Below, piece after piece: positions 1 to 64,000 of a DNA stretch of 64,000 nt. Made by a program: the position numbers and the translations under genes. The notes beneath the pieces were generated by a model. It did not search any database. It was not told where the DNA came from and saw nothing but the letters and a program-made list of their open reading frames with translations. The stretch's first letter is position 1, and every line of letters begins with the position of its first letter. The stretch is from positions 1 to 64,000 of the forward strand of contig OMIX01000093.1 of NCBI GenBank assembly GCA_900299195.1. The letters are read 5' to 3'. The DNA is from Deltaproteobacteria bacterium. Lineage in GTDB: Bacteria > Bdellovibrionota > FAC87 > UBA2466.

Positions 1-286
1 ATACCATCCAGGTCAAAGACTTAAATACGCCCCATCTCATCTCTAACAATTGCGTCTTCTCGAATTCTCCTCTCATGAAAAATCCGAAATACTGGCCTGC
101 AAGCGAAGAAAACTGTTTCAGTAAGGACTGACTGCTCCCATAAATCGCAAAGGCTACCGCCCCCATCATCAGAACAGACAGAACTTCTCGGCTAACCGCC
201 ACAGTTCCCTGTTTACGAAACTCCTCTCGCCGATAGGGCGTCGCAGTTTCGGTACGTTCATCATTTGAGTCGTCGAAAATAGCCAT
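1..286 (-). CDS. flhB: Flagellar biosynthesis protein FlhB, N-terminal part (runs off the window edge)
   Basis: Reverse translation MAIFDDSNDERTETATPYRREEFRKQGTVAVSREVLSVL..., typical FlhB N-terminus, directly downstream of fliR. Confidence 0.85.
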   Translation of the reverse strand, partial: MAIFDDSNDERTETATPYRREEFRKQGTVAVSREVLSVLMMGAVAFAIYGSSQSLLKQFSSLAGQYFGFFMRGEFEKTQLLEMRWGVFKSLTWMV

Positions 287-294
287 AGTTCAAA

Positions 295-1080
295 TTAAAG
301 AGTTTTCAAAAGTAAAATACAGTTTTCACCCATCAGGTTTAGCAAGTTGCCGATATATTCGAGAATTTCCGGAGCTAACAAATAAAGAGCACAAAAACCT
401 AAGAGGATGGTAACTGGGAAACTAAACAACATCACATTGAGCTGGGGCATCAATCGAGAAAGGACTCCCATCACAGCGTTACAAGAAAGAACCAATAATG
501 TGATAGGGGCTCCCATTTGAATCGCTAAAACAAATAAATTTCCAGAAACCTGAGTGATCAACCGGTAGGTATCTTGGTGGGTAAAGCCCGAAACTTGTAG
601 CTTTTGTGTCGCCACATAACTCATTAAAAACAATTTTAATAAATGGTGATGGAGGTCAGTGGTAAACATCACTAAAAGCGCTAGCCAGCTGTGAAGAGGA
701 ACCAAGAGGGATTCATTGCTTTGATTTTGAGGATCAATCAATCCCGCGGTACCAAAACCCATTTGATAACCCACTATCTGAGCCCCAAGATGAATCGCTT
801 CATAAGTTAAATAACAAATAAAACCCATCAAAAGTCCGACTCCGGACTCTTTCAAGGCCAATAAAAAAATCTCACCCCAAGTGTTTGGAAAATCCCCGAT
901 GGAAGTTTTTACGATGGGGAAAAAAGCCAACGACAATGCCAAACAAAGAAGGACCCTAACATTTATCGGGATAGTCTTGTGAGAGAAACCTGGAACTAAA
1001 AGAAAAAAGCCCAGAACACGAATAAATACTGTGAACACACCTAAATATGACATCCAATTATTTGGATAAAGTGCTGTCAT
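295..1080 (-). CDS. fliR: Flagellar biosynthetic protein FliR
   Basis: ORF 261 aa, multi-TM, FliR-like; position between fliQ and flhB. Confidence 0.93.
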   Translation of the reverse strand: MTALYPNNWMSYLGVFTVFIRVLGFFLLVPGFSHKTIPINVRVLLCLALSLAFFPIVKTSIGDFPNTWGEIFLLALKESGVGLLMGFICYLTYEAIHLGAQIVGYQMGFGTAGLIDPQNQSNESLLVPLHSWLALLVMFTTDLHHHLLKLFLMSYVATQKLQVSGFTHQDTYRLITQVSGNLFVLAIQMGAPITLLVLSCNAVMGVLSRLMPQLNVMLFSFPVTILLGFCALYLLAPEILEYIGNLLNLMGENCILLLKTL

Positions 1081-1085
1081 GGATT

Positions 1086-1355
1086 TTATCGAATCATGCT
1101 GGGAATGCTTTCAAAAAGCTGAGTGGTGAAATCCATCAGCAAATCGAGCATCCAGGGGGAAAAAATAATCAAAGCTAATAACATGGCGGCCATTTTTGGG
1201 ACGACCGCTAAGGTTGTTTCCGTAATCTGAGTGACTGCTTGGAGGACATTCATCACAACCCCGACGACAAGACCAAACAGCAAAAGCGGAGCAGATAATA
1301 AAACCGCAACTCTCATCGCTTGCCTTGTGATGTCTAAAATTTGTTCTGTTTGCAT
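1086..1355 (-). CDS. fliQ: Flagellar biosynthetic protein FliQ
   Basis: 89 aa, two TM, QAVTQITETTLAVVPK motif; operon context. Confidence 0.95.
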   Translation of the reverse strand: MQTEQILDITRQAMRVAVLLSAPLLLFGLVVGVVMNVLQAVTQITETTLAVVPKMAAMLLALIIFSPWMLDLLMDFTTQLFESIPSMIR

Positions 1356-1358
1356 AAA

Positions 1359-2105
1359 TTACCCAAAGCTTTTGACTAACGAACCAATGATAAGCTGCCA
1401 ACCATCCACTAAAACAAATAGAATCAATTTAAATGGTAGTGAAATGACGACTGGCGGTAACATCATCATGCCCATCGCCATGAGGACACTTGCCACCACC
1501 ATGTCTAAAACCAGAAAAGGAATGTAGATCATAAACCCGATCAGAAAAGCTGTTTTTAATTCGGAGATCATAAACGCAGGGATCAACAAATAGGTGGGAA
1601 CATCTGCCCGTTTGGTGGGCATGGGCATATTGGATAGTTTTACAAACAATCCGAGATCTTTATCCCGTGTCTGCTTGAACATGAATTTTCTGATGGCGCC
1701 TTCGGTGTAGGTTAAAGCATCTGCCTGACTTATTTTGTTATCAAGATAAGGGACCAAAGCCTCTTGATGAATCCCTTTCCAAACGGGGGCCATGATAAAA
1801 GAAGTCAAAAACAGAGCGAGCCCGATAATCAATTGGTTGGGAGGAAGAACCTGGGTTCCAATAGCTTGTCGGAGGAACGATAGAACGATGACTATCCTCA
1901 CAAACGAAGTCATCATGATCAACAAGGAGGGAGCTAAAGAAAGAATCGTCAGCATAGCGACGATCTTTAGAACAACAGCCACTTGCTCCGGATTATTAGC
2001 TGCTCCCATGGAAAGCTGCAGAGGAGGTAACATCCCCCCGTCCGACTTAGGGGCTGAATACGCAATCGTCGAAAACAGTTTGAGGGCTATTGATAAAAAG
2101 TTCAT
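1359..2105 (-). CDS. fliP: Flagellar biosynthetic protein FliP
   Basis: FVRIVIVLSFLRQAIGTQVLPPNQLIIGLALFLTSFIMAPVW is the FliP signature. Confidence 0.96.
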   Translation of the reverse strand: MNFLSIALKLFSTIAYSAPKSDGGMLPPLQLSMGAANNPEQVAVVLKIVAMLTILSLAPSLLIMMTSFVRIVIVLSFLRQAIGTQVLPPNQLIIGLALFLTSFIMAPVWKGIHQEALVPYLDNKISQADALTYTEGAIRKFMFKQTRDKDLGLFVKLSNMPMPTKRADVPTYLLIPAFMISELKTAFLIGFMIYIPFLVLDMVVASVLMAMGMMMLPPVVISLPFKLILFVLVDGWQLIIGSLVKSFG

Positions 2106-2911
2106 ACGTTAAAATTCTTTGCTTTCATTTGTTCTTTAACAGCTTCATTAAAGGTTGATTTCTCGAAAAGATTTTCTTCTTCATATTGCTGAGCTAGTTT
2201 TGGAAGATTTGAAAGAAAGGAGACTTGATTTGGAGTGACGCCCAGGAGAACGAACTCCGAACCGACTTTGACTAAGGCAACTCCACTTTTGGTACCTCCG
2301 ACTGGAATGTAACTCAATTGTTCTACGAGATATTTTCGACTTCCGCCCCAGGATCCCTTGGCCTTAGCATATTTCACGAAAAAGAAGGTCGAGGCCCCAG
2401 CTCCCACTACCACTGCGAGAAAGAGACCGATTTGCACCCAATGAAATTCCTTATTTTCTTTTTTCACTGAAGGGCCAGTGTCATTGAGTGGCAATTGCTC
2501 CTCTTTAAGAAGCTCGAGAGTAGAATTTCCCACTTTCGGATATTCTACTTTTAAACTGACCCCCGTTTCATTTTCAGAAATAGCTAATCGGTTTTTGAGA
2601 CCTTCTAATGATCCATTGATCACCACGAGGGCTTTGGCTTGTTTATTAGCGGCCTCGTAAACACTGACACGATGAATAAGAGCATGGGGGGAACTGACAT
2701 CCAACTTCCCTTGATGAACCGATTTCAAATAAGAGTTCCCCAGGGTTACTTCAACTGTGTTTCCGGAAATTTTAAAAGAAGAACCGCTGGGTTTACCCCC
2801 TTCTCCCACCAGTTGCACTAAGGCCTCTTTGTCTCCTCCTACTTTGACAGAAGAGATCTCAAAACCGAAACCGGGCAAAGCCACCAACAAAAGTAAACTC
2901 AAATACCTCAC
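2102..2911 (-). CDS. fliO: FliO-like flagellar protein with N-terminal periplasmic extension
   Basis: Signal peptide, ~150 aa periplasmic region, one TM, C-terminal FliO-like domain; located between fliN and fliP. Confidence 0.8.
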   Translation of the reverse strand: MRYLSLLLLVALPGFGFEISSVKVGGDKEALVQLVGEGGKPSGSSFKISGNTVEVTLGNSYLKSVHQGKLDVSSPHALIHRVSVYEAANKQAKALVVINGSLEGLKNRLAISENETGVSLKVEYPKVGNSTLELLKEEQLPLNDTGPSVKKENKEFHWVQIGLFLAVVVGAGASTFFFVKYAKAKGSWGGSRKYLVEQLSYIPVGGTKSGVALVKVGSEFVLLGVTPNQVSFLSNLPKLAQQYEEENLFEKSTFNEAVKEQMKAKNFNV

Positions 2912-3285
2912 GCTGTTTCTCCTAACTGTCGAATCCTTTGGGCATGACTCACAATATCTGTCAGCCGAATACCAAACTTTTCGTTCACGACAATAACTTC
3001 CCCTTTGGCCACGACTTTATCATTCACTAGAACCTCTAAGGGCTCTCCAGCTAATTTGCTCAATTCAATCACGCTTCCCTTATGAAGCTTAAGCAAGTCT
3101 TGAACGAGTATTTTAGTTCTGCCTAACTCCACACTCACTTTTAGCGGGATATCTAAAATAAGCTCTAAAGAATGGGGATCCTCATTGGAACCAGGGTTCA
3201 CGTGAAGCTTCAACTCGGGTTGAGGAACGTTTGCTTCGGCTTGGTTCGGTTGCTCCTGTTTTGGTTTTGCGCTTTCATTTGCCAT
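2908..3285 (-). CDS. fliN: Flagellar motor switch protein FliN
   Basis: DIPLKVSVELGRTKILVQDLLKLHKGSVIELSKLAGEPLEVLVNDKVVAKGEVIVVNEKFGIRLTDI is typical FliN/SpoA. Confidence 0.95.
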   Translation of the reverse strand: MANESAKPKQEQPNQAEANVPQPELKLHVNPGSNEDPHSLELILDIPLKVSVELGRTKILVQDLLKLHKGSVIELSKLAGEPLEVLVNDKVVAKGEVIVVNEKFGIRLTDIVSHAQRIRQLGETA

Positions 3286-4297
3286 CGGTAGACTCCTGTT
3301 TTTCTTTGGATAAATCTTTGGTTAATCGAACAGCATTATTTCCTCTAAACACTCCCATCATCCCTCGAAACTTAGAAACATCCTGAACGGTTAAAGAGAT
3401 GGGAGAAACGGCATCTTGTCCTAACACAAGAACATCGCCCACTTTAAGCTGACGAATTTGTTTTAACGTTTTCTCGGTCTGGCCCAGGATTCCTCTGACC
3501 TCAAACTCCATTTCCATCAACTCCTTAAGCCAGTGTTCGCTCCATACATTTTCTTCCCCTGGGATCTGTCCAGTGATATTCACACTTAAAGCATGCTGAA
3601 TGGCATCTAACGGATGAATCTGAACCACAAGATCAAAATTTCCTTTTAAATTATCGATTTCAACTTCGCAGTTGACGATAGAGACTTGCTCATTGGGTTG
3701 AATAGTTTCAATGAATTGCGGATTATTTTCTGCCCTTCGATAGGTCAACTTCAATGGATAATTGAAGCTCCAGGCTTGTTCCAAATCTTTCATGGCCATT
3801 AACACAAACTTTTTAATCACTTCGGATTCAATCGATGTGAAATTTTCAGGCTGGACTGTTTTCGTAAATGGCCTTTCTGATCCACCGTAATAGGCATCAA
3901 CGGCTGCATAACCAAAGGTGGAACGACTTACGATTAGCATATGGGCTTTAAGCGATTCACATTCGTAGTTCGACAAATTCAGTGGCCGACTTAGCGAAGT
4001 AAGATAATCGCTAAATTTCACTACCTCACTCTTAATGATTTTGACTGAGACATTCTTTTTCAAGCTTTGCCCCAAGCTCATTCGAAAGTTATTGGCAAAG
4101 CGCTCGTGGATGCCTTTTAGAGCAACCAATTTTCCTTTGGTCATTCGCTCTTGAGAGGTGAGATCATAACGAGGATATTTCTTTGAAACGTCCTCGGGAG
4201 TAGCTTCCACTGTTGGTGAGCCTACAGCCTCAACTTTTCCATCAGTCACTGCGGTCAGTAGAGCATCAATCTCATTTTGTGAGAGAACTTCAGCCAT
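3275..4297 (-). CDS. fliM: Flagellar motor switch protein FliM
   Basis: N-terminal LSQNEIDALL (CheY-P binding) and full FliM-like sequence. Confidence 0.96.
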   Translation of the reverse strand: MAEVLSQNEIDALLTAVTDGKVEAVGSPTVEATPEDVSKKYPRYDLTSQERMTKGKLVALKGIHERFANNFRMSLGQSLKKNVSVKIIKSEVVKFSDYLTSLSRPLNLSNYECESLKAHMLIVSRSTFGYAAVDAYYGGSERPFTKTVQPENFTSIESEVIKKFVLMAMKDLEQAWSFNYPLKLTYRRAENNPQFIETIQPNEQVSIVNCEVEIDNLKGNFDLVVQIHPLDAIQHALSVNITGQIPGEENVWSEHWLKELMEMEFEVRGILGQTEKTLKQIRQLKVGDVLVLGQDAVSPISLTVQDVSKFRGMMGVFRGNNAVRLTKDLSKEKQESTDGK

Positions 4298-4308
4298 AAA
4301 AATTTCCC

Positions 4309-4977
4309 TTAATTGAAGTGGAATTGAGTAAAAAAGACTTCTTTGATTGAGCCCGTGGTTAAAAGACTGTTAACAGCCTTTTGAACCTCATTTCTTAAGT
4401 TCTTAATTCCATTAGGCTCTTTCAACTCTTTGTAGCTTTTGCTAGAAAGTAAAACAATAATCGCATCTCGGATGGCAGCTCGCTTTTTGGTAACTTCTTC
4501 CTCAACGGAAGGATCACTGAGTTCGAGTTCTAATTGAGTTTGAAGGAATTTAGCTCCTTGATCACTTGAAATATTCACTAAAAAGCTATCCAACGGGTAG
4601 AGAGTCCCTTGCGGTGGAGTGACAAGATCTTTTCCAATCAGTTTGGCTTCAAGTTTTTTTCTTTTTTCTTTTGCTTCAGTGCGCTCTTTTTCTTCTGAAT
4701 TTGAAACTTCAATCAATGCCGTTGTTTTAGTCTGAAGCTCTTTCACTTGGGCAGCCATTTTGTTGACGATCCAACCCATAGCTACCAGCATTCCTACATT
4801 CGCCACTGATACCGCCAAAGTGGAAATACCTAGAAAATCCTTCTTTGGTTTACTTACCGCGTCACCCTCTGAATTAGGCACTACAGATAATTTCGCCTTT
4901 TCTTTCGAGTTTGCTGTGGATTTGTCCTCAGTCTTTTTTGACTCAGCGGATTTTTTTTCGGCAGTAGCTTCGGCCAT
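4309..4977 (-). CDS. fliL: Flagellar basal body-associated protein FliL
   Basis: Single TM plus C-terminal FliL domain (LDSFLVNISSDQG...KEVFFTQFHFN); first gene of the operon. Confidence 0.9.
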   Translation of the reverse strand: MAEATAEKKSAESKKTEDKSTANSKEKAKLSVVPNSEGDAVSKPKKDFLGISTLAVSVANVGMLVAMGWIVNKMAAQVKELQTKTTALIEVSNSEEKERTEAKEKRKKLEAKLIGKDLVTPPQGTLYPLDSFLVNISSDQGAKFLQTQLELELSDPSVEEEVTKKRAAIRDAIIVLLSSKSYKELKEPNGIKNLRNEVQKAVNSLLTTGSIKEVFFTQFHFN

Positions 4978-5003
4978 ACGATCCCCCTAAATTTTGATGT
5001 GAC

Positions 5004-5032
5004 ATGGCACTCCAGTGCAACGAAAGTGCCAT
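5004..5032. repeat. Perfect inverted repeat ATGGCACT-N13-AGTGCCAT
   Basis: 5004-5011 and 5025-5032 are reverse complements; overlaps the sigma-54 promoter. Confidence 0.8.
5017..5031 (-). promoter_or_regulatory. Sigma-54 (RpoN) -24/-12 promoter of the fliL operon
   Basis: Minus strand TGGCAC-TTTCG-TTGCA, exact match to consensus TGGCACN5TTGCW, about 40-55 nt upstream of the fliL ATG. Confidence 0.8.
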
Positions 5033-5067
5033 AGCAAATAACAATTTTAGGAAGAACTCGATTGATT

Positions 5068-5096
5068 GAAGTGTCAGAGGCTCGAAAGAAGTGTCA
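5068..5096 (-). promoter_or_regulatory. Tandem direct repeat TGACACTTC x2, 20 bp apart; candidate enhancer (UAS) for a sigma-54 activator
   Basis: GAAGTGTCA at 5068-5076 and 5088-5096 on + strand, upstream of the -24 element. Confidence 0.5.
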
Positions 5097-5174
5097 TAAC
5101 CTTGACGGAGGGACGCCTGTCTATCGTTTTGTTCAAGTGAGGGGTTGCTCGATCAAACTTAGTAGGGCTCGTGA

Positions 5175-5711
5175 TTACCAGCCGCCCATTCCGCCGAAAC
5201 CAAATCCACCAATCGGTGTGCCTAAGTAATTACCCCAGAAAAAATTAGCATTAGCAGTTTGAGGTAACGCCACCCCAGGTCCCATCCAGGAATAGAAGTT
5301 CGTGCTCATGAACTGAAATAACTGCACGTAGGGACCGTAATTCCAGATTGTCGGGAAATAGAGATTCCAAAAAATGGGGAAATTATAGACTCCGCAACCG
5401 TAAGAAGCCGCGTAGATCTGCCAGCGACTCCAAATATTAAACCAAACATATTGGATCGGCGGATGTTGAATGAAGAAATTGTACATCGGCATCCAAGGAT
5501 AAAACTGAGGTGGCATCGCTTGAGGGACCTGAGGATTAAACATCGGAGGCGGAACATTATTTTGGGGCGGATACATTGGAGCCCTGGGTGGTGGTGCTTG
5601 AGTGATCGGGCTATTCGAAAACCCGGGTCTTGTTCCATAAACTCCAAGGTCATTTTTTCCACATCCCGTGAAAAACAGGAACACCAAAACTGTTAAAAGA
5701 CAACGAACCAT
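5175..5711 (-). CDS. Putative lipoprotein rich in Pro/aromatic residues
   Basis: MVRCLLTVLVFLFFTGC lipobox; ATG at 5711 preceded by AAGGTG; unusual P/W/Y/F/N-rich mature region. Confidence 0.7.
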   Translation of the reverse strand: MVRCLLTVLVFLFFTGCGKNDLGVYGTRPGFSNSPITQAPPPRAPMYPPQNNVPPPMFNPQVPQAMPPQFYPWMPMYNFFIQHPPIQYVWFNIWSRWQIYAASYGCGVYNFPIFWNLYFPTIWNYGPYVQLFQFMSTNFYSWMGPGVALPQTANANFFWGNYLGTPIGGFGFGGMGGW

Positions 5712-5873
5712 GGTGGACTGCACCTTAAAACCAAACCTTCATGAAACTTTGCCATACCAACAGGCAAAACCTCACCCCTCTATGCAATGGCATGCCATCA
5801 AAGGTACCGTGCCTAAACAGCAGTTTTGTCTCTTAACACGCGAAAAGGAAAGAAACACCGGTGACGAATTTTG

Positions 5874-6401
5874 TCAGTTCAAGAACCAATCTTGAATCAT
5901 TATCCCTTTGGGAGCTAATGAAGCAAACTTGGTTTGTAATTGGGAAGTTAATTTAGATTTAAATTCAGAAAACCCTTTATTGGCATCCGACTGAGTAAAA
6001 TCTTCAATGTAAAATTCACTACTCACTTCAAAAATAGTGTCCAGAACTTTAGCTCGATTGAGGGCCAAATTTCTCTTACACTTTTCATCAGCACAGTGAA
6101 ATAAGAGACTGAATTGAGCATAGGCCATCCGGGTGTCTTTTTTATCCATAAACCCGACACTGACTCCCTTAATTTCATAGGGTTGTGAAGAATTATCCTC
6201 GGAGGTGTGGTGAGAAGCTACCTCACGAGTCGCTTCTCTCGCAGCTAGAGTTTCAGGCCCACGATAAAGTCTCCACAAGGCCACTACTGAAAAGATAGCT
6301 CCAGTAACGACAAGAATTGCCGAAAGTAACAGCACCCCAAGTTTGATTTTGGTGCCCTTAGAGGCGAAATTAATAAAATCAGAAAGTGAGTTTTCTCCCA
6401 T
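5874..6401 (-). CDS. FliL-like protein (second copy)
   Basis: N-terminal TM and FliL-type C-terminus (NRAKVLDTIFEVSSEFYIEDFTQSDANKGFSEFKSKLTSQLQTKF...IQDWFLN). Confidence 0.6.
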   Translation of the reverse strand: MGENSLSDFINFASKGTKIKLGVLLLSAILVVTGAIFSVVALWRLYRGPETLAAREATREVASHHTSEDNSSQPYEIKGVSVGFMDKKDTRMAYAQFSLLFHCADEKCKRNLALNRAKVLDTIFEVSSEFYIEDFTQSDANKGFSEFKSKLTSQLQTKFASLAPKGIMIQDWFLN

Positions 6402-6412
6402 ATCAGGAGAAA

Positions 6413-7003
6413 TTATAACCCTCTTTTATCTTTGATGCTATTGAAGTAATCGGTGACGTAGTCATTTAACCAATCGCCTAACCGAGTTTCCCAAATATTA
6501 ACAAGAGCTTTATTCAAAGAGTCAGTTAAAAATCTTTCTAGCCACTCAGGACAATATCTTCCCAATCTCAATCGACCCAACTTTGCGTAATACACTTTCA
6601 CGTCTACGTTAGGAGAATCTTCACGCATCGTTACTTTAGCTTTCAGAGCGATACTTTCGATTCCTGCTCCGAGCCATCCTGAAGCGTTCACACAACCTGA
6701 ATAATCCCCTAGGTACTCTCCTTCGACTCGACCATACGCATCTGAAAGAAAGGCAGAAATATCTAGCTGATTATCCCCCGAAAGATCCATTTTGATTTCG
6801 TCCAACCGAGAGGTAAATTCGGCTCGTCCTAAATAAAATCCTCTGGAGCAAAGACTCGGGGTAAAATTACGTCCCCCAAACCATTTCCCCTCAATTCTCT
6901 TATTTTCATTAAGAAACTTACCGGCCAACTGCTGAGTATCGAATGCGTGAATATGTGTCGCTAGTAGACTGAACACCCAAAAGGATTTAAGAACCTGAGC
7001 CAT
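6413..7003 (-). CDS. Hypothetical secreted protein
   Basis: ORF 196 aa with signal peptide; AAGGAG-like RBS; 11 bp from the next gene. Confidence 0.7.
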   Translation of the reverse strand: MAQVLKSFWVFSLLATHIHAFDTQQLAGKFLNENKRIEGKWFGGRNFTPSLCSRGFYLGRAEFTSRLDEIKMDLSGDNQLDISAFLSDAYGRVEGEYLGDYSGCVNASGWLGAGIESIALKAKVTMREDSPNVDVKVYYAKLGRLRLGRYCPEWLERFLTDSLNKALVNIWETRLGDWLNDYVTDYFNSIKDKRGL

Positions 7004-7038
7004 CTTTTAAATCTCCTTGAAATTGATTGAGCTTTTGA

Positions 7039-7067
7039 ATTTAACCCAATTGCTTGCGCCGTGTCAA
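7039..7067 (-). promoter_or_regulatory. Candidate sigma-70-type promoter for 6413..7003
   Basis: TTGACA-N17-TTAAAT on minus strand, upstream of the 7003 start. Confidence 0.4.
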
Positions 7068-7121
7068 TCCATCACCTTGAACCCAAGTGAAGCTTTTTAG
7101 CTATTTGATTTTAATAACTTA

Positions 7122-7146
7122 GCTGTCCCCACAGTGTGAGGACAGC
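7122..7146. repeat. Stem-loop GCTGTCC...GGACAGC downstream of the HTH gene
   Basis: 7-bp perfect arms; inner CACA/TGTG can extend the stem with one C.A mismatch; no strong T-tract. Confidence 0.5.
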
Positions 7147-7156
7147 GCTCTTTAGG

Positions 7157-7375
7157 TTAATGGGAATAATCGGCTATCACTTGGGGTTCGGTAGTGAGAA
7201 CCCGAGCTAAGCTCTCTAGATGAGACCGTTTCACCCACTGGATGTCGCCTTTAAGCCATCTTCTCAGTGTTGTTTTATGGACTCCAGTGACTTCAGCCAC
7301 CCAGTATTTTTTCAAATCCTGAGCTTGAATCAAACGGATGATTTCTTGAGTTTTTAATTTATATCCAGGTTTCAT
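7157..7375 (-). CDS. Small helix-turn-helix DNA-binding protein (72 aa)
   Basis: MKPGYKLKTQEIIRLIQAQDLKKYWVAEVTGVHKTTLRRWLKGD; GAAGGAG RBS before ATG at 7375 (ORF track start is 5' of this). Confidence 0.7.
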   Translation of the reverse strand: MKPGYKLKTQEIIRLIQAQDLKKYWVAEVTGVHKTTLRRWLKGDIQWVKRSHLESLARVLTTEPQVIADYSH

Positions 7376-7496
7376 TTTTTCTCCTTCTTCAATCATTTCA
7401 GAGAAAAAATGCAAAGAGGTGCCAAAGTTTCTAGGCTTGTCGAATCGGAACCGAGACTGAAAAGAGTTCAAATCATCCCATTTTTCATAAGATGCC

Positions 7497-8018
7497 TTAA
7501 AAATTATTTTCCGTTAAAGAGTCTCCATTCAAGGCGGAGTTTGCCCAAATTTCTCCAGAACTTTCTAAATAACACCACCCCTGATTTTTCTCCGTTGGAT
7601 GAGGAGCCCCTTTGGGGCCAGGGCAAGAGAAAATACGATTAAACTGGGAAACAGCCAAAGCGGCTTGAGTCCAAGGGTTTTTAGGAATCCCATTGGGAGT
7701 ATCAATGATCTTGGTTCCCTTGAGCACAGGATGGATGTCCAAAAACTGATTAGCTTGGATCTCTTCAAAAGTAGGGAACTTGGGCGAAGCAACACTGGGA
7801 TCTTCTTTGGACTGAATTGAAGCCGCCGCGATCACAATAGAAGATCTCAAAATACCTAAAGCGGCTTGAGTGCTTGAGTTTTTTGCGTCTTTTCTAAAGT
7901 CGATGAAATTGGGAATAGCGACAGCTGCTAAAATCACCAAGAGAGCTACCACCATAAGAAGCTCAATCAAAGTAAACCCGTTGTTTCTTAATTGTTTAAA
8001 CCGGGCTAAGGGGCTCAT
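7497..8018 (-). CDS. Type IV pilin/type II pseudopilin-like protein
   Basis: Prepilin motif G-FTLIELLMVVALLVILAAVAIPNF. Confidence 0.9.
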   Translation of the reverse strand: MSPLARFKQLRNNGFTLIELLMVVALLVILAAVAIPNFIDFRKDAKNSSTQAALGILRSSIVIAAASIQSKEDPSVASPKFPTFEEIQANQFLDIHPVLKGTKIIDTPNGIPKNPWTQAALAVSQFNRIFSCPGPKGAPHPTEKNQGWCYLESSGEIWANSALNGDSLTENNF

Positions 8019-8105
8019 GACTATAATGTTAAATGACTCTTCCCCAAATTCTCAAGAGAAAATGCTAACATTGACTTTAGTCCAGTTACTGAATAGCACC
8101 TCTTC

Positions 8106-8696
8106 ATGGTGACATTAACCCCCTCGTTAGAACTAAGAATCAAAACATCCTCTGATTGGGTAGAAACAGCACTCAAAGATTTTGATGCTTTTCTAGTGGA
8201 TCACGCCTCTTGCGAGCGTAAAGCTTCGGCGGTGGGAATGTCGTTTGTGGTGAGATATCCGGATCGTCCGGAGATCATCGAACCCATGATCTCTTTTGCT
8301 CGTGAAGAATTAGAGCATTTTCATCAAGTTTACAAACTGATCTCGCAGCGAAACCTCATTTTGCCTCCAGATGAAGAGGATGTTTATGTCAACCGATTGA
8401 TGAAGCAGGTTCGATTTGGACGAGAAGAAAGGTTTCTGGACCGACTCTTAGTATCCTCCGTGATCGAGGCCAGAGGCTGCGAAAGACTCCACTTAGTAGC
8501 AGATGCTCTCCCTGAGGGAGATCTTAAACAGTTCTACCGTAGACTGGCTCGGGCCGAAGGCAGTCACAAAGATCTGTTTGTTCGACTCGCAGAGTTTTAT
8601 TTCCCTCATTCTGTTATAAAAGAACGCTTAGACCAATGGATGGACATTGAAGCCGATGCGATTGCATCCGTTCCTCACCGTTCGGCCCTTCATTGA
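8106..8696 (+). CDS. miaE: tRNA-(ms2io6A)-hydroxylase MiaE-like di-iron enzyme
   Basis: DHASCERKAS, EELEHF, EARGCERL, EGSHKDLF motifs typical of MiaE. Confidence 0.9.
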   Translation: MVTLTPSLELRIKTSSDWVETALKDFDAFLVDHASCERKASAVGMSFVVRYPDRPEIIEPMISFAREELEHFHQVYKLISQRNLILPPDEEDVYVNRLMKQVRFGREERFLDRLLVSSVIEARGCERLHLVADALPEGDLKQFYRRLARAEGSHKDLFVRLAEFYFPHSVIKERLDQWMDIEADAIASVPHRSALH

Positions 8697-8709
8697 TTAA
8701 GTTTTTTAA

Positions 8710-10020
8710 GTGAAAACCGTACTAAAATATTTAGATACCTTCGCAGAACAGGAAATCCCAAGAGGCATTTACCGAAATGCTTTCTTTCCGAAAAAAAACA
8801 GATCTTATGTTCATTGTGCAGTGATTCCCTTGTATGGAGAGTCTCGTTGGCTGAACCAGGGATTGCCCTCGCTATTAACTGCAGCCGCTCAAGTGAAGGG
8901 TTCCACTCTTCTCATTGGGGTAGTCAACCGACACGAACTATCGGAACCCGAAGTCAGAGCGGACAATCAACTGACTCTAGACCACTTCAAGTCCTTTCCT
9001 CAAATCCCAATTCCGGATTTTCCTCTGATGACACTTGTCGAACTCAATTCACAGGTGGATTTGATTCTGCTCAATCACAATGAAGAGCCCCATCTTTTTT
9101 CCTCAAAAGAAGGGGTTGGAAAAGCTAGAAAATTGGGGTGTGATCTCGCCTTGGCTCTCTCGACCACCCCAACTCTCTCAGTGAAATATATTCACACCAC
9201 CGATGGAGATGCCATCGTCGCTCCCGACTATTTTTCGATGGAAACAAACTTCGACTCAGATGTACTTCTTCACCCTTATCTTCATGTAGGTGACTATGAA
9301 CAAATGGAGGCTTTGCGACTTTATGAGTTTTCTTTAAGACACTATGTTGCAGGCTTAAAGTTTGCCGGCTCCCCTTACGCCCATGAATCACTTGGAAGCA
9401 CCATCGCTATCAAGCCTCATTGCTATGCGGCGGTTCGAGGTTTCCCCAAACGCAATGCTGCCGAGGATTTTTACTTGCTGAACAAAGCGGTAAAAACTGG
9501 AAGTTTATATCAATCCGAACAAGGGCTGGTGCGATTGGTAGGAAGGGAAAGTCGCCGTGTTCCCTTTGGAACTGGAGTCGGGACTGAAAAGATTTGGCAA
9601 AAATTGGTTCATCACCAAGTCCCCACGTTTTACCATCCTAACTGCTTTGAAATCACAAAAAATGTCTGCGCTGTTTTAGAACAATGGAGTCAAAATTTAG
9701 AATCCTCACCTAATCGCAAAGAGATCACTCGAACCATTCGAGGGTCGATTGAAATTAAAGATTTAGAACGGCTGGAAAACATCCTGGACCAGTTAGGTTT
9801 TTTTACTATTCTCGAAACGGCAAAGAAGCAAAGAAAAAGCCCTGAAGCCATACTTAAACACTCCCACGAAAGTTGGGACGGTTTTAAGACGCTGAAATTC
9901 ATTCATGGATTAAGAGAATATTTTTTTCCTGAAGTCACTTTAGAAGAAGCTAGGAAATGGCCACCCTCAGCGGCTATCCCGCTTTTGAAAACGACTGTCT
10001 CAGAGGTATTACCAGAATAA
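8710..10020 (+). CDS. Glycosyltransferase-like protein
   Basis: VIPLYGESRWL N-terminal strand and YIHTTDGDAIVAPDYF DxD-like segment; GTG start. Confidence 0.6.
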   Translation: MKTVLKYLDTFAEQEIPRGIYRNAFFPKKNRSYVHCAVIPLYGESRWLNQGLPSLLTAAAQVKGSTLLIGVVNRHELSEPEVRADNQLTLDHFKSFPQIPIPDFPLMTLVELNSQVDLILLNHNEEPHLFSSKEGVGKARKLGCDLALALSTTPTLSVKYIHTTDGDAIVAPDYFSMETNFDSDVLLHPYLHVGDYEQMEALRLYEFSLRHYVAGLKFAGSPYAHESLGSTIAIKPHCYAAVRGFPKRNAAEDFYLLNKAVKTGSLYQSEQGLVRLVGRESRRVPFGTGVGTEKIWQKLVHHQVPTFYHPNCFEITKNVCAVLEQWSQNLESSPNRKEITRTIRGSIEIKDLERLENILDQLGFFTILETAKKQRKSPEAILKHSHESWDGFKTLKFIHGLREYFFPEVTLEEARKWPPSAAIPLLKTTVSEVLPE

Positions 10021-11932
10021 ACTTTGTTCCCTGCCCAAGTACACTTTCCACTGCGATCTGCCCTTGGTGTTTCTGAACGAGACCATAAGCGATACTCAGT
10101 CCCAAACCGGTGCCTTCTCCCACTTTCTTTGTCGTAAAGAAGGGATCAAAGATCTTACTGACATTTTCTTTTGAAATACCTGCCCCGTTATCTTCGATTT
10201 CTATCTGCACCGCTCGAGGGATGAGTCGAGTCCGAATCCAAATATCGCCCTTGCCTGAAATCGCCTGAGCTGCATTAGACAAAAGATTAACAAAAACTTG
10301 ATTCAACTGTTGCAGATTACACTCCACTTCAGGAATTTCACCCAACTCCTGATGGACGGTGATTCTATTTTTAAACTGAGGGGCAAGAAGTTTAAGAGTG
10401 CTTAAAATCCCATCGTGAAGATTTTCCTGCCGAAGCCCACCAGAATCCATACGGGAGAAGGTTCTAAGACCCAACACTATATCTCGAGTTCTGCGTGCAC
10501 CATCAATGCAACTTTTGGTAAGTTCTCCGATATCATTCAATATGAAATCGATATCCAATTCCTTTTCTTTTTTGATCCACTGCTCTCTCTCCGCTGGCGT
10601 TAATTGATCGCGAAGGCCATGATACTCTTCCACCAGTTTTCTTATTTTCTCAATATAGTTTTCTAGCGATTGCATGTTGCTGTGGATGGAGCCAATGGGA
10701 TTGTTCAGCTCATGAGCCACACCTGCAACGATTTGCCCTAGTGAAATCATTTTAGCCGAATGAACCATTTGGGTTTGGGCATTTTTAATTTCCTGATTGG
10801 CTTTTCCTAACTCTTCCACTTTTTGCTCTAGCGCCTTTTTGGCTGAAATCACATTTCGCCCCATATCATTAAAGGCATGAATGAGATACTGGATTTCATA
10901 AGGAGACTCTAAGGCAGGAATCTCCTCCACTCGGCCACTTTTAATTCTTTTCATGGCTAAAACGAGCTTTTCGACAGGCTCCACAATACGATTAGCAAAA
11001 ATAAAAATCCAAGTGGCAAAAGCAAGAACCACAAAAAGAGTCACGTAGATCAAACTCCTTTTCAGCTCAGAAGTGACCGTGTCCATAGCGCTCATGGAAA
11101 CAAAAACCCCGAGATACCCCCAATATTTCATTTTCCCGAAAACCCCCGGCATATCATAGAGAAAGGCGGCAAATCGAGTATCTCCTGCGGACACATAACC
11201 CGGAGTGATCGAACCTGCCCATTGACCTCGCTCCGGCTCTTTGAAGGCCTCTTTGGCCATTCTTGAAATCTCATCTTTTGAGAGCGCAAAACTACCTGCC
11301 ATAGAAATAAGATCTCGGCTCAAAAATAGGACTTCAACCCCTCGTTTGTTTTTTATTTGATTAAGTTCCTTAAATCCTAAAGTAGATTCCTCTTCAAGAA
11401 TTCCATAAACCCTGTCTTTGTCCTTTATTAAAATTCGGACTACGGTAATAATGGCTTTATCTTCGCTAGAGAAATATCGATCGACAGTCTCTGAAAAACC
11501 TCTTACTCTTTTCAAACCTTCTTTGGAAATATATGGAATTTGAGAATCTACCACATCACGATTTCTCCGCGTCCAAAACTTGCCTTCTGAGTTGTAAACT
11601 CTGACTTTTCGATTGTTCTTGAAAGAATTTAAGTAGGTATTGGCTTTTAAAAGATCATTTTCAGAAAGGGATCGAATAAGTGGATAGCCATGAGCGTGTA
11701 CTCTTGCTTGCTCCAAAAGCTCTTTTTCATTGGCCTCAAATTCAGAAACAATAGCTTCTCGCTCTGAACTGGCTCTTCTTGCCAAAGTTTCTTGATTGCT
11801 TTTTTCAAAGGCCTGTAGAGCATAGAAACTCACTCCTACGGCCGGCAGGAGGGCAACGGGAATAAAATAAATCGCAAGCTGAGTCTTTAACGACCTAGCG
11901 CCTGGACGTAATTTTTGGATCCACGGTTTCAT
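9974..11932 (-). CDS. HAMP-domain sensor histidine kinase
   Basis: TM-sensor-TM, HAMP, H-box VAGVAHELNNPIGSI, N/G boxes DNGAGISKENVSKIFDPFFTTKKVGEGTGLGLSI. Confidence 0.93.
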   Translation of the reverse strand: MKPWIQKLRPGARSLKTQLAIYFIPVALLPAVGVSFYALQAFEKSNQETLARRASSEREAIVSEFEANEKELLEQARVHAHGYPLIRSLSENDLLKANTYLNSFKNNRKVRVYNSEGKFWTRRNRDVVDSQIPYISKEGLKRVRGFSETVDRYFSSEDKAIITVVRILIKDKDRVYGILEEESTLGFKELNQIKNKRGVEVLFLSRDLISMAGSFALSKDEISRMAKEAFKEPERGQWAGSITPGYVSAGDTRFAAFLYDMPGVFGKMKYWGYLGVFVSMSAMDTVTSELKRSLIYVTLFVVLAFATWIFIFANRIVEPVEKLVLAMKRIKSGRVEEIPALESPYEIQYLIHAFNDMGRNVISAKKALEQKVEELGKANQEIKNAQTQMVHSAKMISLGQIVAGVAHELNNPIGSIHSNMQSLENYIEKIRKLVEEYHGLRDQLTPAEREQWIKKEKELDIDFILNDIGELTKSCIDGARRTRDIVLGLRTFSRMDSGGLRQENLHDGILSTLKLLAPQFKNRITVHQELGEIPEVECNLQQLNQVFVNLLSNAAQAISGKGDIWIRTRLIPRAVQIEIEDNGAGISKENVSKIFDPFFTTKKVGEGTGLGLSIAYGLVQKHQGQIAVESVLGQGTKFILVIPLRQSFSKAG

Positions 11933-11935
11933 GAA

Positions 11936-12469
11936 TTAAAAGTAAAGAAGAGCTCCTAAACCTGCATAAGTTCCATTGGCTAAACTTGGAAGTTTAAACA
12001 ATGCCAAAATTTCAGCGTAGAGCGAGACTCCGCTAGGATGAAGATATTGAACGCCCAAAGCAGGATAGAGCATCCAAACATTAAACCCATCTGAAAAGTC
12101 ATTACCCGAAAGAAATTTATTCTTGAGCACACTGGGCCCGACGTTGGTTTCACGGGTACCGTCCGTCCACCAACGAGCGACACCTCCCCCAATGTAAGGG
12201 CTCACTCTCTCCCCAAGCAGGAAGTATTTTCCTTTTAGAGTAAACGTGGAGTAATCAAGGCCGGTCCCAAGACCGCCGCTCATAGAAAATTCCTCGTTTA
12301 CATTGATGTCGATTTCCAATCCCAGAACAGAAAGGGGACCCGCTGCAGTCACTCCGATCCCAAATCTCTTTTTCATTTTTAATTCTTCAAAAGTTTCGTT
12401 CGAGAAACCAAGGCTCCCCACAATTAAAATCAGACCCAATAGAATTCGTTTCAAATGTGATGTCACCAT
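11936..12469 (-). CDS. Putative outer-membrane beta-barrel protein adjacent to Mla locus
   Basis: Signal peptide, alternating beta pattern ending ...YAGLGALLYF; GGAGGT RBS before ATG 12469. Confidence 0.65.
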   Translation of the reverse strand: MVTSHLKRILLGLILIVGSLGFSNETFEELKMKKRFGIGVTAAGPLSVLGLEIDINVNEEFSMSGGLGTGLDYSTFTLKGKYFLLGERVSPYIGGGVARWWTDGTRETNVGPSVLKNKFLSGNDFSDGFNVWMLYPALGVQYLHPSGVSLYAEILALFKLPSLANGTYAGLGALLYF

Positions 12470-12492
12470 AACGTAACCTCCACCCAACTAGC

Positions 12493-13278
12493 TTAAAAAA
12501 TTCGAGCCCGAATGCCTTCTTCTTGGAGAAACTGTTTTATGACTGGCTTATCTATTTTATGGGCTCTATCCACTAACTCATAAATTTGATCATAAAATTT
12601 TTGGGTTTCAGGATTTTTTATTTTGCTTGAGAGATCATGCATGTCGGAAGTCACTGCATTTAAATTGTCGATTAGTGTGATCAACTTTTGTCTCTCTCTT
12701 CCTTTTAGCAATTTATTGGCATCTGCAATGAGCTCTTTCATTCCTCCTAAAAACTCGGTCAGAGTTTTTTCATTTTCATCCATAAAATCCATAATTCTTC
12801 CAAAGACTCCATAACCTTGGGAAAGCAATTGATCAATTCGGGGAGGATCAACTCCTCTAAGAACAGCGCCATTCTGAACCACAGGAGAATTGGAACTGCC
12901 TGGACTGATTTCGATGTATTTCTCCCCGATAATACCGGCCATGTTCACATAGAACCTAGAATCTTGACGAACGGACGGTACCGCCTTATTTGAGACATCG
13001 ATCGTTAATTTCAAGGTCACTCGGTCCTGATTCGTTTCCGCTGTTTCTGGAAGAAATTCGATTTTAGAAACTTTGCCTACTTTTACGCCGGAGACACGGA
13101 CAGGAGACCCCACCTCAATGCCCCCTGCAAAATTGTAGAGCACGTAAAATCGTGAATGGCTTTGCAGAGGTCCTATAGCGCCCATGACCCAACCAAAAAT
13201 AATCAATAGGACAACGACCAAACAAAATAAGATCCCTACCCAAAATTCTTTCGGTAATCCTTTCCCATTTGAAGGCAT
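12493..13278 (-). CDS. mlaD: MCE/MlaD-family lipid-transport substrate-binding protein
   Basis: TM then MCE domain YNFAGGIEVGSPVRVSGVKVGKVSKIEF. Confidence 0.92.
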   Translation of the reverse strand: MPSNGKGLPKEFWVGILFCLVVVLLIIFGWVMGAIGPLQSHSRFYVLYNFAGGIEVGSPVRVSGVKVGKVSKIEFLPETAETNQDRVTLKLTIDVSNKAVPSVRQDSRFYVNMAGIIGEKYIEISPGSSNSPVVQNGAVLRGVDPPRIDQLLSQGYGVFGRIMDFMDENEKTLTEFLGGMKELIADANKLLKGRERQKLITLIDNLNAVTSDMHDLSSKIKNPETQKFYDQIYELVDRAHKIDKPVIKQFLQEEGIRARIF

Positions 13279-13368
13279 AGTAATAGCCGCTTTCTAAGTT
13301 GAGTTACGAGTTGTTAAGGATATTTAATTAAAAGGAAATTTCAGAGCCAAGTCAGACTCTTAGAATTA

Positions 13369-14055
13369 TTATATCGCGTAGAATAAATAGGTTAAAACGA
13401 AATCCGCAACAATGATGGCGAGACTGGATCTAACGACCGCCTGGGTCGCAGCTTCACCCACTGCGGCACTGCCGGTTCCACATCGGAATCCCTGATACGA
13501 TGCAATAAATGGGATCAGCGTTCCAAAAACAGCGGCTTTCAAAAGACACCGAATGACGTCCGGAAACTTCACAAAAAAGAAAACCGTATTGAAATATTCA
13601 CCTGAACTCGTTCCCAATTTTTGAATCGCTAGAAGTGCCCCGCCCCAAAGAGAAACGGCTATGGCCACAACCGTCAGCGAAATAGCCGCAAACACAGATC
13701 CGACCCACCTCGGAACCACTAAGTAATCAAAAGGGTCGATAGAAAGCATTTTGAGTGCATCTAGTTGTTCCGTCACTTTCATAGTCCCGATTTCCGCCGC
13801 AATTCCAGCCCCAATTCTTGAGGTTAATAGTAAACAGGTGATGACTGGACCTAACTCTCTCACCATCAAGACGGCTGAAAAGGCTGGAACTAAAGCGTCG
13901 TGTTTTAAAACTAAACGCATATGAAATGCCAATTCTAAAATCATCATCAGGCCGACAAATCCCAACGAGATAAAAACAATCGGTAAACTCTGAACCCCTA
14001 AAAAGTACATTTGCTCTAGAGCTTCGTGAATTCTTAATCGAAATCTTTTTCTCAT
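13369..14055 (-). CDS. MlaE-family permease (copy 1)
   Basis: VRELGPVITCLLLTSRIGAGIAAEIGTMKVTEQLDALKMLSIDPFDYLVVPR is the MlaE signature. Confidence 0.93.
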   Translation of the reverse strand: MRKRFRLRIHEALEQMYFLGVQSLPIVFISLGFVGLMMILELAFHMRLVLKHDALVPAFSAVLMVRELGPVITCLLLTSRIGAGIAAEIGTMKVTEQLDALKMLSIDPFDYLVVPRWVGSVFAAISLTVVAIAVSLWGGALLAIQKLGTSSGEYFNTVFFFVKFPDVIRCLLKAAVFGTLIPFIASYQGFRCGTGSAAVGEAATQAVVRSSLAIIVADFVLTYLFYAI

Positions 14056-14058
14056 AGG

Positions 14059-14835
14059 TTAGAGATACCCCACTTGAAATAGTTCCTGTAAGAGACTTGA
14101 AATCATTGACAAAAAGAAATCGGTAAAAATGATCAAAATCAAATTGGTAACGGCGCAGCTTTGAACTGCTGTTCCAACTCCGACGGCTCCGCCCCTAGCT
14201 GTGTAGCCTTTATAACAAGAAACAATCGCAATCAGAGTTCCAAAAACAAAGCTCTTAACCACGCTTAGTACGATACTCCATCCCGTGACAATTCTAGGAA
14301 TGTTCTGAATATAGCTTAAAGCATTCACACCGATGAATTGAGAAAACAATACCCCTCCTAAAATAGTGACCATCAATCCAACAATGAGAAGTAGAAAACT
14401 CGAAATAATAACTGCCCAGATTCTAGGCAAAATGATGTACTCCACCGGATCTGCCCCCAACAATCGAATCGCATTGAGTTGCTCTGTTACTTCCATCGTT
14501 CCGAGTTCCGCTGAAGTATAAGCCCCAACCTTCCCCGAGAGTAAAAAAGCGATAAGAACCGGTCCTACATTTCTTAAAGTCGTGGAAGTTGAAAGTCCTC
14601 CCAAAAAAGACTCAGCACCAAAATCTTTGAGCTGAACATCGATTTGAAGAGCCATGATAGCGCCGACAAACATCCCTGCTATTAGAGTCATTCCCAGAGA
14701 CTTCACTCCCACTTGAAAAATTTGATCGATGACAAATCCCCAACGCGTTTTGCCCTGAAAAGTTAACTTGATCCACTTTTCGGCTAGTAAAATCATCCCG
14801 CCTAAGGTCTTTGTGAGATTTAAAATATATTCCAT
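14059..14835 (-). CDS. MlaE-family permease (copy 2)
   Basis: LRNVGPVLIAFLLSGKVGAYTSAELGTMEVTEQLNAIRLLGADPVEYIILPR. Confidence 0.93.
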   Translation of the reverse strand: MEYILNLTKTLGGMILLAEKWIKLTFQGKTRWGFVIDQIFQVGVKSLGMTLIAGMFVGAIMALQIDVQLKDFGAESFLGGLSTSTTLRNVGPVLIAFLLSGKVGAYTSAELGTMEVTEQLNAIRLLGADPVEYIILPRIWAVIISSFLLLIVGLMVTILGGVLFSQFIGVNALSYIQNIPRIVTGWSIVLSVVKSFVFGTLIAIVSCYKGYTARGGAVGVGTAVQSCAVTNLILIIFTDFFLSMISSLLQELFQVGYL

Positions 14836-15566
14836 TAAAACATTTCCTCTTGAAACTGCTTCGCCAAGGAGGCCGTTGAAGTCTTAAATTTTTCAGCAGA
14901 TCCCTCAAAAACGATTTGCCCCTGGTCCAATAAAATCATCCGGTCCCCAACCGCGAAAGCACTTTTAATATCGTGTGAAACCACCACTGTAGTGACTTTG
15001 AGCTCTTGACTTAATTTTTTAATTAAATGATTTAAACCCGTGGTTGCGATGGGATCCATTCCTGTCGTTGGCTCGTCGAACAATAGGTAATCCGGTTCTA
15101 CTGCTAACGTGCGCGCGATACTCACCCTTTTTTGAGTACTAAAACTCAACTCAGTGGGAAATTTTCCTAATACTTTCTCATTAAGACCTACGAGGGAGAG
15201 TTTTTCTCTTACTTTGGCTTCAATTTCGCTGGGGTTCACAGAAATTTCTCGGGCTCGGATTCCAAAGCTAATATTTTCAAACACACTGACCGAATCTAAC
15301 AAAGCGGGAAACTGAAAAACTAACCCACATTTTTTTCTTATCTGGGCTAGAGTTTGTGAATTCTCCGCATCCACTTTTAGTCCAGCCACATGAATTTCAC
15401 CTGATTCTGGACTGTTCAATCCTACCATCAATTTAAGCAAGACCGACTTTCCCACGCCAGACTTCCCCAGAACAAAAACACACTCTCCAGGCGCCACTTG
15501 CATCGTAATTTGATTAAGAACTCTTCGTTCTCCAAATGACTTACTCACTTGCTTGACTGAGATCAT
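14835..15566 (-). CDS. MlaF-like ABC ATPase with degenerate signature motif
   Basis: Walker A GKSGVGKS; signature LSFSTQKR (not LSGGx); Walker B LLFDEPTTGMDP; H-loop VVVSHD. Confidence 0.92.
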   Translation of the reverse strand: MISVKQVSKSFGERRVLNQITMQVAPGECVFVLGKSGVGKSVLLKLMVGLNSPESGEIHVAGLKVDAENSQTLAQIRKKCGLVFQFPALLDSVSVFENISFGIRAREISVNPSEIEAKVREKLSLVGLNEKVLGKFPTELSFSTQKRVSIARTLAVEPDYLLFDEPTTGMDPIATTGLNHLIKKLSQELKVTTVVVSHDIKSAFAVGDRMILLDQGQIVFEGSAEKFKTSTASLAKQFQEEMF

Positions 15567-16363
15567 AAATCATCCACCGCTGAAAGGGGGCCTTCTGAAA
15601 GCCCTCGAGTAAATTGGTAGATCACAGGGTGATTAGAGTTAAGTAAATCCGAAACTGTAGATACTTGGAGCAGTTGCCCCTCAAAAAGGAACCCTATCTT
15701 GGCAGAAGTCTTACGACTGACTTGAAGTGCAAGATCTAAATCACTAGTGGCAATGAGAGTCGCGTTGTTTTTTTCTTTCTGCACCTGAATGATCAGGTCG
15801 ATGATGTGGCGTGAAGTCACTGGATCTAATCCTGCTGTAGGATCGTCATATAAGATAACCTCGGGCTGTAACACTAGGGCTCGGGCAATGCCTAATCGTT
15901 TTTGCATCCCTCCACTGATCTCATAAGGAAATTTCGATTCGCTTTCAAAAATTTCTACTTGATGGAGAGCTTTCCGAGCCAAATCCAGGCATTGCTGATT
16001 AGAGAGGTGGGTCAATTCTTTTAAAGGGAATGTAAGATTTTCTAAAACGGACAGAGAATCGAACAGACCACTGCGTTGAAAAGTCATAGCCACTCTCTGA
16101 AGCACAATTCTTCGCTCTCTCCTGGAAAGCTGGTTCAACGGAGCTCCTTGAAAGAAGACTTCGCCTGACTGAGGAATGAGGATGCCAGCCAGAACCTTAA
16201 GTAGAGTGGTTTTACCCATTCCACTTGGCCCCACAAGAAAAAACACCTCGGAACGGTTTAGAGAAATACTTAAGTGATGGATCACAGATTTTGACGCGCC
16301 CGAAAAAGTAAAAGACAAATCCTTAGCGCTTAGAACTTCATTTTCGTTTACACCGATCCCCAT
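15563..16363 (-). CDS. MlaF-like ABC ATPase with degenerate Walker B/H-loop
   Basis: Walker A GPSGMGKT; signature ISGGMQKR; Walker B VILYDDPTAGLDP (E to D); H-loop position IATSDLD (H to S). Confidence 0.92.
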   Translation of the reverse strand: MGIGVNENEVLSAKDLSFTFSGASKSVIHHLSISLNRSEVFFLVGPSGMGKTTLLKVLAGILIPQSGEVFFQGAPLNQLSRRERRIVLQRVAMTFQRSGLFDSLSVLENLTFPLKELTHLSNQQCLDLARKALHQVEIFESESKFPYEISGGMQKRLGIARALVLQPEVILYDDPTAGLDPVTSRHIIDLIIQVQKEKNNATLIATSDLDLALQVSRKTSAKIGFLFEGQLLQVSTVSDLLNSNHPVIYQFTRGLSEGPLSAVDDL

Positions 16364-16388
16364 GGTAAAATGATTTTACCAAATTCTG

Positions 16389-17372
16389 ATGACAAAAAGC
16401 GCTAACAATTTGCTCTGGATCGTAGGCCAAGGGGGATTACTCGGTTCTTCCATTGCTACTCAAGTTAATCAACACTCAAACAACTGGATACTTTGGAAAC
16501 AGCCAGAAGCCTTCTGCTGGACCGAACCTCTTTTATTAAAAAATCAATTGGAACATCACTTAGATCTTTTTTTGCAAGCCGTTAAAAAACAACCCAAATG
16601 GACACTGATTTGGACGGCAGGGGCTGGAGTCGTCGGTACCTCGGCTGAAAATCTTAGAGCGGAAACATCCCATTTCAAATACTTTTTAAATCAGTTAGAG
16701 AAAAAGATGGGAAGCTATCTCAATCAAGGTTCCTTTTTTTTGGCCAGCTCGGCCGGGGGCATTTGGGCAGGATGCCCTCACTTTCCAGTCAACGAAGCCA
16801 CTCCCCCTCACCCTATCTCCGATTATGGAAAACAGAAATTAGAACAAGAGCAGATTTTAAAGGCGCTCAGTAAAACTTCACCTCAATTTCGGGTGATGAT
16901 AGGACGAATTTCCAATCTTTACGGAACTAGACAAAATCTCACCAAAGCTCAAGGTCTGTTGTCCCAGCTTTGTCGAAGCGCTCTTCTCCAAGTCCCTATG
17001 AATGTCTTTGTCCCACTTTCCACTGTGAGAGATTATCTTTATGCTCCTGATGCTGCGGAACTCATTTTGCGTGCACTTAAAAAAATGGAGTCGACTGACC
17101 AGACTCTTACCACCAAAATTTTCGCTTCAGAAGAAGAGTGTTCTATTTCTCAAATTTTAAGCCATTTAGCACACCTGACCCATCACGAACCTCGAATGGC
17201 TTATCCTGAAAATACCTCATCATCCCTGCAACCTCTTGAACTTTCTTTTCGATCCCAGGTTTTAATAGAACCTTACTCCTACAAGCCTCTCTTAGAAGGA
17301 TTAAATGAAATTTTAAATTTTCAGGAATCTCAACTACAATTAGGAGAACTGCCTTTCCCTCAGGCCATCTAA
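16389..17372 (+). CDS. NAD-dependent epimerase/dehydratase-like protein
   Basis: SDYGKQKLEQE (YxxxK), GRISNLYG, STVRDYLYAPDAAELI motifs. Confidence 0.8.
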   Translation: MTKSANNLLWIVGQGGLLGSSIATQVNQHSNNWILWKQPEAFCWTEPLLLKNQLEHHLDLFLQAVKKQPKWTLIWTAGAGVVGTSAENLRAETSHFKYFLNQLEKKMGSYLNQGSFFLASSAGGIWAGCPHFPVNEATPPHPISDYGKQKLEQEQILKALSKTSPQFRVMIGRISNLYGTRQNLTKAQGLLSQLCRSALLQVPMNVFVPLSTVRDYLYAPDAAELILRALKKMESTDQTLTTKIFASEEECSISQILSHLAHLTHHEPRMAYPENTSSSLQPLELSFRSQVLIEPYSYKPLLEGLNEILNFQESQLQLGELPFPQAI

Positions 17373-17398
17373 ACTCGAGGATTCAAAACAGGAGCGTT

Positions 17399-18442
17399 AT
17401 GCTGCGAAATCTTAAGACCTATTTATGCATGGTTATTCTGTTAGTTTGTTACACTTTGAGAGCCAACGATTGGATTCACTCTCAGCATGCTGAAGCTGAA
17501 AAAAATTTCAAACCGAAATACTTTAAATTAGCCCATGGCGATTTAAATAAAAAGCGGACTCGCTCAGGGGGGACGAGATATCCCTGGCCGGTAGCCCTCA
17601 AATCGATTGGCCACACGATGGCCAGTTATCAGCGGTACGGAGGTCTCAATGGCGCCTATTTTCATCATGGGCTCGATATTCGCGCAGACGCCGGAAGCGA
17701 TGTCATCGCATCCGCCGGTGGTCAGGTAGTCAATATCGAAAATTACATGCCAGGAGATGACGCTTACTGGGAAGTGGCGATCTTAGATGCCGAAGGGTTT
17801 ATCTGGCAGTACCATCATATCGAGCGTGAGTCGATTCCAAAGGCTATCTTTGACGCCTATCAAAATAAAACTTCGATCGCCCCTGGAACAAAGTTAGGAG
17901 AAGTTTACTACTGGTCGGTCGTAACCTTCGGTGAGCGTTACCATCACATTCATCTTAATATTTTAGGAAACGATAAAAAATATTTAAACCCTTTTGAGTT
18001 TCTCGAATTGTTACCTGATGATTCAGCCCCTGAAATAGGGAAAGTGTCGTTAGTCGTCAATGGCAATGCTGTTACAGGCAATTCGGTGAGTGGCGGAAGT
18101 TATACGATTGGAGCTGAAATTAAAGATCTTATTTTAAGTGATGTTTTTATCGTACCCGCTAATGAGATTAAAGTTTCCATCGATGGGAATAGTTCTTTCA
18201 CAGTTTGGAAATTCGACTCGTTACCGGGCGGTGCCGACAATGAAAAATTTGTGAATCAATTTTACCTCCCCAAATTGGCCTGTGGAGATTACAGTTGCAG
18301 GAAACCCATTATCGACTTGGGATTTCGAAAAACTCCTGGTCAGGTTTTTCCTGTTTCTCGAGGAAATCATCAAATTGAGATCACTATTTCTGACTACAAT
18401 GGGAATCAGGCTAGGCAAACTTTCGGTTGGACGGTCAACTGA
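17399..18442 (+). CDS. Secreted M23 (LytM)-family peptidase-like protein
   Basis: Signal peptide; FHHGLDI (HxxxD) and HHIHLNI (HxH) motifs. Confidence 0.82.
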   Translation: MLRNLKTYLCMVILLVCYTLRANDWIHSQHAEAEKNFKPKYFKLAHGDLNKKRTRSGGTRYPWPVALKSIGHTMASYQRYGGLNGAYFHHGLDIRADAGSDVIASAGGQVVNIENYMPGDDAYWEVAILDAEGFIWQYHHIERESIPKAIFDAYQNKTSIAPGTKLGEVYYWSVVTFGERYHHIHLNILGNDKKYLNPFEFLELLPDDSAPEIGKVSLVVNGNAVTGNSVSGGSYTIGAEIKDLILSDVFIVPANEIKVSIDGNSSFTVWKFDSLPGGADNEKFVNQFYLPKLACGDYSCRKPIIDLGFRKTPGQVFPVSRGNHQIEITISDYNGNQARQTFGWTVN

Positions 18443-20424
18443 GGCTTATCTAAAAACTCCCGACACCACACTTCGATACTCATGAGTGAGAAAAGAACGA
18501 AGGTGGCATCGATTTTTCCCTGGCTATCACGATTCATCAGATCGTGGACCCCTTTGGGATCAGACAGTCCCCTTCGTTTCAAAGAATCGTGAGACAAAGT
18601 ATCTTGAAGCACTTCTCTAAGCTCGGTATTTAGCCATTTTCGAATGGGCAGCCCAAAGCCCTGTTTTTTTCTATTCAAGATCTCTTTAGGGACTAAGTCT
18701 TTAACGGCTTGTTTGAAAATATACTTTGTCTCCCCTCTTCTCATTTTAAGACTAGCTGGTATTTTGGCGACAAAGTCCACCACTTCCCGATCGATGAGTG
18801 GCACCCGAACTTCTACTCCCTGTGACATGCTCATTTTATCCACATAATTTAAATTATGGTCAGTTAGAAAATGTTTGGTTTCCAGATACAGCATTCGATT
18901 TAGCAATGCCTCATCCTTACTTAGACGCTTTAGACTTTTCTTAAAGGGCTCCCAAGTCGCCTCGGGTAGCTTTAAGTCTTTAAAAGACTCCCCCAAAACA
19001 GCTCTAATCGAACTTGGAAACTGACACATAAAATAGGCCGAGAGCCTAGAATCGAGATCCCATTGAAGACTCTCCAATACTTTAGCCATTTTTCTCATGG
19101 AATCATTCTTAAAAAGTGCTGCCCCTCCTTGCAAGGAGAAGAGGTTCTCGGCAGTTTTACCTACTCCTTTTTTTAAAAACTCCGGAAACAATGACCACAG
19201 CTTTTCCAGTCCAATGGCAGTATGTCGAGGGTAGCCAGAAAAAATATCATCTCCCCCGGCACCTGAAAGTAAAACCTTCACTCCCATCTCTCGAGCTTTC
19301 CTTGAAATGAGCATCGTATTAATGGCGGCGGGATCTGCTTGCGGTTCGTCCAAATGAAAAATGACTTGAGCTAAAGATTGAAAATCGGAAGGCTTAACTT
19401 CAACTACCTCAAGAGGGAATTGAAATTTTTTAGCCACTCGCTTGGCGTAGTAAAGATCATTTTTCACATTCTCTTTTTGCGTCTCATATCCCATCGTAAA
19501 ACATTGAAATCTCTGTTCGGGAGACACTTGATGCATTAAGGCCACGACTGAGGTGGAATCTAACCCGCCTGACAAAAAAGCTCCCACAGGAACGTCTGAG
19601 ATCAATTGCCGACGAGCTGCATTTTCTAACATTTCTCTTAGATTAAGAGCTATCTCTGTTTCGGAATATCCTGACAAGGATTGCCCATAGGGAACATCAT
19701 AATAATAATGCTTTGAATGGATTCGTCCCTTTCGGATCAAAAGCCATTGGCCAGGTTCGACTTTTTTGATTTTTTCAAAGGGGGAATGCGGAGCTGGGCA
19801 GTATAGATAGGTTAAAAGATAGGTGATACTTTTTAAATCGAGGCATCTGGAAACTTCAGGATGACACAAAAGAGACTTTATTTCCGAAGCAAAAAGAAAT
19901 CCCTGTGGGACTTCCGTATAATACAGGGGCTTGACTCCTAAACCGTCTCGAAAAAGAAGAAGATCTCCAGGCTTAATTCCGTCTCTTTGTCCCGATTCTC
20001 TCCCATCGTATAGGGCCAAAGCGAAAATTCCATTCATTTTTGAAAACGCTTTTAGACCGTACTCCAAATAAAGATGGAGGATAACCTCAGTATCACTGCG
20101 ACTCTTAAAACAGTGGCCTTTCCCTTCAAGCTCGCTTCTTAGCTCACCAAAATTATAGATTTCTCCATTAAAAGTAATCCAAATTGAAGAGTTTTTATCT
20201 TCCGGGACGCCCTTCTGCGTCTCCAGTTTCATCGGCTGATGACCTGCAGGGGAAAGATCGATGATGGCTAACCTTCGGTGGGCTAGCCCTATTCTTTGGG
20301 ATTGATGTTTTAGAAGTATCGAACCGTGACCGTCCGGTCCCCGATGGGACAACATCTGGCCCATGGGCTCTAGCAAATCAGATTGAAAATCTCCGTAAAA
20401 GCCAGCAATTCCACACATGGTCAC
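18406..20424 (-). CDS. asnB: Glutamine-hydrolysing asparagine synthase
   Basis: MCGIAGFYG N-terminal glutaminase, VPVGAFLSGGLDSTSVVAL synthase motif. Confidence 0.95.
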   Translation of the reverse strand: MTMCGIAGFYGDFQSDLLEPMGQMLSHRGPDGHGSILLKHQSQRIGLAHRRLAIIDLSPAGHQPMKLETQKGVPEDKNSSIWITFNGEIYNFGELRSELEGKGHCFKSRSDTEVILHLYLEYGLKAFSKMNGIFALALYDGRESGQRDGIKPGDLLLFRDGLGVKPLYYTEVPQGFLFASEIKSLLCHPEVSRCLDLKSITYLLTYLYCPAPHSPFEKIKKVEPGQWLLIRKGRIHSKHYYYDVPYGQSLSGYSETEIALNLREMLENAARRQLISDVPVGAFLSGGLDSTSVVALMHQVSPEQRFQCFTMGYETQKENVKNDLYYAKRVAKKFQFPLEVVEVKPSDFQSLAQVIFHLDEPQADPAAINTMLISRKAREMGVKVLLSGAGGDDIFSGYPRHTAIGLEKLWSLFPEFLKKGVGKTAENLFSLQGGAALFKNDSMRKMAKVLESLQWDLDSRLSAYFMCQFPSSIRAVLGESFKDLKLPEATWEPFKKSLKRLSKDEALLNRMLYLETKHFLTDHNLNYVDKMSMSQGVEVRVPLIDREVVDFVAKIPASLKMRRGETKYIFKQAVKDLVPKEILNRKKQGFGLPIRKWLNTELREVLQDTLSHDSLKRRGLSDPKGVHDLMNRDSQGKIDATFVLFSLMSIEVWCREFLDKPQLTVQPKVCLA

Positions 20425-20475
20425 GCCTTAATAAAATGGGTAGCCAAAAAGGTAACTGAACCCTAATATTGTACC

Positions 20476-21027
20476 ATGAAGTTAAGTAACACGTCGCTTC
20501 CTGGAGTTTTTTTAATTGAACCCAAGATTTTTTCTGACCCCCGAGGTTTTTTTTGGGAAAATTGGAACGCTGCTAAATATAAAAGTTTGGGGATCTCTAA
20601 CGAGTTTGTTCAGGACAATATTTCCTACTCAAAACATGGAGTCATTCGTGGTCTCCACTTTCAAAATCCCAAGGGACAAGGAAAACTCATTTCAGTGTTG
20701 CAAGGATCCATCTTTGACGTTGCAGTCGATATCAGACCCAACTCCCCCTATTTTAAACAATGGGTAGGGTTTGAGCTCTCTGCGGAAAATCACTACCAAC
20801 TGTGGATTCCGAGAGGTTTTGCTCATGGCTTTGCCGTTCTTAGTTCCGATGCCTTAGTTTCTTATAAAACTGATGATTACTACAGCCCTTCAGACGAACA
20901 AACTCTGTTCTGGAATGATCCTGAAATTAAAGTCGTTTGGCCCATTAAAAACCCAATTATTTCTGAAAAAGATCTTCAAGGACTTTGTTTGAATGAATTT
21001 TCGATTGAAAAACTGCCTAATATTTAG
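20476..21027 (+). CDS. rfbC: dTDP-4-dehydrorhamnose 3,5-epimerase
   Basis: DPRGFFWENWN, RGLHFQNP, VDIRPNSPYFKQW, RGFAHGFAVLS motifs. Confidence 0.95.
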   Translation: MKLSNTSLPGVFLIEPKIFSDPRGFFWENWNAAKYKSLGISNEFVQDNISYSKHGVIRGLHFQNPKGQGKLISVLQGSIFDVAVDIRPNSPYFKQWVGFELSAENHYQLWIPRGFAHGFAVLSSDALVSYKTDDYYSPSDEQTLFWNDPEIKVVWPIKNPIISEKDLQGLCLNEFSIEKLPNI

Positions 21028-21135
21028 ACAGTATTCTTCTTAAGGCGTTCACCTAAAACGACATTTTACCTCATCTATTTTTACCCATCACTATCGAAGC
21101 TTCCTTAAGAGCGAGAAAGCGAGTAAACTTAACTT

Positions 21136-21822
21136 ATGGTATTAACGGTTTTTAAGCGCTGCTATCTGTTGGCAGGGTTTCTTTTTTTCTTTTCTTTTCC
21201 CTTTTCTCTACACGGAGAAGCCAACAATGGGATGTCCACAAGTCCTATGCCTAATGGGACCTACACCATGCCCCCTGCGATCCCTGGAACTCCCGGAATT
21301 GTCGCCCTACCTGCAGTCCCTAACTCCCCTGCGAGTTCAGCCGGGCGAACCGATACCCCCAACCGAGTTGACACTTCAACACCTTATTTGGACTCCTCTG
21401 CTCTCAAAGCGTTTGTTTTTAAAGGCCCAACTTCCTTGGCTAAGGTGAGTACCTTAGTTGAAACGATTCAACCCGTTTGTCCCAAAAACAAATCCTATCA
21501 AGGACAAACCAGCTCGGGTAAATTTTTGCTTAGTCTTTGTGTTTTATGCTACGTCCTCAAACACGGACCCTCTCCAGAATATCAGGCGCTAGGGATCCCC
21601 AAAGCGGCAAGCTCCAACGCACTCAATCCCGACGCCAAAATTACGGTCAGTGAAGCCCTCAGGCTTGCAGCTGCCGATTTTAATCATCTTGCTAAAGAAA
21701 TTTATATCTTGCAGCCGGAGCTACTTGAAACTCAACCCAAGTTCGTGACCACTGCTAGGGAATTACTAGTGGCACTGAGAGATGCAGAAAAACAATTCAA
21801 TCGAGGTTCTCCTAAATTTTAA
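21136..21822 (+). CDS. Hypothetical exported protein with Pro-rich N-terminal region
   Basis: ORF 228 aa with signal peptide. Confidence 0.65.
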   Translation: MVLTVFKRCYLLAGFLFFFSFPFSLHGEANNGMSTSPMPNGTYTMPPAIPGTPGIVALPAVPNSPASSAGRTDTPNRVDTSTPYLDSSALKAFVFKGPTSLAKVSTLVETIQPVCPKNKSYQGQTSSGKFLLSLCVLCYVLKHGPSPEYQALGIPKAASSNALNPDAKITVSEALRLAAADFNHLAKEIYILQPELLETQPKFVTTARELLVALRDAEKQFNRGSPKF

Positions 21823-21840
21823 ACCCTTAAGACTCATTCC

Positions 21841-22833
21841 ATGGCAATTTTCCAAATTTTTTTAGGAGTATTCCTTTTTAACTTCTGTGCTAGTACATAC
21901 GGAAGCCCCCCTTCCAAAAAGGGAATGGCTCAAGGAACATCCTCAAAAAAAGAAAATGATATTTCGGAATCAGCCCCACTCAACGACACAGAAAGAAACA
22001 AACGATACCGTGAGATCTTGAAAAAAAACTGGTTCGTTCCTATGCCTAAGGGAGAATATGAACGATTAAGTCGCAGATTTAAGGGACTTTCCCTTTTTGA
22101 CACCGACGACAGACCTTGGGTGATACCCGCCATCTCTTTACTCACTCCGACAGGTTACAGCGCTAAGTGGGGAGATGTTTTCGCCTCATTCGCGGTAAAC
22201 AATCGAGGGCGATACACTAACAATCCCGACGGGGTGGTCATCGTAGGCGCGGGCTTTGGCGATCCCATCTCCTGGTTGGGTTTTGAATTAGCCATCAGCT
22301 TTTTGAACGTCAAAAAAGTTTTCAACTCTGGGCTCGGATTTTCCGGAAAAATCAGTCACACATTCCCAGATTCAACTTCCATTGCGATTGGCAAAATAGA
22401 CTTTTTGCAAATTCCCGTAAATGCAGCCGACTCGGGCTCGAGTGACTATCTAGCAATATCCAGGGCCTTTCAATTAAAAGACGACCCCACAGAAAATTTT
22501 AGTCTGTTGGTGGTAACTCTTGGAATAGGCGATGAAATCTTTAAAGGGGACGAGCTATTTTTCAAAGATGCGGACACATTTGGGCTATTTGGAAGTGCCA
22601 GTTTAAGAATTTTTCAGCCCCTTAATGTTATCTTAAATTGGAATCAAAATATGAATTTGGGCCTATCCGTAACTCCCTTTCGTCGTTTTCCTTTAATTTT
22701 AAGTGCTGGGGCCTTAGACCTCATGAATGTCAACAATTCCAAAGGGGTTCGTTTTATTTTTGGAGTCTCATATTCTGATTCTGTTTTCTCTCAAACCTTT
22801 CCTGTGGGCTGGTTTCGGGGAAATCGTTTATAG
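21841..22833 (+). CDS. Hypothetical exported, outer-membrane-like protein
   Basis: ORF 330 aa with signal peptide and amphipathic beta segments. Confidence 0.65.
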   Translation: MAIFQIFLGVFLFNFCASTYGSPPSKKGMAQGTSSKKENDISESAPLNDTERNKRYREILKKNWFVPMPKGEYERLSRRFKGLSLFDTDDRPWVIPAISLLTPTGYSAKWGDVFASFAVNNRGRYTNNPDGVVIVGAGFGDPISWLGFELAISFLNVKKVFNSGLGFSGKISHTFPDSTSIAIGKIDFLQIPVNAADSGSSDYLAISRAFQLKDDPTENFSLLVVTLGIGDEIFKGDELFFKDADTFGLFGSASLRIFQPLNVILNWNQNMNLGLSVTPFRRFPLILSAGALDLMNVNNSKGVRFIFGVSYSDSVFSQTFPVGWFRGNRL

Positions 22834-23656
22834 TTTTTTGCTTTTGTTCCAATTCTTTAATTTTATAACTAATCAAATATTGAAACCAAAGTCCCTGAAA
22901 AAAATGGAAACTCAATCCTTGCCAACCATCTAAAAATCCCAGACAAAAAAAGAACCGATAAAAAAAGTAACACCACGGACGCAAAAACAGAGGCATTCTA
23001 TTCCAAATTTTCAGATGGACCCAACGCTTCAAAGTCAAAGATCCTTTGGGGCAGTTTTTCGATTTAGCTTTTAAATACTCTAGAGCTTCCAGTTCAGCAT
23101 ATTTCAAATGCTTGAGGTGCCACCGCTCAATCCCATTTTCGTTTTGATGAATAAGATCAGCTTTAAGCATCGCCATTTCACCTTCTACTTGAAGATGCTC
23201 ATTCACAGAACGCTCTTCGCACCAACTCCGTTGAGTTCTCACTAAGCGTAAAAGAGTACTTCCGTAATACCCACGCTTTATCCATCGTCCATTCCAAAAT
23301 AACCGCCAACGCATTTTAAACCCATTTTGTGAAGGAGAGAGCGACAATAATTTCTTAATTTCTTCTATCAACTCAAGAGATAAACGTTCATCAGCATCTA
23401 AAAAGAAAGTCCACTCAGTCCGAATGCCGGCGTCCTTCAAAGCAAAATTTCTTTGCTGGTCAAATGAAAGAAAGGGGTTGGATACAACTCGGGCACCCAA
23501 AGTCTTGGCAATTCTAACCGTGGAGTCGCTACTTAATGAATCGATAACTAATACTTCATGAGTTAAGCCTAAGACACTCTGAATGCAATTTGCAATATTG
23601 TTCTCTTCATTCAAAGTAAGAATCACAACGGTGATATCGGATTGAGTTTTTTCCAT
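22754..23656 (-). CDS. Family 2 glycosyltransferase (WaaE/KdtX-like)
   Basis: MEKTQSDITVVILTLNEENNIANCIQSV...FFLDADERLS; ATG at 23656, 12 nt from upstream stop (the longer TTG ORF is less likely). Confidence 0.9.
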   Translation of the reverse strand: MEKTQSDITVVILTLNEENNIANCIQSVLGLTHEVLVIDSLSSDSTVRIAKTLGARVVSNPFLSFDQQRNFALKDAGIRTEWTFFLDADERLSLELIEEIKKLLSLSPSQNGFKMRWRLFWNGRWIKRGYYGSTLLRLVRTQRSWCEERSVNEHLQVEGEMAMLKADLIHQNENGIERWHLKHLKYAELEALEYLKAKSKNCPKGSLTLKRWVHLKIWNRMPLFLRPWCYFFYRFFFCLGFLDGWQGLSFHFFQGLWFQYLISYKIKELEQKQKTINDFPETSPQERFERKQNQNMRLQK

Positions 23657-23667
23657 CGCACTTTCCT

Positions 23668-25155
23668 TCAAGCGTAATCTGACCGACCCAGGGGTGTATG
23701 CGAATACATTCCCAATTGATTCTCTAATAACTCTAACGCCTTCTTCACCAGAAAAAGCAAAGGAATCATCCGAAAAACAAGAAGGGCATTCCCTAAGACG
23801 CCCGTTTCGGTGGCTACTTGTTGTAAATAAACAATCAAAAAAATCGACCAAACTCTTGAGTTTCCACTCACATCAATTAGGGCTAATCCCCATTGAAACA
23901 AAGTGTAAACGACTAATGCAAGCCAAATGAGACCCCACCACTTGCCGATCGCATAGGCTTCAGCAAAAGCACCAAACGAGACACCCGTGTTCTCATCATC
24001 TTCAGAAATGATTCCAATTTTTCTTGCCAATATGGAACCCCGTTCTTCATCAAACTCAAGCCAAGAACCGGTGAGAGACCTTGGCAAGAAAAAAATCTGA
24101 GAGGCTAAATACCTCATCCCCTCTGGTTCGCTTTTTGAATAATAAGAAATCATTTTGTCGGCATCAAAAATTAAAGACAGTCGATCGACCAAAAACAAAG
24201 GCTCCCCAAAATAGAAGTCTCCGCCTCGGTACTTTACCGTTTCTTCCCTTAATTTTGACAGATAGTCAGTATAATTTTCCCATGAACTAAAATTCTTAAG
24301 GAAATAATTCTTCAACACCGAGAGTCTTAAACTTGATTCTTTTTCATATTTTAAGTTTCGACCATGATCAGAAAACGGGGTAAGCACTAACCCCATCGTT
24401 GCGATCACAAACACCACAAAAAATATTTCTTTTTTCTTTAGTCTCACTTGATTGAAGAGCAGAACGAGAAAAATGGAGAATAGAGGTTCAAACATAACCT
24501 GTTTACTAGCTACCAACAACCCACGTCCAAATAGAAAACAAAGCATCAGAAAGCCCTTCAAACTAAGTAACATCCTTCCTTTTGTTAGGGTTAAAGTGCG
24601 CTGGGCCTCGAAAATCAAACCTAGCAACATTAAGGAGCCCACATAAGACAATGCATTCAACCATGGCGTTAAGATGAGGGGAGCATTTCCTCTTCTTTCT
24701 GCTAAAAAACTTGAGACTAGCCCTATGACGAACACTGCTGTGCTCAATCTGGAGTCTATGTTTGGGGAATGAGGCTTAACTAAGCTCAGTCGATTCAGAT
24801 TGAGTTTATAAATTAACAGAGAACTCAAACAAATCATTCCCATCCCGATTGCATAGACCTGAGAGGTCTCTATCGGGCTCGCTAAGTTCAGGTCAGCGGG
24901 TTGCCAAAACAACACTTTTACCATCTGAGATAGAACGACTTGTCTAAAAGCCAATAAACTCAACAACCATCCAAAAACGGTGTTTAGCCCTCCACAAAAA
25001 TTAAAAGTGGTTCCTAATAACAAATTAAAAAATAGAATATTGGAGGCAAACTGAATCGAGGTTCCCTGTATGACTTGAGTAAAAAACAGTAAAAAACTAA
25101 GAACTCCAATGGCATGCCAAGATACTTGAGGGATAGATTTTAATTGAATCTGCAT
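23668..25155 (-). CDS. Polytopic membrane protein, putative polysaccharide polymerase (Wzy-like)
   Basis: ~10+ TM, large periplasmic loop; EPS cluster context. Confidence 0.6.
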   Translation of the reverse strand: MQIQLKSIPQVSWHAIGVLSFLLFFTQVIQGTSIQFASNILFFNLLLGTTFNFCGGLNTVFGWLLSLLAFRQVVLSQMVKVLFWQPADLNLASPIETSQVYAIGMGMICLSSLLIYKLNLNRLSLVKPHSPNIDSRLSTAVFVIGLVSSFLAERRGNAPLILTPWLNALSYVGSLMLLGLIFEAQRTLTLTKGRMLLSLKGFLMLCFLFGRGLLVASKQVMFEPLFSIFLVLLFNQVRLKKKEIFFVVFVIATMGLVLTPFSDHGRNLKYEKESSLRLSVLKNYFLKNFSSWENYTDYLSKLREETVKYRGGDFYFGEPLFLVDRLSLIFDADKMISYYSKSEPEGMRYLASQIFFLPRSLTGSWLEFDEERGSILARKIGIISEDDENTGVSFGAFAEAYAIGKWWGLIWLALVVYTLFQWGLALIDVSGNSRVWSIFLIVYLQQVATETGVLGNALLVFRMIPLLFLVKKALELLENQLGMYSHTPLGRSDYA

Positions 25156-25162
25156 TCAGCCG

Positions 25163-25714
25163 TTATTTTTTGAGTTGATTGACAATCACGATGCTCGAAA
25201 CTACCAGTCCCAATAGCGAGGATACGAATCCGACAGCTTGTAAGGTATTACTTGATATTAGGGGTTCTTTGGGAGCCACAAGCACGATATCGTTAGCTTC
25301 CAAATTGATGGGCTTTCCAAGTCCTCTTTCCTCAACCACCTGTTTTAAGTTGATATTAATGCTTCGTTCGGTTTCACTCGTTCGTCTTCGGATTGTAACA
25401 TCCTCTAAATTCGCATCGGCTCTTGTTCCCCCGGCCAATGCTAATAATCGAACAATGTCAGTTTGTTTGGGAATATGATAAACACCAGGTCGCCCTACAG
25501 CCCCTAAAAGATTAACCGGAACTAAAATTTCACCTTGGTAAATTTCTGAAAAATATTCATCGGCTCTCGTGTATCTATTATTTTTAGGGTTTCCCTCAAG
25601 GATGGTAGACGTCTGAATTCCGTAAATCCCAGCGGAGCACCAACTCAAAATAAAAGCGAGATAGGAGGCTAGCGTTAAACTAGTTACAAAATGCTGCTTA
25701 ACATCATTTTTCAT
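25163..25714 (-). CDS. SLBB-domain protein, Wza-related
   Basis: VNLLGAVGRPGVYHIPKQTDIVRLLALAGGTRADANLEDVTIRR...LEANDIVLVAP; C-terminal TM. Confidence 0.8.
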   Translation of the reverse strand: MKNDVKQHFVTSLTLASYLAFILSWCSAGIYGIQTSTILEGNPKNNRYTRADEYFSEIYQGEILVPVNLLGAVGRPGVYHIPKQTDIVRLLALAGGTRADANLEDVTIRRRTSETERSININLKQVVEERGLGKPINLEANDIVLVAPKEPLISSNTLQAVGFVSSLLGLVVSSIVIVNQLKK

Positions 25715-25878
25715 GGTTGTTTTCCTATATCAACGAATTACTTAGATTTTATGGGAGTAGAAAGAATTTCGAACCTTAGGATGAGGCCTATACAAGTTGC
25801 CTCGCATAATACCATTCTATCAATAGGGAAATTTATGTAAAGACTTTAGATTATTCGATTCTTTTCCGAAAAGTCAGT

Positions 25879-26166
25879 ATGGAACTACCCAGTCCAACCC
25901 CTTTTTCGCAGAAGAATCGAGCCAGTAGAGAATCCCTTTCTCAAAGCCAACAACCTCTGGACATTGTTTTTGATAACTTCATAGCTTTAATCCAAAGAAA
26001 CAAGTTTATTATTTCCATCCCTGTTTTGCTCGCCCTTACTCTAGCTCTTTACTTTTATTTCGGGAAAGTCACTTACACTTCCAAATCTACTTTGGTCATA
26101 CAAAAAGCTGACAACAGTTCTTTACAAGCTTATCTATCGATTTGGGAGCCTCAAAATCACAGTTAA
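25879..26166 (+). pseudogene. N-terminal fragment of Wzc-like polysaccharide co-polymerase/BY-kinase (apparently frameshifted)
   Basis: Wzz-type N-terminus with TM; continuation lies in another frame at 26142. Confidence 0.7.
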
Positions 26167-28211
26167 TCAATCAAAACCTGACCAAAGACAATTATCTCGA
26201 CACCGTTTTGCTTTATCTCAATTCACAAGACACCTTTGATGAAGCAGCGAATAACATCTTAATGAAAGAATCAGGAAAATCCCTTTACAATGAAATAGTC
26301 AATCTCAATTCAAAGTCTCAAAGTCCCTTCCGTTATTTTCTAAAAAAAAGGACTCCACCTATCAAATCGACTGCCAACCGGACGCTACATTTCTCTTCCC
26401 TCTTACGCGCTTCTACCAAATTTGAAAAAGGAGCTGTTTTAGGTTTTGTAGTGTCCACTTCGACTAAATCCCCTCGTATTTCAGCTCGGTTAGCTTCGCT
26501 TATGGCGGAACAGGCACAGCTGATTGTGACTAAAAGAGATCTTCGACAGCTGGAAGAGGGAAAAAACTATATTGTCACCAAACTAGATGAAATCACAGAG
26601 TCACTCATCGAAATTGAAAAGGAAATGCTTTTAATCCGAAAGAAATCAGCTGGCCCTATTTCCAAGAAAGGAATTTCCGAGAATCTGACCAATTTCAATG
26701 GAATCAAAAGTGACTTAGAAGAGAATAAAATAAAATTGGAACAAAATGAAAAACTTATTAAGTCGATCACTCAAAATTTAAAAGCTCAAAGAAAACAACT
26801 GGACTCAAGCCGTCCAGACTTGCCCGCGCTCACTATTTTAAAAAGACAATTAGTAGCCCTGGAGGCTAGAAAAAAAGGTCTCATTGCTGAGGGAATGTCT
26901 GAGCAATCGTCCCAAGTACTCGCTTTAGAAGAGGAGATTGAAAATACTAGATCGCAACTCCCCAAAGAATTTCAGAACGACAGCTCACTTTTCAAAGATG
27001 ATTCCGTTGAATTTATTGAAGATAACACCAATCCAGAAATCAGATTGTCTGAGCTAAGAAAAGAAAATTGGCTGCTGAAGGCTCGAATTAATGCTGCTAC
27101 TAAACTCCTGGTAGCAGAGCGAATTTCAAAAGAGTCGGTTCCAGAGGATGAACAAAAGTACTACGCTCTAAATAAGCGTTTGGAAATGAAATACCTTTTG
27201 TTTGGAGAACTCTCAAAGCAACTTTTCAACATTGATGTCAGTCGAATTTCAATTCAAAATCGAATTATACAAATTGAAACTCCTAAACCCATGTATTCCA
27301 TCCGAAAACCCAGTCTTTTTCCACTTGTACCCATGACTCTCATCTTGTCTTTGGTATTTGCCATCCTTGTAGCGTCCATCATCGAACATTTTGATCCTAT
27401 CGTTGTCAACACACAAGATTTTCCAGGTTTTAATTATGTTTCCTTGGGAAACATTCCCTTACTTAAAGAGGCTTTAAAATTTAAAACAAAAAAAACCAAG
27501 GAAAGCTTTCTCAAGTCTCTCATTTTTAAACACCGTTTGGACATCCCACAAACAATCCCTTTTAAAAGAATTAGAACTCGACTACTTCATCTGGATCGAA
27601 ATTCTAGCAATCATACTAAAATTATTTCCATTCACAGCACCCACTCTGGTGATGGAAAAAGTTTTGTAACTGGGAATTTAGCTGCCTCTCTCGCTGCTCT
27701 GAACAAGAAAGTTCTTATAGTTGACACTGACTTAAGGAAAAAGGCCATTTCCAGAGAATTCACATCCAAAGATTCTAAAGGCCTATCCAACTTTCTGGAA
27801 GGTTCCAGTAAAAGTAAAATTGAAGAACTTATTCTGCCCAACATTCAACCTTATTTAGATTTACTCCCTTCCGGCCCCCCCGCGGTCAACTCTACCGAGT
27901 TGATCAATAGTACAAAATTTTCAGACGCATTAAAGCATCTCAAAAACCAATATGACTTTATCTTTTTAGACAATGCTCCATTTTTAGCTTTACCCGACTC
28001 AGAGATCGTAGCTATTCATTCAGATTTAATTCTTATCGTGGCTTCATCTAATAAGACGAAAGTGCATGATCTGGCTACCATGCTCGATCATTTTCTTTCT
28101 TCAGGAGAACAAACAATTGGAATGATCTTAAATCGCTCCCACTCAAAAAATCAGTTATACTATTACTACGGGTCTCCAAAAGAGGAACCTAGTCGAATCA
28201 AAGTAGCTTAA
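26142..28211 (+). CDS. Wzc-like tyrosine autokinase, main part (TTG ORF start probably artefactual)
   Basis: Second TM, Walker A HSGDGKS, VLIVDTDLRKK, FIFLDNAP, C-terminal Tyr cluster LYYYYG. Confidence 0.88.
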   Translation: MGASKSQLINQNLTKDNYLDTVLLYLNSQDTFDEAANNILMKESGKSLYNEIVNLNSKSQSPFRYFLKKRTPPIKSTANRTLHFSSLLRASTKFEKGAVLGFVVSTSTKSPRISARLASLMAEQAQLIVTKRDLRQLEEGKNYIVTKLDEITESLIEIEKEMLLIRKKSAGPISKKGISENLTNFNGIKSDLEENKIKLEQNEKLIKSITQNLKAQRKQLDSSRPDLPALTILKRQLVALEARKKGLIAEGMSEQSSQVLALEEEIENTRSQLPKEFQNDSSLFKDDSVEFIEDNTNPEIRLSELRKENWLLKARINAATKLLVAERISKESVPEDEQKYYALNKRLEMKYLLFGELSKQLFNIDVSRISIQNRIIQIETPKPMYSIRKPSLFPLVPMTLILSLVFAILVASIIEHFDPIVVNTQDFPGFNYVSLGNIPLLKEALKFKTKKTKESFLKSLIFKHRLDIPQTIPFKRIRTRLLHLDRNSSNHTKIISIHSTHSGDGKSFVTGNLAASLAALNKKVLIVDTDLRKKAISREFTSKDSKGLSNFLEGSSKSKIEELILPNIQPYLDLLPSGPPAVNSTELINSTKFSDALKHLKNQYDFIFLDNAPFLALPDSEIVAIHSDLILIVASSNKTKVHDLATMLDHFLSSGEQTIGMILNRSHSKNQLYYYYGSPKEEPSRIKVA

Positions 28212-28229
28212 TTCACAGGTTGAAAGACA

Positions 28230-29246
28230 TTGAAACCTTTTTCCTCCTTGCTGATTGTGGGGCAGTTCGATCCCGAACACACCGGATTTCATTTTTTTAG
28301 CGCTGCAAAAGAACTGAACTTACCTCATAGCATTTTAGATGATCGGGCTGCAAAATCTCGATTTTCTCCTCTTAACCGTTTAGCTTGGAATTTTAGGGAT
28401 AAAAGCTATTGGAACCAAAAAGTTTTTCAAAAAATACTTTTATCAGATGTTGAGAGTTTCAGACCTTCACATCTTCTAGTCATCGGTAGTTCAGCCATTT
28501 TTTCAGATACCCTGATTCAGCTCAATCAACGAAATATAGTTACCACCCTTTTTGTTACCGACGACCCCTGGAATATCAGTCTCAGTTCTCGATGGTTCTT
28601 TGACTCACTTAAGCATTTCCATCTCATTGCAACACCTCGAAAATCAAATCTGGCACAACTCCGTCAGCACTGCAATTCTTCGGTGTTCTATCTTCCCTTT
28701 GGCTATAATCCCGAAGTTCACTTTGAAGAGAAAACAATCACCCAAGACGAAAAGGAAAAATACGGATGCGACATCATGTTTTTTGGTGGAGCAGATTCCG
28801 ACCGATATCCCTACATTAAAAAGCTCATCTCAGAGGGTTTTAAAATAAAACTTTACGGAGGTTATTGGGAAAAAGATCCTGTAACTCAGCCTTATGCCAT
28901 GGGCATCCTTGGAATCAAAGAATTAAGAAAAGCGGTCAAAGCCTCAAAAATCTCTCTAAATTTAGTCCGTCGCGCTAATCGGGATGGCCATGTGATGCGC
29001 TCATTTGAAATTCCGGCCATGGGTGGATGCCCTCTCAATGAAGCCACAGAGGAACACCGAGAAATATTTGGCTCCAACTTAATCCCGATGTTCCAATCCG
29101 AGGATGAGATGCTTCAACTCGCTAAACAACTCCTTGCGTCTAACACTCTGCGAGCCGAATGGGGCAAAAAAGCCCAAACCCACGTAGTCACAAACAACAA
29201 CACCTATCGTCATCGATTGGAGACCCTATTAAGCCATTGCCCTTAA
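28230..29246 (+). CDS. CgeB-like glycosyltransferase
   Basis: C-terminal SFEIPAMGGCPLNEATEEHREIFG typical of CgeB/GT group 1-like proteins; TTG start. Confidence 0.75.
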   Translation: MKPFSSLLIVGQFDPEHTGFHFFSAAKELNLPHSILDDRAAKSRFSPLNRLAWNFRDKSYWNQKVFQKILLSDVESFRPSHLLVIGSSAIFSDTLIQLNQRNIVTTLFVTDDPWNISLSSRWFFDSLKHFHLIATPRKSNLAQLRQHCNSSVFYLPFGYNPEVHFEEKTITQDEKEKYGCDIMFFGGADSDRYPYIKKLISEGFKIKLYGGYWEKDPVTQPYAMGILGIKELRKAVKASKISLNLVRRANRDGHVMRSFEIPAMGGCPLNEATEEHREIFGSNLIPMFQSEDEMLQLAKQLLASNTLRAEWGKKAQTHVVTNNNTYRHRLETLLSHCP

Positions 29247-29336
29247 GTTCCGCTTCTCATTCTCATTTTTCTATCTTTCTGAGCAAAAAATACCGATAAT
29301 ATTAAGTAATCTTTAATCTTTTTAACACTCACTTAA

Positions 29337-31487
29337 ATGAAACGCCTCACTCAATCTTTGAAGACAGGGACTTTGGAACTCATCGAAACTCCTATTCCAA
29401 GCTGTAAGCCTGGATATGTTTTGATTCGCACTTACCACTCGGTCATTTCAAAAGGAACAGAAGAAAGTCTGTTGGCTTTCGGTAAAGCGTCATGGTGGAA
29501 AAAAACTAGACTGCAGCCCGATAAATGGGACCAAATAAAAAACAAAGTCAAAACCGATGGACTTGTAGCTACATGGAACACCGTAAGAACCAAATTAGAC
29601 CATCCGATCACTCCGGGGTATTCCCAGAGCGGCATTGTGGTTGAAGTAGGATCCGGAGTTTCTCAGGTGAGTGTAGGAGACCGAGTCATTTCAAACGGGC
29701 CTCATGCAGAATACGTCTTAGTTCCCGAAAATCTCTGTCAAAAAATTCCGCAACATTGCCCTATTTCTTTGGAAGAGGCCGCATTTACTCCTATTGCATC
29801 CATTGCTCTTCAGGGAATTCGACTGTTAGGTCCAAGTTTAGGAGATACCATTGCCGTGCAGGGATTGGGGCTCATTGGACTCATAACAGTACAGCTACTC
29901 AAAGCTCAGGGATGTCGAGTTCTCGGAATTGATTTTGAAGGTCCTCAACTAAAACTTGCAAGATCTTTTGGAGCCGAAATTCACTCTCTTTCCGAAGAAC
30001 CCAATCCCGTCAGCCATGGACTAGATTTCTCCCGAGGTAACGGAGTGGACGGGGTCATCATCACAGCTTCAACTCAGTCTTCAGAGCCTATCCATCATGC
30101 GGCTCAAATGAGCCGCAAACGAGGAAAAATTATTCTCGTAGGAACCACAGGAACTCAGATCCAGCGTTCCGACTTTTACGCAAAGGAGCTTTCTTTCCAA
30201 GTCTCCTGCTCCTATGGCCCCGGCAGATATGATGTCAACTATGAGGAAAAGGGGCTAGACTACCCTATTGCTTATGCTCGTTGGACTGAGAAACGCAACA
30301 TGGAGGCGATAATAGATCTGATTCAAGACAAAAAACTGAACTTAAAACCTCTGATCTCTCACCGCTTTCCCTTTGTAGATGCAGCTCGAGCTTATTCTCT
30401 TTTGAACTCTACTCAACGAAGTTTCGGCATTGTGCTAAGTTACCCGATAGGATGCCTTCCTCTCTTAAATTCTCGAAAACCCACTTTAATAAGAACTCTC
30501 CCCAAAGATGGAGCGATTGGTGTGGGAATGATCGGGGCGGGCTCTCACGCCTCAAAGATTCTTTTGCCCTGCCTTAAAAAGCTGAAAATCCGGGTGCACT
30601 CCATTGCTTCGCAATCGGGACTTTCTGCTACTTTAGCTGCTCGAAAATTTAAAGTTCCTCAGGTGGCAAAAACAGCTTCCGAAGTGATCACAGATCCTGA
30701 AATCAATACTATTTTTATTTCCACTCAACACAACTCTCACGCTGAGTTGGTTAAAGAATGCATCAAGCTCAATAAACATATTTACGTTGAGAAACCTTTG
30801 GCGCTATCGATCGAAGAGATCAAGGCGATTCAAGTGGCAATGGAATCTATCTCATATTCTAAAACCTTGTGGCTGGGGTTTAATCGTCGATTTTCCCCTT
30901 TAAGTATCAAACTCAAAGAACTTTTTAGTTCATCCCAAGCCCCTAAACAAATGATCTATACGGTCAATGCACTTCCACTACCAGCTTCTCATTGGATCCA
31001 TGATCCCAAAATGGGAGGTGGCAGAATTATCAGCGAATTAGGTCATTTCTTAGATCTTCTCTGTTTCTTTGCCGATTCTCCGGTCACCCAATATTCAGTC
31101 CATAAGATCTCTCACCATGGAATAGATGAGAGTAATAGCTTAAGCCTCAGTTTTAAATTTCAAAATGAATCTATTGGAACCCTTCACTACGCCACTCTAG
31201 GCCACAGAGGTTTTCCAAAAGAAAGAATCGAAATTTTTTCTGAGGGAAAAGTGGCAGTTCTGGATAACTTCAAAACGCTTCGAGGATTCGGTTTTTCGAA
31301 CTTCTCCCGAATGTCACTCTGGAGTCAAGATAAGGGGCACCTAAATTGTCTAAGAAGTTTCTTTAAATCTATTGAATCTCAATCTGTAAATCCATGGCTT
31401 GAAACCTTCTTTGAAGTCAGTCGATGGGTTTGCCGAATTCAAAATCCAGAACAAGAAGCCCCCTTACCCTCCACCCAAGTGGCTTGA
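29337..31487 (+). CDS. Bi-domain oxidoreductase: MDR-type alcohol dehydrogenase fused to Gfo/Idh/MocA oxidoreductase
   Basis: N-terminal SKGTEESLL/GLIGLITVQLLKAQGCRVLGID; C-terminal VGMIGAGSHASKILLP...VEKPLALSIEE...GFNRRFSP. Confidence 0.9.
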   Translation: MKRLTQSLKTGTLELIETPIPSCKPGYVLIRTYHSVISKGTEESLLAFGKASWWKKTRLQPDKWDQIKNKVKTDGLVATWNTVRTKLDHPITPGYSQSGIVVEVGSGVSQVSVGDRVISNGPHAEYVLVPENLCQKIPQHCPISLEEAAFTPIASIALQGIRLLGPSLGDTIAVQGLGLIGLITVQLLKAQGCRVLGIDFEGPQLKLARSFGAEIHSLSEEPNPVSHGLDFSRGNGVDGVIITASTQSSEPIHHAAQMSRKRGKIILVGTTGTQIQRSDFYAKELSFQVSCSYGPGRYDVNYEEKGLDYPIAYARWTEKRNMEAIIDLIQDKKLNLKPLISHRFPFVDAARAYSLLNSTQRSFGIVLSYPIGCLPLLNSRKPTLIRTLPKDGAIGVGMIGAGSHASKILLPCLKKLKIRVHSIASQSGLSATLAARKFKVPQVAKTASEVITDPEINTIFISTQHNSHAELVKECIKLNKHIYVEKPLALSIEEIKAIQVAMESISYSKTLWLGFNRRFSPLSIKLKELFSSSQAPKQMIYTVNALPLPASHWIHDPKMGGGRIISELGHFLDLLCFFADSPVTQYSVHKISHHGIDESNSLSLSFKFQNESIGTLHYATLGHRGFPKERIEIFSEGKVAVLDNFKTLRGFGFSNFSRMSLWSQDKGHLNCLRSFFKSIESQSVNPWLETFFEVSRWVCRIQNPEQEAPLPSTQVA

Positions 31488-31496
31488 TATGACTTT

Positions 31497-33254
31497 ATGA
31501 ACCCAAGATCCATCGTGACTCTGCCCAGAGTTTTTTACCTTCTTCGATACCATCGATGGCGCCAATTCGTATTGAGGTTCATCCGTTCTTGGGCTCTTCC
31601 CCTCCAATGGAAGTTGTTTTTACTTAAACTCCAGCGTTCTCCCATCCCCTCGTTCTGCTCTCATATTTCCGTCCGTCCAATCCCACTCTCTTCTGGTACC
31701 ACTTCAATCCCTTTCCCCCACTACCCCAAGATACAGATTCCATTCCCAGAACTTCCAGAGAAGGCCCTTTCAGCACCACTCCTTCAATTTGAAATCGAAA
31801 GCCATTCTCATATTCAAAATCTCAAGGACACAGAAAAAGCTTGGAAGATAGTCGTTGAATGGATCCAATCCAACACGCAAAATAAAAAATCAAGTTACTT
31901 AACCAGTTGGCATCCCTATGTGATTTCAAAACGCATTCAAAACTGGTTGTTGCTTTGGAGTCAATCTCCCCCCTCTCAGGAAATTGAAAACACAGTACTC
32001 ATTTCACTTTGGCAACAAGGTCTTTGGCTAAGCAACAACTTCGAAAAGGATATCGAGGGAAATCATCTCTGTGAAAACGCTATTTCACTGGCTCTCGTGG
32101 GATTTTTTTTAAAAACGCCCCAAAGTTCGGCCTGGTGGGACCAGGGACTCTCAACACTTCAATACGCTCTTTCACAGCAGATCTTGGATTCAGGAGAACA
32201 TTTTGAAAAATCACCTTCTTATCACTGGGAACTCTGGAAAACTCTGCAATGGCTACTGAATTGGGTTAAACCCGAATACAAAGAACAACTCGAAAAGCTG
32301 ACTCCCTATTTGAACAAAATGGAAAACTTCATAACTCAAATAGCTCACCCTTGCGGAACGCTTCCCTACTTCAATGATTCCTGGCTAATTAAAGTACCCC
32401 CAAGCACGCTCAATTCCAATGAATGGTTGGGCGATTACTTCATCACTAGAAATTCGAGTTCCTTCATGGTATTCGACGGCGGCCCTTTAGGACCTGACTT
32501 TCTTCCAGCTCACTCCCATTGTGATCTTCTGACTTTTGAGCTTTCTATCGGAAAGAAACCTCTATTCATCAACAGCGGAACCCACTCTTATACTGGAGAG
32601 AAACGCCAACACTTTCGCTCTTCGAAGTCCCACAATGTACTCACGTTGAATGATTATGATTGCGCTGACACTTGGAATTCGTTTCGAATGGGAAAACGTG
32701 GACATGTGATTCAAAAAGGGGATCTCTCTTCGGCTTCCGGCCGATGGGTTTGGGCCTCTCACAACGGTTATCGATTTTTGGGATGCCCCTCCGTGACGCG
32801 TTTGTGGTTTATCTCCGAATCCCCTCATCTTTGGGTCTCTTTCCATTGGATTTCTCACTTTCTGGAGGATCATCATTTCAAAGAGTATCTTCACTTCTCA
32901 CCTGAGACCCAACTTCCAAATCTCACACTTAAGGAAAATAAAAAGAGATTTTCATTTCAACACGACTTGGCTTTCCAGTGCCATTTCCAATCTCTTTTGG
33001 AAAATCAATGCTTAGAATTCCAAACCACAAGCTTTGCACCTAGTTTCTACTGTGAACTGCCCAAAACCACGGCCATTTTAAATCGCACCGCTTCCAAGGC
33101 CCCCCTACACAATCAAATAGCCACCGCTTGGGCTCTCAACGTAGGGAAAGATTCCGTAAAGATGTCTTGGGCAGTCTTCAATAACAAGTTAAAATTAAGT
33201 TGGGTATTCGACGGCAAAACTTTTAGCTCTGAAATTACAATTCCTTCTTCATGA
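31497..33254 (+). CDS. Heparinase II/III-like (alginate lyase family) protein
   Basis: GNHLCENAISL, FNDSW, PAHSHCDLLTFELSIGKKPLFINSGTHSYTGEKRQHFRSSKSHNVL motifs. Confidence 0.88.
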   Translation: MNPRSIVTLPRVFYLLRYHRWRQFVLRFIRSWALPLQWKLFLLKLQRSPIPSFCSHISVRPIPLSSGTTSIPFPHYPKIQIPFPELPEKALSAPLLQFEIESHSHIQNLKDTEKAWKIVVEWIQSNTQNKKSSYLTSWHPYVISKRIQNWLLLWSQSPPSQEIENTVLISLWQQGLWLSNNFEKDIEGNHLCENAISLALVGFFLKTPQSSAWWDQGLSTLQYALSQQILDSGEHFEKSPSYHWELWKTLQWLLNWVKPEYKEQLEKLTPYLNKMENFITQIAHPCGTLPYFNDSWLIKVPPSTLNSNEWLGDYFITRNSSSFMVFDGGPLGPDFLPAHSHCDLLTFELSIGKKPLFINSGTHSYTGEKRQHFRSSKSHNVLTLNDYDCADTWNSFRMGKRGHVIQKGDLSSASGRWVWASHNGYRFLGCPSVTRLWFISESPHLWVSFHWISHFLEDHHFKEYLHFSPETQLPNLTLKENKKRFSFQHDLAFQCHFQSLLENQCLEFQTTSFAPSFYCELPKTTAILNRTASKAPLHNQIATAWALNVGKDSVKMSWAVFNNKLKLSWVFDGKTFSSEITIPSS

Positions 33255-34498
33255 AAATCCTCTACTTTTACCAACACTTTGTCTTACCTGAGAAAAATGG
33301 TATCACCCGCACCTATGAATTTGCGAAAAGATTAAGCCAATTTGGACATGAAGTTCACTTAATCGCTTCTGATGAATCTCTTAGCTCGATCAAACCTGCG
33401 ACTTATCGCACCCAACGAGACGGGATTCAGATTCATTGGTTGCCCATTCCGTATCACAATCGTATGTCTTTTTTGAGACGAATAAGAGCTTTTACCCAAT
33501 TTATCTTCAAGGCGCTGCGAGAAGCTTGGACCCTCCCGAGTGATGTCATTTATGTGTCTAGTCCACCTCTGACTGCGATTCTTCCTGCGGTTTTTATCTC
33601 TCGGCTCAAAAAAATTCCCATGGTCTTAGAGGTCAGAGATCTTTGGCCTGAACTCCCGATCGCTTTTGGAGCTTTAAGAGATCCCTTATCTATTTTTTTA
33701 GCACGACTCATCGAGCGCTGTGCTTACCGTAATTCAAGCCATGTGGTGGCACTCTCACCGGGAATTCAGCGAGCCGTCATTTGTCGGGGGGTAAACCCAA
33801 AACACACTTCCATGCTACCCAATAGCTGCGATATTGAATTTTTTAGAAACACACCTAAAACCGGCTTTGTCCTTCCCCCCCAAATATCGCCCAAAGATAA
33901 CGTGGTTCTTTATCCTGGAACTCTAGGAGTAGCGAATGGCACCTCCTATATTGTCAAACTGGCTCAAGAGACTTTGAAAACAACGGACACCATCAAATAT
34001 CTCATTGTGGGCGACGGTAAAGAAAAACAGGAAGTGTTAGATCTAGCCAGGAAAGTTGGAGTTCTCAATAAAAACTTATTTTTTTTAGAACCTGTACCGA
34101 AACAAGATATCCCGGCGCTCTACTTCCGATCTCAACTCATTCTAAACACGCTAGTAGATAAGCGCCCTCTCTGGAATTCTTCGCCCAACAAATTTTTTGA
34201 TGCGTTAGCGGCTTCAAAGCCAGTTGCCATTAATTTTCAAGGATGGTTAGCCGAGCTCATTGAGACGCATGAAATTGGGCTAGTGATGCCACCCGATGAT
34301 TTTGAGAAAGCTTCAGCTCAACTGATAGAAAGATTGTCACTTCCTTTATGGTCGGAAAAGGCAGGGCGAAAAGCGTTTCAGGTAGGACTAAAGTACTTCG
34401 ACCGGAATCAAATTGCAGACAATTTGAACCGGGTTTTATTAGAGGTGGTTGGAAATAAAAATGAACATCAGGCCACTTTAAGAAAAGTTTCTCGATAG
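33251..34498 (+). CDS. Family 4 glycosyltransferase (WbuB-like)
   Basis: MKILYFYQHFVLPEKNGITRTYEFAKRLSQFGHEVHLIAS ... EVRDLWPE ... NKFFDALAASKPV. Confidence 0.92.
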   Translation: MKILYFYQHFVLPEKNGITRTYEFAKRLSQFGHEVHLIASDESLSSIKPATYRTQRDGIQIHWLPIPYHNRMSFLRRIRAFTQFIFKALREAWTLPSDVIYVSSPPLTAILPAVFISRLKKIPMVLEVRDLWPELPIAFGALRDPLSIFLARLIERCAYRNSSHVVALSPGIQRAVICRGVNPKHTSMLPNSCDIEFFRNTPKTGFVLPPQISPKDNVVLYPGTLGVANGTSYIVKLAQETLKTTDTIKYLIVGDGKEKQEVLDLARKVGVLNKNLFFLEPVPKQDIPALYFRSQLILNTLVDKRPLWNSSPNKFFDALAASKPVAINFQGWLAELIETHEIGLVMPPDDFEKASAQLIERLSLPLWSEKAGRKAFQVGLKYFDRNQIADNLNRVLLEVVGNKNEHQATLRKVSR

Positions 34499-35565
34499 GG
34501 GCTTTGGAGAACCACCCCTTTACTACTCATACTTCCATCGCTAAGAATCCGATAAGCTGAGATATACACATGACAGCCCGCCATAGTAAACCTAACCACA
34601 TTAGTATCTTTGGAATGTGATTTTGAATTACGAATGGCCTTTCCTCGTGCAATCGCAATCACAAAGGAAACCCTCATTCGATGCTTTCTTGATTTCAAAT
34701 TTCTCAGTTCACGATAAAGCAATGCAATATCAGAAGCATCTTGAGTCGAAGCTTCCCAACCTCGATATCGGCGAATTTGCCCCGCCGTATGGTAAGGGTG
34801 AGAATGGTAGTCACCGATAATTTCGAGTTGAGGAAAAAGACTCTGTGAAGTTTCCACTAAAGCACTAATGCTCTTGGCATTAGGAATCACCGAGCTTGTT
34901 CCTGCCTTAGCTCTAATTTGAGGCACCGCTTTTTCGACATAAACAAACCATTTTGTCTTTTGTCCTGTTCCCTTTTTAGTGACCCGATTTCGGCTTGCCA
35001 TTCCTAAACACAATCCGAAGACTTCAGAAAAAGGCTCTTTTTTTGATTTGGGAACCTTGTAGGTTTCAAACACTCCGAGCAACATCTCTTCAAGTGCCTG
35101 CACACTGATAATCACATCCACTTCATCTTGCTCATTTTCCACTTCGGCCAGCCACTCCAAATCTCCCGATTCATAGTATCGATGAAGAAGATGGTGTTCA
35201 TCCTGAGGATCGATATCTGCCTCTTTGACGACTCGTTTCACTAGCGCAAGATCCGATTTGGAAACTCCCCATTTCTCTTGAACTCTTTTTAAAGAAACCG
35301 ATTTTAAAATTCTAGAGTGTAACGCTTGGGGTAATTTACATTGGCTGCCCAAAGCCTGGAACAATCGATTTAAAGTGGGCTCAATTTTTTCTTCTTCGCA
35401 AAACTCGATGAGATTTTGAGGGATCTGAGGTTCTCCCATCAAAACGTAAAAGAGGGCTCGAAATAAATTCTGTCTTTGTTTTTTGAGCAATTCACCGGAT
35501 AAACTTCTCCTCTCGATATGAGAGATAATTCGGTGAACATTTCTTTGTAAAAAAGTAACCGCCAT
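34468..35565 (-). CDS. JAMM/MPN (JAB1)-domain putative metalloprotease
   Basis: SEVFGLCLG glutamate, IIGDYHSHP, then SxxD (STQD): JAMM-like with expanded spacer. Confidence 0.7.
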   Translation of the reverse strand: MAVTFLQRNVHRIISHIERRSLSGELLKKQRQNLFRALFYVLMGEPQIPQNLIEFCEEEKIEPTLNRLFQALGSQCKLPQALHSRILKSVSLKRVQEKWGVSKSDLALVKRVVKEADIDPQDEHHLLHRYYESGDLEWLAEVENEQDEVDVIISVQALEEMLLGVFETYKVPKSKKEPFSEVFGLCLGMASRNRVTKKGTGQKTKWFVYVEKAVPQIRAKAGTSSVIPNAKSISALVETSQSLFPQLEIIGDYHSHPYHTAGQIRRYRGWEASTQDASDIALLYRELRNLKSRKHRMRVSFVIAIARGKAIRNSKSHSKDTNVVRFTMAGCHVYISAYRILSDGSMSSKGVVLQSPYRETFLKVA

Positions 35566-35628
35566 AAGAAAACGAGACCCCTCTCATCCTTATCGGCAAA
35601 TCCCAAGAGTTTCCATTAACGCAAAGAA

Positions 35629-36798
35629 TCACATCGAAAGTCTCATTCTCACTGCAAAGGACTTTTCTTGAGAGCCCCCACTGTCTAACTGAGTGTAAGT
35701 AAAAAAACCCTTAACCGAATCGTCAAAATAAATTTCGGGACCGAACTGAACCTGTCGCAACTCGCCCGACAGCAGCGGAGATTGGGTGGAGTATTCGTAA
35801 CGGCCAAACACTCCTAGCCATTTTCCCAAACCTAGATTCAGCACTACCGAGCCTCCTTTTGGAGAAATTGACCTAACACTATCTTCAAACTGGGAACTAA
35901 ACGCATCCACTACAAGTTGAGATTTCCATTCTGGAATTTCAATCACCATAAACCCATCAGTCACCCAAGTTGATTTATAGTTCACACTCCCTTCAGCGGC
36001 CTGTTTGAGAACATAATTTCCCGTTCCTAAAGAAATTTTCCAGGATTCAAAAGGAAAGTTAACTTTGAGGTAGCCAGTAAAAGCTTTAGCATTGTTGGTA
36101 TTTTCTGCAAAAACTCCAGTGCCATTAAAAGCCCCCACACTCACCTCCAACCTTTGCCGAAATCCCTCCCAGGACAACTCGGCCCCGGCTTCCCTAGAGA
36201 GAAAAAGAGCTCGATGAGTTTCATTGAAATCAGGAATGTTTAAATAGCTTAAATCGGGTGTCCATAAGGGATTGAAGGTGGGGGAAAACAGTCCTGCTTT
36301 AAATTTAAGATTGGAATCCCCTCTATTCTCAATTTCGTTTACATTAAAGATCACGTACGCCTCTACAGGCAAAACCTGAGCTAAAGAGGCCGTTGAAAAT
36401 TCACGAGTTTGGCCCAGCGATAGACGATAGTCTAAATATTTTCCAGCGGTCCCATATCCGGACAATCGAATGGAGGGTATTGAGAACCCTTGAGAGACAG
36501 CGCCTCCTCCGGAATATCCCCCATCAATTCTGATATTGAATCCCATGGAATGGGTAGGAGATAGGCTTTCCACCGTTTTCGCAGAAGAGGAATTGACGGC
36601 TTTCCCCTCTCGAGTATCGCCAGACTTTTCAACCGGGGAGTCTAGAGGTAACGGATCCGTCGATTCCACAGAGGACGATTCAGTCTTGTTTTCCTCAGAG
36701 AACACATTGAATGAAAAAATAATAATAAAGAGAAGTAGTCCCCAACTTCTCACTTTAAGAACGAGGGATATAGATTTCAAAGCAAGTTCCTTTCCCAT
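35629..36798 (-). CDS. Putative porin/outer-membrane beta-barrel protein
   Basis: Signal peptide, DGGYSGGG..., repeated beta-strand pattern, terminal aromatic-rich strands. Confidence 0.7.
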   Translation of the reverse strand: MGKELALKSISLVLKVRSWGLLLFIIIFSFNVFSEENKTESSSVESTDPLPLDSPVEKSGDTREGKAVNSSSAKTVESLSPTHSMGFNIRIDGGYSGGGAVSQGFSIPSIRLSGYGTAGKYLDYRLSLGQTREFSTASLAQVLPVEAYVIFNVNEIENRGDSNLKFKAGLFSPTFNPLWTPDLSYLNIPDFNETHRALFLSREAGAELSWEGFRQRLEVSVGAFNGTGVFAENTNNAKAFTGYLKVNFPFESWKISLGTGNYVLKQAAEGSVNYKSTWVTDGFMVIEIPEWKSQLVVDAFSSQFEDSVRSISPKGGSVVLNLGLGKWLGVFGRYEYSTQSPLLSGELRQVQFGPEIYFDDSVKGFFTYTQLDSGGSQEKSFAVRMRLSM

Positions 36799-38521
36799 AA
36801 GTAGAGTTAACTTTTATTTCTCCGTGGTGAGCTTCGATAATTTTGTAAACGGTAGGAAGCCCCAAGCCTGTCCCTTTGGGTTTCGTGGTAAAAAAGGGTT
36901 CGTAGATATGAGCAAGAACTTCTTCGGTCATCCCTTGCCCTGTATCGGAAATCCACCATTTGACCCTTTGAGCATTCAAAGCCTCACATCCAATTTCAAT
37001 TTTGCCTGGTTGACTGAGAGCTTGTACTGAATTGAGAAGAAGATTCCATACCACCTGTTTCAGTTTTTCTTCATGTGCCAAAACACTCACTTTTTCAAAT
37101 CGAGTAGAAATAGTAGCAATTTCCTTAATCTCCCTCATGCCCGATGCGACTGCTACAACCTCCGAAAGCAGATCATCTAATGATAGCGGTTTTAACTTTA
37201 TTTTTTCAGGTTTTACAAAATCCAAAAACTCCGAAATCAAACCATTCAATCGATCAATCTCTTTTAGTGTAATCTCCATGAGTTTTTTATTCTCAGGATC
37301 GGTCCACTCCTGTGCGGTTTTTAACATTTCAATGCTTGCTGACATACTGGCCAGGGGATTTCTAATTTCGTGAGCAATGCCAGCAGCGAGCTGACCTACT
37401 GCCGCCAGTTTCTCATTCTGTTTTAACTTATCTTCCAAATGAACAATCTCAGTTACATCTTGAAACAACAATACTCTGCCACTTTTAGCTTGTCCTTGAA
37501 GCAATCTTCCTATCCCCGCCTCGACATCTATTTCCGCCACATCCCCTCGCAAAGTTCTTTTTTGAAGGCCGGAGCCCACCTCTACGGTTTGTTGCAACCT
37601 GGCTTGTCCCCCAGTTTCCGACTTTGCTTTTAAAAAGACGCTCCGATGAAACTCAGAACCCGTGGCTGAAACTGAAGTTTCTCTTTCGCCAACAACCTCT
37701 TCATCGGAATCTACAATTTCTTCAGATTCGATCTGAGTAAAGAAGGGCATGAGCTCTTTGCTAACTGTGGCCAATGGCTTCCCCACGGAATCGCGCGCCA
37801 GGACTCCAAGAATGTGCTCTGCCGCTGGGTTGATAAAATTAATTTTCATGTCTTGGTCCACAATAAGAAATCCAGTTGGGATTTCGGCGATAATCCGCTC
37901 TTGAAATTCAGTTAATTTTTCTACTTCTGCCGTTTTCTTTTTAAGATTTTCAGTGGTTCGTCTTAACTCCTCACTTAAAACCCCACCTACCATTCCCAAA
38001 ATCACAAAAATTGCGGAGTAAACTGCCCACATAAACCAAGAGCTGGAAAAAAAACCATACTTTGAGAAAGTAATGCCTCCCAAAAACAGAACCGCAATCA
38101 AACTAGAAATCCAGGCCCCCCGTTGATAAAAACTTAGAGAAACCACTAAAATTTGAACAAGATAAAAAATGGGAAAAACATTTTCAGATTCCTGTCCCCA
38201 ATAAATCCAAAGGCTTGTCACCACCGCATCGAAAATGATTTGACCGACTATCCATCCCCAATGGACTATAATTTTTTCTAGAATAGCTCCCTGCAAAAAG
38301 GTCATCAAAAAGCTACATGAAAGAAGTAATAGGCTGTGCTGAAAAGTCACTTCGCTCATGGGAGATTTGACAAAAATATCTTTAGTTAACACCGTGAAGA
38401 GAATGAGAAATAGAATGGCAGTCCGAGCCAACAACATCCACTTCAGAGACTCTCTCATGTCATAGTTTGAAGACACTGACATTTTGATTTTCTCTACAGT
38501 TTCCATTGGGTTAACCCGCAC
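36755..38521 (-). CDS. PilS-like PAS sensor histidine kinase
   Basis: 6-TM N-terminus, PAS, AAVGQLAAGIAHEIRNPLASMSASIEML, G-box TGLGLPTVYKI; follows pilC. Confidence 0.88.
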   Translation of the reverse strand: MRVNPMETVEKIKMSVSSNYDMRESLKWMLLARTAILFLILFTVLTKDIFVKSPMSEVTFQHSLLLLSCSFLMTFLQGAILEKIIVHWGWIVGQIIFDAVVTSLWIYWGQESENVFPIFYLVQILVVSLSFYQRGAWISSLIAVLFLGGITFSKYGFFSSSWFMWAVYSAIFVILGMVGGVLSEELRRTTENLKKKTAEVEKLTEFQERIIAEIPTGFLIVDQDMKINFINPAAEHILGVLARDSVGKPLATVSKELMPFFTQIESEEIVDSDEEVVGERETSVSATGSEFHRSVFLKAKSETGGQARLQQTVEVGSGLQKRTLRGDVAEIDVEAGIGRLLQGQAKSGRVLLFQDVTEIVHLEDKLKQNEKLAAVGQLAAGIAHEIRNPLASMSASIEMLKTAQEWTDPENKKLMEITLKEIDRLNGLISEFLDFVKPEKIKLKPLSLDDLLSEVVAVASGMREIKEIATISTRFEKVSVLAHEEKLKQVVWNLLLNSVQALSQPGKIEIGCEALNAQRVKWWISDTGQGMTEEVLAHIYEPFFTTKPKGTGLGLPTVYKIIEAHHGEIKVNSTYGKGTCFEIYIPRS

Positions 38522-39725
38522 TCATTTTGTCACCCAAACTGAATATGGGCATGTACATGGCGATCATCAAAAACAAAATAATTCCCCCAACTCCCATGAT
38601 CAACAAAGGCTGGAGCAAGCTGGTAATGGCATCTACAGCATTGTCCACCTCATCATCATAAATTTCAGCTACTTTAGACAACAACTCATCCAAGCGGCCC
38701 GTCATTTCTCCGATTCCAATCATATGGATCACCATAGGAGGAAAATGGCCCGAAACTGAAAGTCCATCGACAATGCTTTTCCCTTCGCTCACCCCCAATG
38801 AAGCTCGTTTGATAGACTTTTGAAGAGCCCGATTTGAGATCACTTTGGCACAGATCTCAAAACCAGTTAATAACGGAACCCCGCTTGAAACTAGCGTGGC
38901 AAGCGTTGTAGAAAATCGAGAAACCGAAGATCTTACTGCTAAAGTCCCAAATAGAGGGATTTTAAGAACGAGAGGATCCCAAAATTCACGAAATGAAGGA
39001 ATTCGATACAAAAATGTAAACCCCATGGGCAAGGCAAAAGCTACAGCTAAAATCATCCCAATATTATTTTGAACATTTTTAGAAATATCGAGGACAAAAA
39101 CAGTAATTTCAGGGAGCTTGGAGCTTCCATAAAGTTTTGAGATTTCTGGAATTACTTTAAGCAAAAGAAAAATCACTGCTAGGATTGAAGCCACCAAAGT
39201 CAGAGCTGGATAAGTTAAAGCCTTGATCACTTTTGATTTCAGTTTGGCTAATTTCTCAAGTTGTATCCCGATACTTTTTAGCGATTTATCTAAGGTTCCC
39301 GAAATCTCACCAGCTTCTACAACTCGGATAAAAAACTCTCCAAACACATGCGGATACTTTTCTAGTCCGGCTGATAAAGTGCCTCCCGACTCAATTCCCG
39401 TTTTAACCGTTTCTAAAATTTTTTTAAAAGTCTTATTAGATTCCTGTTGTTCTAGAAGGTCGAGCGCTTGAACAACTGAAACACCGGAATCAATGAGAGA
39501 TGAAAATTGTCTGGTAAAAACGATAAGCTGTTTTAATTTAACGGGACTTCCAAACGATGTATTGATCTTAAAAGATTTAAAAGGGTTCTTGCGTTCCACA
39601 CGAATCAAGTCCGGGCGAACCTGCATGGCTCTCAATTTTACGCGAGCTTCCACTTCGTCCTGGGCCTCCACTACGCCAGAGACTTTTTGCTTAGCTCGGG
39701 AATATCCCTGATATTCATATCTCAT
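38511..39725 (-). CDS. pilC: Type IV pilus inner-membrane platform protein PilC/GspF
   Basis: FTRQFSSLIDSGVSVVQALDLLEQQESN, typical PilC/GspF. Confidence 0.95.
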   Translation of the reverse strand: MRYEYQGYSRAKQKVSGVVEAQDEVEARVKLRAMQVRPDLIRVERKNPFKSFKINTSFGSPVKLKQLIVFTRQFSSLIDSGVSVVQALDLLEQQESNKTFKKILETVKTGIESGGTLSAGLEKYPHVFGEFFIRVVEAGEISGTLDKSLKSIGIQLEKLAKLKSKVIKALTYPALTLVASILAVIFLLLKVIPEISKLYGSSKLPEITVFVLDISKNVQNNIGMILAVAFALPMGFTFLYRIPSFREFWDPLVLKIPLFGTLAVRSSVSRFSTTLATLVSSGVPLLTGFEICAKVISNRALQKSIKRASLGVSEGKSIVDGLSVSGHFPPMVIHMIGIGEMTGRLDELLSKVAEIYDDEVDNAVDAITSLLQPLLIMGVGGIILFLMIAMYMPIFSLGDKMSAG

Positions 39726-39731
39726 GGGGTG

Positions 39732-40811
39732 TTATCCTGCTTTTCGTTCTTGGCTAGCTACTATTTTGATAAGTTCCTCAGGATCTGGACTTGCCTCAGC
39801 CGCAGTATCCAAGTTAATCAGTCTTCTAGAAATGAGACTTGCTAAACTCTGATTCATTGTGATCATCCCTGTTTGCTCTTGTCCTACCCGCATGGCTGAA
39901 GGGATTTGAAAAATTTTGTTTTCTCTAATGAGGTTTCTAATCGAATGGTTGGGAAGCATCAACTCAAGTGCAAGAGCTCTTCCCTTTTTATCACTCTTCT
40001 CCAAAAGAACTTGGGATAAAATGCCCTCTAACACCATCGAAAGCTGCATTTTGACCCTATCCTGGTGTTCGTTGGGAAAGGCTTGTACTATCCGATTGAT
40101 CGTTTGATACGCACCGTTAGTATGCAAAGTACTTAATACTAAGTGACCAGTTTCAGCTAAAGTCAAAGCAGTTTCAATCGTTTCTCTATCCCGCATTTCT
40201 CCAATGAGAACAACATCGGGGTCCTCTCTCAGAGCAGCTTTTACCGCATCCGAGTAGCTTACGGCGTCGACTCCAATTTCTCTTTGATTCACTAAACATT
40301 TGGAATGGGAGTGAATATATTCGATAGGATCTTCTACCGTGATGATATGAAGGCGCTCTTTTTCATTAAGTTCGTTAATCAGCGAAGCCAGCGTAGTTGA
40401 TTTACCGCTTCCTGTGGCTCCTGTGACTAAAACTAACCCCTTAGGTTTTAGAATAAGGTTATTAACGGCAGGAGGAAAGCCCAGCGACGCTAGCTTAGGA
40501 ATCTCAAAAGGAATGTGGCGAAAGGCTCCTGAAATAGTTCCCCGCTGATAAAAAATGTTGGCTCTAAATCTCGCTAGTTCCCTAATTCCAAAGGAAAGAT
40601 CAATCTGACGTTTCTCTTCCAAAAGAGCTTTTTGAGTTTCTGTTAGAACAGAATAACATAGTTCTTTGGTTTCTGGAGCCGTTAGAGGAGCTAGTTTAGC
40701 TCGGGTGATCGCTCCAACAACTCGAAAACTAGGAGGCGAGCCAGCAGAAATATGCATGTCCGAGGCTTGGTTATCTAACATCACTTTAAGTAATTGAGGT
40801 AGAGTGATCAT
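39732..40811 (-). CDS. pilT: Twitching motility ATPase PilT
   Basis: DMHISAGSPPSFRVVG, GATGSGKSTTLASLI, ALREDPDVVLIGEMRDRETIETAL. Confidence 0.96.
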   Translation of the reverse strand: MITLPQLLKVMLDNQASDMHISAGSPPSFRVVGAITRAKLAPLTAPETKELCYSVLTETQKALLEEKRQIDLSFGIRELARFRANIFYQRGTISGAFRHIPFEIPKLASLGFPPAVNNLILKPKGLVLVTGATGSGKSTTLASLINELNEKERLHIITVEDPIEYIHSHSKCLVNQREIGVDAVSYSDAVKAALREDPDVVLIGEMRDRETIETALTLAETGHLVLSTLHTNGAYQTINRIVQAFPNEHQDRVKMQLSMVLEGILSQVLLEKSDKKGRALALELMLPNHSIRNLIRENKIFQIPSAMRVGQEQTGMITMNQSLASLISRRLINLDTAAEASPDPEELIKIVASQERKAG

Positions 40812-42553
40812 TTCTTAATTAAGTCTCCATCAGGTCGTGAATTGTTAAGAACTTCCTCTAAAGTCGTCTGACCTCGAAATAGTTTGAGCAAAGCACTTCG
40901 ACGTAAAGTGATAAGCCCCTCCGAAACCGCAGCCTCTTTCAAAGTGTCGGTATTAGCTCCCTTGATAATCAAGTTTCTCAAAGTCTCGGACATAGGCATC
41001 ACTTCATAAATACCTCGCCGACCGGCATAGCCCGTGCTGCCGCAATCGTCACATCCCTTGCCTCGAAGCGGGGTAAATTTTCCTATCCAATCTTGGGGAA
41101 CCTCTGCCGCAAGTAAATCTTTCTCCGAAACTCGCGTGTCGGGTTCAGAACATTTAGGACAATTGACTCGAATCAACCTCTGAGCCTCTACGAGAGTCAG
41201 GGCTGCGGTAATCAAAAAAGGCTCCAAGCCCATATGTAAGAGTCGACTGATAGTCCCGGGAGCATCATTGGTGTGAAGCGTAGAAAAAACCATATGACCT
41301 GTGAGAGAGGCTTTAATAGCAATTTCTGCGGTTTCGTGATCTCGAATCTCCCCCACCATAATAATGTCGGGATCTTGTCTAAGAAGAGATCTCAAAGCAG
41401 CGGCAAAGTTCATCCCAATCGCTTCTTTCATTTGGGTTTGATTGACCCCAGCCATGTTGTATTCTACGGGATCTTCAACGGTCGAAATATTTACATCGGG
41501 GGTATTTAACTCAGACAACATCCCATAAAGTGTCGTCGATTTTCCGCTTCCCGTGGGACCCGTGACAAGTACCATTCCATACGGTTGACTTGCAGCTTTT
41601 CTAAAAGTTTCAAGTTGGCTCTCTTCAAACCCATTTTTTGAAAGGTCTGGAGTTTTATTTCCTTGGTCCAGTAAACGCATCACCACTTTTTCACCAAACA
41701 TGGTGGGAAGAATAGAAACCCTAACGTCTAACTTACTATTTTTCATTTTAAGTTGAATACGACCGTCTTGAGGAAGTCGTTTCTCTGAAATATCTAGCTC
41801 AGACATCACTTTAATCCGAGCCGGAGTCGCCGCTTTAAATTGCGGTGGAAGACGCATCACCTCATAAAGTGAACCGTCGATTCTAAGACGAACTCTAGAA
41901 AAAGTCTCAAAAGGTTCAATGTGAATGTCACTGCATTTTCTTCGAACTGCTTCCACAAAAAGTTTGTTCACCAACCGTATGATAGTATTCTCACCCTCAC
42001 TATCCGAATCGATCGCTACCGAAGTTTCTTTCTTTGAAGCCTTACTCACTTCTACTTCCCCGGTTTCTTGGCTATCTCGCCGGGTCATTTTTTCAAGCTC
42101 ATCCTGAAGATTGGTCGACATCCCATCGTAGGTTTTTGCGATGAGTTTGCCTATGGCTCCTTCAGTAGCCAAATAGATCTGGGGCTCCATATTGCACAAG
42201 AACCGAATGTCATCTGAAACACTTAAGTTAGAAGGATCTGAAACCGCCACGAGAATTTTATTGTTCTCGATCGAAAGAGGAACCATGTGATGCTTTTCAC
42301 AAAGTGAACGGGTAATTAATTTAGCAACTTCAACTTCCACTTTGACACCTTCCAACGAAATGGCAGGCATTCCAAATTGCTTACTCAAAAAGGTGGCCAG
42401 TACTTTTTCATTAATGTGGCCTAAGGTGACAAGAGAGTTTCCAATACGAGTTTTGAACTTATCCTGATGTTCTAAAGCTTTATCTAAGTCTTCTTGTTTG
42501 ATAAGACCTTGCTTTAAAAGAAGCTGGCCTAATTTTTTTCCAGCAGCCGACAT
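40808..42553 (-). CDS. pilB: Type IV pilus assembly ATPase PilB
   Basis: MshEN-like N-terminus, GPTGSGKSTTLYGML, LLRQDPDIIMVGEIRDHETAEIA, CxxC zinc motifs. Confidence 0.95.
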   Translation of the reverse strand: MSAAGKKLGQLLLKQGLIKQEDLDKALEHQDKFKTRIGNSLVTLGHINEKVLATFLSKQFGMPAISLEGVKVEVEVAKLITRSLCEKHHMVPLSIENNKILVAVSDPSNLSVSDDIRFLCNMEPQIYLATEGAIGKLIAKTYDGMSTNLQDELEKMTRRDSQETGEVEVSKASKKETSVAIDSDSEGENTIIRLVNKLFVEAVRRKCSDIHIEPFETFSRVRLRIDGSLYEVMRLPPQFKAATPARIKVMSELDISEKRLPQDGRIQLKMKNSKLDVRVSILPTMFGEKVVMRLLDQGNKTPDLSKNGFEESQLETFRKAASQPYGMVLVTGPTGSGKSTTLYGMLSELNTPDVNISTVEDPVEYNMAGVNQTQMKEAIGMNFAAALRSLLRQDPDIIMVGEIRDHETAEIAIKASLTGHMVFSTLHTNDAPGTISRLLHMGLEPFLITAALTLVEAQRLIRVNCPKCSEPDTRVSEKDLLAAEVPQDWIGKFTPLRGKGCDDCGSTGYAGRRGIYEVMPMSETLRNLIIKGANTDTLKEAAVSEGLITLRRSALLKLFRGQTTLEEVLNNSRPDGDLIKK

Positions 42554-42647
42554 AAATAGCGAAGACCTTTATTAAATTACTACGTGGTTTGAGTTGATGA
42601 ACAAAAGATAGGACTGCTTTAATTATACCTAACGGAGGCCGCGGAAT

Positions 42648-44210
42648 CTATTGGAATGACTCAATCATGCTGCTACCAGTCATCTCTTGAGGAGCCTCAA
42701 TATTCCAAAGCTGCAAAAAGGTTGGAGCTACATCGCACAATTTGCCGGATTTCTTCAACTTAACCGTCTTAAGCACTGGGTCGATTAGAATCATTGGGAC
42801 AGGGAGTAAAGTATGCGCTGTCATGGGAACTCCATTCTCATCCTGCATCATTTCACAGTTTCCATGATCTGCCGTCAGAATGGCAAAAGCCGAATGGCTT
42901 TCCACCCAATCAATGAGTTGAGCCAAACAACGATCCAGGACCTCGAGTGATTTCACTGCCGCTGAATAATTGCCAGTGTGTCCCAACATGTCGGGATTGG
43001 CAAAGTTGACTACCACAAACTGATATTGGCCCGTCGATAGTTCCGATAACAATTTTTCAGTGACGGTTAAAGCGCTCATCTCGGGTTTCAGGTCATAAGT
43101 ACGAACTTCCCTGGGGGAAGGAACCAGAATGCGGTTTTCTCCTGAAAAAGGCTTTTCATCCCCACCATTAAAAAAGTAAGTCACATGCGCGTACTTTTCG
43201 GTTTCCGCAATTCTGAGCTGTTTCCAGTTGTGTTGGCTCACCACTTCACCCAACGTTTGGGGAACCTTTGCCTTTTCAAAAGCAGTAGGCAATTGAAAGC
43301 TCGCATCATAGGGAGTCATGCAAACAAAGCCAGAAAGCGTCGGAAGTTTTTCCCGTCTAAAACCAGAAAAGTCGGTCTGAGTCATAGCTCGAGTCAACTG
43401 GCGAGCTCGATCCGCACGAAAATTAAAAAAGAGGATCCCATCTCCATCCTCTACCCCTGTATAACCTTTGAGGACCGCGGGAATGATAAATTCATCAGTG
43501 TTAGCTTCTCGGTACTGACTTTCGATGTAAGAGCTGCCTTGAGTAAACTGATGGGGAGCTTCTCCCTCCACTATCGCTCGATAGGCTTTTTCTGTTCGGT
43601 CCCATCTCGAGTCCCGATCCATGGCATAAAACCGGCCCGAAACGGTAGCTATTTTTCCCAGTCCCAGATCTTGGCAAAAGCTTTCCAAGTCTAAGCAGAA
43701 TTTTTTAGCGCTCGTTGGTGAAGTGTCTCTTCCATCAGTAAAGACATGAATAAACACCTGAGTCATGTTCTGTTGCTTGGCCCACTGTAATAGAGCAAAA
43801 AGATGGCTTAGATGACTGTGAACCCCACCATCTGAAACGAGTCCCATCAAATGCAATGTTGTTTTTTTTGGAGCTTGAGCCATTTTTTTAGAAAGCTCTA
43901 AAAAAGCATCATTTTTAAAAAAACTCTGGTCCTCGATAGCCTTACTAATGAGAGAAAAATCCTGATAGACAATCCGACCCGCTCCCAAATTAAGATGGCC
44001 CACCTCGGAATTTCCCATGAACCCCTGAGGCAACCCGACATTTTGCTCCGAAGCTTCTAGCTGAGTGTGTGGATACTGACTTAAAAGTCTGCGGTAGGTT
44101 GGCATTTGGGCCCCCTCCACCGCATTGAATGATTTTTCAGGATTGATTCCAAACCCGTCTAGAATGATCAAAATGCCAGTCTTTACGGTGTCCTTTTGAG
44201 AAGGTGCCAC
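42648..44210 (-). CDS. gpmI: 2,3-bisphosphoglycerate-independent phosphoglycerate mutase
   Basis: LIILDGFGINP, GNSEVGHLNLGAGRIVYQD, FTDGRDTSPTSA, NFANPDMLGHTG, TADHGNCE. Confidence 0.97.
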   Translation of the reverse strand: MAPSQKDTVKTGILIILDGFGINPEKSFNAVEGAQMPTYRRLLSQYPHTQLEASEQNVGLPQGFMGNSEVGHLNLGAGRIVYQDFSLISKAIEDQSFFKNDAFLELSKKMAQAPKKTTLHLMGLVSDGGVHSHLSHLFALLQWAKQQNMTQVFIHVFTDGRDTSPTSAKKFCLDLESFCQDLGLGKIATVSGRFYAMDRDSRWDRTEKAYRAIVEGEAPHQFTQGSSYIESQYREANTDEFIIPAVLKGYTGVEDGDGILFFNFRADRARQLTRAMTQTDFSGFRREKLPTLSGFVCMTPYDASFQLPTAFEKAKVPQTLGEVVSQHNWKQLRIAETEKYAHVTYFFNGGDEKPFSGENRILVPSPREVRTYDLKPEMSALTVTEKLLSELSTGQYQFVVVNFANPDMLGHTGNYSAAVKSLEVLDRCLAQLIDWVESHSAFAILTADHGNCEMMQDENGVPMTAHTLLPVPMILIDPVLKTVKLKKSGKLCDVAPTFLQLWNIEAPQEMTGSSMIESFQ

Positions 44211-44302
44211 GAGCGTCCCCTTGGTTTCGACTTTAATACCCCTAAAAAAATCTAGCCTATTAGTATCACGAACCCATATTAACTGGGGAGAGAAAATCTA
44301 TT

Positions 44303-44319
44303 GAAAAGCGGTGCTTTTC
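44303..44319. promoter_or_regulatory. Palindrome GAAAAGC-GGT-GCTTTTC in the acyl-CoA dehydrogenase leader; candidate operator
   Basis: Perfect 7-bp arms, 3-nt centre, about 45 nt upstream of the ATG at 44365. Confidence 0.4.
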
Positions 44320-44364
44320 CGCATAGTTTCATAGGGCATAAAAATTAACCGAGGAGCCCTACCC

Positions 44365-45513
44365 ATGTTAAATTTTTCATTAAGTGAAGACCAAATCGCC
44401 CTAAGGGACATGGTAAGAAAATTTGTCCAACAGGAGATCATCCCCAACTCTGCTAAGTTTGATGAATCCGGGGATTTTACCAGAGAAATTATCAACAAAG
44501 CCTGGGAAGCTGGACTGATGAATATTGCGGTTCCAGAAAAGTTTGGTGGCATGGGTCTTGGAGTCTTAGAAGACGTCATTATCAATGAAGAGATGGGAGC
44601 CGGCTGCTTGGGGATGACCACCAGCATTGCCGTCAATACGCTTGGACTTTACCCCATTCTTCTTGGAGGAACCGATGCCCAAATCGAAGAATTCGTCGTT
44701 CCTTTTTTAAGCTCTCCCAAACTCTGTTCTTTCTGTTTGACCGAACCAGGTGCGGGGTCCGATGCAGGTTCTCTTTCGACGATGGCTAAAGAAGATGGGG
44801 ACGATTTTATCGTTAACGGTTCTAAAATGTGGATTACCAATGCAGGTCACGCTGACCTGTTCACCGTCTTTTGTTCCACCAATAAAGAGCTTAGAACGAA
44901 AGGCATTATTTGTCTGGCGATTCCAGCGAACCTCCCCGGAATTACTTTGGGAAAACACGAAAACAAATTGGGACAACGCTGCTCAGACACTCGAGCTATT
45001 ACCTTCGAAAATGTACGAGTGCCTAAGAGAAATCTCATCGGAAAAATGGGAGAAGGTTTTAAAATCGCCATGAGAACACTTGACCGCACTCGAACCCCGA
45101 TTGCCTCAGGAGCTGTGGGCGCTGCAAGAGCGGCGATGAACTACTCAAAAAATTATTCTAAAGAAAGAAAGCAATTTGGCCAACCCATTGCTAATTTTCA
45201 AGCGATTCAATTTATGTTGGCTGACATGGCGGTCAAAATAGAAACTGCTCGTCTTCTTTGCTACAACGCTGCTTGGCTCATTGATAATGGACAAGACGAA
45301 CAGGGCAGCTATTTCTCAGCTTTAGCTAAACGACACTCTGCCGATATGGCGATGGAAGTCGCAACCGATGCGGTTCAAATCTATGGGGGTTACGGATACA
45401 CCAAAGAATATCCCGTAGAAAAAATCATGAGAGACGTTAAACTGGTTCAGATTTATGAAGGAACCAGTCAAATCCAAAGAGTGGTGATCGCTCGACACTT
45501 ATTAAAAGATTAA
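44365..45513 (+). CDS. Acyl-CoA dehydrogenase
   Basis: FCLTEPGAGSDAGSL, YGGYGYTKEYPVEKIMRDVKLVQIYEGTSQIQR. Confidence 0.96.
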   Translation: MLNFSLSEDQIALRDMVRKFVQQEIIPNSAKFDESGDFTREIINKAWEAGLMNIAVPEKFGGMGLGVLEDVIINEEMGAGCLGMTTSIAVNTLGLYPILLGGTDAQIEEFVVPFLSSPKLCSFCLTEPGAGSDAGSLSTMAKEDGDDFIVNGSKMWITNAGHADLFTVFCSTNKELRTKGIICLAIPANLPGITLGKHENKLGQRCSDTRAITFENVRVPKRNLIGKMGEGFKIAMRTLDRTRTPIASGAVGAARAAMNYSKNYSKERKQFGQPIANFQAIQFMLADMAVKIETARLLCYNAAWLIDNGQDEQGSYFSALAKRHSADMAMEVATDAVQIYGGYGYTKEYPVEKIMRDVKLVQIYEGTSQIQRVVIARHLLKD

Positions 45514-45539
45514 TTTAAACCTAAGAGGTAATTAACTGT

Positions 45540-46316
45540 ATGAATATCATTGTTCTTATCAAACAAGTTCCTGACACCGAAACCAAGGTCAGGATTACAT
45601 CGGACAAAAAAGGTATCGAAACTAACGACATCAAATGGATTATTAATCCTTACGATGAATTTGCGATCGAAGAAGGGTTAAAAACCAAGGAAAAACTAAA
45701 AGAAGGAACGGTCACAGTCGTCACTGTGGGGCCTGACCGCACCGTTGAAGCCTTAAGAACCGCGGTTGCCATGGGCGCTGACAATGCTGTTCATGTAAAA
45801 GTCGATGGAATGCTCGACACCTATTTGGTGTCCCGAGCTCTCGCTGAAGTCTGCAAAAAAGAAAATGGGCACATTATTTTCACAGGTAAACAAGCGATTG
45901 ATGATGATCAAGCTGCCACTTTTAGTTATGTCGCTGAACTTCTCAACTATCCCAGCGCTACAGTCGTAGTAAAATGTGACATTTCAGCAGATAAAACCAA
46001 AGCAACTTTAGAGCAAGAAGGCGATGGCGGAGCTAAAAATATCATTGAAACGGCTCTTCCGGCTGTAATAGGTGTTAATAAAGGGATCAATACCCCTCGA
46101 TACGCCAGTCTTCCAGGGATCATGAAGGCCAAGAAAAAAGAGATCAAAACTTATACTCTCAATGACCTCGGACTCGGCTCTGAAACCAACAAGACAGTTG
46201 AAATGGATTACCAACTTCCACCCGAACGTGCTGCAGGTAAGAAGTTAAGTGGTGATATCCCAGCCCAAGTTAAAGAGTTGGTCAGACTCTTAAGAGAAGA
46301 AGCCAAGGTAGTCTAA
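45540..46316 (+). CDS. etfB: Electron transfer flavoprotein beta subunit
   Basis: IVLIKQVPDTETKVRI..., INPYDEFAIEEGL, GKQAIDDDQ. Confidence 0.97.
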   Translation: MNIIVLIKQVPDTETKVRITSDKKGIETNDIKWIINPYDEFAIEEGLKTKEKLKEGTVTVVTVGPDRTVEALRTAVAMGADNAVHVKVDGMLDTYLVSRALAEVCKKENGHIIFTGKQAIDDDQAATFSYVAELLNYPSATVVVKCDISADKTKATLEQEGDGGAKNIIETALPAVIGVNKGINTPRYASLPGIMKAKKKEIKTYTLNDLGLGSETNKTVEMDYQLPPERAAGKKLSGDIPAQVKELVRLLREEAKVV

Positions 46317-46343
46317 CGAATCTTTTTAAGAAAAGAGGAATAT

Positions 46344-47309
46344 ATGGGAAATGTTTTTTTAATTGCCGAACAAAAAGACGGTCAAGTCAAACGGGTTTCT
46401 TTGGAAATATTATCTGAACTCACGCGACAAGGCGTGACCACCACAACCCTCGTCCCCGGTTTTGGAGACATGGGACAAGTTGCGGAAAGCCTAGTCAATC
46501 ATGGCGCTCATAAAGTTGTTGTTTTGGAACATGAAGGGTTAAAGCAATACAACACTGAAGCTTATGCCAATGCTGTTTTTAGTTACCTCTCTTCTCAAAA
46601 CCCAACTGCCATCATTACTGGTGCAACCTCTCACGGAAAAGATTTTCTTCCTCGAGTGGCTGCAAAATTTAAGGCAGGTTTAGTCGCTGATGGTATTTCG
46701 TTCCAGTTCTCGGGAGACAAAGTCAGTGTGAAAAAGCCAGTTTATGCTGGCAAATGTTCCAAAAGTGTCGAGTTTTCAGGTGGGCCCGCAGTTTTTTCTG
46801 TTCGCCCCAATGTCCTTCCGACTCAAGCAGCCAACAAATCGGGCTCGGTAGAAAAGGTGACTGCCGATCCTGGCAATGTAAAAGCCAAGATCGTAAGCTC
46901 AGTAGCTTCTCAAGTAAAAAAAGTGGAGCTCACCGAAGCCGATATTATCATCTCGGGTGGACGTTCTTTAAAGAGTGCCGACAACTTTAAAATTCTTGCC
47001 GACTGCGCCGCCACCTTAGGTGCAGCCGTGGGAGCTAGTCGTGCGGCCGTTGATGCTGGGTATGCTCCTCATGACATGCAAGTAGGTCAAACTGGAAAAA
47101 CGGTAAGCCCAAAACTCTACATCGCCTGTGGTATTTCAGGAGCTATTCAACATTTAGCGGGGATGAGAACTTCGAAAGTCATCGTAGCTATAAACAAAGA
47201 TCCAGAAGCTCCTATTTTTCAGAAATCGGATTACGGCATCGTTGGCGATCTTTTCGAAGTGGTCCCTCTTTTAACGGAAGAATTAAAAAGACTCAAAAGC
47301 CAATCTTGA
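46344..47309 (+). CDS. etfA: Electron transfer flavoprotein alpha subunit
   Basis: ISGGRSLKSADNFKILADCAATLGAAVGASRAAVDAGY..., QVGQTGKTVSPKLYIACGISGAIQH. Confidence 0.97.
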   Translation: MGNVFLIAEQKDGQVKRVSLEILSELTRQGVTTTTLVPGFGDMGQVAESLVNHGAHKVVVLEHEGLKQYNTEAYANAVFSYLSSQNPTAIITGATSHGKDFLPRVAAKFKAGLVADGISFQFSGDKVSVKKPVYAGKCSKSVEFSGGPAVFSVRPNVLPTQAANKSGSVEKVTADPGNVKAKIVSSVASQVKKVELTEADIIISGGRSLKSADNFKILADCAATLGAAVGASRAAVDAGYAPHDMQVGQTGKTVSPKLYIACGISGAIQHLAGMRTSKVIVAINKDPEAPIFQKSDYGIVGDLFEVVPLLTEELKRLKSQS

Positions 47310-47313
47310 TCTT

Positions 47314-48831
47314 TCAATGAGATAACCAATCACGAATGGCCTTTTTCTCTTTTTGAGAAAGGGGCCTCGTAGGTGGCATAGTTATTTTAGAATCTTGGCT
47401 CTCAATTCTATTTAAAATGGAGTCCACTAAACGGCTATTCTCTCTAATACTTTCCGAGGACTCAAAGGGAATATAGGGAGCTCCGCCTTCGGGACTGTGA
47501 CAGCCCATACAAGTAGCCACCGGATGACTCACCGACACAGGGTCTTTGAGTGGCTCTAAGAATTTCTCCTCTTCAGAACTAACCAACCATCGACAAATCT
47601 CGCTGATATGTTTGGCTTCACCCTCGCCCGTTTCAGGGACTCTCACCTGATTTGAATATTGATTATAGTAATCAAGAACCGGTAATTCTGGGTAGGTGGT
47701 TTTCACATCTTGATAAAGTTCCATCATGAAAATTTCATCCTGATAATACAGTCCCTCAAAGTAGGACCAATATTTAGGAACTCTTTCCAAAGAAAAATCG
47801 GTGTGTTCTATCCCTAATAAGAACAAGAGATGATGTTGTTCAGAGCCGGCCCCAACGTACCCGGTGCGATTCCAAGGAGCTGGGTTCTGACAACTCTTTT
47901 TGTAAACTTCAGTCAAATTATTCAAAGTCTTTTGAAAAGCTACATTTTCAGACTTCACAAAATCACCACATTTTAACAAAGTCGCTAAAAGCAGTTTCTT
48001 TTTATCTGAGTAATCGGGATGAGTCTTCAGTCGACTCAAAAGAGTTTTTGAATGAAGTTTGACTAGAGATTCCGTTAATTTCAGGTTGGGACGAAAACGA
48101 TAATCGGAATATCTCCCGTTCGGACTAAAAGGAGAAACGGGAGAGCCTTCCGCAAATTTCAATTTAGAGTACCTAGGATGATTGCCGACCCCCTTCTTAA
48201 ACTCTAAAAACTGAGCAAACTCTTTTCTTCTTTGCTCAATAGGGGGGGAATTAAAACCAGGGATTGCATATTTGTCGTTATCAAAGTCTGGAATAGCATC
48301 ATCATTTTCCCCGTAAGCTCCGGGCCAAACATCGTAAGCACTCCAAATCGGCCTGACAGGATTTTGATGACAAGACAAACACCGCGAAGGATTGGCTTCT
48401 GACAACTCGACTTTTTGTTTTTTGCCGGAGAAAGAAAGTTTTCTCAGCTCCCATCGTGGGCTTGGATTCTCCCGAAAGAAAATCATTTCCAATTCTTGGT
48501 AACCCGCCTGCTCCTGGTGCCCGTTAAAAGTGAAAATAAATTTTGAGTCCGGACCAAACACAATCGCTCGGGGATTCGTAGTAGAGGCTCCTTGAGCGCT
48601 TAAGCTAGCTTTCATCAAAGTAAACCAAGCCATCTGTTGAGGGTCCGTCTGGTTCACCCATTCCAAAAAGCTCTCTAAACTGGCTGTGGAGTTTTCCTGA
48701 GTCCACTTTTCAACTTGCTCGACCTGAATGGCCGCGAAAGAATAGCTACTTAAAATAAGCCCCAAAAAACCAACAAAAAATCGCAGTAAAACCACATAAA
48801 CCCCACTAAGATTTGGCGGGGACACTACCAT
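47314..48831 (-). CDS. Exported protein with two CxxCH (haem c-like) motifs
   Basis: Signal peptide; CLSCHQNP and CMGCHSPEG. Confidence 0.75.
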   Translation of the reverse strand: MVVSPPNLSGVYVVLLRFFVGFLGLILSSYSFAAIQVEQVEKWTQENSTASLESFLEWVNQTDPQQMAWFTLMKASLSAQGASTTNPRAIVFGPDSKFIFTFNGHQEQAGYQELEMIFFRENPSPRWELRKLSFSGKKQKVELSEANPSRCLSCHQNPVRPIWSAYDVWPGAYGENDDAIPDFDNDKYAIPGFNSPPIEQRRKEFAQFLEFKKGVGNHPRYSKLKFAEGSPVSPFSPNGRYSDYRFRPNLKLTESLVKLHSKTLLSRLKTHPDYSDKKKLLLATLLKCGDFVKSENVAFQKTLNNLTEVYKKSCQNPAPWNRTGYVGAGSEQHHLLFLLGIEHTDFSLERVPKYWSYFEGLYYQDEIFMMELYQDVKTTYPELPVLDYYNQYSNQVRVPETGEGEAKHISEICRWLVSSEEEKFLEPLKDPVSVSHPVATCMGCHSPEGGAPYIPFESSESIRENSRLVDSILNRIESQDSKITMPPTRPLSQKEKKAIRDWLSH

Positions 48832-48877
48832 AGCGTGCTGATGAAATCCAGCAACCCCTTAAACTAATGAATAATTT

Positions 48878-49696
48878 CTAATACTTAGCGTGTTTATCGA
48901 TATAGGATGCTATCTCTTCTTTTAAGGCTTTTTTGAGGGCATCGATTCTTGGAGAAGGAAGCCCATACTTTTTTTGGTCCCATTCTCTCACGGGAACAAT
49001 TTCTCTGACACTGCTTGCGATAAAAACTTCCTGACATTCTTGAAATCGGGCCAACGAGATAAACCCCTCCTCAATTTTGAACAAGGGACGGGCCAAATCC
49101 AGTATATGCCTTCGAGTAATGCTGTCCAAAATTCCCACTTGTAATGACGAAGTCATTAAGGTCTCCCCATCTTTCAAACCAAAAATACTGAAAGTGGTTC
49201 CCTCAGTCACATTCCCAAGACCGTCGCACAGAATAGCATCTTCCCCACCCCGGGCTTTCACTTCTTGAATCGCTAATAAACTATTTAGGTAATTGCTGGT
49301 TTTAATATTAGGGTCTTGAGCCGCCGCTGAATTTCTCACCACTGAAGAGGTTAAAAGTTTTATTCCCCGATTTCTTAGATCCTCTAATTTCTCCGAAAGC
49401 GGCTGAAAAATGATCACCAAAGTGGGTTTGAGATCCTCAAAAGATTCTAGTCCTAGAACAGCCCCCACTCCTCGAGACAAAATCACTCTGAAATAGGCCT
49501 GGTCTCGACCAAATGCCTTAGCAGTCCGATAAATTTCTTGGGTGAGCTCGGCATCGGTCAAAGGCATCGGGATTTTTAATTTTCCGGCTGAACGCTTTAA
49601 GCGCTCAATATGCTCTTCGATAAACAAGGGACAGCGTCCCAGTGCTTTTCCAGTCTCATAAACACCGTCCCCAAATAGAAATCCACGATCAAACAC
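48878..49696 (-). CDS. Class IV PLP aminotransferase (BCAT/D-amino-acid/ADC-lyase-like); N-terminus apparently frameshifted
   Basis: FDRGFLFGDGVYET, SNYLNSLLAIQEVKARGGEDAILCDGLGNVTEGT; missing N-terminal strand found in another frame upstream. Confidence 0.88.
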   Translation of the reverse strand: MFDRGFLFGDGVYETGKALGRCPLFIEEHIERLKRSAGKLKIPMPLTDAELTQEIYRTAKAFGRDQAYFRVILSRGVGAVLGLESFEDLKPTLVIIFQPLSEKLEDLRNRGIKLLTSSVVRNSAAAQDPNIKTSNYLNSLLAIQEVKARGGEDAILCDGLGNVTEGTTFSIFGLKDGETLMTSSLQVGILDSITRRHILDLARPLFKIEEGFISLARFQECQEVFIASSVREIVPVREWDQKKYGLPSPRIDALKKALKEEIASYIDKHAKY

Positions 49697-49848
49697 GGAA
49701 ACTTTGGCGTCTTCTCCAGCAGAAATGTGGCCATTATGTTCACTAAAGCGTTCATTCTAGGTTAATCTTAGAAGTAGGGTAAGTCTGCTGTCAATTTGAC
49801 TTTAAGAAGGCAAAAAGGCACAAGGAAACAACTTTTAAGGACACTGTC

Positions 49849-50628
49849 GTGAGTATCAAACAAATAATTTTCGATTTTTTTTACTATCTCAGCGCTGGAA
49901 CCTTTATCAGTTTTGGCGTGTTACGACAAAATCAGCTCGGTAGAAGATATTTCATTTACCATGGTTTAGGAATCGCAGTGATTATTCTCTGCAGCTACTT
50001 TTTTTCAGGACAAAGCTTTTTGGACAAGGAAGCCACCTACTGGTTGATAGCCTCTCTAGTTTTCATCACAACTTTTTCTCTTACCGTAGGTTATCGAAAT
50101 CGACTCCCCCTGGCTTCTTATTTCCTCGGTGTTTTAACGATATTAGGAATGTTAGTGTTAGAGATCACCACCACTCATCCCTACCCTCTTCACATTCCAC
50201 TGATGATCAATTTGGGATTATCCACACTTTTAATGGGGTTCGCAATGAATGCGATGTGCTTAGGCCACTGGTATTTGGTGCAACCTAAGCTTTCCATCAA
50301 TGAACTTAAACGAGTTTGTCTAGTTCTAGTGATTTTAATTGTGCTCAGATTTCTGTTTGGAACCCTAGGGCTTTACCATACAATCCAAGGAAAATCGGAA
50401 GGTGAAATCTATAGATATCTTCTAGGGAATTCTCAAGGAATCTTTGTTTTGATGCGCTGGTGTTGGGGACTCTTAGGCCCCTTGGGTTTAGCCTACCCCA
50501 TTTGGGCTACGGTCAAAATACGTTCGACACAATCAGCGACAGGAATTTTATATGTCGCAGTTCTTTTTATTATGACTGGAGAGATCTTAAGTCTCTACTT
50601 AGCCTCACAGTTTGGGATTGCGCTTTAA
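49849..50628 (+). CDS. Hypothetical polytopic membrane protein
   Basis: 259 aa, about 8 hydrophobic segments; GTG start. Confidence 0.7.
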   Translation: MSIKQIIFDFFYYLSAGTFISFGVLRQNQLGRRYFIYHGLGIAVIILCSYFFSGQSFLDKEATYWLIASLVFITTFSLTVGYRNRLPLASYFLGVLTILGMLVLEITTTHPYPLHIPLMINLGLSTLLMGFAMNAMCLGHWYLVQPKLSINELKRVCLVLVILIVLRFLFGTLGLYHTIQGKSEGEIYRYLLGNSQGIFVLMRWCWGLLGPLGLAYPIWATVKIRSTQSATGILYVAVLFIMTGEILSLYLASQFGIAL

Positions 50629-51048
50629 ATGGATTTTTCAAGCTTTTGCCCTCATTGCCAATGCTTTCAAGAATATACTCTTCCTGCTTTCGAAGAAAAA
50701 GCATGCCAAAGTTGTAAGAACCCTCTTTTTCCCCATGCCTCAGATAAATTCAAAGAAAGTTTTCACTTCAATCAATGTCCCCACTGTGGTGCTGCTCACT
50801 TGTATCGGCAGAAAGATTTCAACCGCAAACTCGGTTTAATTCTTTTAATTTTGGGAATTGGAATGAGTTTTTTTACCTACGGAATTTCTCTGCTGCTGGT
50901 AACGGTTTTCGACTGGTTTCTCTACAAAAGGGTAGGAGAAGTGGGCTGTTGCTACCAATGCAAATCCCAATTTAGAAACTCGCCCGAAGTAGAAAAGCTT
51001 CCCCAGTTCGATTTGGAACTCCACGATTATTATCAGAATTTATCTTAA
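50629..51048 (+). CDS. Zinc-ribbon membrane protein
   Basis: CPHCQC, CQSC, CPHCGAAH, CCYQC cysteine pairs around a hydrophobic hairpin; ATG directly after upstream TAA. Confidence 0.7.
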   Translation: MDFSSFCPHCQCFQEYTLPAFEEKACQSCKNPLFPHASDKFKESFHFNQCPHCGAAHLYRQKDFNRKLGLILLILGIGMSFFTYGISLLLVTVFDWFLYKRVGEVGCCYQCKSQFRNSPEVEKLPQFDLELHDYYQNLS

Positions 51049-52791
51049 ATGTGTGGTTCCGCCAAAGGGGTTGTTTCGTGATGACTCTTCTCGAAACAGT
51101 TCTCTGTCTTGACGCTCATCAATATCAAGCACCGACCCTTGTCGAAGATTACAAAACCTAGATTCAAATTGATTTCGATCAATCGCATTTTCTCCGGGAG
51201 GTATAACACTCTTTGCGGCCGCTTCTGAGACTCCCAAAGTTCTTGCGATGTCTGCCGCTTTCAGTGGTTTATCAAACTTTTTAACCATCTTAGGAAGTAC
51301 AGGAAAGGGATTTTGGCCGTCGATTGAAAACAACGAACCCGTGGCTCTCTGGGCTTCAAGAAAAATGTTGCTATCCCGAGCGGCTCTTTTAACATAAGTC
51401 TGATTATCGGTAAAAAAGTCCCTGTGGGTCAAACGATTACCAAAAGCATTTCGAAATACGGTATCAGTGGGAGGAATGTCATTGAGTCGATCGGTATAAA
51501 ATTTATCTCCTTTATCTTTCATCTTTCCGCCGCCGATAAATCCACCCGCATGGCAGTCCAAACAAGCCGTGACCGCTGTAATGGCGGGTCCCACCGTGCC
51601 TAAAGCTCCGGTCGCGATTTCAGCAGGGGCTCTTCCCAAAAGATTTCCGGCCGCATTAAATAAAAATCCCTGCATCATCCCATTTCTACCCAAACAGAGC
51701 CACTCTTCTGCATCGTGAGTGAAATTGATCCCATTCTGACGAACATCGCGTGACGCCGATTGTCCCCCTGGAGCGTTTCTATCAATCACGTCTAAGCTAC
51801 GGTAACAGGAGCTTCCGGGAACTCTTTGGCTGGATTGAACTTCAATGACCCTCAAGTTTTTGGTCACTCCAGACTCAAACTCTCCGTCTCGATTGGTCCC
51901 TACGAGCAACTTATTTCCTGAAGTTCTTGTTTTATCTTCTTCTACACCGATGGCTGCAGCAACTTCAGCTCGAGTTTTGGGGGCATTAATAAACTTATAG
52001 TAGTTATCCGGATTCATCGCGAAGGTGATGAGACGATCGAGTCGAAATTTACCAGTACAAGCAAAAGTGGGGTCAGCAGCTTTGAGTAAAGCTAACGCTT
52101 CACCTCGGAAAAAGGGGGACAGATCTAAATCAACAGTCCCATCCGCTTTTATCCTCTCCGGAGGAATTCTTAATCGAACATTAGTCTGAATCGTATTTAA
52201 CAAGAAATTAAGTGAAGCCAACGCAGCTTCCATGGCCTTTTGTGGCCCTAACTTCAGAACATCTTCGTCCATCACAATGTTTTTCAAATCGATGGTGAAC
52301 TTTCCATCGGACACTCCACCATTTCTGAGGAGAAAACGATCTACCGTTTGTCTTTGTCCTGCATTGAACTTGTCTCGGTTTAAAAGAAAAAATTCCCGGG
52401 CCTGTCTCACCGTTTCTACTTCAGAAGCGCCAAGAAGATTTCCGGCACCATCGATAAAGAGACGTCGAACCTCACCGCGTGAATTTCTTTCAATGAGCTC
52501 GTTACCATTTTTTAATAAATTCGAAAACCCTGCTATTTCCTGAACATTATTCCCGTTAATCTGATTATTCACCCCTCTGACCGCATCAAAATTTCCGATA
52601 AATTGTCTTTGGGGCACAAAACCTTGATTGAATCCCCCCTGATTGCGGATCGCCGGCCGAAATACCGTCCTAGAAACAAAAGGCCTTCGTCCAAAAAGTC
52701 TTCTAAAGAAAAAGGCATGGCAAGGCGAAGCTTCGATAATGACTAAAAGAGCTATTAAAATTTTTAAGCTACCGCTGTTCCTCTGCTTCAT
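51040..52791 (-). CDS. Exported protein with a CxxCH (haem c-like) motif
   Basis: Signal peptide; TACLDCHAGGFIGGGKMKDKGDKF. Confidence 0.7.
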   Translation of the reverse strand: MKQRNSGSLKILIALLVIIEASPCHAFFFRRLFGRRPFVSRTVFRPAIRNQGGFNQGFVPQRQFIGNFDAVRGVNNQINGNNVQEIAGFSNLLKNGNELIERNSRGEVRRLFIDGAGNLLGASEVETVRQAREFFLLNRDKFNAGQRQTVDRFLLRNGGVSDGKFTIDLKNIVMDEDVLKLGPQKAMEAALASLNFLLNTIQTNVRLRIPPERIKADGTVDLDLSPFFRGEALALLKAADPTFACTGKFRLDRLITFAMNPDNYYKFINAPKTRAEVAAAIGVEEDKTRTSGNKLLVGTNRDGEFESGVTKNLRVIEVQSSQRVPGSSCYRSLDVIDRNAPGGQSASRDVRQNGINFTHDAEEWLCLGRNGMMQGFLFNAAGNLLGRAPAEIATGALGTVGPAITAVTACLDCHAGGFIGGGKMKDKGDKFYTDRLNDIPPTDTVFRNAFGNRLTHRDFFTDNQTYVKRAARDSNIFLEAQRATGSLFSIDGQNPFPVLPKMVKKFDKPLKAADIARTLGVSEAAAKSVIPPGENAIDRNQFESRFCNLRQGSVLDIDERQDRELFREESSRNNPFGGTTHLR

Positions 52792-53011
52792 AACTTAAAT
52801 CCACAGTTCCTTCCAAAGTCACATTCACTCGAATCTCAACTTGTGGCATTCCTAAGCTGCATTTTGAAGGCCACCAAAACTATTCCAACGTATACCGTCT
52901 TATTCAGAAATAGATTCAGCAACCTTGTTCAAACCTCCGGTGTAACTCAATCTTTTTAACACTTTAAGAATACTGGCTATTTTTTTGACAGTAGTCTTAA
53001 GCTTAATATCG

Positions 53012-53575
53012 CTAAAAACCTCTTCGCCCAAAGCCTCTTGAACTGAGCCCTCTAAACGCGCCAGCAGCGTTTAATTGTCTTACCTGCTCCAAAGTGTCGT
53101 TCCGCAACGGAACAATGGCTCCACCTAAAATTTTTCCGTCATTAAACACCAGGGGTCTGTCGGTGCTAAGCAAATCGGAATCGAACTGTTCAAAAAACTG
53201 ACCCTGGTCATTAACAGCGATATTTGAACTTGCGATTCGACGAAGCCCTCGTCCATTGAGATTTTCGGAAAGTCCCGCCAGTCTGGAAAGATCCCCGGTG
53301 GGGTCTAAGGCCAGGTTTGAGAAGGGGTCAACCGCCCTTCGAGCTAAAGCCAATCTGTCGATATCGTTGAATCTAAAGTTATTGACTCGATTGAAATTTC
53401 TGGCCACCCCACGACGGCGAGGGGCCGGTTGTGCTCTTCGACCAAAAACAGCTCTCCTAAAACCCCCGCGTCTGCGGCGAGCTTCTGCGGTTTCTTCGCT
53501 GAAGACAAAAAGCGAAAGGACCAAGAGAATGAGAAATAAATAACCACGTCGGCTAACATTTTTCCACAGCGACAT
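53012..53575 (-). CDS. Arg/Gly-rich exported hypothetical protein
   Basis: MSLWKNVSRRGYLFLILLVLSLFVFSEE... with GAGGTGG RBS before ATG 53575; RRRRGGFRRAVFGRR mature region; possible recoded C-terminus. Confidence 0.65.
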   Translation of the reverse strand: MSLWKNVSRRGYLFLILLVLSLFVFSEETAEARRRRGGFRRAVFGRRAQPAPRRRGVARNFNRVNNFRFNDIDRLALARRAVDPFSNLALDPTGDLSRLAGLSENLNGRGLRRIASSNIAVNDQGQFFEQFDSDLLSTDRPLVFNDGKILGGAIVPLRNDTLEQVRQLNAAGAFRGLSSRGFGRRGF

Positions 53576-53875
53576 AACCACCTCAACTAGAAGATTCAAC
53601 TCTTATTGAATCCCACTCTTTAAACACTACAGAGAGCATATGAGATGCCACATGAAAGAACTGCGTCAGCCAAAATCGCTAATCCAAAGAATACAGGGCT
53701 TTAGATTCCGTTAAGCTCAGAATACATGAGATGTGAATCCTCTTTGTGGACTGATTAAAAGCGATCCAGTTGACTTGCAAAAAACGGCCTCCAATGGGCT
53801 CCACGTAATTTGTCAGCTGCAGGATGTCCTAGTCTCAAAGGGGCGGTACGAAGCTTCCTAGAATATCGCTAAAAA

Positions 53876-53912
53876 TAAAAAACCCGAACCGTTCGTGACG
53901 GATCGGGCTTTT
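53876..53912 (-). terminator. Rho-independent terminator of the ferredoxin gene
   Basis: Minus strand GCCCGATCCGT-CACGA-ACGGTTCGGGTTTTTTATTTTT, about 45 nt after the ferredoxin stop. Confidence 0.85.
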
Positions 53913-53956
53913 AAAGCGGATTAAGCTAATCGACTCAAACGAAAATCCCAATCGTT

Positions 53957-54295
53957 TTAGGGCCAGTTCGCTGGCACATAACCTTGCGAATCGAGTTTTT
54001 TCAACTCATCCAGCGGTTTTGCTGAAGGCATAGGATCCTTCTTCTGATTGATCACAGGATTAGCTGACGCTCCATCACGGTTGATATCGACATAAGCCTG
54101 AAATTTGCTCGGAAGATTCTCTTCAGAGTAGATAGCTTCCACAGGACAAGCAGGAACGCAAGCATCGCAGTTTACACAAGTGTCTGGATTAATATAAAGG
54201 ATTCTTTCCCCTTCATGGAAAGCGTCCACCGGACAAACCGCCACACAATCGGTATATTTGCAATCAACACAATGCTGAGTCACGATATAAGACAT
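53957..54295 (-). CDS. fdxA: 7Fe/8Fe-type ferredoxin (FdxA-like)
   Basis: CVDCKYTDCVAVCPVDAF and CVNCDACVPACPVEAIY; GGAGG RBS. Confidence 0.94.
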   Translation of the reverse strand: MSYIVTQHCVDCKYTDCVAVCPVDAFHEGERILYINPDTCVNCDACVPACPVEAIYSEENLPSKFQAYVDINRDGASANPVINQKKDPMPSAKPLDELKKLDSQGYVPANWP

Positions 54296-54437
54296 AATTA
54301 CCTCCGAAGTGGATTAAAAATTCCCAATTAGATTACCACCAATACTCCCCTAGGGCGAGCCTAAATTTCGGGCCAAGCCCCTCTTTGCCCCTTGGAGGTG
54401 ATTAACCCTTTGACATCTTCCTCATTGGGCTAACCCT

Positions 54438-54620
54438 CTAACCCTTTACATTTTTTTTAAGACTGCCTTCCCATAAAGAGAGCTGAACTTCAGAAGTGTT
54501 TATTTTAAGAACAGAACGAATCGAAGGGTCTTCTGACTTTCGAGCCCATTCAGCCTTAATCTCATCTGGTATTTCCTTTGCACATAGAACCCAAGCGGAT
54601 GAGTGTCGTGTCTCCCACAT
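54438..54620 (-). CDS. Small hypothetical protein (60 aa)
   Basis: Open reading frame with plausible composition; no motif. Confidence 0.4.
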   Translation of the reverse strand: MWETRHSSAWVLCAKEIPDEIKAEWARKSEDPSIRSVLKINTSEVQLSLWEGSLKKNVKG

Positions 54621-54681
54621 GGACCGACACCCTTAAATCAGTTGTAGTTGATAGCGGATGTGGTTTCGGAGGAAGTGGAAG

Positions 54682-55428
54682 TTGAAGCGGAATATTTTTT
54701 ATTTAAGTCTCTTTCTTGTGTTATTTTCCCTGGGTTGCTCTAAATCTTCTAGCACTAACTCTCCAGTGCGGCCGAACGATCCGACCACCCCGGTCAATCC
54801 AGTCAATCCGCCTACCAATGACCCTTATGGTGGAGACATTCGAGCCAGCGTTCCTATTAACCTGGTGGATAAAACCTCTTATACCGGTTTAATCGATATC
54901 GCTAAACCCGATATAGTCGAGCTTCCCCTCGTTGGAGACGCTAAAGTTAGACTTCAGATTTCCGATTCCCGTTCTCAAAGTATTAATGGAAGCCTTTTCA
55001 TCGCCTTTGAAGACCAAGCAGGTTTCTGGGGTGCACGTTGGGAAAAAGCAGTTAAAAACACCGGAGTTCAAACTTCTTCTAGCTCTGGACGAACCGTCGA
55101 CCTCATTTTTGCTGATGATCTTTTAGTCGTAAGAACTCAAGGCATTGTTGTGAACCAAAACTTTGTCGGTGCCTTGTATTACAGATTAAGACAACCAGGA
55201 GATACTGCTTGCAAAGCTGTGAAGACCTATTGCACGGTCACATGGCCTGGTTTTCCTCCCTATTCTTTTGAAATTCAAGACGGACAAACCTGTCCCGGCT
55301 ATTCTACCCCTGTAGATACCGTGACTCCTTGCCGTAACTACATGAATCCTTCTAACCCTCAAGTTAAGCAATTGGGGACTTTTACTAATACCTTCTCCAA
55401 CATTGCGACTTTACCGGAGGCACAATGA
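54682..55428 (+). CDS. Putative lipoprotein
   Basis: TTG start with GGAGGAAG RBS gives MKRNIFYLSLFLVLFSLGC lipobox (ORF track start 54658 is upstream). Confidence 0.7.
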   Translation: MKRNIFYLSLFLVLFSLGCSKSSSTNSPVRPNDPTTPVNPVNPPTNDPYGGDIRASVPINLVDKTSYTGLIDIAKPDIVELPLVGDAKVRLQISDSRSQSINGSLFIAFEDQAGFWGARWEKAVKNTGVQTSSSSGRTVDLIFADDLLVVRTQGIVVNQNFVGALYYRLRQPGDTACKAVKTYCTVTWPGFPPYSFEIQDGQTCPGYSTPVDTVTPCRNYMNPSNPQVKQLGTFTNTFSNIATLPEAQ

Positions 55429-56129
55429 AAAACTCGACCTCATGGTTGTGGCTTCTCAATCTAGCCACTGCAAGCTTTCTCACTTTGATCGTGGCCTGCG
55501 GAGGCGGAAACAACAACAATAATCCCAATCCCGCTCCAGCCGCTTCAAATCCGGCACCCATTTCTCCCGTAGGACCGATGATACCCGGTTCCAACTGCCC
55601 CATCCTAGGCGGTGGAGTTCCCTTAAACTCCAATGGATCTCCGTTTTTTGGTTCCATGAAATCCAACTCTTCTGGAGCTTGGGGCAACACCAACACTTTG
55701 ACGCTAAACTTATCTTTTGCAAATTACTCGGGTCCAGGAACCCTCATACAAAACCTAATTGGAAGTGGCTCATTTGTGTTTCCCGATTTGAGTTATCTTT
55801 TAGGAACACAGACCAACAATATCAACCTTTGCGTCAGCTCCAATAATGTGGGAGCGGCTGGATATAATCCAGGAACCTTCAATATGGGCAACGGAACCCT
55901 GTCACTCACACTCAACGGGACAGTGCCTGTACCTCTCTACAATCCATTTAACTATTATCCCGGTTCCTACCCACCTTCCCCCTCCAATCAAATGGGACAA
56001 GAAGTGATTCGACTCAACATTGGAATGAGCTGCGCCGCCTATGTTAACAACAACCGAATCTTTGGTTGTGTTGACGTCAGAGTCGGCAATTCGCCCTATG
56101 GAAGAGTCATGCAATATTATTCACGTTAG
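55425..56129 (+). CDS. Putative lipoprotein, Asn/Pro/Gly-rich
   Basis: LTLIVACGGGNNNNNPNP lipobox; ATGA overlap with upstream gene. Confidence 0.75.
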   Translation: MKNSTSWLWLLNLATASFLTLIVACGGGNNNNNPNPAPAASNPAPISPVGPMIPGSNCPILGGGVPLNSNGSPFFGSMKSNSSGAWGNTNTLTLNLSFANYSGPGTLIQNLIGSGSFVFPDLSYLLGTQTNNINLCVSSNNVGAAGYNPGTFNMGNGTLSLTLNGTVPVPLYNPFNYYPGSYPPSPSNQMGQEVIRLNIGMSCAAYVNNNRIFGCVDVRVGNSPYGRVMQYYSR

Positions 56130-56144
56130 AAAAGGACAGCACCC

Positions 56145-56399
56145 GTGAAAGATGATGATAAAACAGTAGAAATTATTATCCCGAATACAAATCCCTCTGT
56201 GAACATCAGCCCAAGCTTAGCTTCTCAGAGTGACATGAGAGTTGCTCACAGAAGCACAACCCATTCAGTGGCTCCCAAAGTGAGTTCCATCGTCGCTCCA
56301 AGCTGGACCGACGTCCTCAAAAGAGAACTATCAGAGGACTGGACCCTACGGGTGCTCGCAGCCCTCACTATTCTAGTTTTAAGTTTATTGGTGCTCTAA
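56145..56399 (+). CDS. Small C-tail-anchored membrane protein
   Basis: 84 aa, hydrophilic N-terminus, C-terminal TM WTLRVLAALTILVLSLLVL. Confidence 0.6.
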   Translation: MKDDDKTVEIIIPNTNPSVNISPSLASQSDMRVAHRSTTHSVAPKVSSIVAPSWTDVLKRELSEDWTLRVLAALTILVLSLLVL

Positions 56400-56413
56400 A
56401 TACCGTCTCAAAG

Positions 56414-56944
56414 TTAGTTCTTCTTGCTAGAACCTTTTCGAGTGGAATTAAACTTTTCAATCACTTGATCGGTCAAATCTTCGGCACTTTGACTAAAGAG
56501 CACTGCCCCTTCATTTTTTTCAAGAATCAAGGTGAACCCTTTTTCTTTTCCGACACTTTCAATCACAGCTCTTAATTCGTCGATAATGGGTTTAGTAAGC
56601 TCTCTTTCCCTTTTTTGGAGATCCATTTGGCTCTCAGCAGCTTCCTTCTGAAGTTCCATAAACTTCTTCTGAAGCTCTTGTTGTTTTTTTGTTTTGTTAG
56701 CATCGTTTAAGAGAGCCGATTTTTTCTCGAAACTTTCTGCTTCTTTTTGAAGTTCGTTTTGTCGCTTCTCCAGTTCCCCTCTCTTGGAGGTCACTTCTTT
56801 TTCTAGTGATTTTTTAGCATTTTTTCCAGCTTCCACATTTTGCAAAGCTTTCTGTAGATCCACTAAACCTAAATGAAAGCCGTCAGAAGCAAAAATGTTT
56901 CCTGTAAAAACCAACACCATTGAAATGATAAAACTTAGACGCAT
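56414..56944 (-). CDS. skp: OmpH/Skp-family periplasmic chaperone
   Basis: Signal peptide, VDLQKALQNVEAGKNAKKSLEKE..., coiled-coil; downstream of bamA. Confidence 0.9.
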   Translation of the reverse strand: MRLSFIISMVLVFTGNIFASDGFHLGLVDLQKALQNVEAGKNAKKSLEKEVTSKRGELEKRQNELQKEAESFEKKSALLNDANKTKKQQELQKKFMELQKEAAESQMDLQKRERELTKPIIDELRAVIESVGKEKGFTLILEKNEGAVLFSQSAEDLTDQVIEKFNSTRKGSSKKN

Positions 56945-56959
56945 ATTTTTTTCCTTTTC

Positions 56960-59299
56960 TTAAAATGGCGGTCCGATTGTGAAAAAGAATTTCGAAGCAC
57001 CAGATTTAACCATAGGATAGCCAAACTCAAAACGCAAGGGGCCTATCGGCGTAAACCATCGAAATCCCCAACCTAAGTTTGCGTAAAGTTTAGGTCCCGA
57101 ACTCTTAGATAAATCATTAAAGGCATTGCCCACGTCAGCAAACAAGACCCCTCGTATCCTGGCCTCTTTTAATAGGGGGAATTCTATTTCAGCATTCATC
57201 AAAACCTGATTCAATCCCCCAATGAGAATTTGTTTGCCAGCCAGCCCCTGCTTTTTAGCCTCTTCGGAAAGATCATCTGGATTCGTACTTAACGAGACGG
57301 GTTCTCCCCCGATACTGAACGGATCGTAACCCCTTAAGGAAAACAATCCCCCCATCAAAAAGAGTTCATTGTTAGGAACTCGACGGCTTCCCGTTCTAGA
57401 AATATTGGACCCTGTGACATTGAGTCTGAAAATAAAATCCCAAATAATCGGATGAAAATATTTAGCGGTGGCAGTCGACTTAAGGAAATACCGATCTCCA
57501 CCTAAGCCCGCATACTCTGAAGTCACACTTCCAAAAAACCCTTCTCGGGGATCAAAGCGGTCATCACGTTTGTCGTACACAAGATTGCCCGCAAGAGAGC
57601 TCGTGTAACCGTTCACATCTTCTTTGGGGTAAAGGGTTTTGTCGATTACAGTCGAAGGACGCACATAAGCGTGCTCAAACTTGTAAGTCAAAAACAGGTT
57701 GAGAAAGTTGTAAACAGGATGACCCAGTTTAACCGCGGAACCGGTCTTGATCTCTTCAAAACTATTAATCGCTTCTAAAACCGCTACGTTCCTTCGAACT
57801 TGGTAAAGATCGCCTCCTACACTCCAAAGAGTGGCTCCGTAGTAAGGTTCTTGAAAACTCAACGAGTATTCATAAAGTTGAGTTCCTGTTTGAATCTGTG
57901 CTGAGAAGCTCGCTACTTGACCATTACCCAAAAAGTTATTCTGAGAAAGCTGGGCATTCGCAATAAATCCGACTCCTCCAGTGGAATAACCGGCCCCAAT
58001 GACTAACTGGCCCGTGGACCGCTCTTTCACCTTCACATCGATATCCACCACATTCGGATACTCTTTCGAGGTGGTCTGGTGAAATTCTACAGAATCGAAG
58101 AAACCTAAACGGGTCACATTTTCTTTGCTCTCCCGTTTCTTGGTTCCATTGTACAGCTCTCCTTCATTAAAGGTTAGCTCTCGACGAACCACTTTATCTT
58201 TGGTCTTAGTGTTACTGGAGACCGTAACTTTCCCAATGTAAACCCGCTGGCCCAGATCCACTTCAAAAGTGATATCCACTTGGCGAGTATCGTCGTGAAT
58301 AATGGGTTGGGGCACAATATTAGCGAAAGCATAACCCAGATCACCGTATTTTTCGGTCAATCGAAGGGTGTCCCTTCTTAGCGTTTCCGTGTTAAATGTT
58401 TCTCCTGTGAGAAGGCTCATGTCTTCGTTGAGTTCGGCCCTCGAGAAAAGCAGTTCCCCACCAAAATCAATATTTCCCACGGTGTATTGCATTCCCTCAT
58501 CAACAAAAAAGGTAATGTAGATCCACTTCTTATCAGGGGAAACGGTCACTTCAGGTTTGCCAAATCTAGCCTTCACATAACCCAAAGTTCCGTAATAAAA
58601 ACCGAGAGCGGCAATATCTCTTTCAAAAACGACTTCTCGATAAGACCCACTTCCGGTGAGCCAAGAAAAGGCTCCGCCTTCTCGGGTCTGCATCACTCGT
58701 TTTAAATCATCAGAGGAAATCATCTTGTTTCCGATGATGTTCACTTTTTTTACAGTAATTTTGTCGTTCTCTTGGGCCTTAAAGAGAATGCTGACATCAC
58801 TACTTTCAGGTAGGGGTTTGATTTCGTAACTGACATCGGCCAGGTAATAACCCTTCTCTTCATATTTTTGAGTTATTTTTTCGACCGACTCATTCACTTT
58901 TTGACGATTTAAAAGTTCATATTCTTTAATAAGAATTAAGTCTTTCAACTCATCTTTTTCAATCGACTCAAGTCCTTCAAACTCAATCTTAGCAATCGTC
59001 GGTTTCTCTTTAACTTTAAAAATGATTTTGAGTCCGTCTGAAGTTTCCTCTTCAAACACCGACACATCCTCAAAAAACCCCAGGCTAAATAAAGTTCGAA
59101 TGTCGGAAGTGATCAGCTCTTTCGAAAACGTCCCATTCACTTGAGTTTTCAGCTTTTGCTTTACAGCTGCACTTTCAATTTTTCGATTGCCCTGAATCTC
59201 GACGGCGGAAACCACATCCCTTGCAGCTAAAGCAGGAAAACTTCCCTGAAACAGAAGGGAAAATAACAAGGCAGAAATGATGAAACTTATGTTACGCAA
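56960..59299 (-). CDS. bamA: Outer membrane assembly factor BamA
   Basis: POTRA repeats and C-terminal barrel (LFLMGGLFSLRGYDP..., GWGFRWFTPIGPLRFEFGYP). Confidence 0.97.
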   Translation of the reverse strand: MRNISFIISALLFSLLFQGSFPALAARDVVSAVEIQGNRKIESAAVKQKLKTQVNGTFSKELITSDIRTLFSLGFFEDVSVFEEETSDGLKIIFKVKEKPTIAKIEFEGLESIEKDELKDLILIKEYELLNRQKVNESVEKITQKYEEKGYYLADVSYEIKPLPESSDVSILFKAQENDKITVKKVNIIGNKMISSDDLKRVMQTREGGAFSWLTGSGSYREVVFERDIAALGFYYGTLGYVKARFGKPEVTVSPDKKWIYITFFVDEGMQYTVGNIDFGGELLFSRAELNEDMSLLTGETFNTETLRRDTLRLTEKYGDLGYAFANIVPQPIIHDDTRQVDITFEVDLGQRVYIGKVTVSSNTKTKDKVVRRELTFNEGELYNGTKKRESKENVTRLGFFDSVEFHQTTSKEYPNVVDIDVKVKERSTGQLVIGAGYSTGGVGFIANAQLSQNNFLGNGQVASFSAQIQTGTQLYEYSLSFQEPYYGATLWSVGGDLYQVRRNVAVLEAINSFEEIKTGSAVKLGHPVYNFLNLFLTYKFEHAYVRPSTVIDKTLYPKEDVNGYTSSLAGNLVYDKRDDRFDPREGFFGSVTSEYAGLGGDRYFLKSTATAKYFHPIIWDFIFRLNVTGSNISRTGSRRVPNNELFLMGGLFSLRGYDPFSIGGEPVSLSTNPDDLSEEAKKQGLAGKQILIGGLNQVLMNAEIEFPLLKEARIRGVLFADVGNAFNDLSKSSGPKLYANLGWGFRWFTPIGPLRFEFGYPMVKSGASKFFFTIGPPF

Positions 59300-59444
59300 C
59301 TCTTCTCTCGCACCTTTAAGACTTCACTAGATTATCTCGAGCTAAGTACTTGTATTTATTAAACAACCTATTGAGGGGCGATTCTAACCTTAGAGCAGAG
59401 TAATTGTAAACGACGAGTTAACGGAAATCTCACTTTTTATTAAC

Positions 59445-60152
59445 TCATTGTGTCGCAGAAGAGCCACCGGCCAGCGTAAAAAGCTCCCCTTGATCCAACC
59501 TAAGAACCCGAGGAAAAGATTGGGCCAAAGTTTCATCGTGAGTGACCGAGACCAGCGCAATCCCATGTTCCTCTTGGAGTAAGCGAATCATCTCAAAAAT
59601 TTGACGACCAGTTGCCGTATCCAGGTTACCGGTCATTTCATCGGTCAAAAGAAGTTTGGGTTTCATCATGAGGGCTCTTGCGATAGCGACTCGTTGTTGC
59701 TCCCCACCTGAAAGTTGATTCGGCTTATGGGTCAACCGATCTCCTAGCCCGACCCGTTTGAGTAGGTTTTCTGCTAGGCCCCTAGCTTTGGATTTACTCT
59801 CTCCGGCCAACAAACTTGGCATCATCACATTCTCAAGCGCAGAAAATTCGATCATCAAATAATGAAACTGAAACACAAAACCGATCTGGCGATTTCTAAA
59901 ACGAGCTAGATCATTTTCCCCTAAATCGAAAATATCTTTTCCTTTAAACTTCACAACACCGTGAGAGGGAGCTTCCAGTGTGCCTAAAATATGGAGTAAA
60001 GTGCTCTTGCCAGCTCCGCTTTTGCCTAAAATCGCAATTCGGTCATTCACTCCAATATCTAAATCGACCCGTTTGAGCACACTCACGGGAGGCTCCCCTT
60101 TTCGTCGATAAATCTTAGAAACATCTCTTGCTGATAAAAGAAGTTCACTCAT
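59445..60152 (-). CDS. lolD: Lipoprotein-releasing ABC ATPase LolD
   Basis: [44 protein letters not shown]; start [17 protein letters not shown]. Confidence 0.95.
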
Positions 60153-61329
60153 ACCGTAATGCCTCCACCGGTCTCGCATAAGCCGCCCTTAAGGCAGGCA
60201 ATACACTAAAAACGATACAAAGCCCCAAAGCTGCTAATGAAATCAAAAGCACATCTCCCACCGCAATTTTAAAGGGAAGCCGATTCGTATTATAAATAGC
60301 TTCATTTAAAATAGAGGGTTGATACTTTTCTACTAGTTTACACGTCAAAAATCCGAATCCTAGTCCCAAGGAAACTCCGATGGCCCCTACCACAGCACCT
60401 TGTGCGAGAAAAAATAAAAATACCCCTCGAGCTTTAAAACCCATGGCCCTTAAAATAGCCATGTCTTTTCGTCGATAGTGAGAACTCATCATCAGAAGAC
60501 TGATCACATTCACCCCAGCCAGCCCTACAATAATTTCAAGAACTAAAAACAATCGGCGTTTTTGATCCTCGACTGCTAAAAAAAGATTCTGGTTGATCTG
60601 ATTCCAGGTTTTGACTTGAGCATTTTTTTGAAGAGCTACTTTAACGGCTCTAGCTGCACGAAAAAGAGGGACCGCTTCCTTAATTTTCACTTTATACAAA
60701 ACAGGGCTATTGGTTTTATTAAAAATGGTACGTAAGACATTGAGATCGATTCTGGCATAGTGGAGATCGTGATCATAAAGACCAAACTTCGTGATGGCTG
60801 TGACCGTAAAAGGCTCTAGCTGATTCTTTTGGCCCGGAATAAAAATCTCCACCGAATCGCCCACCTGAGCACGAATTTTCTTTGCCAATTGAGAACCTAA
60901 CCAAATCCAATGAGCGTTCCGTACTTCCGATTGCCCTTTTGGCTCTGCTAACCAAACCTGCTCCCACTGAGTCACTTGAGACGAAGATGCCAAATCAATT
61001 CCCTCTAACGTCACTCCCGCAACTCCCTCTTTAATCAACATGCTCTGCCCCAAACCAAAGGGAGTGAGAGCTTGAACTTCCGGAATCTTGTGAATGATTT
61101 CCGGAAAATTAACTTTGGCAGCAGAGTTTTTAGGAATCACCACCATATCAGAAGAGATCGCGGTGTATTTATCTTCTAGAAACTCGAGAAACCCAGTCAT
61201 GACTGACAGAACCAACATAAGCTGAATGATTCCAATCACAACTCCAATGACCGACACCCAGAGCGCAAAAGACAAGAGGTTTCCCTCTTTAGGAACCAAA
61301 TATCTTCGCAATAGGAAAAGAATAGGCAT
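60145..61329 (-). CDS. LolC/LolE-family lipoprotein-releasing permease
   Basis: MPILFLLRRYLVPKEGNLLSFALWVSVIGVVIGI..., MacB-like periplasmic domain, C-terminal 3 TM. Confidence 0.93.
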   Translation of the reverse strand: MPILFLLRRYLVPKEGNLLSFALWVSVIGVVIGIIQLMLVLSVMTGFLEFLEDKYTAISSDMVVIPKNSAAKVNFPEIIHKIPEVQALTPFGLGQSMLIKEGVAGVTLEGIDLASSSQVTQWEQVWLAEPKGQSEVRNAHWIWLGSQLAKKIRAQVGDSVEIFIPGQKNQLEPFTVTAITKFGLYDHDLHYARIDLNVLRTIFNKTNSPVLYKVKIKEAVPLFRAARAVKVALQKNAQVKTWNQINQNLFLAVEDQKRRLFLVLEIIVGLAGVNVISLLMMSSHYRRKDMAILRAMGFKARGVFLFFLAQGAVVGAIGVSLGLGFGFLTCKLVEKYQPSILNEAIYNTNRLPFKIAVGDVLLISLAALGLCIVFSVLPALRAAYARPVEALRYE

Positions 61330-61330
61330 C

Positions 61331-63964
61331 TTAGCTTAAGTCTTCCAGGTATTGCTGAAGAGCTTCGACTTCTCTCTTAAGCTCAGTTTTCTGTTTCACC
61401 ACCCCGTCTCTCACAGCTTGCGGGGCACTGTTCATAAATCTTTCATTGCGAAGCTTTTCTTCTGCACGACGAAGCGCTTCAGTCTTTTCGACCAACTCCT
61501 TTTTCTTTCGAGCCAGCTCTTGAGTTAAATCTCCCAAATCGGTCTTAGGAATAAATAATTTTAAATCCCGCATGATCACTGAGAGGTGAGTCTCTTTGGG
61601 AAACTCCGTTTGAATAAATTCAATTTCCTTCAATTTTCCTAGTTTTTTAATGAGTTCCTTAAAAGGAATCAGCTCTTTAAGTAGCCCCTCTCCCACTAAG
61701 GAGGTCACCGAGATAGTTATTTCCACTGCCGGAGATAACTGATGAACCCCACGAGTGGTTCTAATCTGCTCGATCAACCGGATCACCCGACCTAACTTGT
61801 CCTCGGTCTCTTGTGAAATTTTCGATTTGTCCGTTTCAGGATATTGAGTGATACAAATAGAGACTTTGGTTTGATCCCTTAAGGGCATCTCTTGCCAAAG
61901 TTTCTCGGTCACAAAAGGCATAAAGGGATGAAGTAATCTCAAGGCTTCTTCTAACACTTGAACTGCAGTCGACTCTTTGGAGGACTTTCTTAACTCCAGT
62001 TCCTCTTTCGATTTAATAAACTCTATGAACCAATCGCAATACTCACTCCAAATAAAATGGTAAATGGCCTGAGCCGCTTCAAAGAAACGGTACTGATCTA
62101 AGGAACGATTGACCTCTTCTTTGATGTGGTTGAGCCTAGACCAGATCCAACGATTGATTTCATTAGAAAGATCAATCTTAGACTCTTTCACGTCACTAAA
62201 ATGCATCAGCACAAACCTAGAAGCATTCCAGATTTTATTGACGAAAAACTTACAGTTCTCGACCCCTTCCTCCGAAACCCTCATGTCTCGGCCGTGAAAA
62301 GCATTCCAACTCAAGAAAAACCTTAGGGCGTCGGTTCCTAATCGGTCACTGATTTCTAAAGGGTCCACAACGTTCCCTTTAGTTTTAGACATCTTTTGAC
62401 CCTGTTCGTCGCGGACCATGGGGTGCAAATAGACCGTATGAAAAGGAATTTTTCCGGTCATTTTCATGCCCAGCATGATCATGCGAGCTACCCAGAAAAA
62501 TAAAATATCAAAACCCGTTTCTAAAACTGAGGTCGGATAAAAAGCGTTGAGATCTTTAGATTCGTGGGGCCATCCCAGAGTCGATATCGGCCACAGTCCA
62601 GAACTAAACCAAGTATCTAGAACATCTTCATCTTGTTTAAGACTAGAGTGATGACACTTTGAACATTCTTTGGGGGCCTCTAGGCCAACATGAACCGCCT
62701 CACACTTGGCACAATACCAAACAGGAATTCGATGTCCCCACCAAAGCTGGCGACTGATGCACCAGGGGCGAATATTTCTCATCCATTCGAAGTAGGTCTT
62801 CTCCCACTCCTCCGGAACAATTCGAATTTCCTTTTTTTCAACCGCCCGAATCGCATCTTGAGCAAGCTCTTCAGCTTTGACAAACCATTGCTTGCTCACT
62901 TTAGGTTCCACTACAGTTCCACAACGGTCGCAATGGCCTACATTGTGAGAATGGTCTTCTTCCTTCACTAATAGTTGCTGATTTTGCAGATCTTCAAGCA
63001 CTTTTTGCCGAGCTTTGACTCGGTCTAAACCTCGATAGCTTCCAGCCTCCTGATTGAGAATGGCATTCTCATCCATCAAGGAGATAATGGGCAAATGATG
63101 GCGCTTTCCCACAATATAGTCGTTCGGATCGTGTCCCGGAGTGATTTTTAAAGCTCCAGTTCCAAACTTAGGATCCACATACGAATCTAAAACCACTGGA
63201 ATAGCTCTTCCCACGAGCGGAACCATCACTTCTTTGCCGTGGAAAGATGAGTATCGTTCATCGTCAGGATGAACGGCAACTGCGGTATCTCCTAACAAAG
63301 TTTCGGGACGAGTCGTAGCCACTACCAAAAACTGACTGGGTTCACCTTTGAGTCGATACTTGATATGCCAAAATTTTCCAGGGACCTCTTTGAATTTTAC
63401 TTCAAGATCCGACAAAGCGGTGTGACACCTGGGACACCACTGAATAATCGCAGTGTCTCTAAAAATGAGCCCTTCATTGTAAAGACGAAGGAAACACTCT
63501 TTAACCGCTAAAGAAACATTTTCATCTAAAGTGAAAGCCAAACGACTCCAGTCGAAGCTTCCCCCCATTTTTCTCATTTGGCTGATAATAGTCTCTTGAG
63601 ACTTTTCCTTCCATTCCCAGACTTTCTCTAAAAATTTTTCACGACCCAAATCGTGACGACTCTTTTTTTCCTCTTTCATTAAGTTTCGCTCAACCACCAT
63701 TTGAGTAGCGATTCCCGCGTGGTCCGTTCCCGGAACCCAAAGGGTATTAAATCCCTGCATACGCTTTCGGCGAATTAAAATATCCTCGAGGGTGCAGGTT
63801 AAAGCATGGCCCATGTGTAAAACGCCGGTCACATTGGGAGGAGGAAAAACAATCGTGTAAGTAGGCGCTTTTGATTCGGGATCGGCTTTGAACAGATCGT
63901 GTTTCAACCAAAATTCATAAATCGAACTTTCAGAGTCTTTCGGTACAAACTGGGATTCCAACAT
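61331..63964 (-). CDS. valS: Valyl-tRNA synthetase
   Basis: PPPNVTGVLHMGHAL (HIGH-like), KMSKTKGNVVDP (KMSKS), C-terminal coiled coil. Confidence 0.98.
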   Translation of the reverse strand: MLESQFVPKDSESSIYEFWLKHDLFKADPESKAPTYTIVFPPPNVTGVLHMGHALTCTLEDILIRRKRMQGFNTLWVPGTDHAGIATQMVVERNLMKEEKKSRHDLGREKFLEKVWEWKEKSQETIISQMRKMGGSFDWSRLAFTLDENVSLAVKECFLRLYNEGLIFRDTAIIQWCPRCHTALSDLEVKFKEVPGKFWHIKYRLKGEPSQFLVVATTRPETLLGDTAVAVHPDDERYSSFHGKEVMVPLVGRAIPVVLDSYVDPKFGTGALKITPGHDPNDYIVGKRHHLPIISLMDENAILNQEAGSYRGLDRVKARQKVLEDLQNQQLLVKEEDHSHNVGHCDRCGTVVEPKVSKQWFVKAEELAQDAIRAVEKKEIRIVPEEWEKTYFEWMRNIRPWCISRQLWWGHRIPVWYCAKCEAVHVGLEAPKECSKCHHSSLKQDEDVLDTWFSSGLWPISTLGWPHESKDLNAFYPTSVLETGFDILFFWVARMIMLGMKMTGKIPFHTVYLHPMVRDEQGQKMSKTKGNVVDPLEISDRLGTDALRFFLSWNAFHGRDMRVSEEGVENCKFFVNKIWNASRFVLMHFSDVKESKIDLSNEINRWIWSRLNHIKEEVNRSLDQYRFFEAAQAIYHFIWSEYCDWFIEFIKSKEELELRKSSKESTAVQVLEEALRLLHPFMPFVTEKLWQEMPLRDQTKVSICITQYPETDKSKISQETEDKLGRVIRLIEQIRTTRGVHQLSPAVEITISVTSLVGEGLLKELIPFKELIKKLGKLKEIEFIQTEFPKETHLSVIMRDLKLFIPKTDLGDLTQELARKKKELVEKTEALRRAEEKLRNERFMNSAPQAVRDGVVKQKTELKREVEALQQYLEDLS

Positions 63965-64000
63965 GATGATTCCTTAAATTTATTCAAAAACACGTGAATT

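Follow-up and report, generated by a model that had tools for sequence, protein, structure and literature searches.

A putative MCE-type lipid transporter of Bdellovibrionota with complementary motif losses in two unequal ATPases

Here, we describe an operon encoding two MlaF-type ATPases (A and B) with complementary motif defects, two MlaE permeases (E1 and E2) and one MCE protein (M). It lies on the minus strand (16363-12493) of the window, i.e. the whole stretch of 64,000 nucleotides that was analysed (contig OMIX01000093.1 of assembly GCA_900299195.1, Bdellovibrionota). As judged from the motifs, the products probably assemble as an A-B ATPase heterodimer under an E1-E2 heterodimer and an M ring, in which one ATP site is of the consensus type and the other degenerate. 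The complementary defects are kept in 81 of 83 pairs of relatives; thus A and B are probably an unequal pair with one full engine. This asymmetry is not peculiar to the genome of the window.

The five open reading frames follow each other in the order A-B-E1-E2-M (Table 1), with overlaps of 4 bp between A and B and of 1 bp between B and E1. Pfam assigns to them two ABC_tran domains, two MlaE domains (PF02405, cut-off 22.5 bits) and one MlaD/MCE domain (PF02470), for which M scores 62.9 bits vs a cut-off of 25.1 bits. The motifs of A read ISGGMQKR (signature), YDDPTAGLD (Walker B) and IATSDLD (H-loop), those of B LSFSTQKR, FDEPTTGMD and VVSHD, so that compared with E. coli MlaF (LSGGM, FDEP, SHD) the changes hit the signature glycine, the Walker B glutamate and the H-loop histidine. 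Both the five-gene content and positions and these motif readings had been given in a preliminary description of this DNA, and they are borne out by the reading frames, the Pfam domains and the alignment with E. coli MlaF. Additionally, A has a short MlaF-like C-terminal extension with an F..G..GP motif. A motif of this type is present in 64 of 88 A proteins and in 0 of 91 B proteins, and in E. coli MlaF it begins a C-terminal extension that reaches onto the neighbouring subunit (PMC7367683).

Table 1. Features of the operon and of the two genes that follow it, in positions of the window
Feature	Position	Strand	Description
ATPase A	15563..16363	-	266 aa, MlaF-type; canonical signature, Walker B Glu->Asp, H-loop His->Ser
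A residues 149-156, ISGGMQKR	15896..15919	-	canonical ABC signature; SGG in 84/84 orthologs
A Asp174, replacing Walker B catalytic Glu	15842..15844	-	orthologs: 60 D, 24 E (n=84)
A Ser207, replacing H-loop switch His	15743..15745	-	orthologs: 68 N, 12 S, 2 T, 1 G, 1 H
ATPase B	14835..15566	-	243 aa, MlaF-type; signature degenerate (LSFST), Walker B DEP and H-loop SHD canonical
B Phe142, replacing first Gly of LSGGx	15141..15143	-	orthologs: 75 Y, 11 F, 1 H, none with G
B Glu165, Walker B catalytic Glu	15072..15074	-	kept in 88/88 orthologs
B His198, H-loop switch His	14973..14975	-	kept in 88/88 orthologs
MlaE permease E1	14059..14835	-	258 aa; PF02405 210 bits; separate clade, support 98
MlaE permease E2	13369..14055	-	228 aa; PF02405 220 bits; separate clade, support 97
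MCE protein M	12493..13278	-	261 aa; a single predicted TM helix and a single MCE domain
OmpA-like barrel gene	11936..12469	-	177 aa; signal peptide and predicted 8-stranded outer-membrane beta-barrel, Phe at end
Probable sensor histidine kinase	9974..11932	-	652 aa; start 3 bp past barrel gene

The conservation of these changes was followed among 83 A+B pairs, drawn from 55 genera in the phylum that includes Bdellovibrio (ortholog columns with n=84 for A and n=88 for B). Whether the complementary changes persist in relatives had been left as a question by the preliminary description, and they do persist: the H-loop histidine of A and the glycine at the third signature position of B are both lost in all but two pairs, with tyrosine, phenylalanine or histidine replacing this glycine of B, and SGG of A together with the catalytic glutamate and the switch histidine of B is retained in every pair. 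None of the 83 pairs is canonical in A and B alike, which had been named beforehand as the observation that would contradict the asymmetry. Of the three positions originally listed as degenerate, the signature of B and the lost histidine of A proved to be general, but the Walker B aspartate of A is variable, glutamate being found in 24 of 84 orthologs. Most B orthologs have the signature LS[YF]GMQ, and the double change LSFST occurs, among the pairs examined, only in the window's own genome.

The column entropies follow the same division. In A they amount to 0.00 bits at signature position 3 and in the D-loop, 0.86 at the catalytic position and 0.93 at the H-loop position, in B to 0.00 bits at the catalytic and H-loop positions and 0.64 at signature position 3. 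The half-sites of the would-be working site are kept (signature and D-loop of A; Walker A, glutamate and histidine of B), and those of the other ATP site are relaxed (catalytic and H-loop positions of A; signature of B). Since the 83 pairs share common ancestry they stand for the maintenance of one event and not for 83 events. The gene order A-B-E1-E2-M is kept among relatives, with an A-B spacing of at most 60 bp in 73 of the 83 loci and a larger one in 10, five of which exceed 1 kb; two genomes with A away from B have an unlinked A ortholog (with DDP and TND). A histidine at or near the switch position was seen in two A copies (L123 and L305, the latter an extra copy). In MlaF paralogs from these A+B genomes, which have a permease of their own, the motifs that were read are LSGG, DEP and THD or SHD.

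The same A/B pattern is present in a second, small GTDB phylum, and among loci outside the window's phylum only L209/L270 stand. Three apparent cases of spread were rejected. The A and B motif strings of L248 (labelled Myxococcota) and L221 (labelled Lysobacteraceae) are identical to those of L088 (G078) and L119 (G037), respectively, which both belong to the window's phylum, and the A-B locus of L204 (“bacterium CG_2015”) coincides in its coordinates with the one in G020 of this phylum. A scan of genome contigs with the pattern [YF]G..QKR + 16 aa + DEPT gave, among the matches listed, numerous ABC ATPases unrelated to A and B, most of them LSFGQQK proteins from Chloroflexi; those without a neighbouring MlaE or MCE gene were set aside.

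In the phylogenetic reconstruction A, B, E1 and E2 form four orthologous clades (supports 92, 98, 98 and 97). LivF/LivG served as the outgroup of the ATPase tree; these two pair with each other (97), A, B and the MlaF-type ATPases are on the opposite side (97), and both A and B cluster with MlaF of E. coli and the local MlaF paralogs. An origin of A and B within the LivF/LivG group (HAAT importers) was thus not found in this tree. With the NCBIfam MlaF equivalog A and B reach 141 and 161 vs a cut-off of 441, so that strictly speaking neither is an MlaF ortholog. The closest solved relatives of E1 are MlaE chains. Three constituents of MCE/MlaFED transporters (type VIII ABC) were found, namely a permease of the MlaE family, an anchored MCE protein and an MlaF-type ATPase; instead of identical ATPases with two canonical sites there are two differing ATPase genes with complementary defects. 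Identical ATPases are a trait of the characterised MCE members, and the family is defined by permease/MCE homology. The complementary motif loss leading to one consensus and one degenerate site is that of degenerate-site transporters, but the type IV exporter fold of the transmembrane domain was not found. As the permeases belong to the MlaE family, the system would resemble degenerate-site exporters in how it works and not by descent.

In the monomer model of M a predicted helix (residues 10-35) is followed by a confident strand-rich domain; the model is poor past the MCE domain, where the tail is predicted to be helical, with a conserved FLQEEGI..R.F motif at its end. The OmpA-like barrel gene, which the preliminary description did not mention, is conserved, and a majority of the 55 related loci having a barrel place it shortly downstream of M. 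Homologs of the kinase come after the barrel in each of the nine further loci examined from the window's family and order. Speculatively, the barrel may be an outer-membrane partner of the transporter.

We propose that the five genes specify an MCE-type (MlaFED-like) lipid transporter of the inner membrane which would be heterodimeric at the ATPase and permease levels, with the M ring (a hexamer by assumed analogy with MlaD) on top of E1-E2. Site 1 combines Walker A, glutamate and histidine of B with A's signature and D-loop; it is canonical and would perform all or nearly all hydrolysis. Site 2, composed of Walker A, aspartate and serine of A and of the altered signature of B, would bind ATP with poor or no hydrolysis, and its ATP could keep both ATPases together between strokes, as in TM287/288. 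From the sequences we infer the A-B pairing (already suggested in the preliminary description and supported by the conserved complementary motifs and the separate E1 and E2 clades), the inactivity of site 2 and the lipid substrate. It is possible, if rather doubtful, that this represents an MCE class extending across much of Bdellovibrionota and the small separate GTDB phylum, with obligate A-B and E1-E2 heterodimers, one silent site and lipid exchange via M with a dedicated OmpA-like barrel.

Two ATPases and two permeases could also belong to independent homodimeric transporters, in which A2 and B2 each work with a different permease and a single MCE protein is shared. A single MlaF-type ATPase of Cloacimonadota (LSFGMQ, DEP, SHD) is located beside an MCE gene and seemingly acts without an A-like partner; the signature change by itself is therefore no proof of heterodimerisation, and a B-type signature may be tolerated in a homodimer. 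However, for 83 of 84 A proteins an A2 dimer would have no switch histidine at either site, a B2 dimer would have the signature glycine at neither, and the invariance of an unused signature and D-loop in A would be unexpected. There is also only a single MCE gene per quartet, and the canonical MlaF paralogs retain all motifs, so that we regard separate homodimers as very improbable. No more probable is that A is a decaying regulatory or structural ATPase of little input, with B doing the work, whether paired with itself or with whichever partner. A indeed shows the faster evolution of the two (mean entropy 1.82, vs 1.37 in B) and its catalytic positions are variable, but its Walker A lysine, Q-loop, signature and D-loop are near-invariant, its ortholog is kept even if unlinked, and B alone is without a canonical signature.

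A sub-case compatible with A-B pairing is that both sites hydrolyse usefully and the substitutions tune the speed. The glutamate kept by A in part of the orthologs (24/84) and the LivG-type signature (LAYGD) of an otherwise ordinary importer are in its favour. Against it, the switch histidine is gone in all A proteins but one, and the Walker B aspartate site of TM287/288 shows no measurable hydrolysis (PMC5216877), which makes two active sites unlikely, although less so than the two former explanations. An A-B heterodimer that has a consensus site and a degenerate one is thus the preferred reading.

In the solved MCE transporters considered here, MlaFEDB and mycobacterial Mce1, the ATPases are identical, and how the power stroke of these symmetric ATPases moves lipids is unsettled. 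A natural asymmetric version, present in Bdellovibrio bacteriovorus too, would make the two ATP sites genetically separable and testable by point mutation. In the literature, as far as it was covered, no report of a degenerate or heterodimeric MCE ATPase, of Bdellovibrio MlaE/MCE or of LivF/LivG degeneracy was found.

With E. coli MlaFEDB the system shares the MlaE permease family, the MlaF-type ATPase, the single-MCE-domain membrane-anchored protein and, in A, the start of the MlaF C-terminal extension. MlaF and MlaE of E. coli are homodimeric with canonical sites, whereas here ATPases and permeases are non-identical. The E. coli complex MlaF2E2D6B2 includes MlaB, but the window's operon contains neither mlaB (STAS) nor mlaC; MlaA (PF04333) has no match in the genome (assembly ~97% complete), and MlaC (PF05494) has one, on a different contig. 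Mycobacterial Mce1 also has two differing permeases, YrbE1A-YrbE1B being described as a heterodimer (PMC9882608), but it combines an MceG homodimer with an MCE ring of six different proteins, in contrast with the differing ATPases and one MCE gene of the window.

Degenerate sites are not exclusive to exporters. In the heterodimeric exporters (TM287/288, BmrCD, TmrAB, TAP, CFTR) one nucleotide-binding domain has altered catalytic residues and its partner an altered signature, with one site of the consensus type and one degenerate. They differ from the present system by their type IV fold with transmembrane and nucleotide-binding domain in one chain, instead of MlaE permeases with separate ATPases. 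In TM287/288 the altered residue is a Walker B aspartate (PMC5216877). E. coli LivF (SGGEQ, VEQN with His->Gln, DEP kept) and LivG (LAYGDQ, IEHD), from the branched-chain amino acid importer (type I), show the same complementarity of motif loss and so provide a precedent beyond exporters. Their ATPase and permease subunits are likewise separate, with two differing permeases (LivH, LivM); permease family and substrates differ, and LivF retains DEP. This close precedent was absent from the preliminary description, which named TAP, TmrAB and BmrCD. Because LivF and LivG join each other and not A and B, the pattern probably arose independently, and the same losses in LivF/LivG and in the MCE system suggest that degenerate sites can recur once different genes encode the two ATPases.

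The five genes for two MlaF-type ATPases (A and B), two MlaE permeases (E1 and E2) and the MCE protein M form one tightly packed operon in which A and B overlap by 4 bp and B and E1 by 1 bp. The preliminary description had reported complementary defects in the two ATPases, and re-reading of both sequences confirms its motifs: A combines an intact signature with Asp for the catalytic Glu and Ser for the switch His, and B an intact Walker B and H-loop with a degenerate signature. In the control alignment E. coli MlaF shows LSGGM, FDEP and SHD, and the lone ATPase of a second, ordinary MCE locus in the same genome (L006 on contig C25) has LSGGM, DEP and THD.

Features of the transporter operon and its downstream neighbours (window positions)
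Feature	Position	Strand	Pfam family	Remark
ATPase A	16363-15563	minus	ABC_tran	
ATPase B	15566-14835	minus	ABC_tran	
Permease E1	14835-14059	minus	MlaE	
Permease E2	14055-13369	minus	MlaE	
MCE protein M	13278-12493	minus	MlaD/MCE	
OmpA-like barrel gene, 177 aa	11936-12469			directly downstream of M; likely ATG at 12469; absent from the preliminary description
Probable sensor histidine kinase	9974-11932			directly after barrel gene; place conserved in the window's family and order

With M as query, 290 genomes of Bdellovibrionota (the phylum of the window) gave about 130 strong matches (E < 1e-30), none of them in the large family f9 or in f10. Around the best matches 11-12 kb were taken (less where the contig ended), and nearly all these loci share the gene order A-B-E1-E2-M, with A and B at most 60 bp apart in 73 of 83 loci. 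Orthologs of A always have SGG in the signature (84/84); their H-loop residue is Asn (68), Ser (12), Thr (2), Gly (1) or His (1), and Walker B carries Asp in 60 and Glu in 24. The catalytic Glu and the switch His are each kept in 88/88 orthologs of B, in which the third signature residue is Tyr (75), Phe (11) or His (1), once unreadable and never Gly. The proposed complementarity holds in relatives: none of 83 A-B pairs from 55 genera has canonical motifs in both ATPases, and in 81 of them A without the H-loop His accompanies B without the signature Gly, the exceptions being L123, where A retains His, and L114, where the signature of B is unreadable. Since the orthologs are substantially diverged (35-63% identity to the window's A, 44-67% to its B), the asymmetry has been maintained over long times; it probably represents a single inherited event rather than 83 independent ones.

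Quick trees resolve A and B as two clades (SH-aLRT supports 92 and 98) and likewise E1 and E2 (98 and 97). In two genomes (G194 and G264) A is not next to B; each has an A ortholog on a different contig (E 6e-107 and 6e-94), which reads DDP and TND. MlaF paralogs with their own permease in the same genomes have LSGG, DEP and THD or SHD wherever the motifs are readable. Beyond Bdellovibrionota, where the genome-wide pattern scan sets a lower bound on the range, the same A-B-E1-E2 set with DDP, SN and LS[YF]GMQ is present in at least one separate small GTDB phylum, that of RBG_13_61_14 (two of three genomes examined). An unlinked second A-type ATPase with the H-loop THS (L305, G082 C23:128376-129125) occurs in a genome that already has an A-B pair.

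ABC dimers hold each ATP between their two subunits: one contributes Walker A/B, Q-loop and H-loop, the other its signature and D-loop. Conservation tracks these composite sites. The parts of site 1, i.e. signature position 3 and D-loop of A and the catalytic and switch residues of B, are invariant (entropy 0.00); those of site 2 are looser (catalytic residue of A 0.86, its H-loop 0.93, signature position 3 of B 0.64, D-loop of B 0.15). A retains Walker A, Q-loop and the Walker B Asp and therefore, judged from these motifs, probably still binds ATP.

Most likely A and B form a heterodimer beneath E1-E2 and M, with site 1 working and site 2 degenerate and presumably silent; the substrate would be a lipid. 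The degenerate site of TM287/288 holds its ATP tightly and unhydrolysed and so keeps the nucleotide-binding domains in contact, while the consensus site carries out most or all of the hydrolysis (PMC5216877). By analogy, the A-B pair would hydrolyse one ATP per cycle. An altered signature of the LSFGMQ type can by itself apparently occur also in a homodimer, as suggested by a Cloacimonadota MlaF-type ATPase with LSFGMQ, DEP and SHD encoded beside an MCE gene, for which an A-like partner was not found (LSFGMQKR at L180 4821-5540 and L201 5682-6398; MlaE elsewhere in the genome). The case for the A-B heterodimer therefore rests on the losses of A and B combined, together with the parts that A retains.

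The two MlaF subunits of E. coli clasp each other in a reciprocal handshake, each wrapping its C-terminal extension round the other (PMC7367683). The motif F..G..GP, with which the extension starts, occurs in A (64 of 88 proteins) but in none of 91 B proteins, so that, if the extension acts as in MlaF, A would reach onto B and not B onto A. This second asymmetry is suggestive only, because the motif is likewise absent from the canonical MlaF on C25.

Homologs of the barrel gene occur in 55 of the loci taken; almost all of them start no more than about 150 bp downstream of M, but in L097 and L098 the distance is about 2.1 kb. AlphaFold2 models the protein with eight strands and a signal helix (mean pLDDT 77), and among solved structures Foldseek ranks barrels of OprF and OmpA highest (best E 7e-6, TM-score ~0.5). 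Outer-membrane barrels usually end in Phe, as this protein does. It is a possible outer-membrane partner of the transporter; it is not an obligate part, since the barrel gene is missing from that place at many loci, which belong mainly to families f8 and f12. In M, the C-terminus FLQEEGI..R.F (12493-12540) and DPPRIDQLISQ after the MCE domain rank with the best-conserved stretches, at loci without the barrel gene as well. The window's genome contains one MlaC-family gene (L301, G000 C76:9407-9835), and a search of it for MlaA found none.

The nearest relatives are MlaFEDB and Mce1, the latter described as having a YrbE1A-YrbE1B heterodimer and an MceG homodimer (PMC9882608). A search of the open-access literature found no description of non-identical ATPases in an MCE transporter; the Mla machinery is said to be retained in Bdellovibrio (PMC12228718), in passages that make no mention of this ATPase asymmetry. 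The same complementarity is seen in E. coli LivF (SGGEQ, VEQN) and LivG (LAYGDQ, IEHD), for which no open-access paper on these losses was found: in L137 (3225-4707) the H-loop His of LivF is replaced by Gln and the signature Gly of LivG by Tyr. LivF and LivG fall outside the MlaF-type group in the tree.
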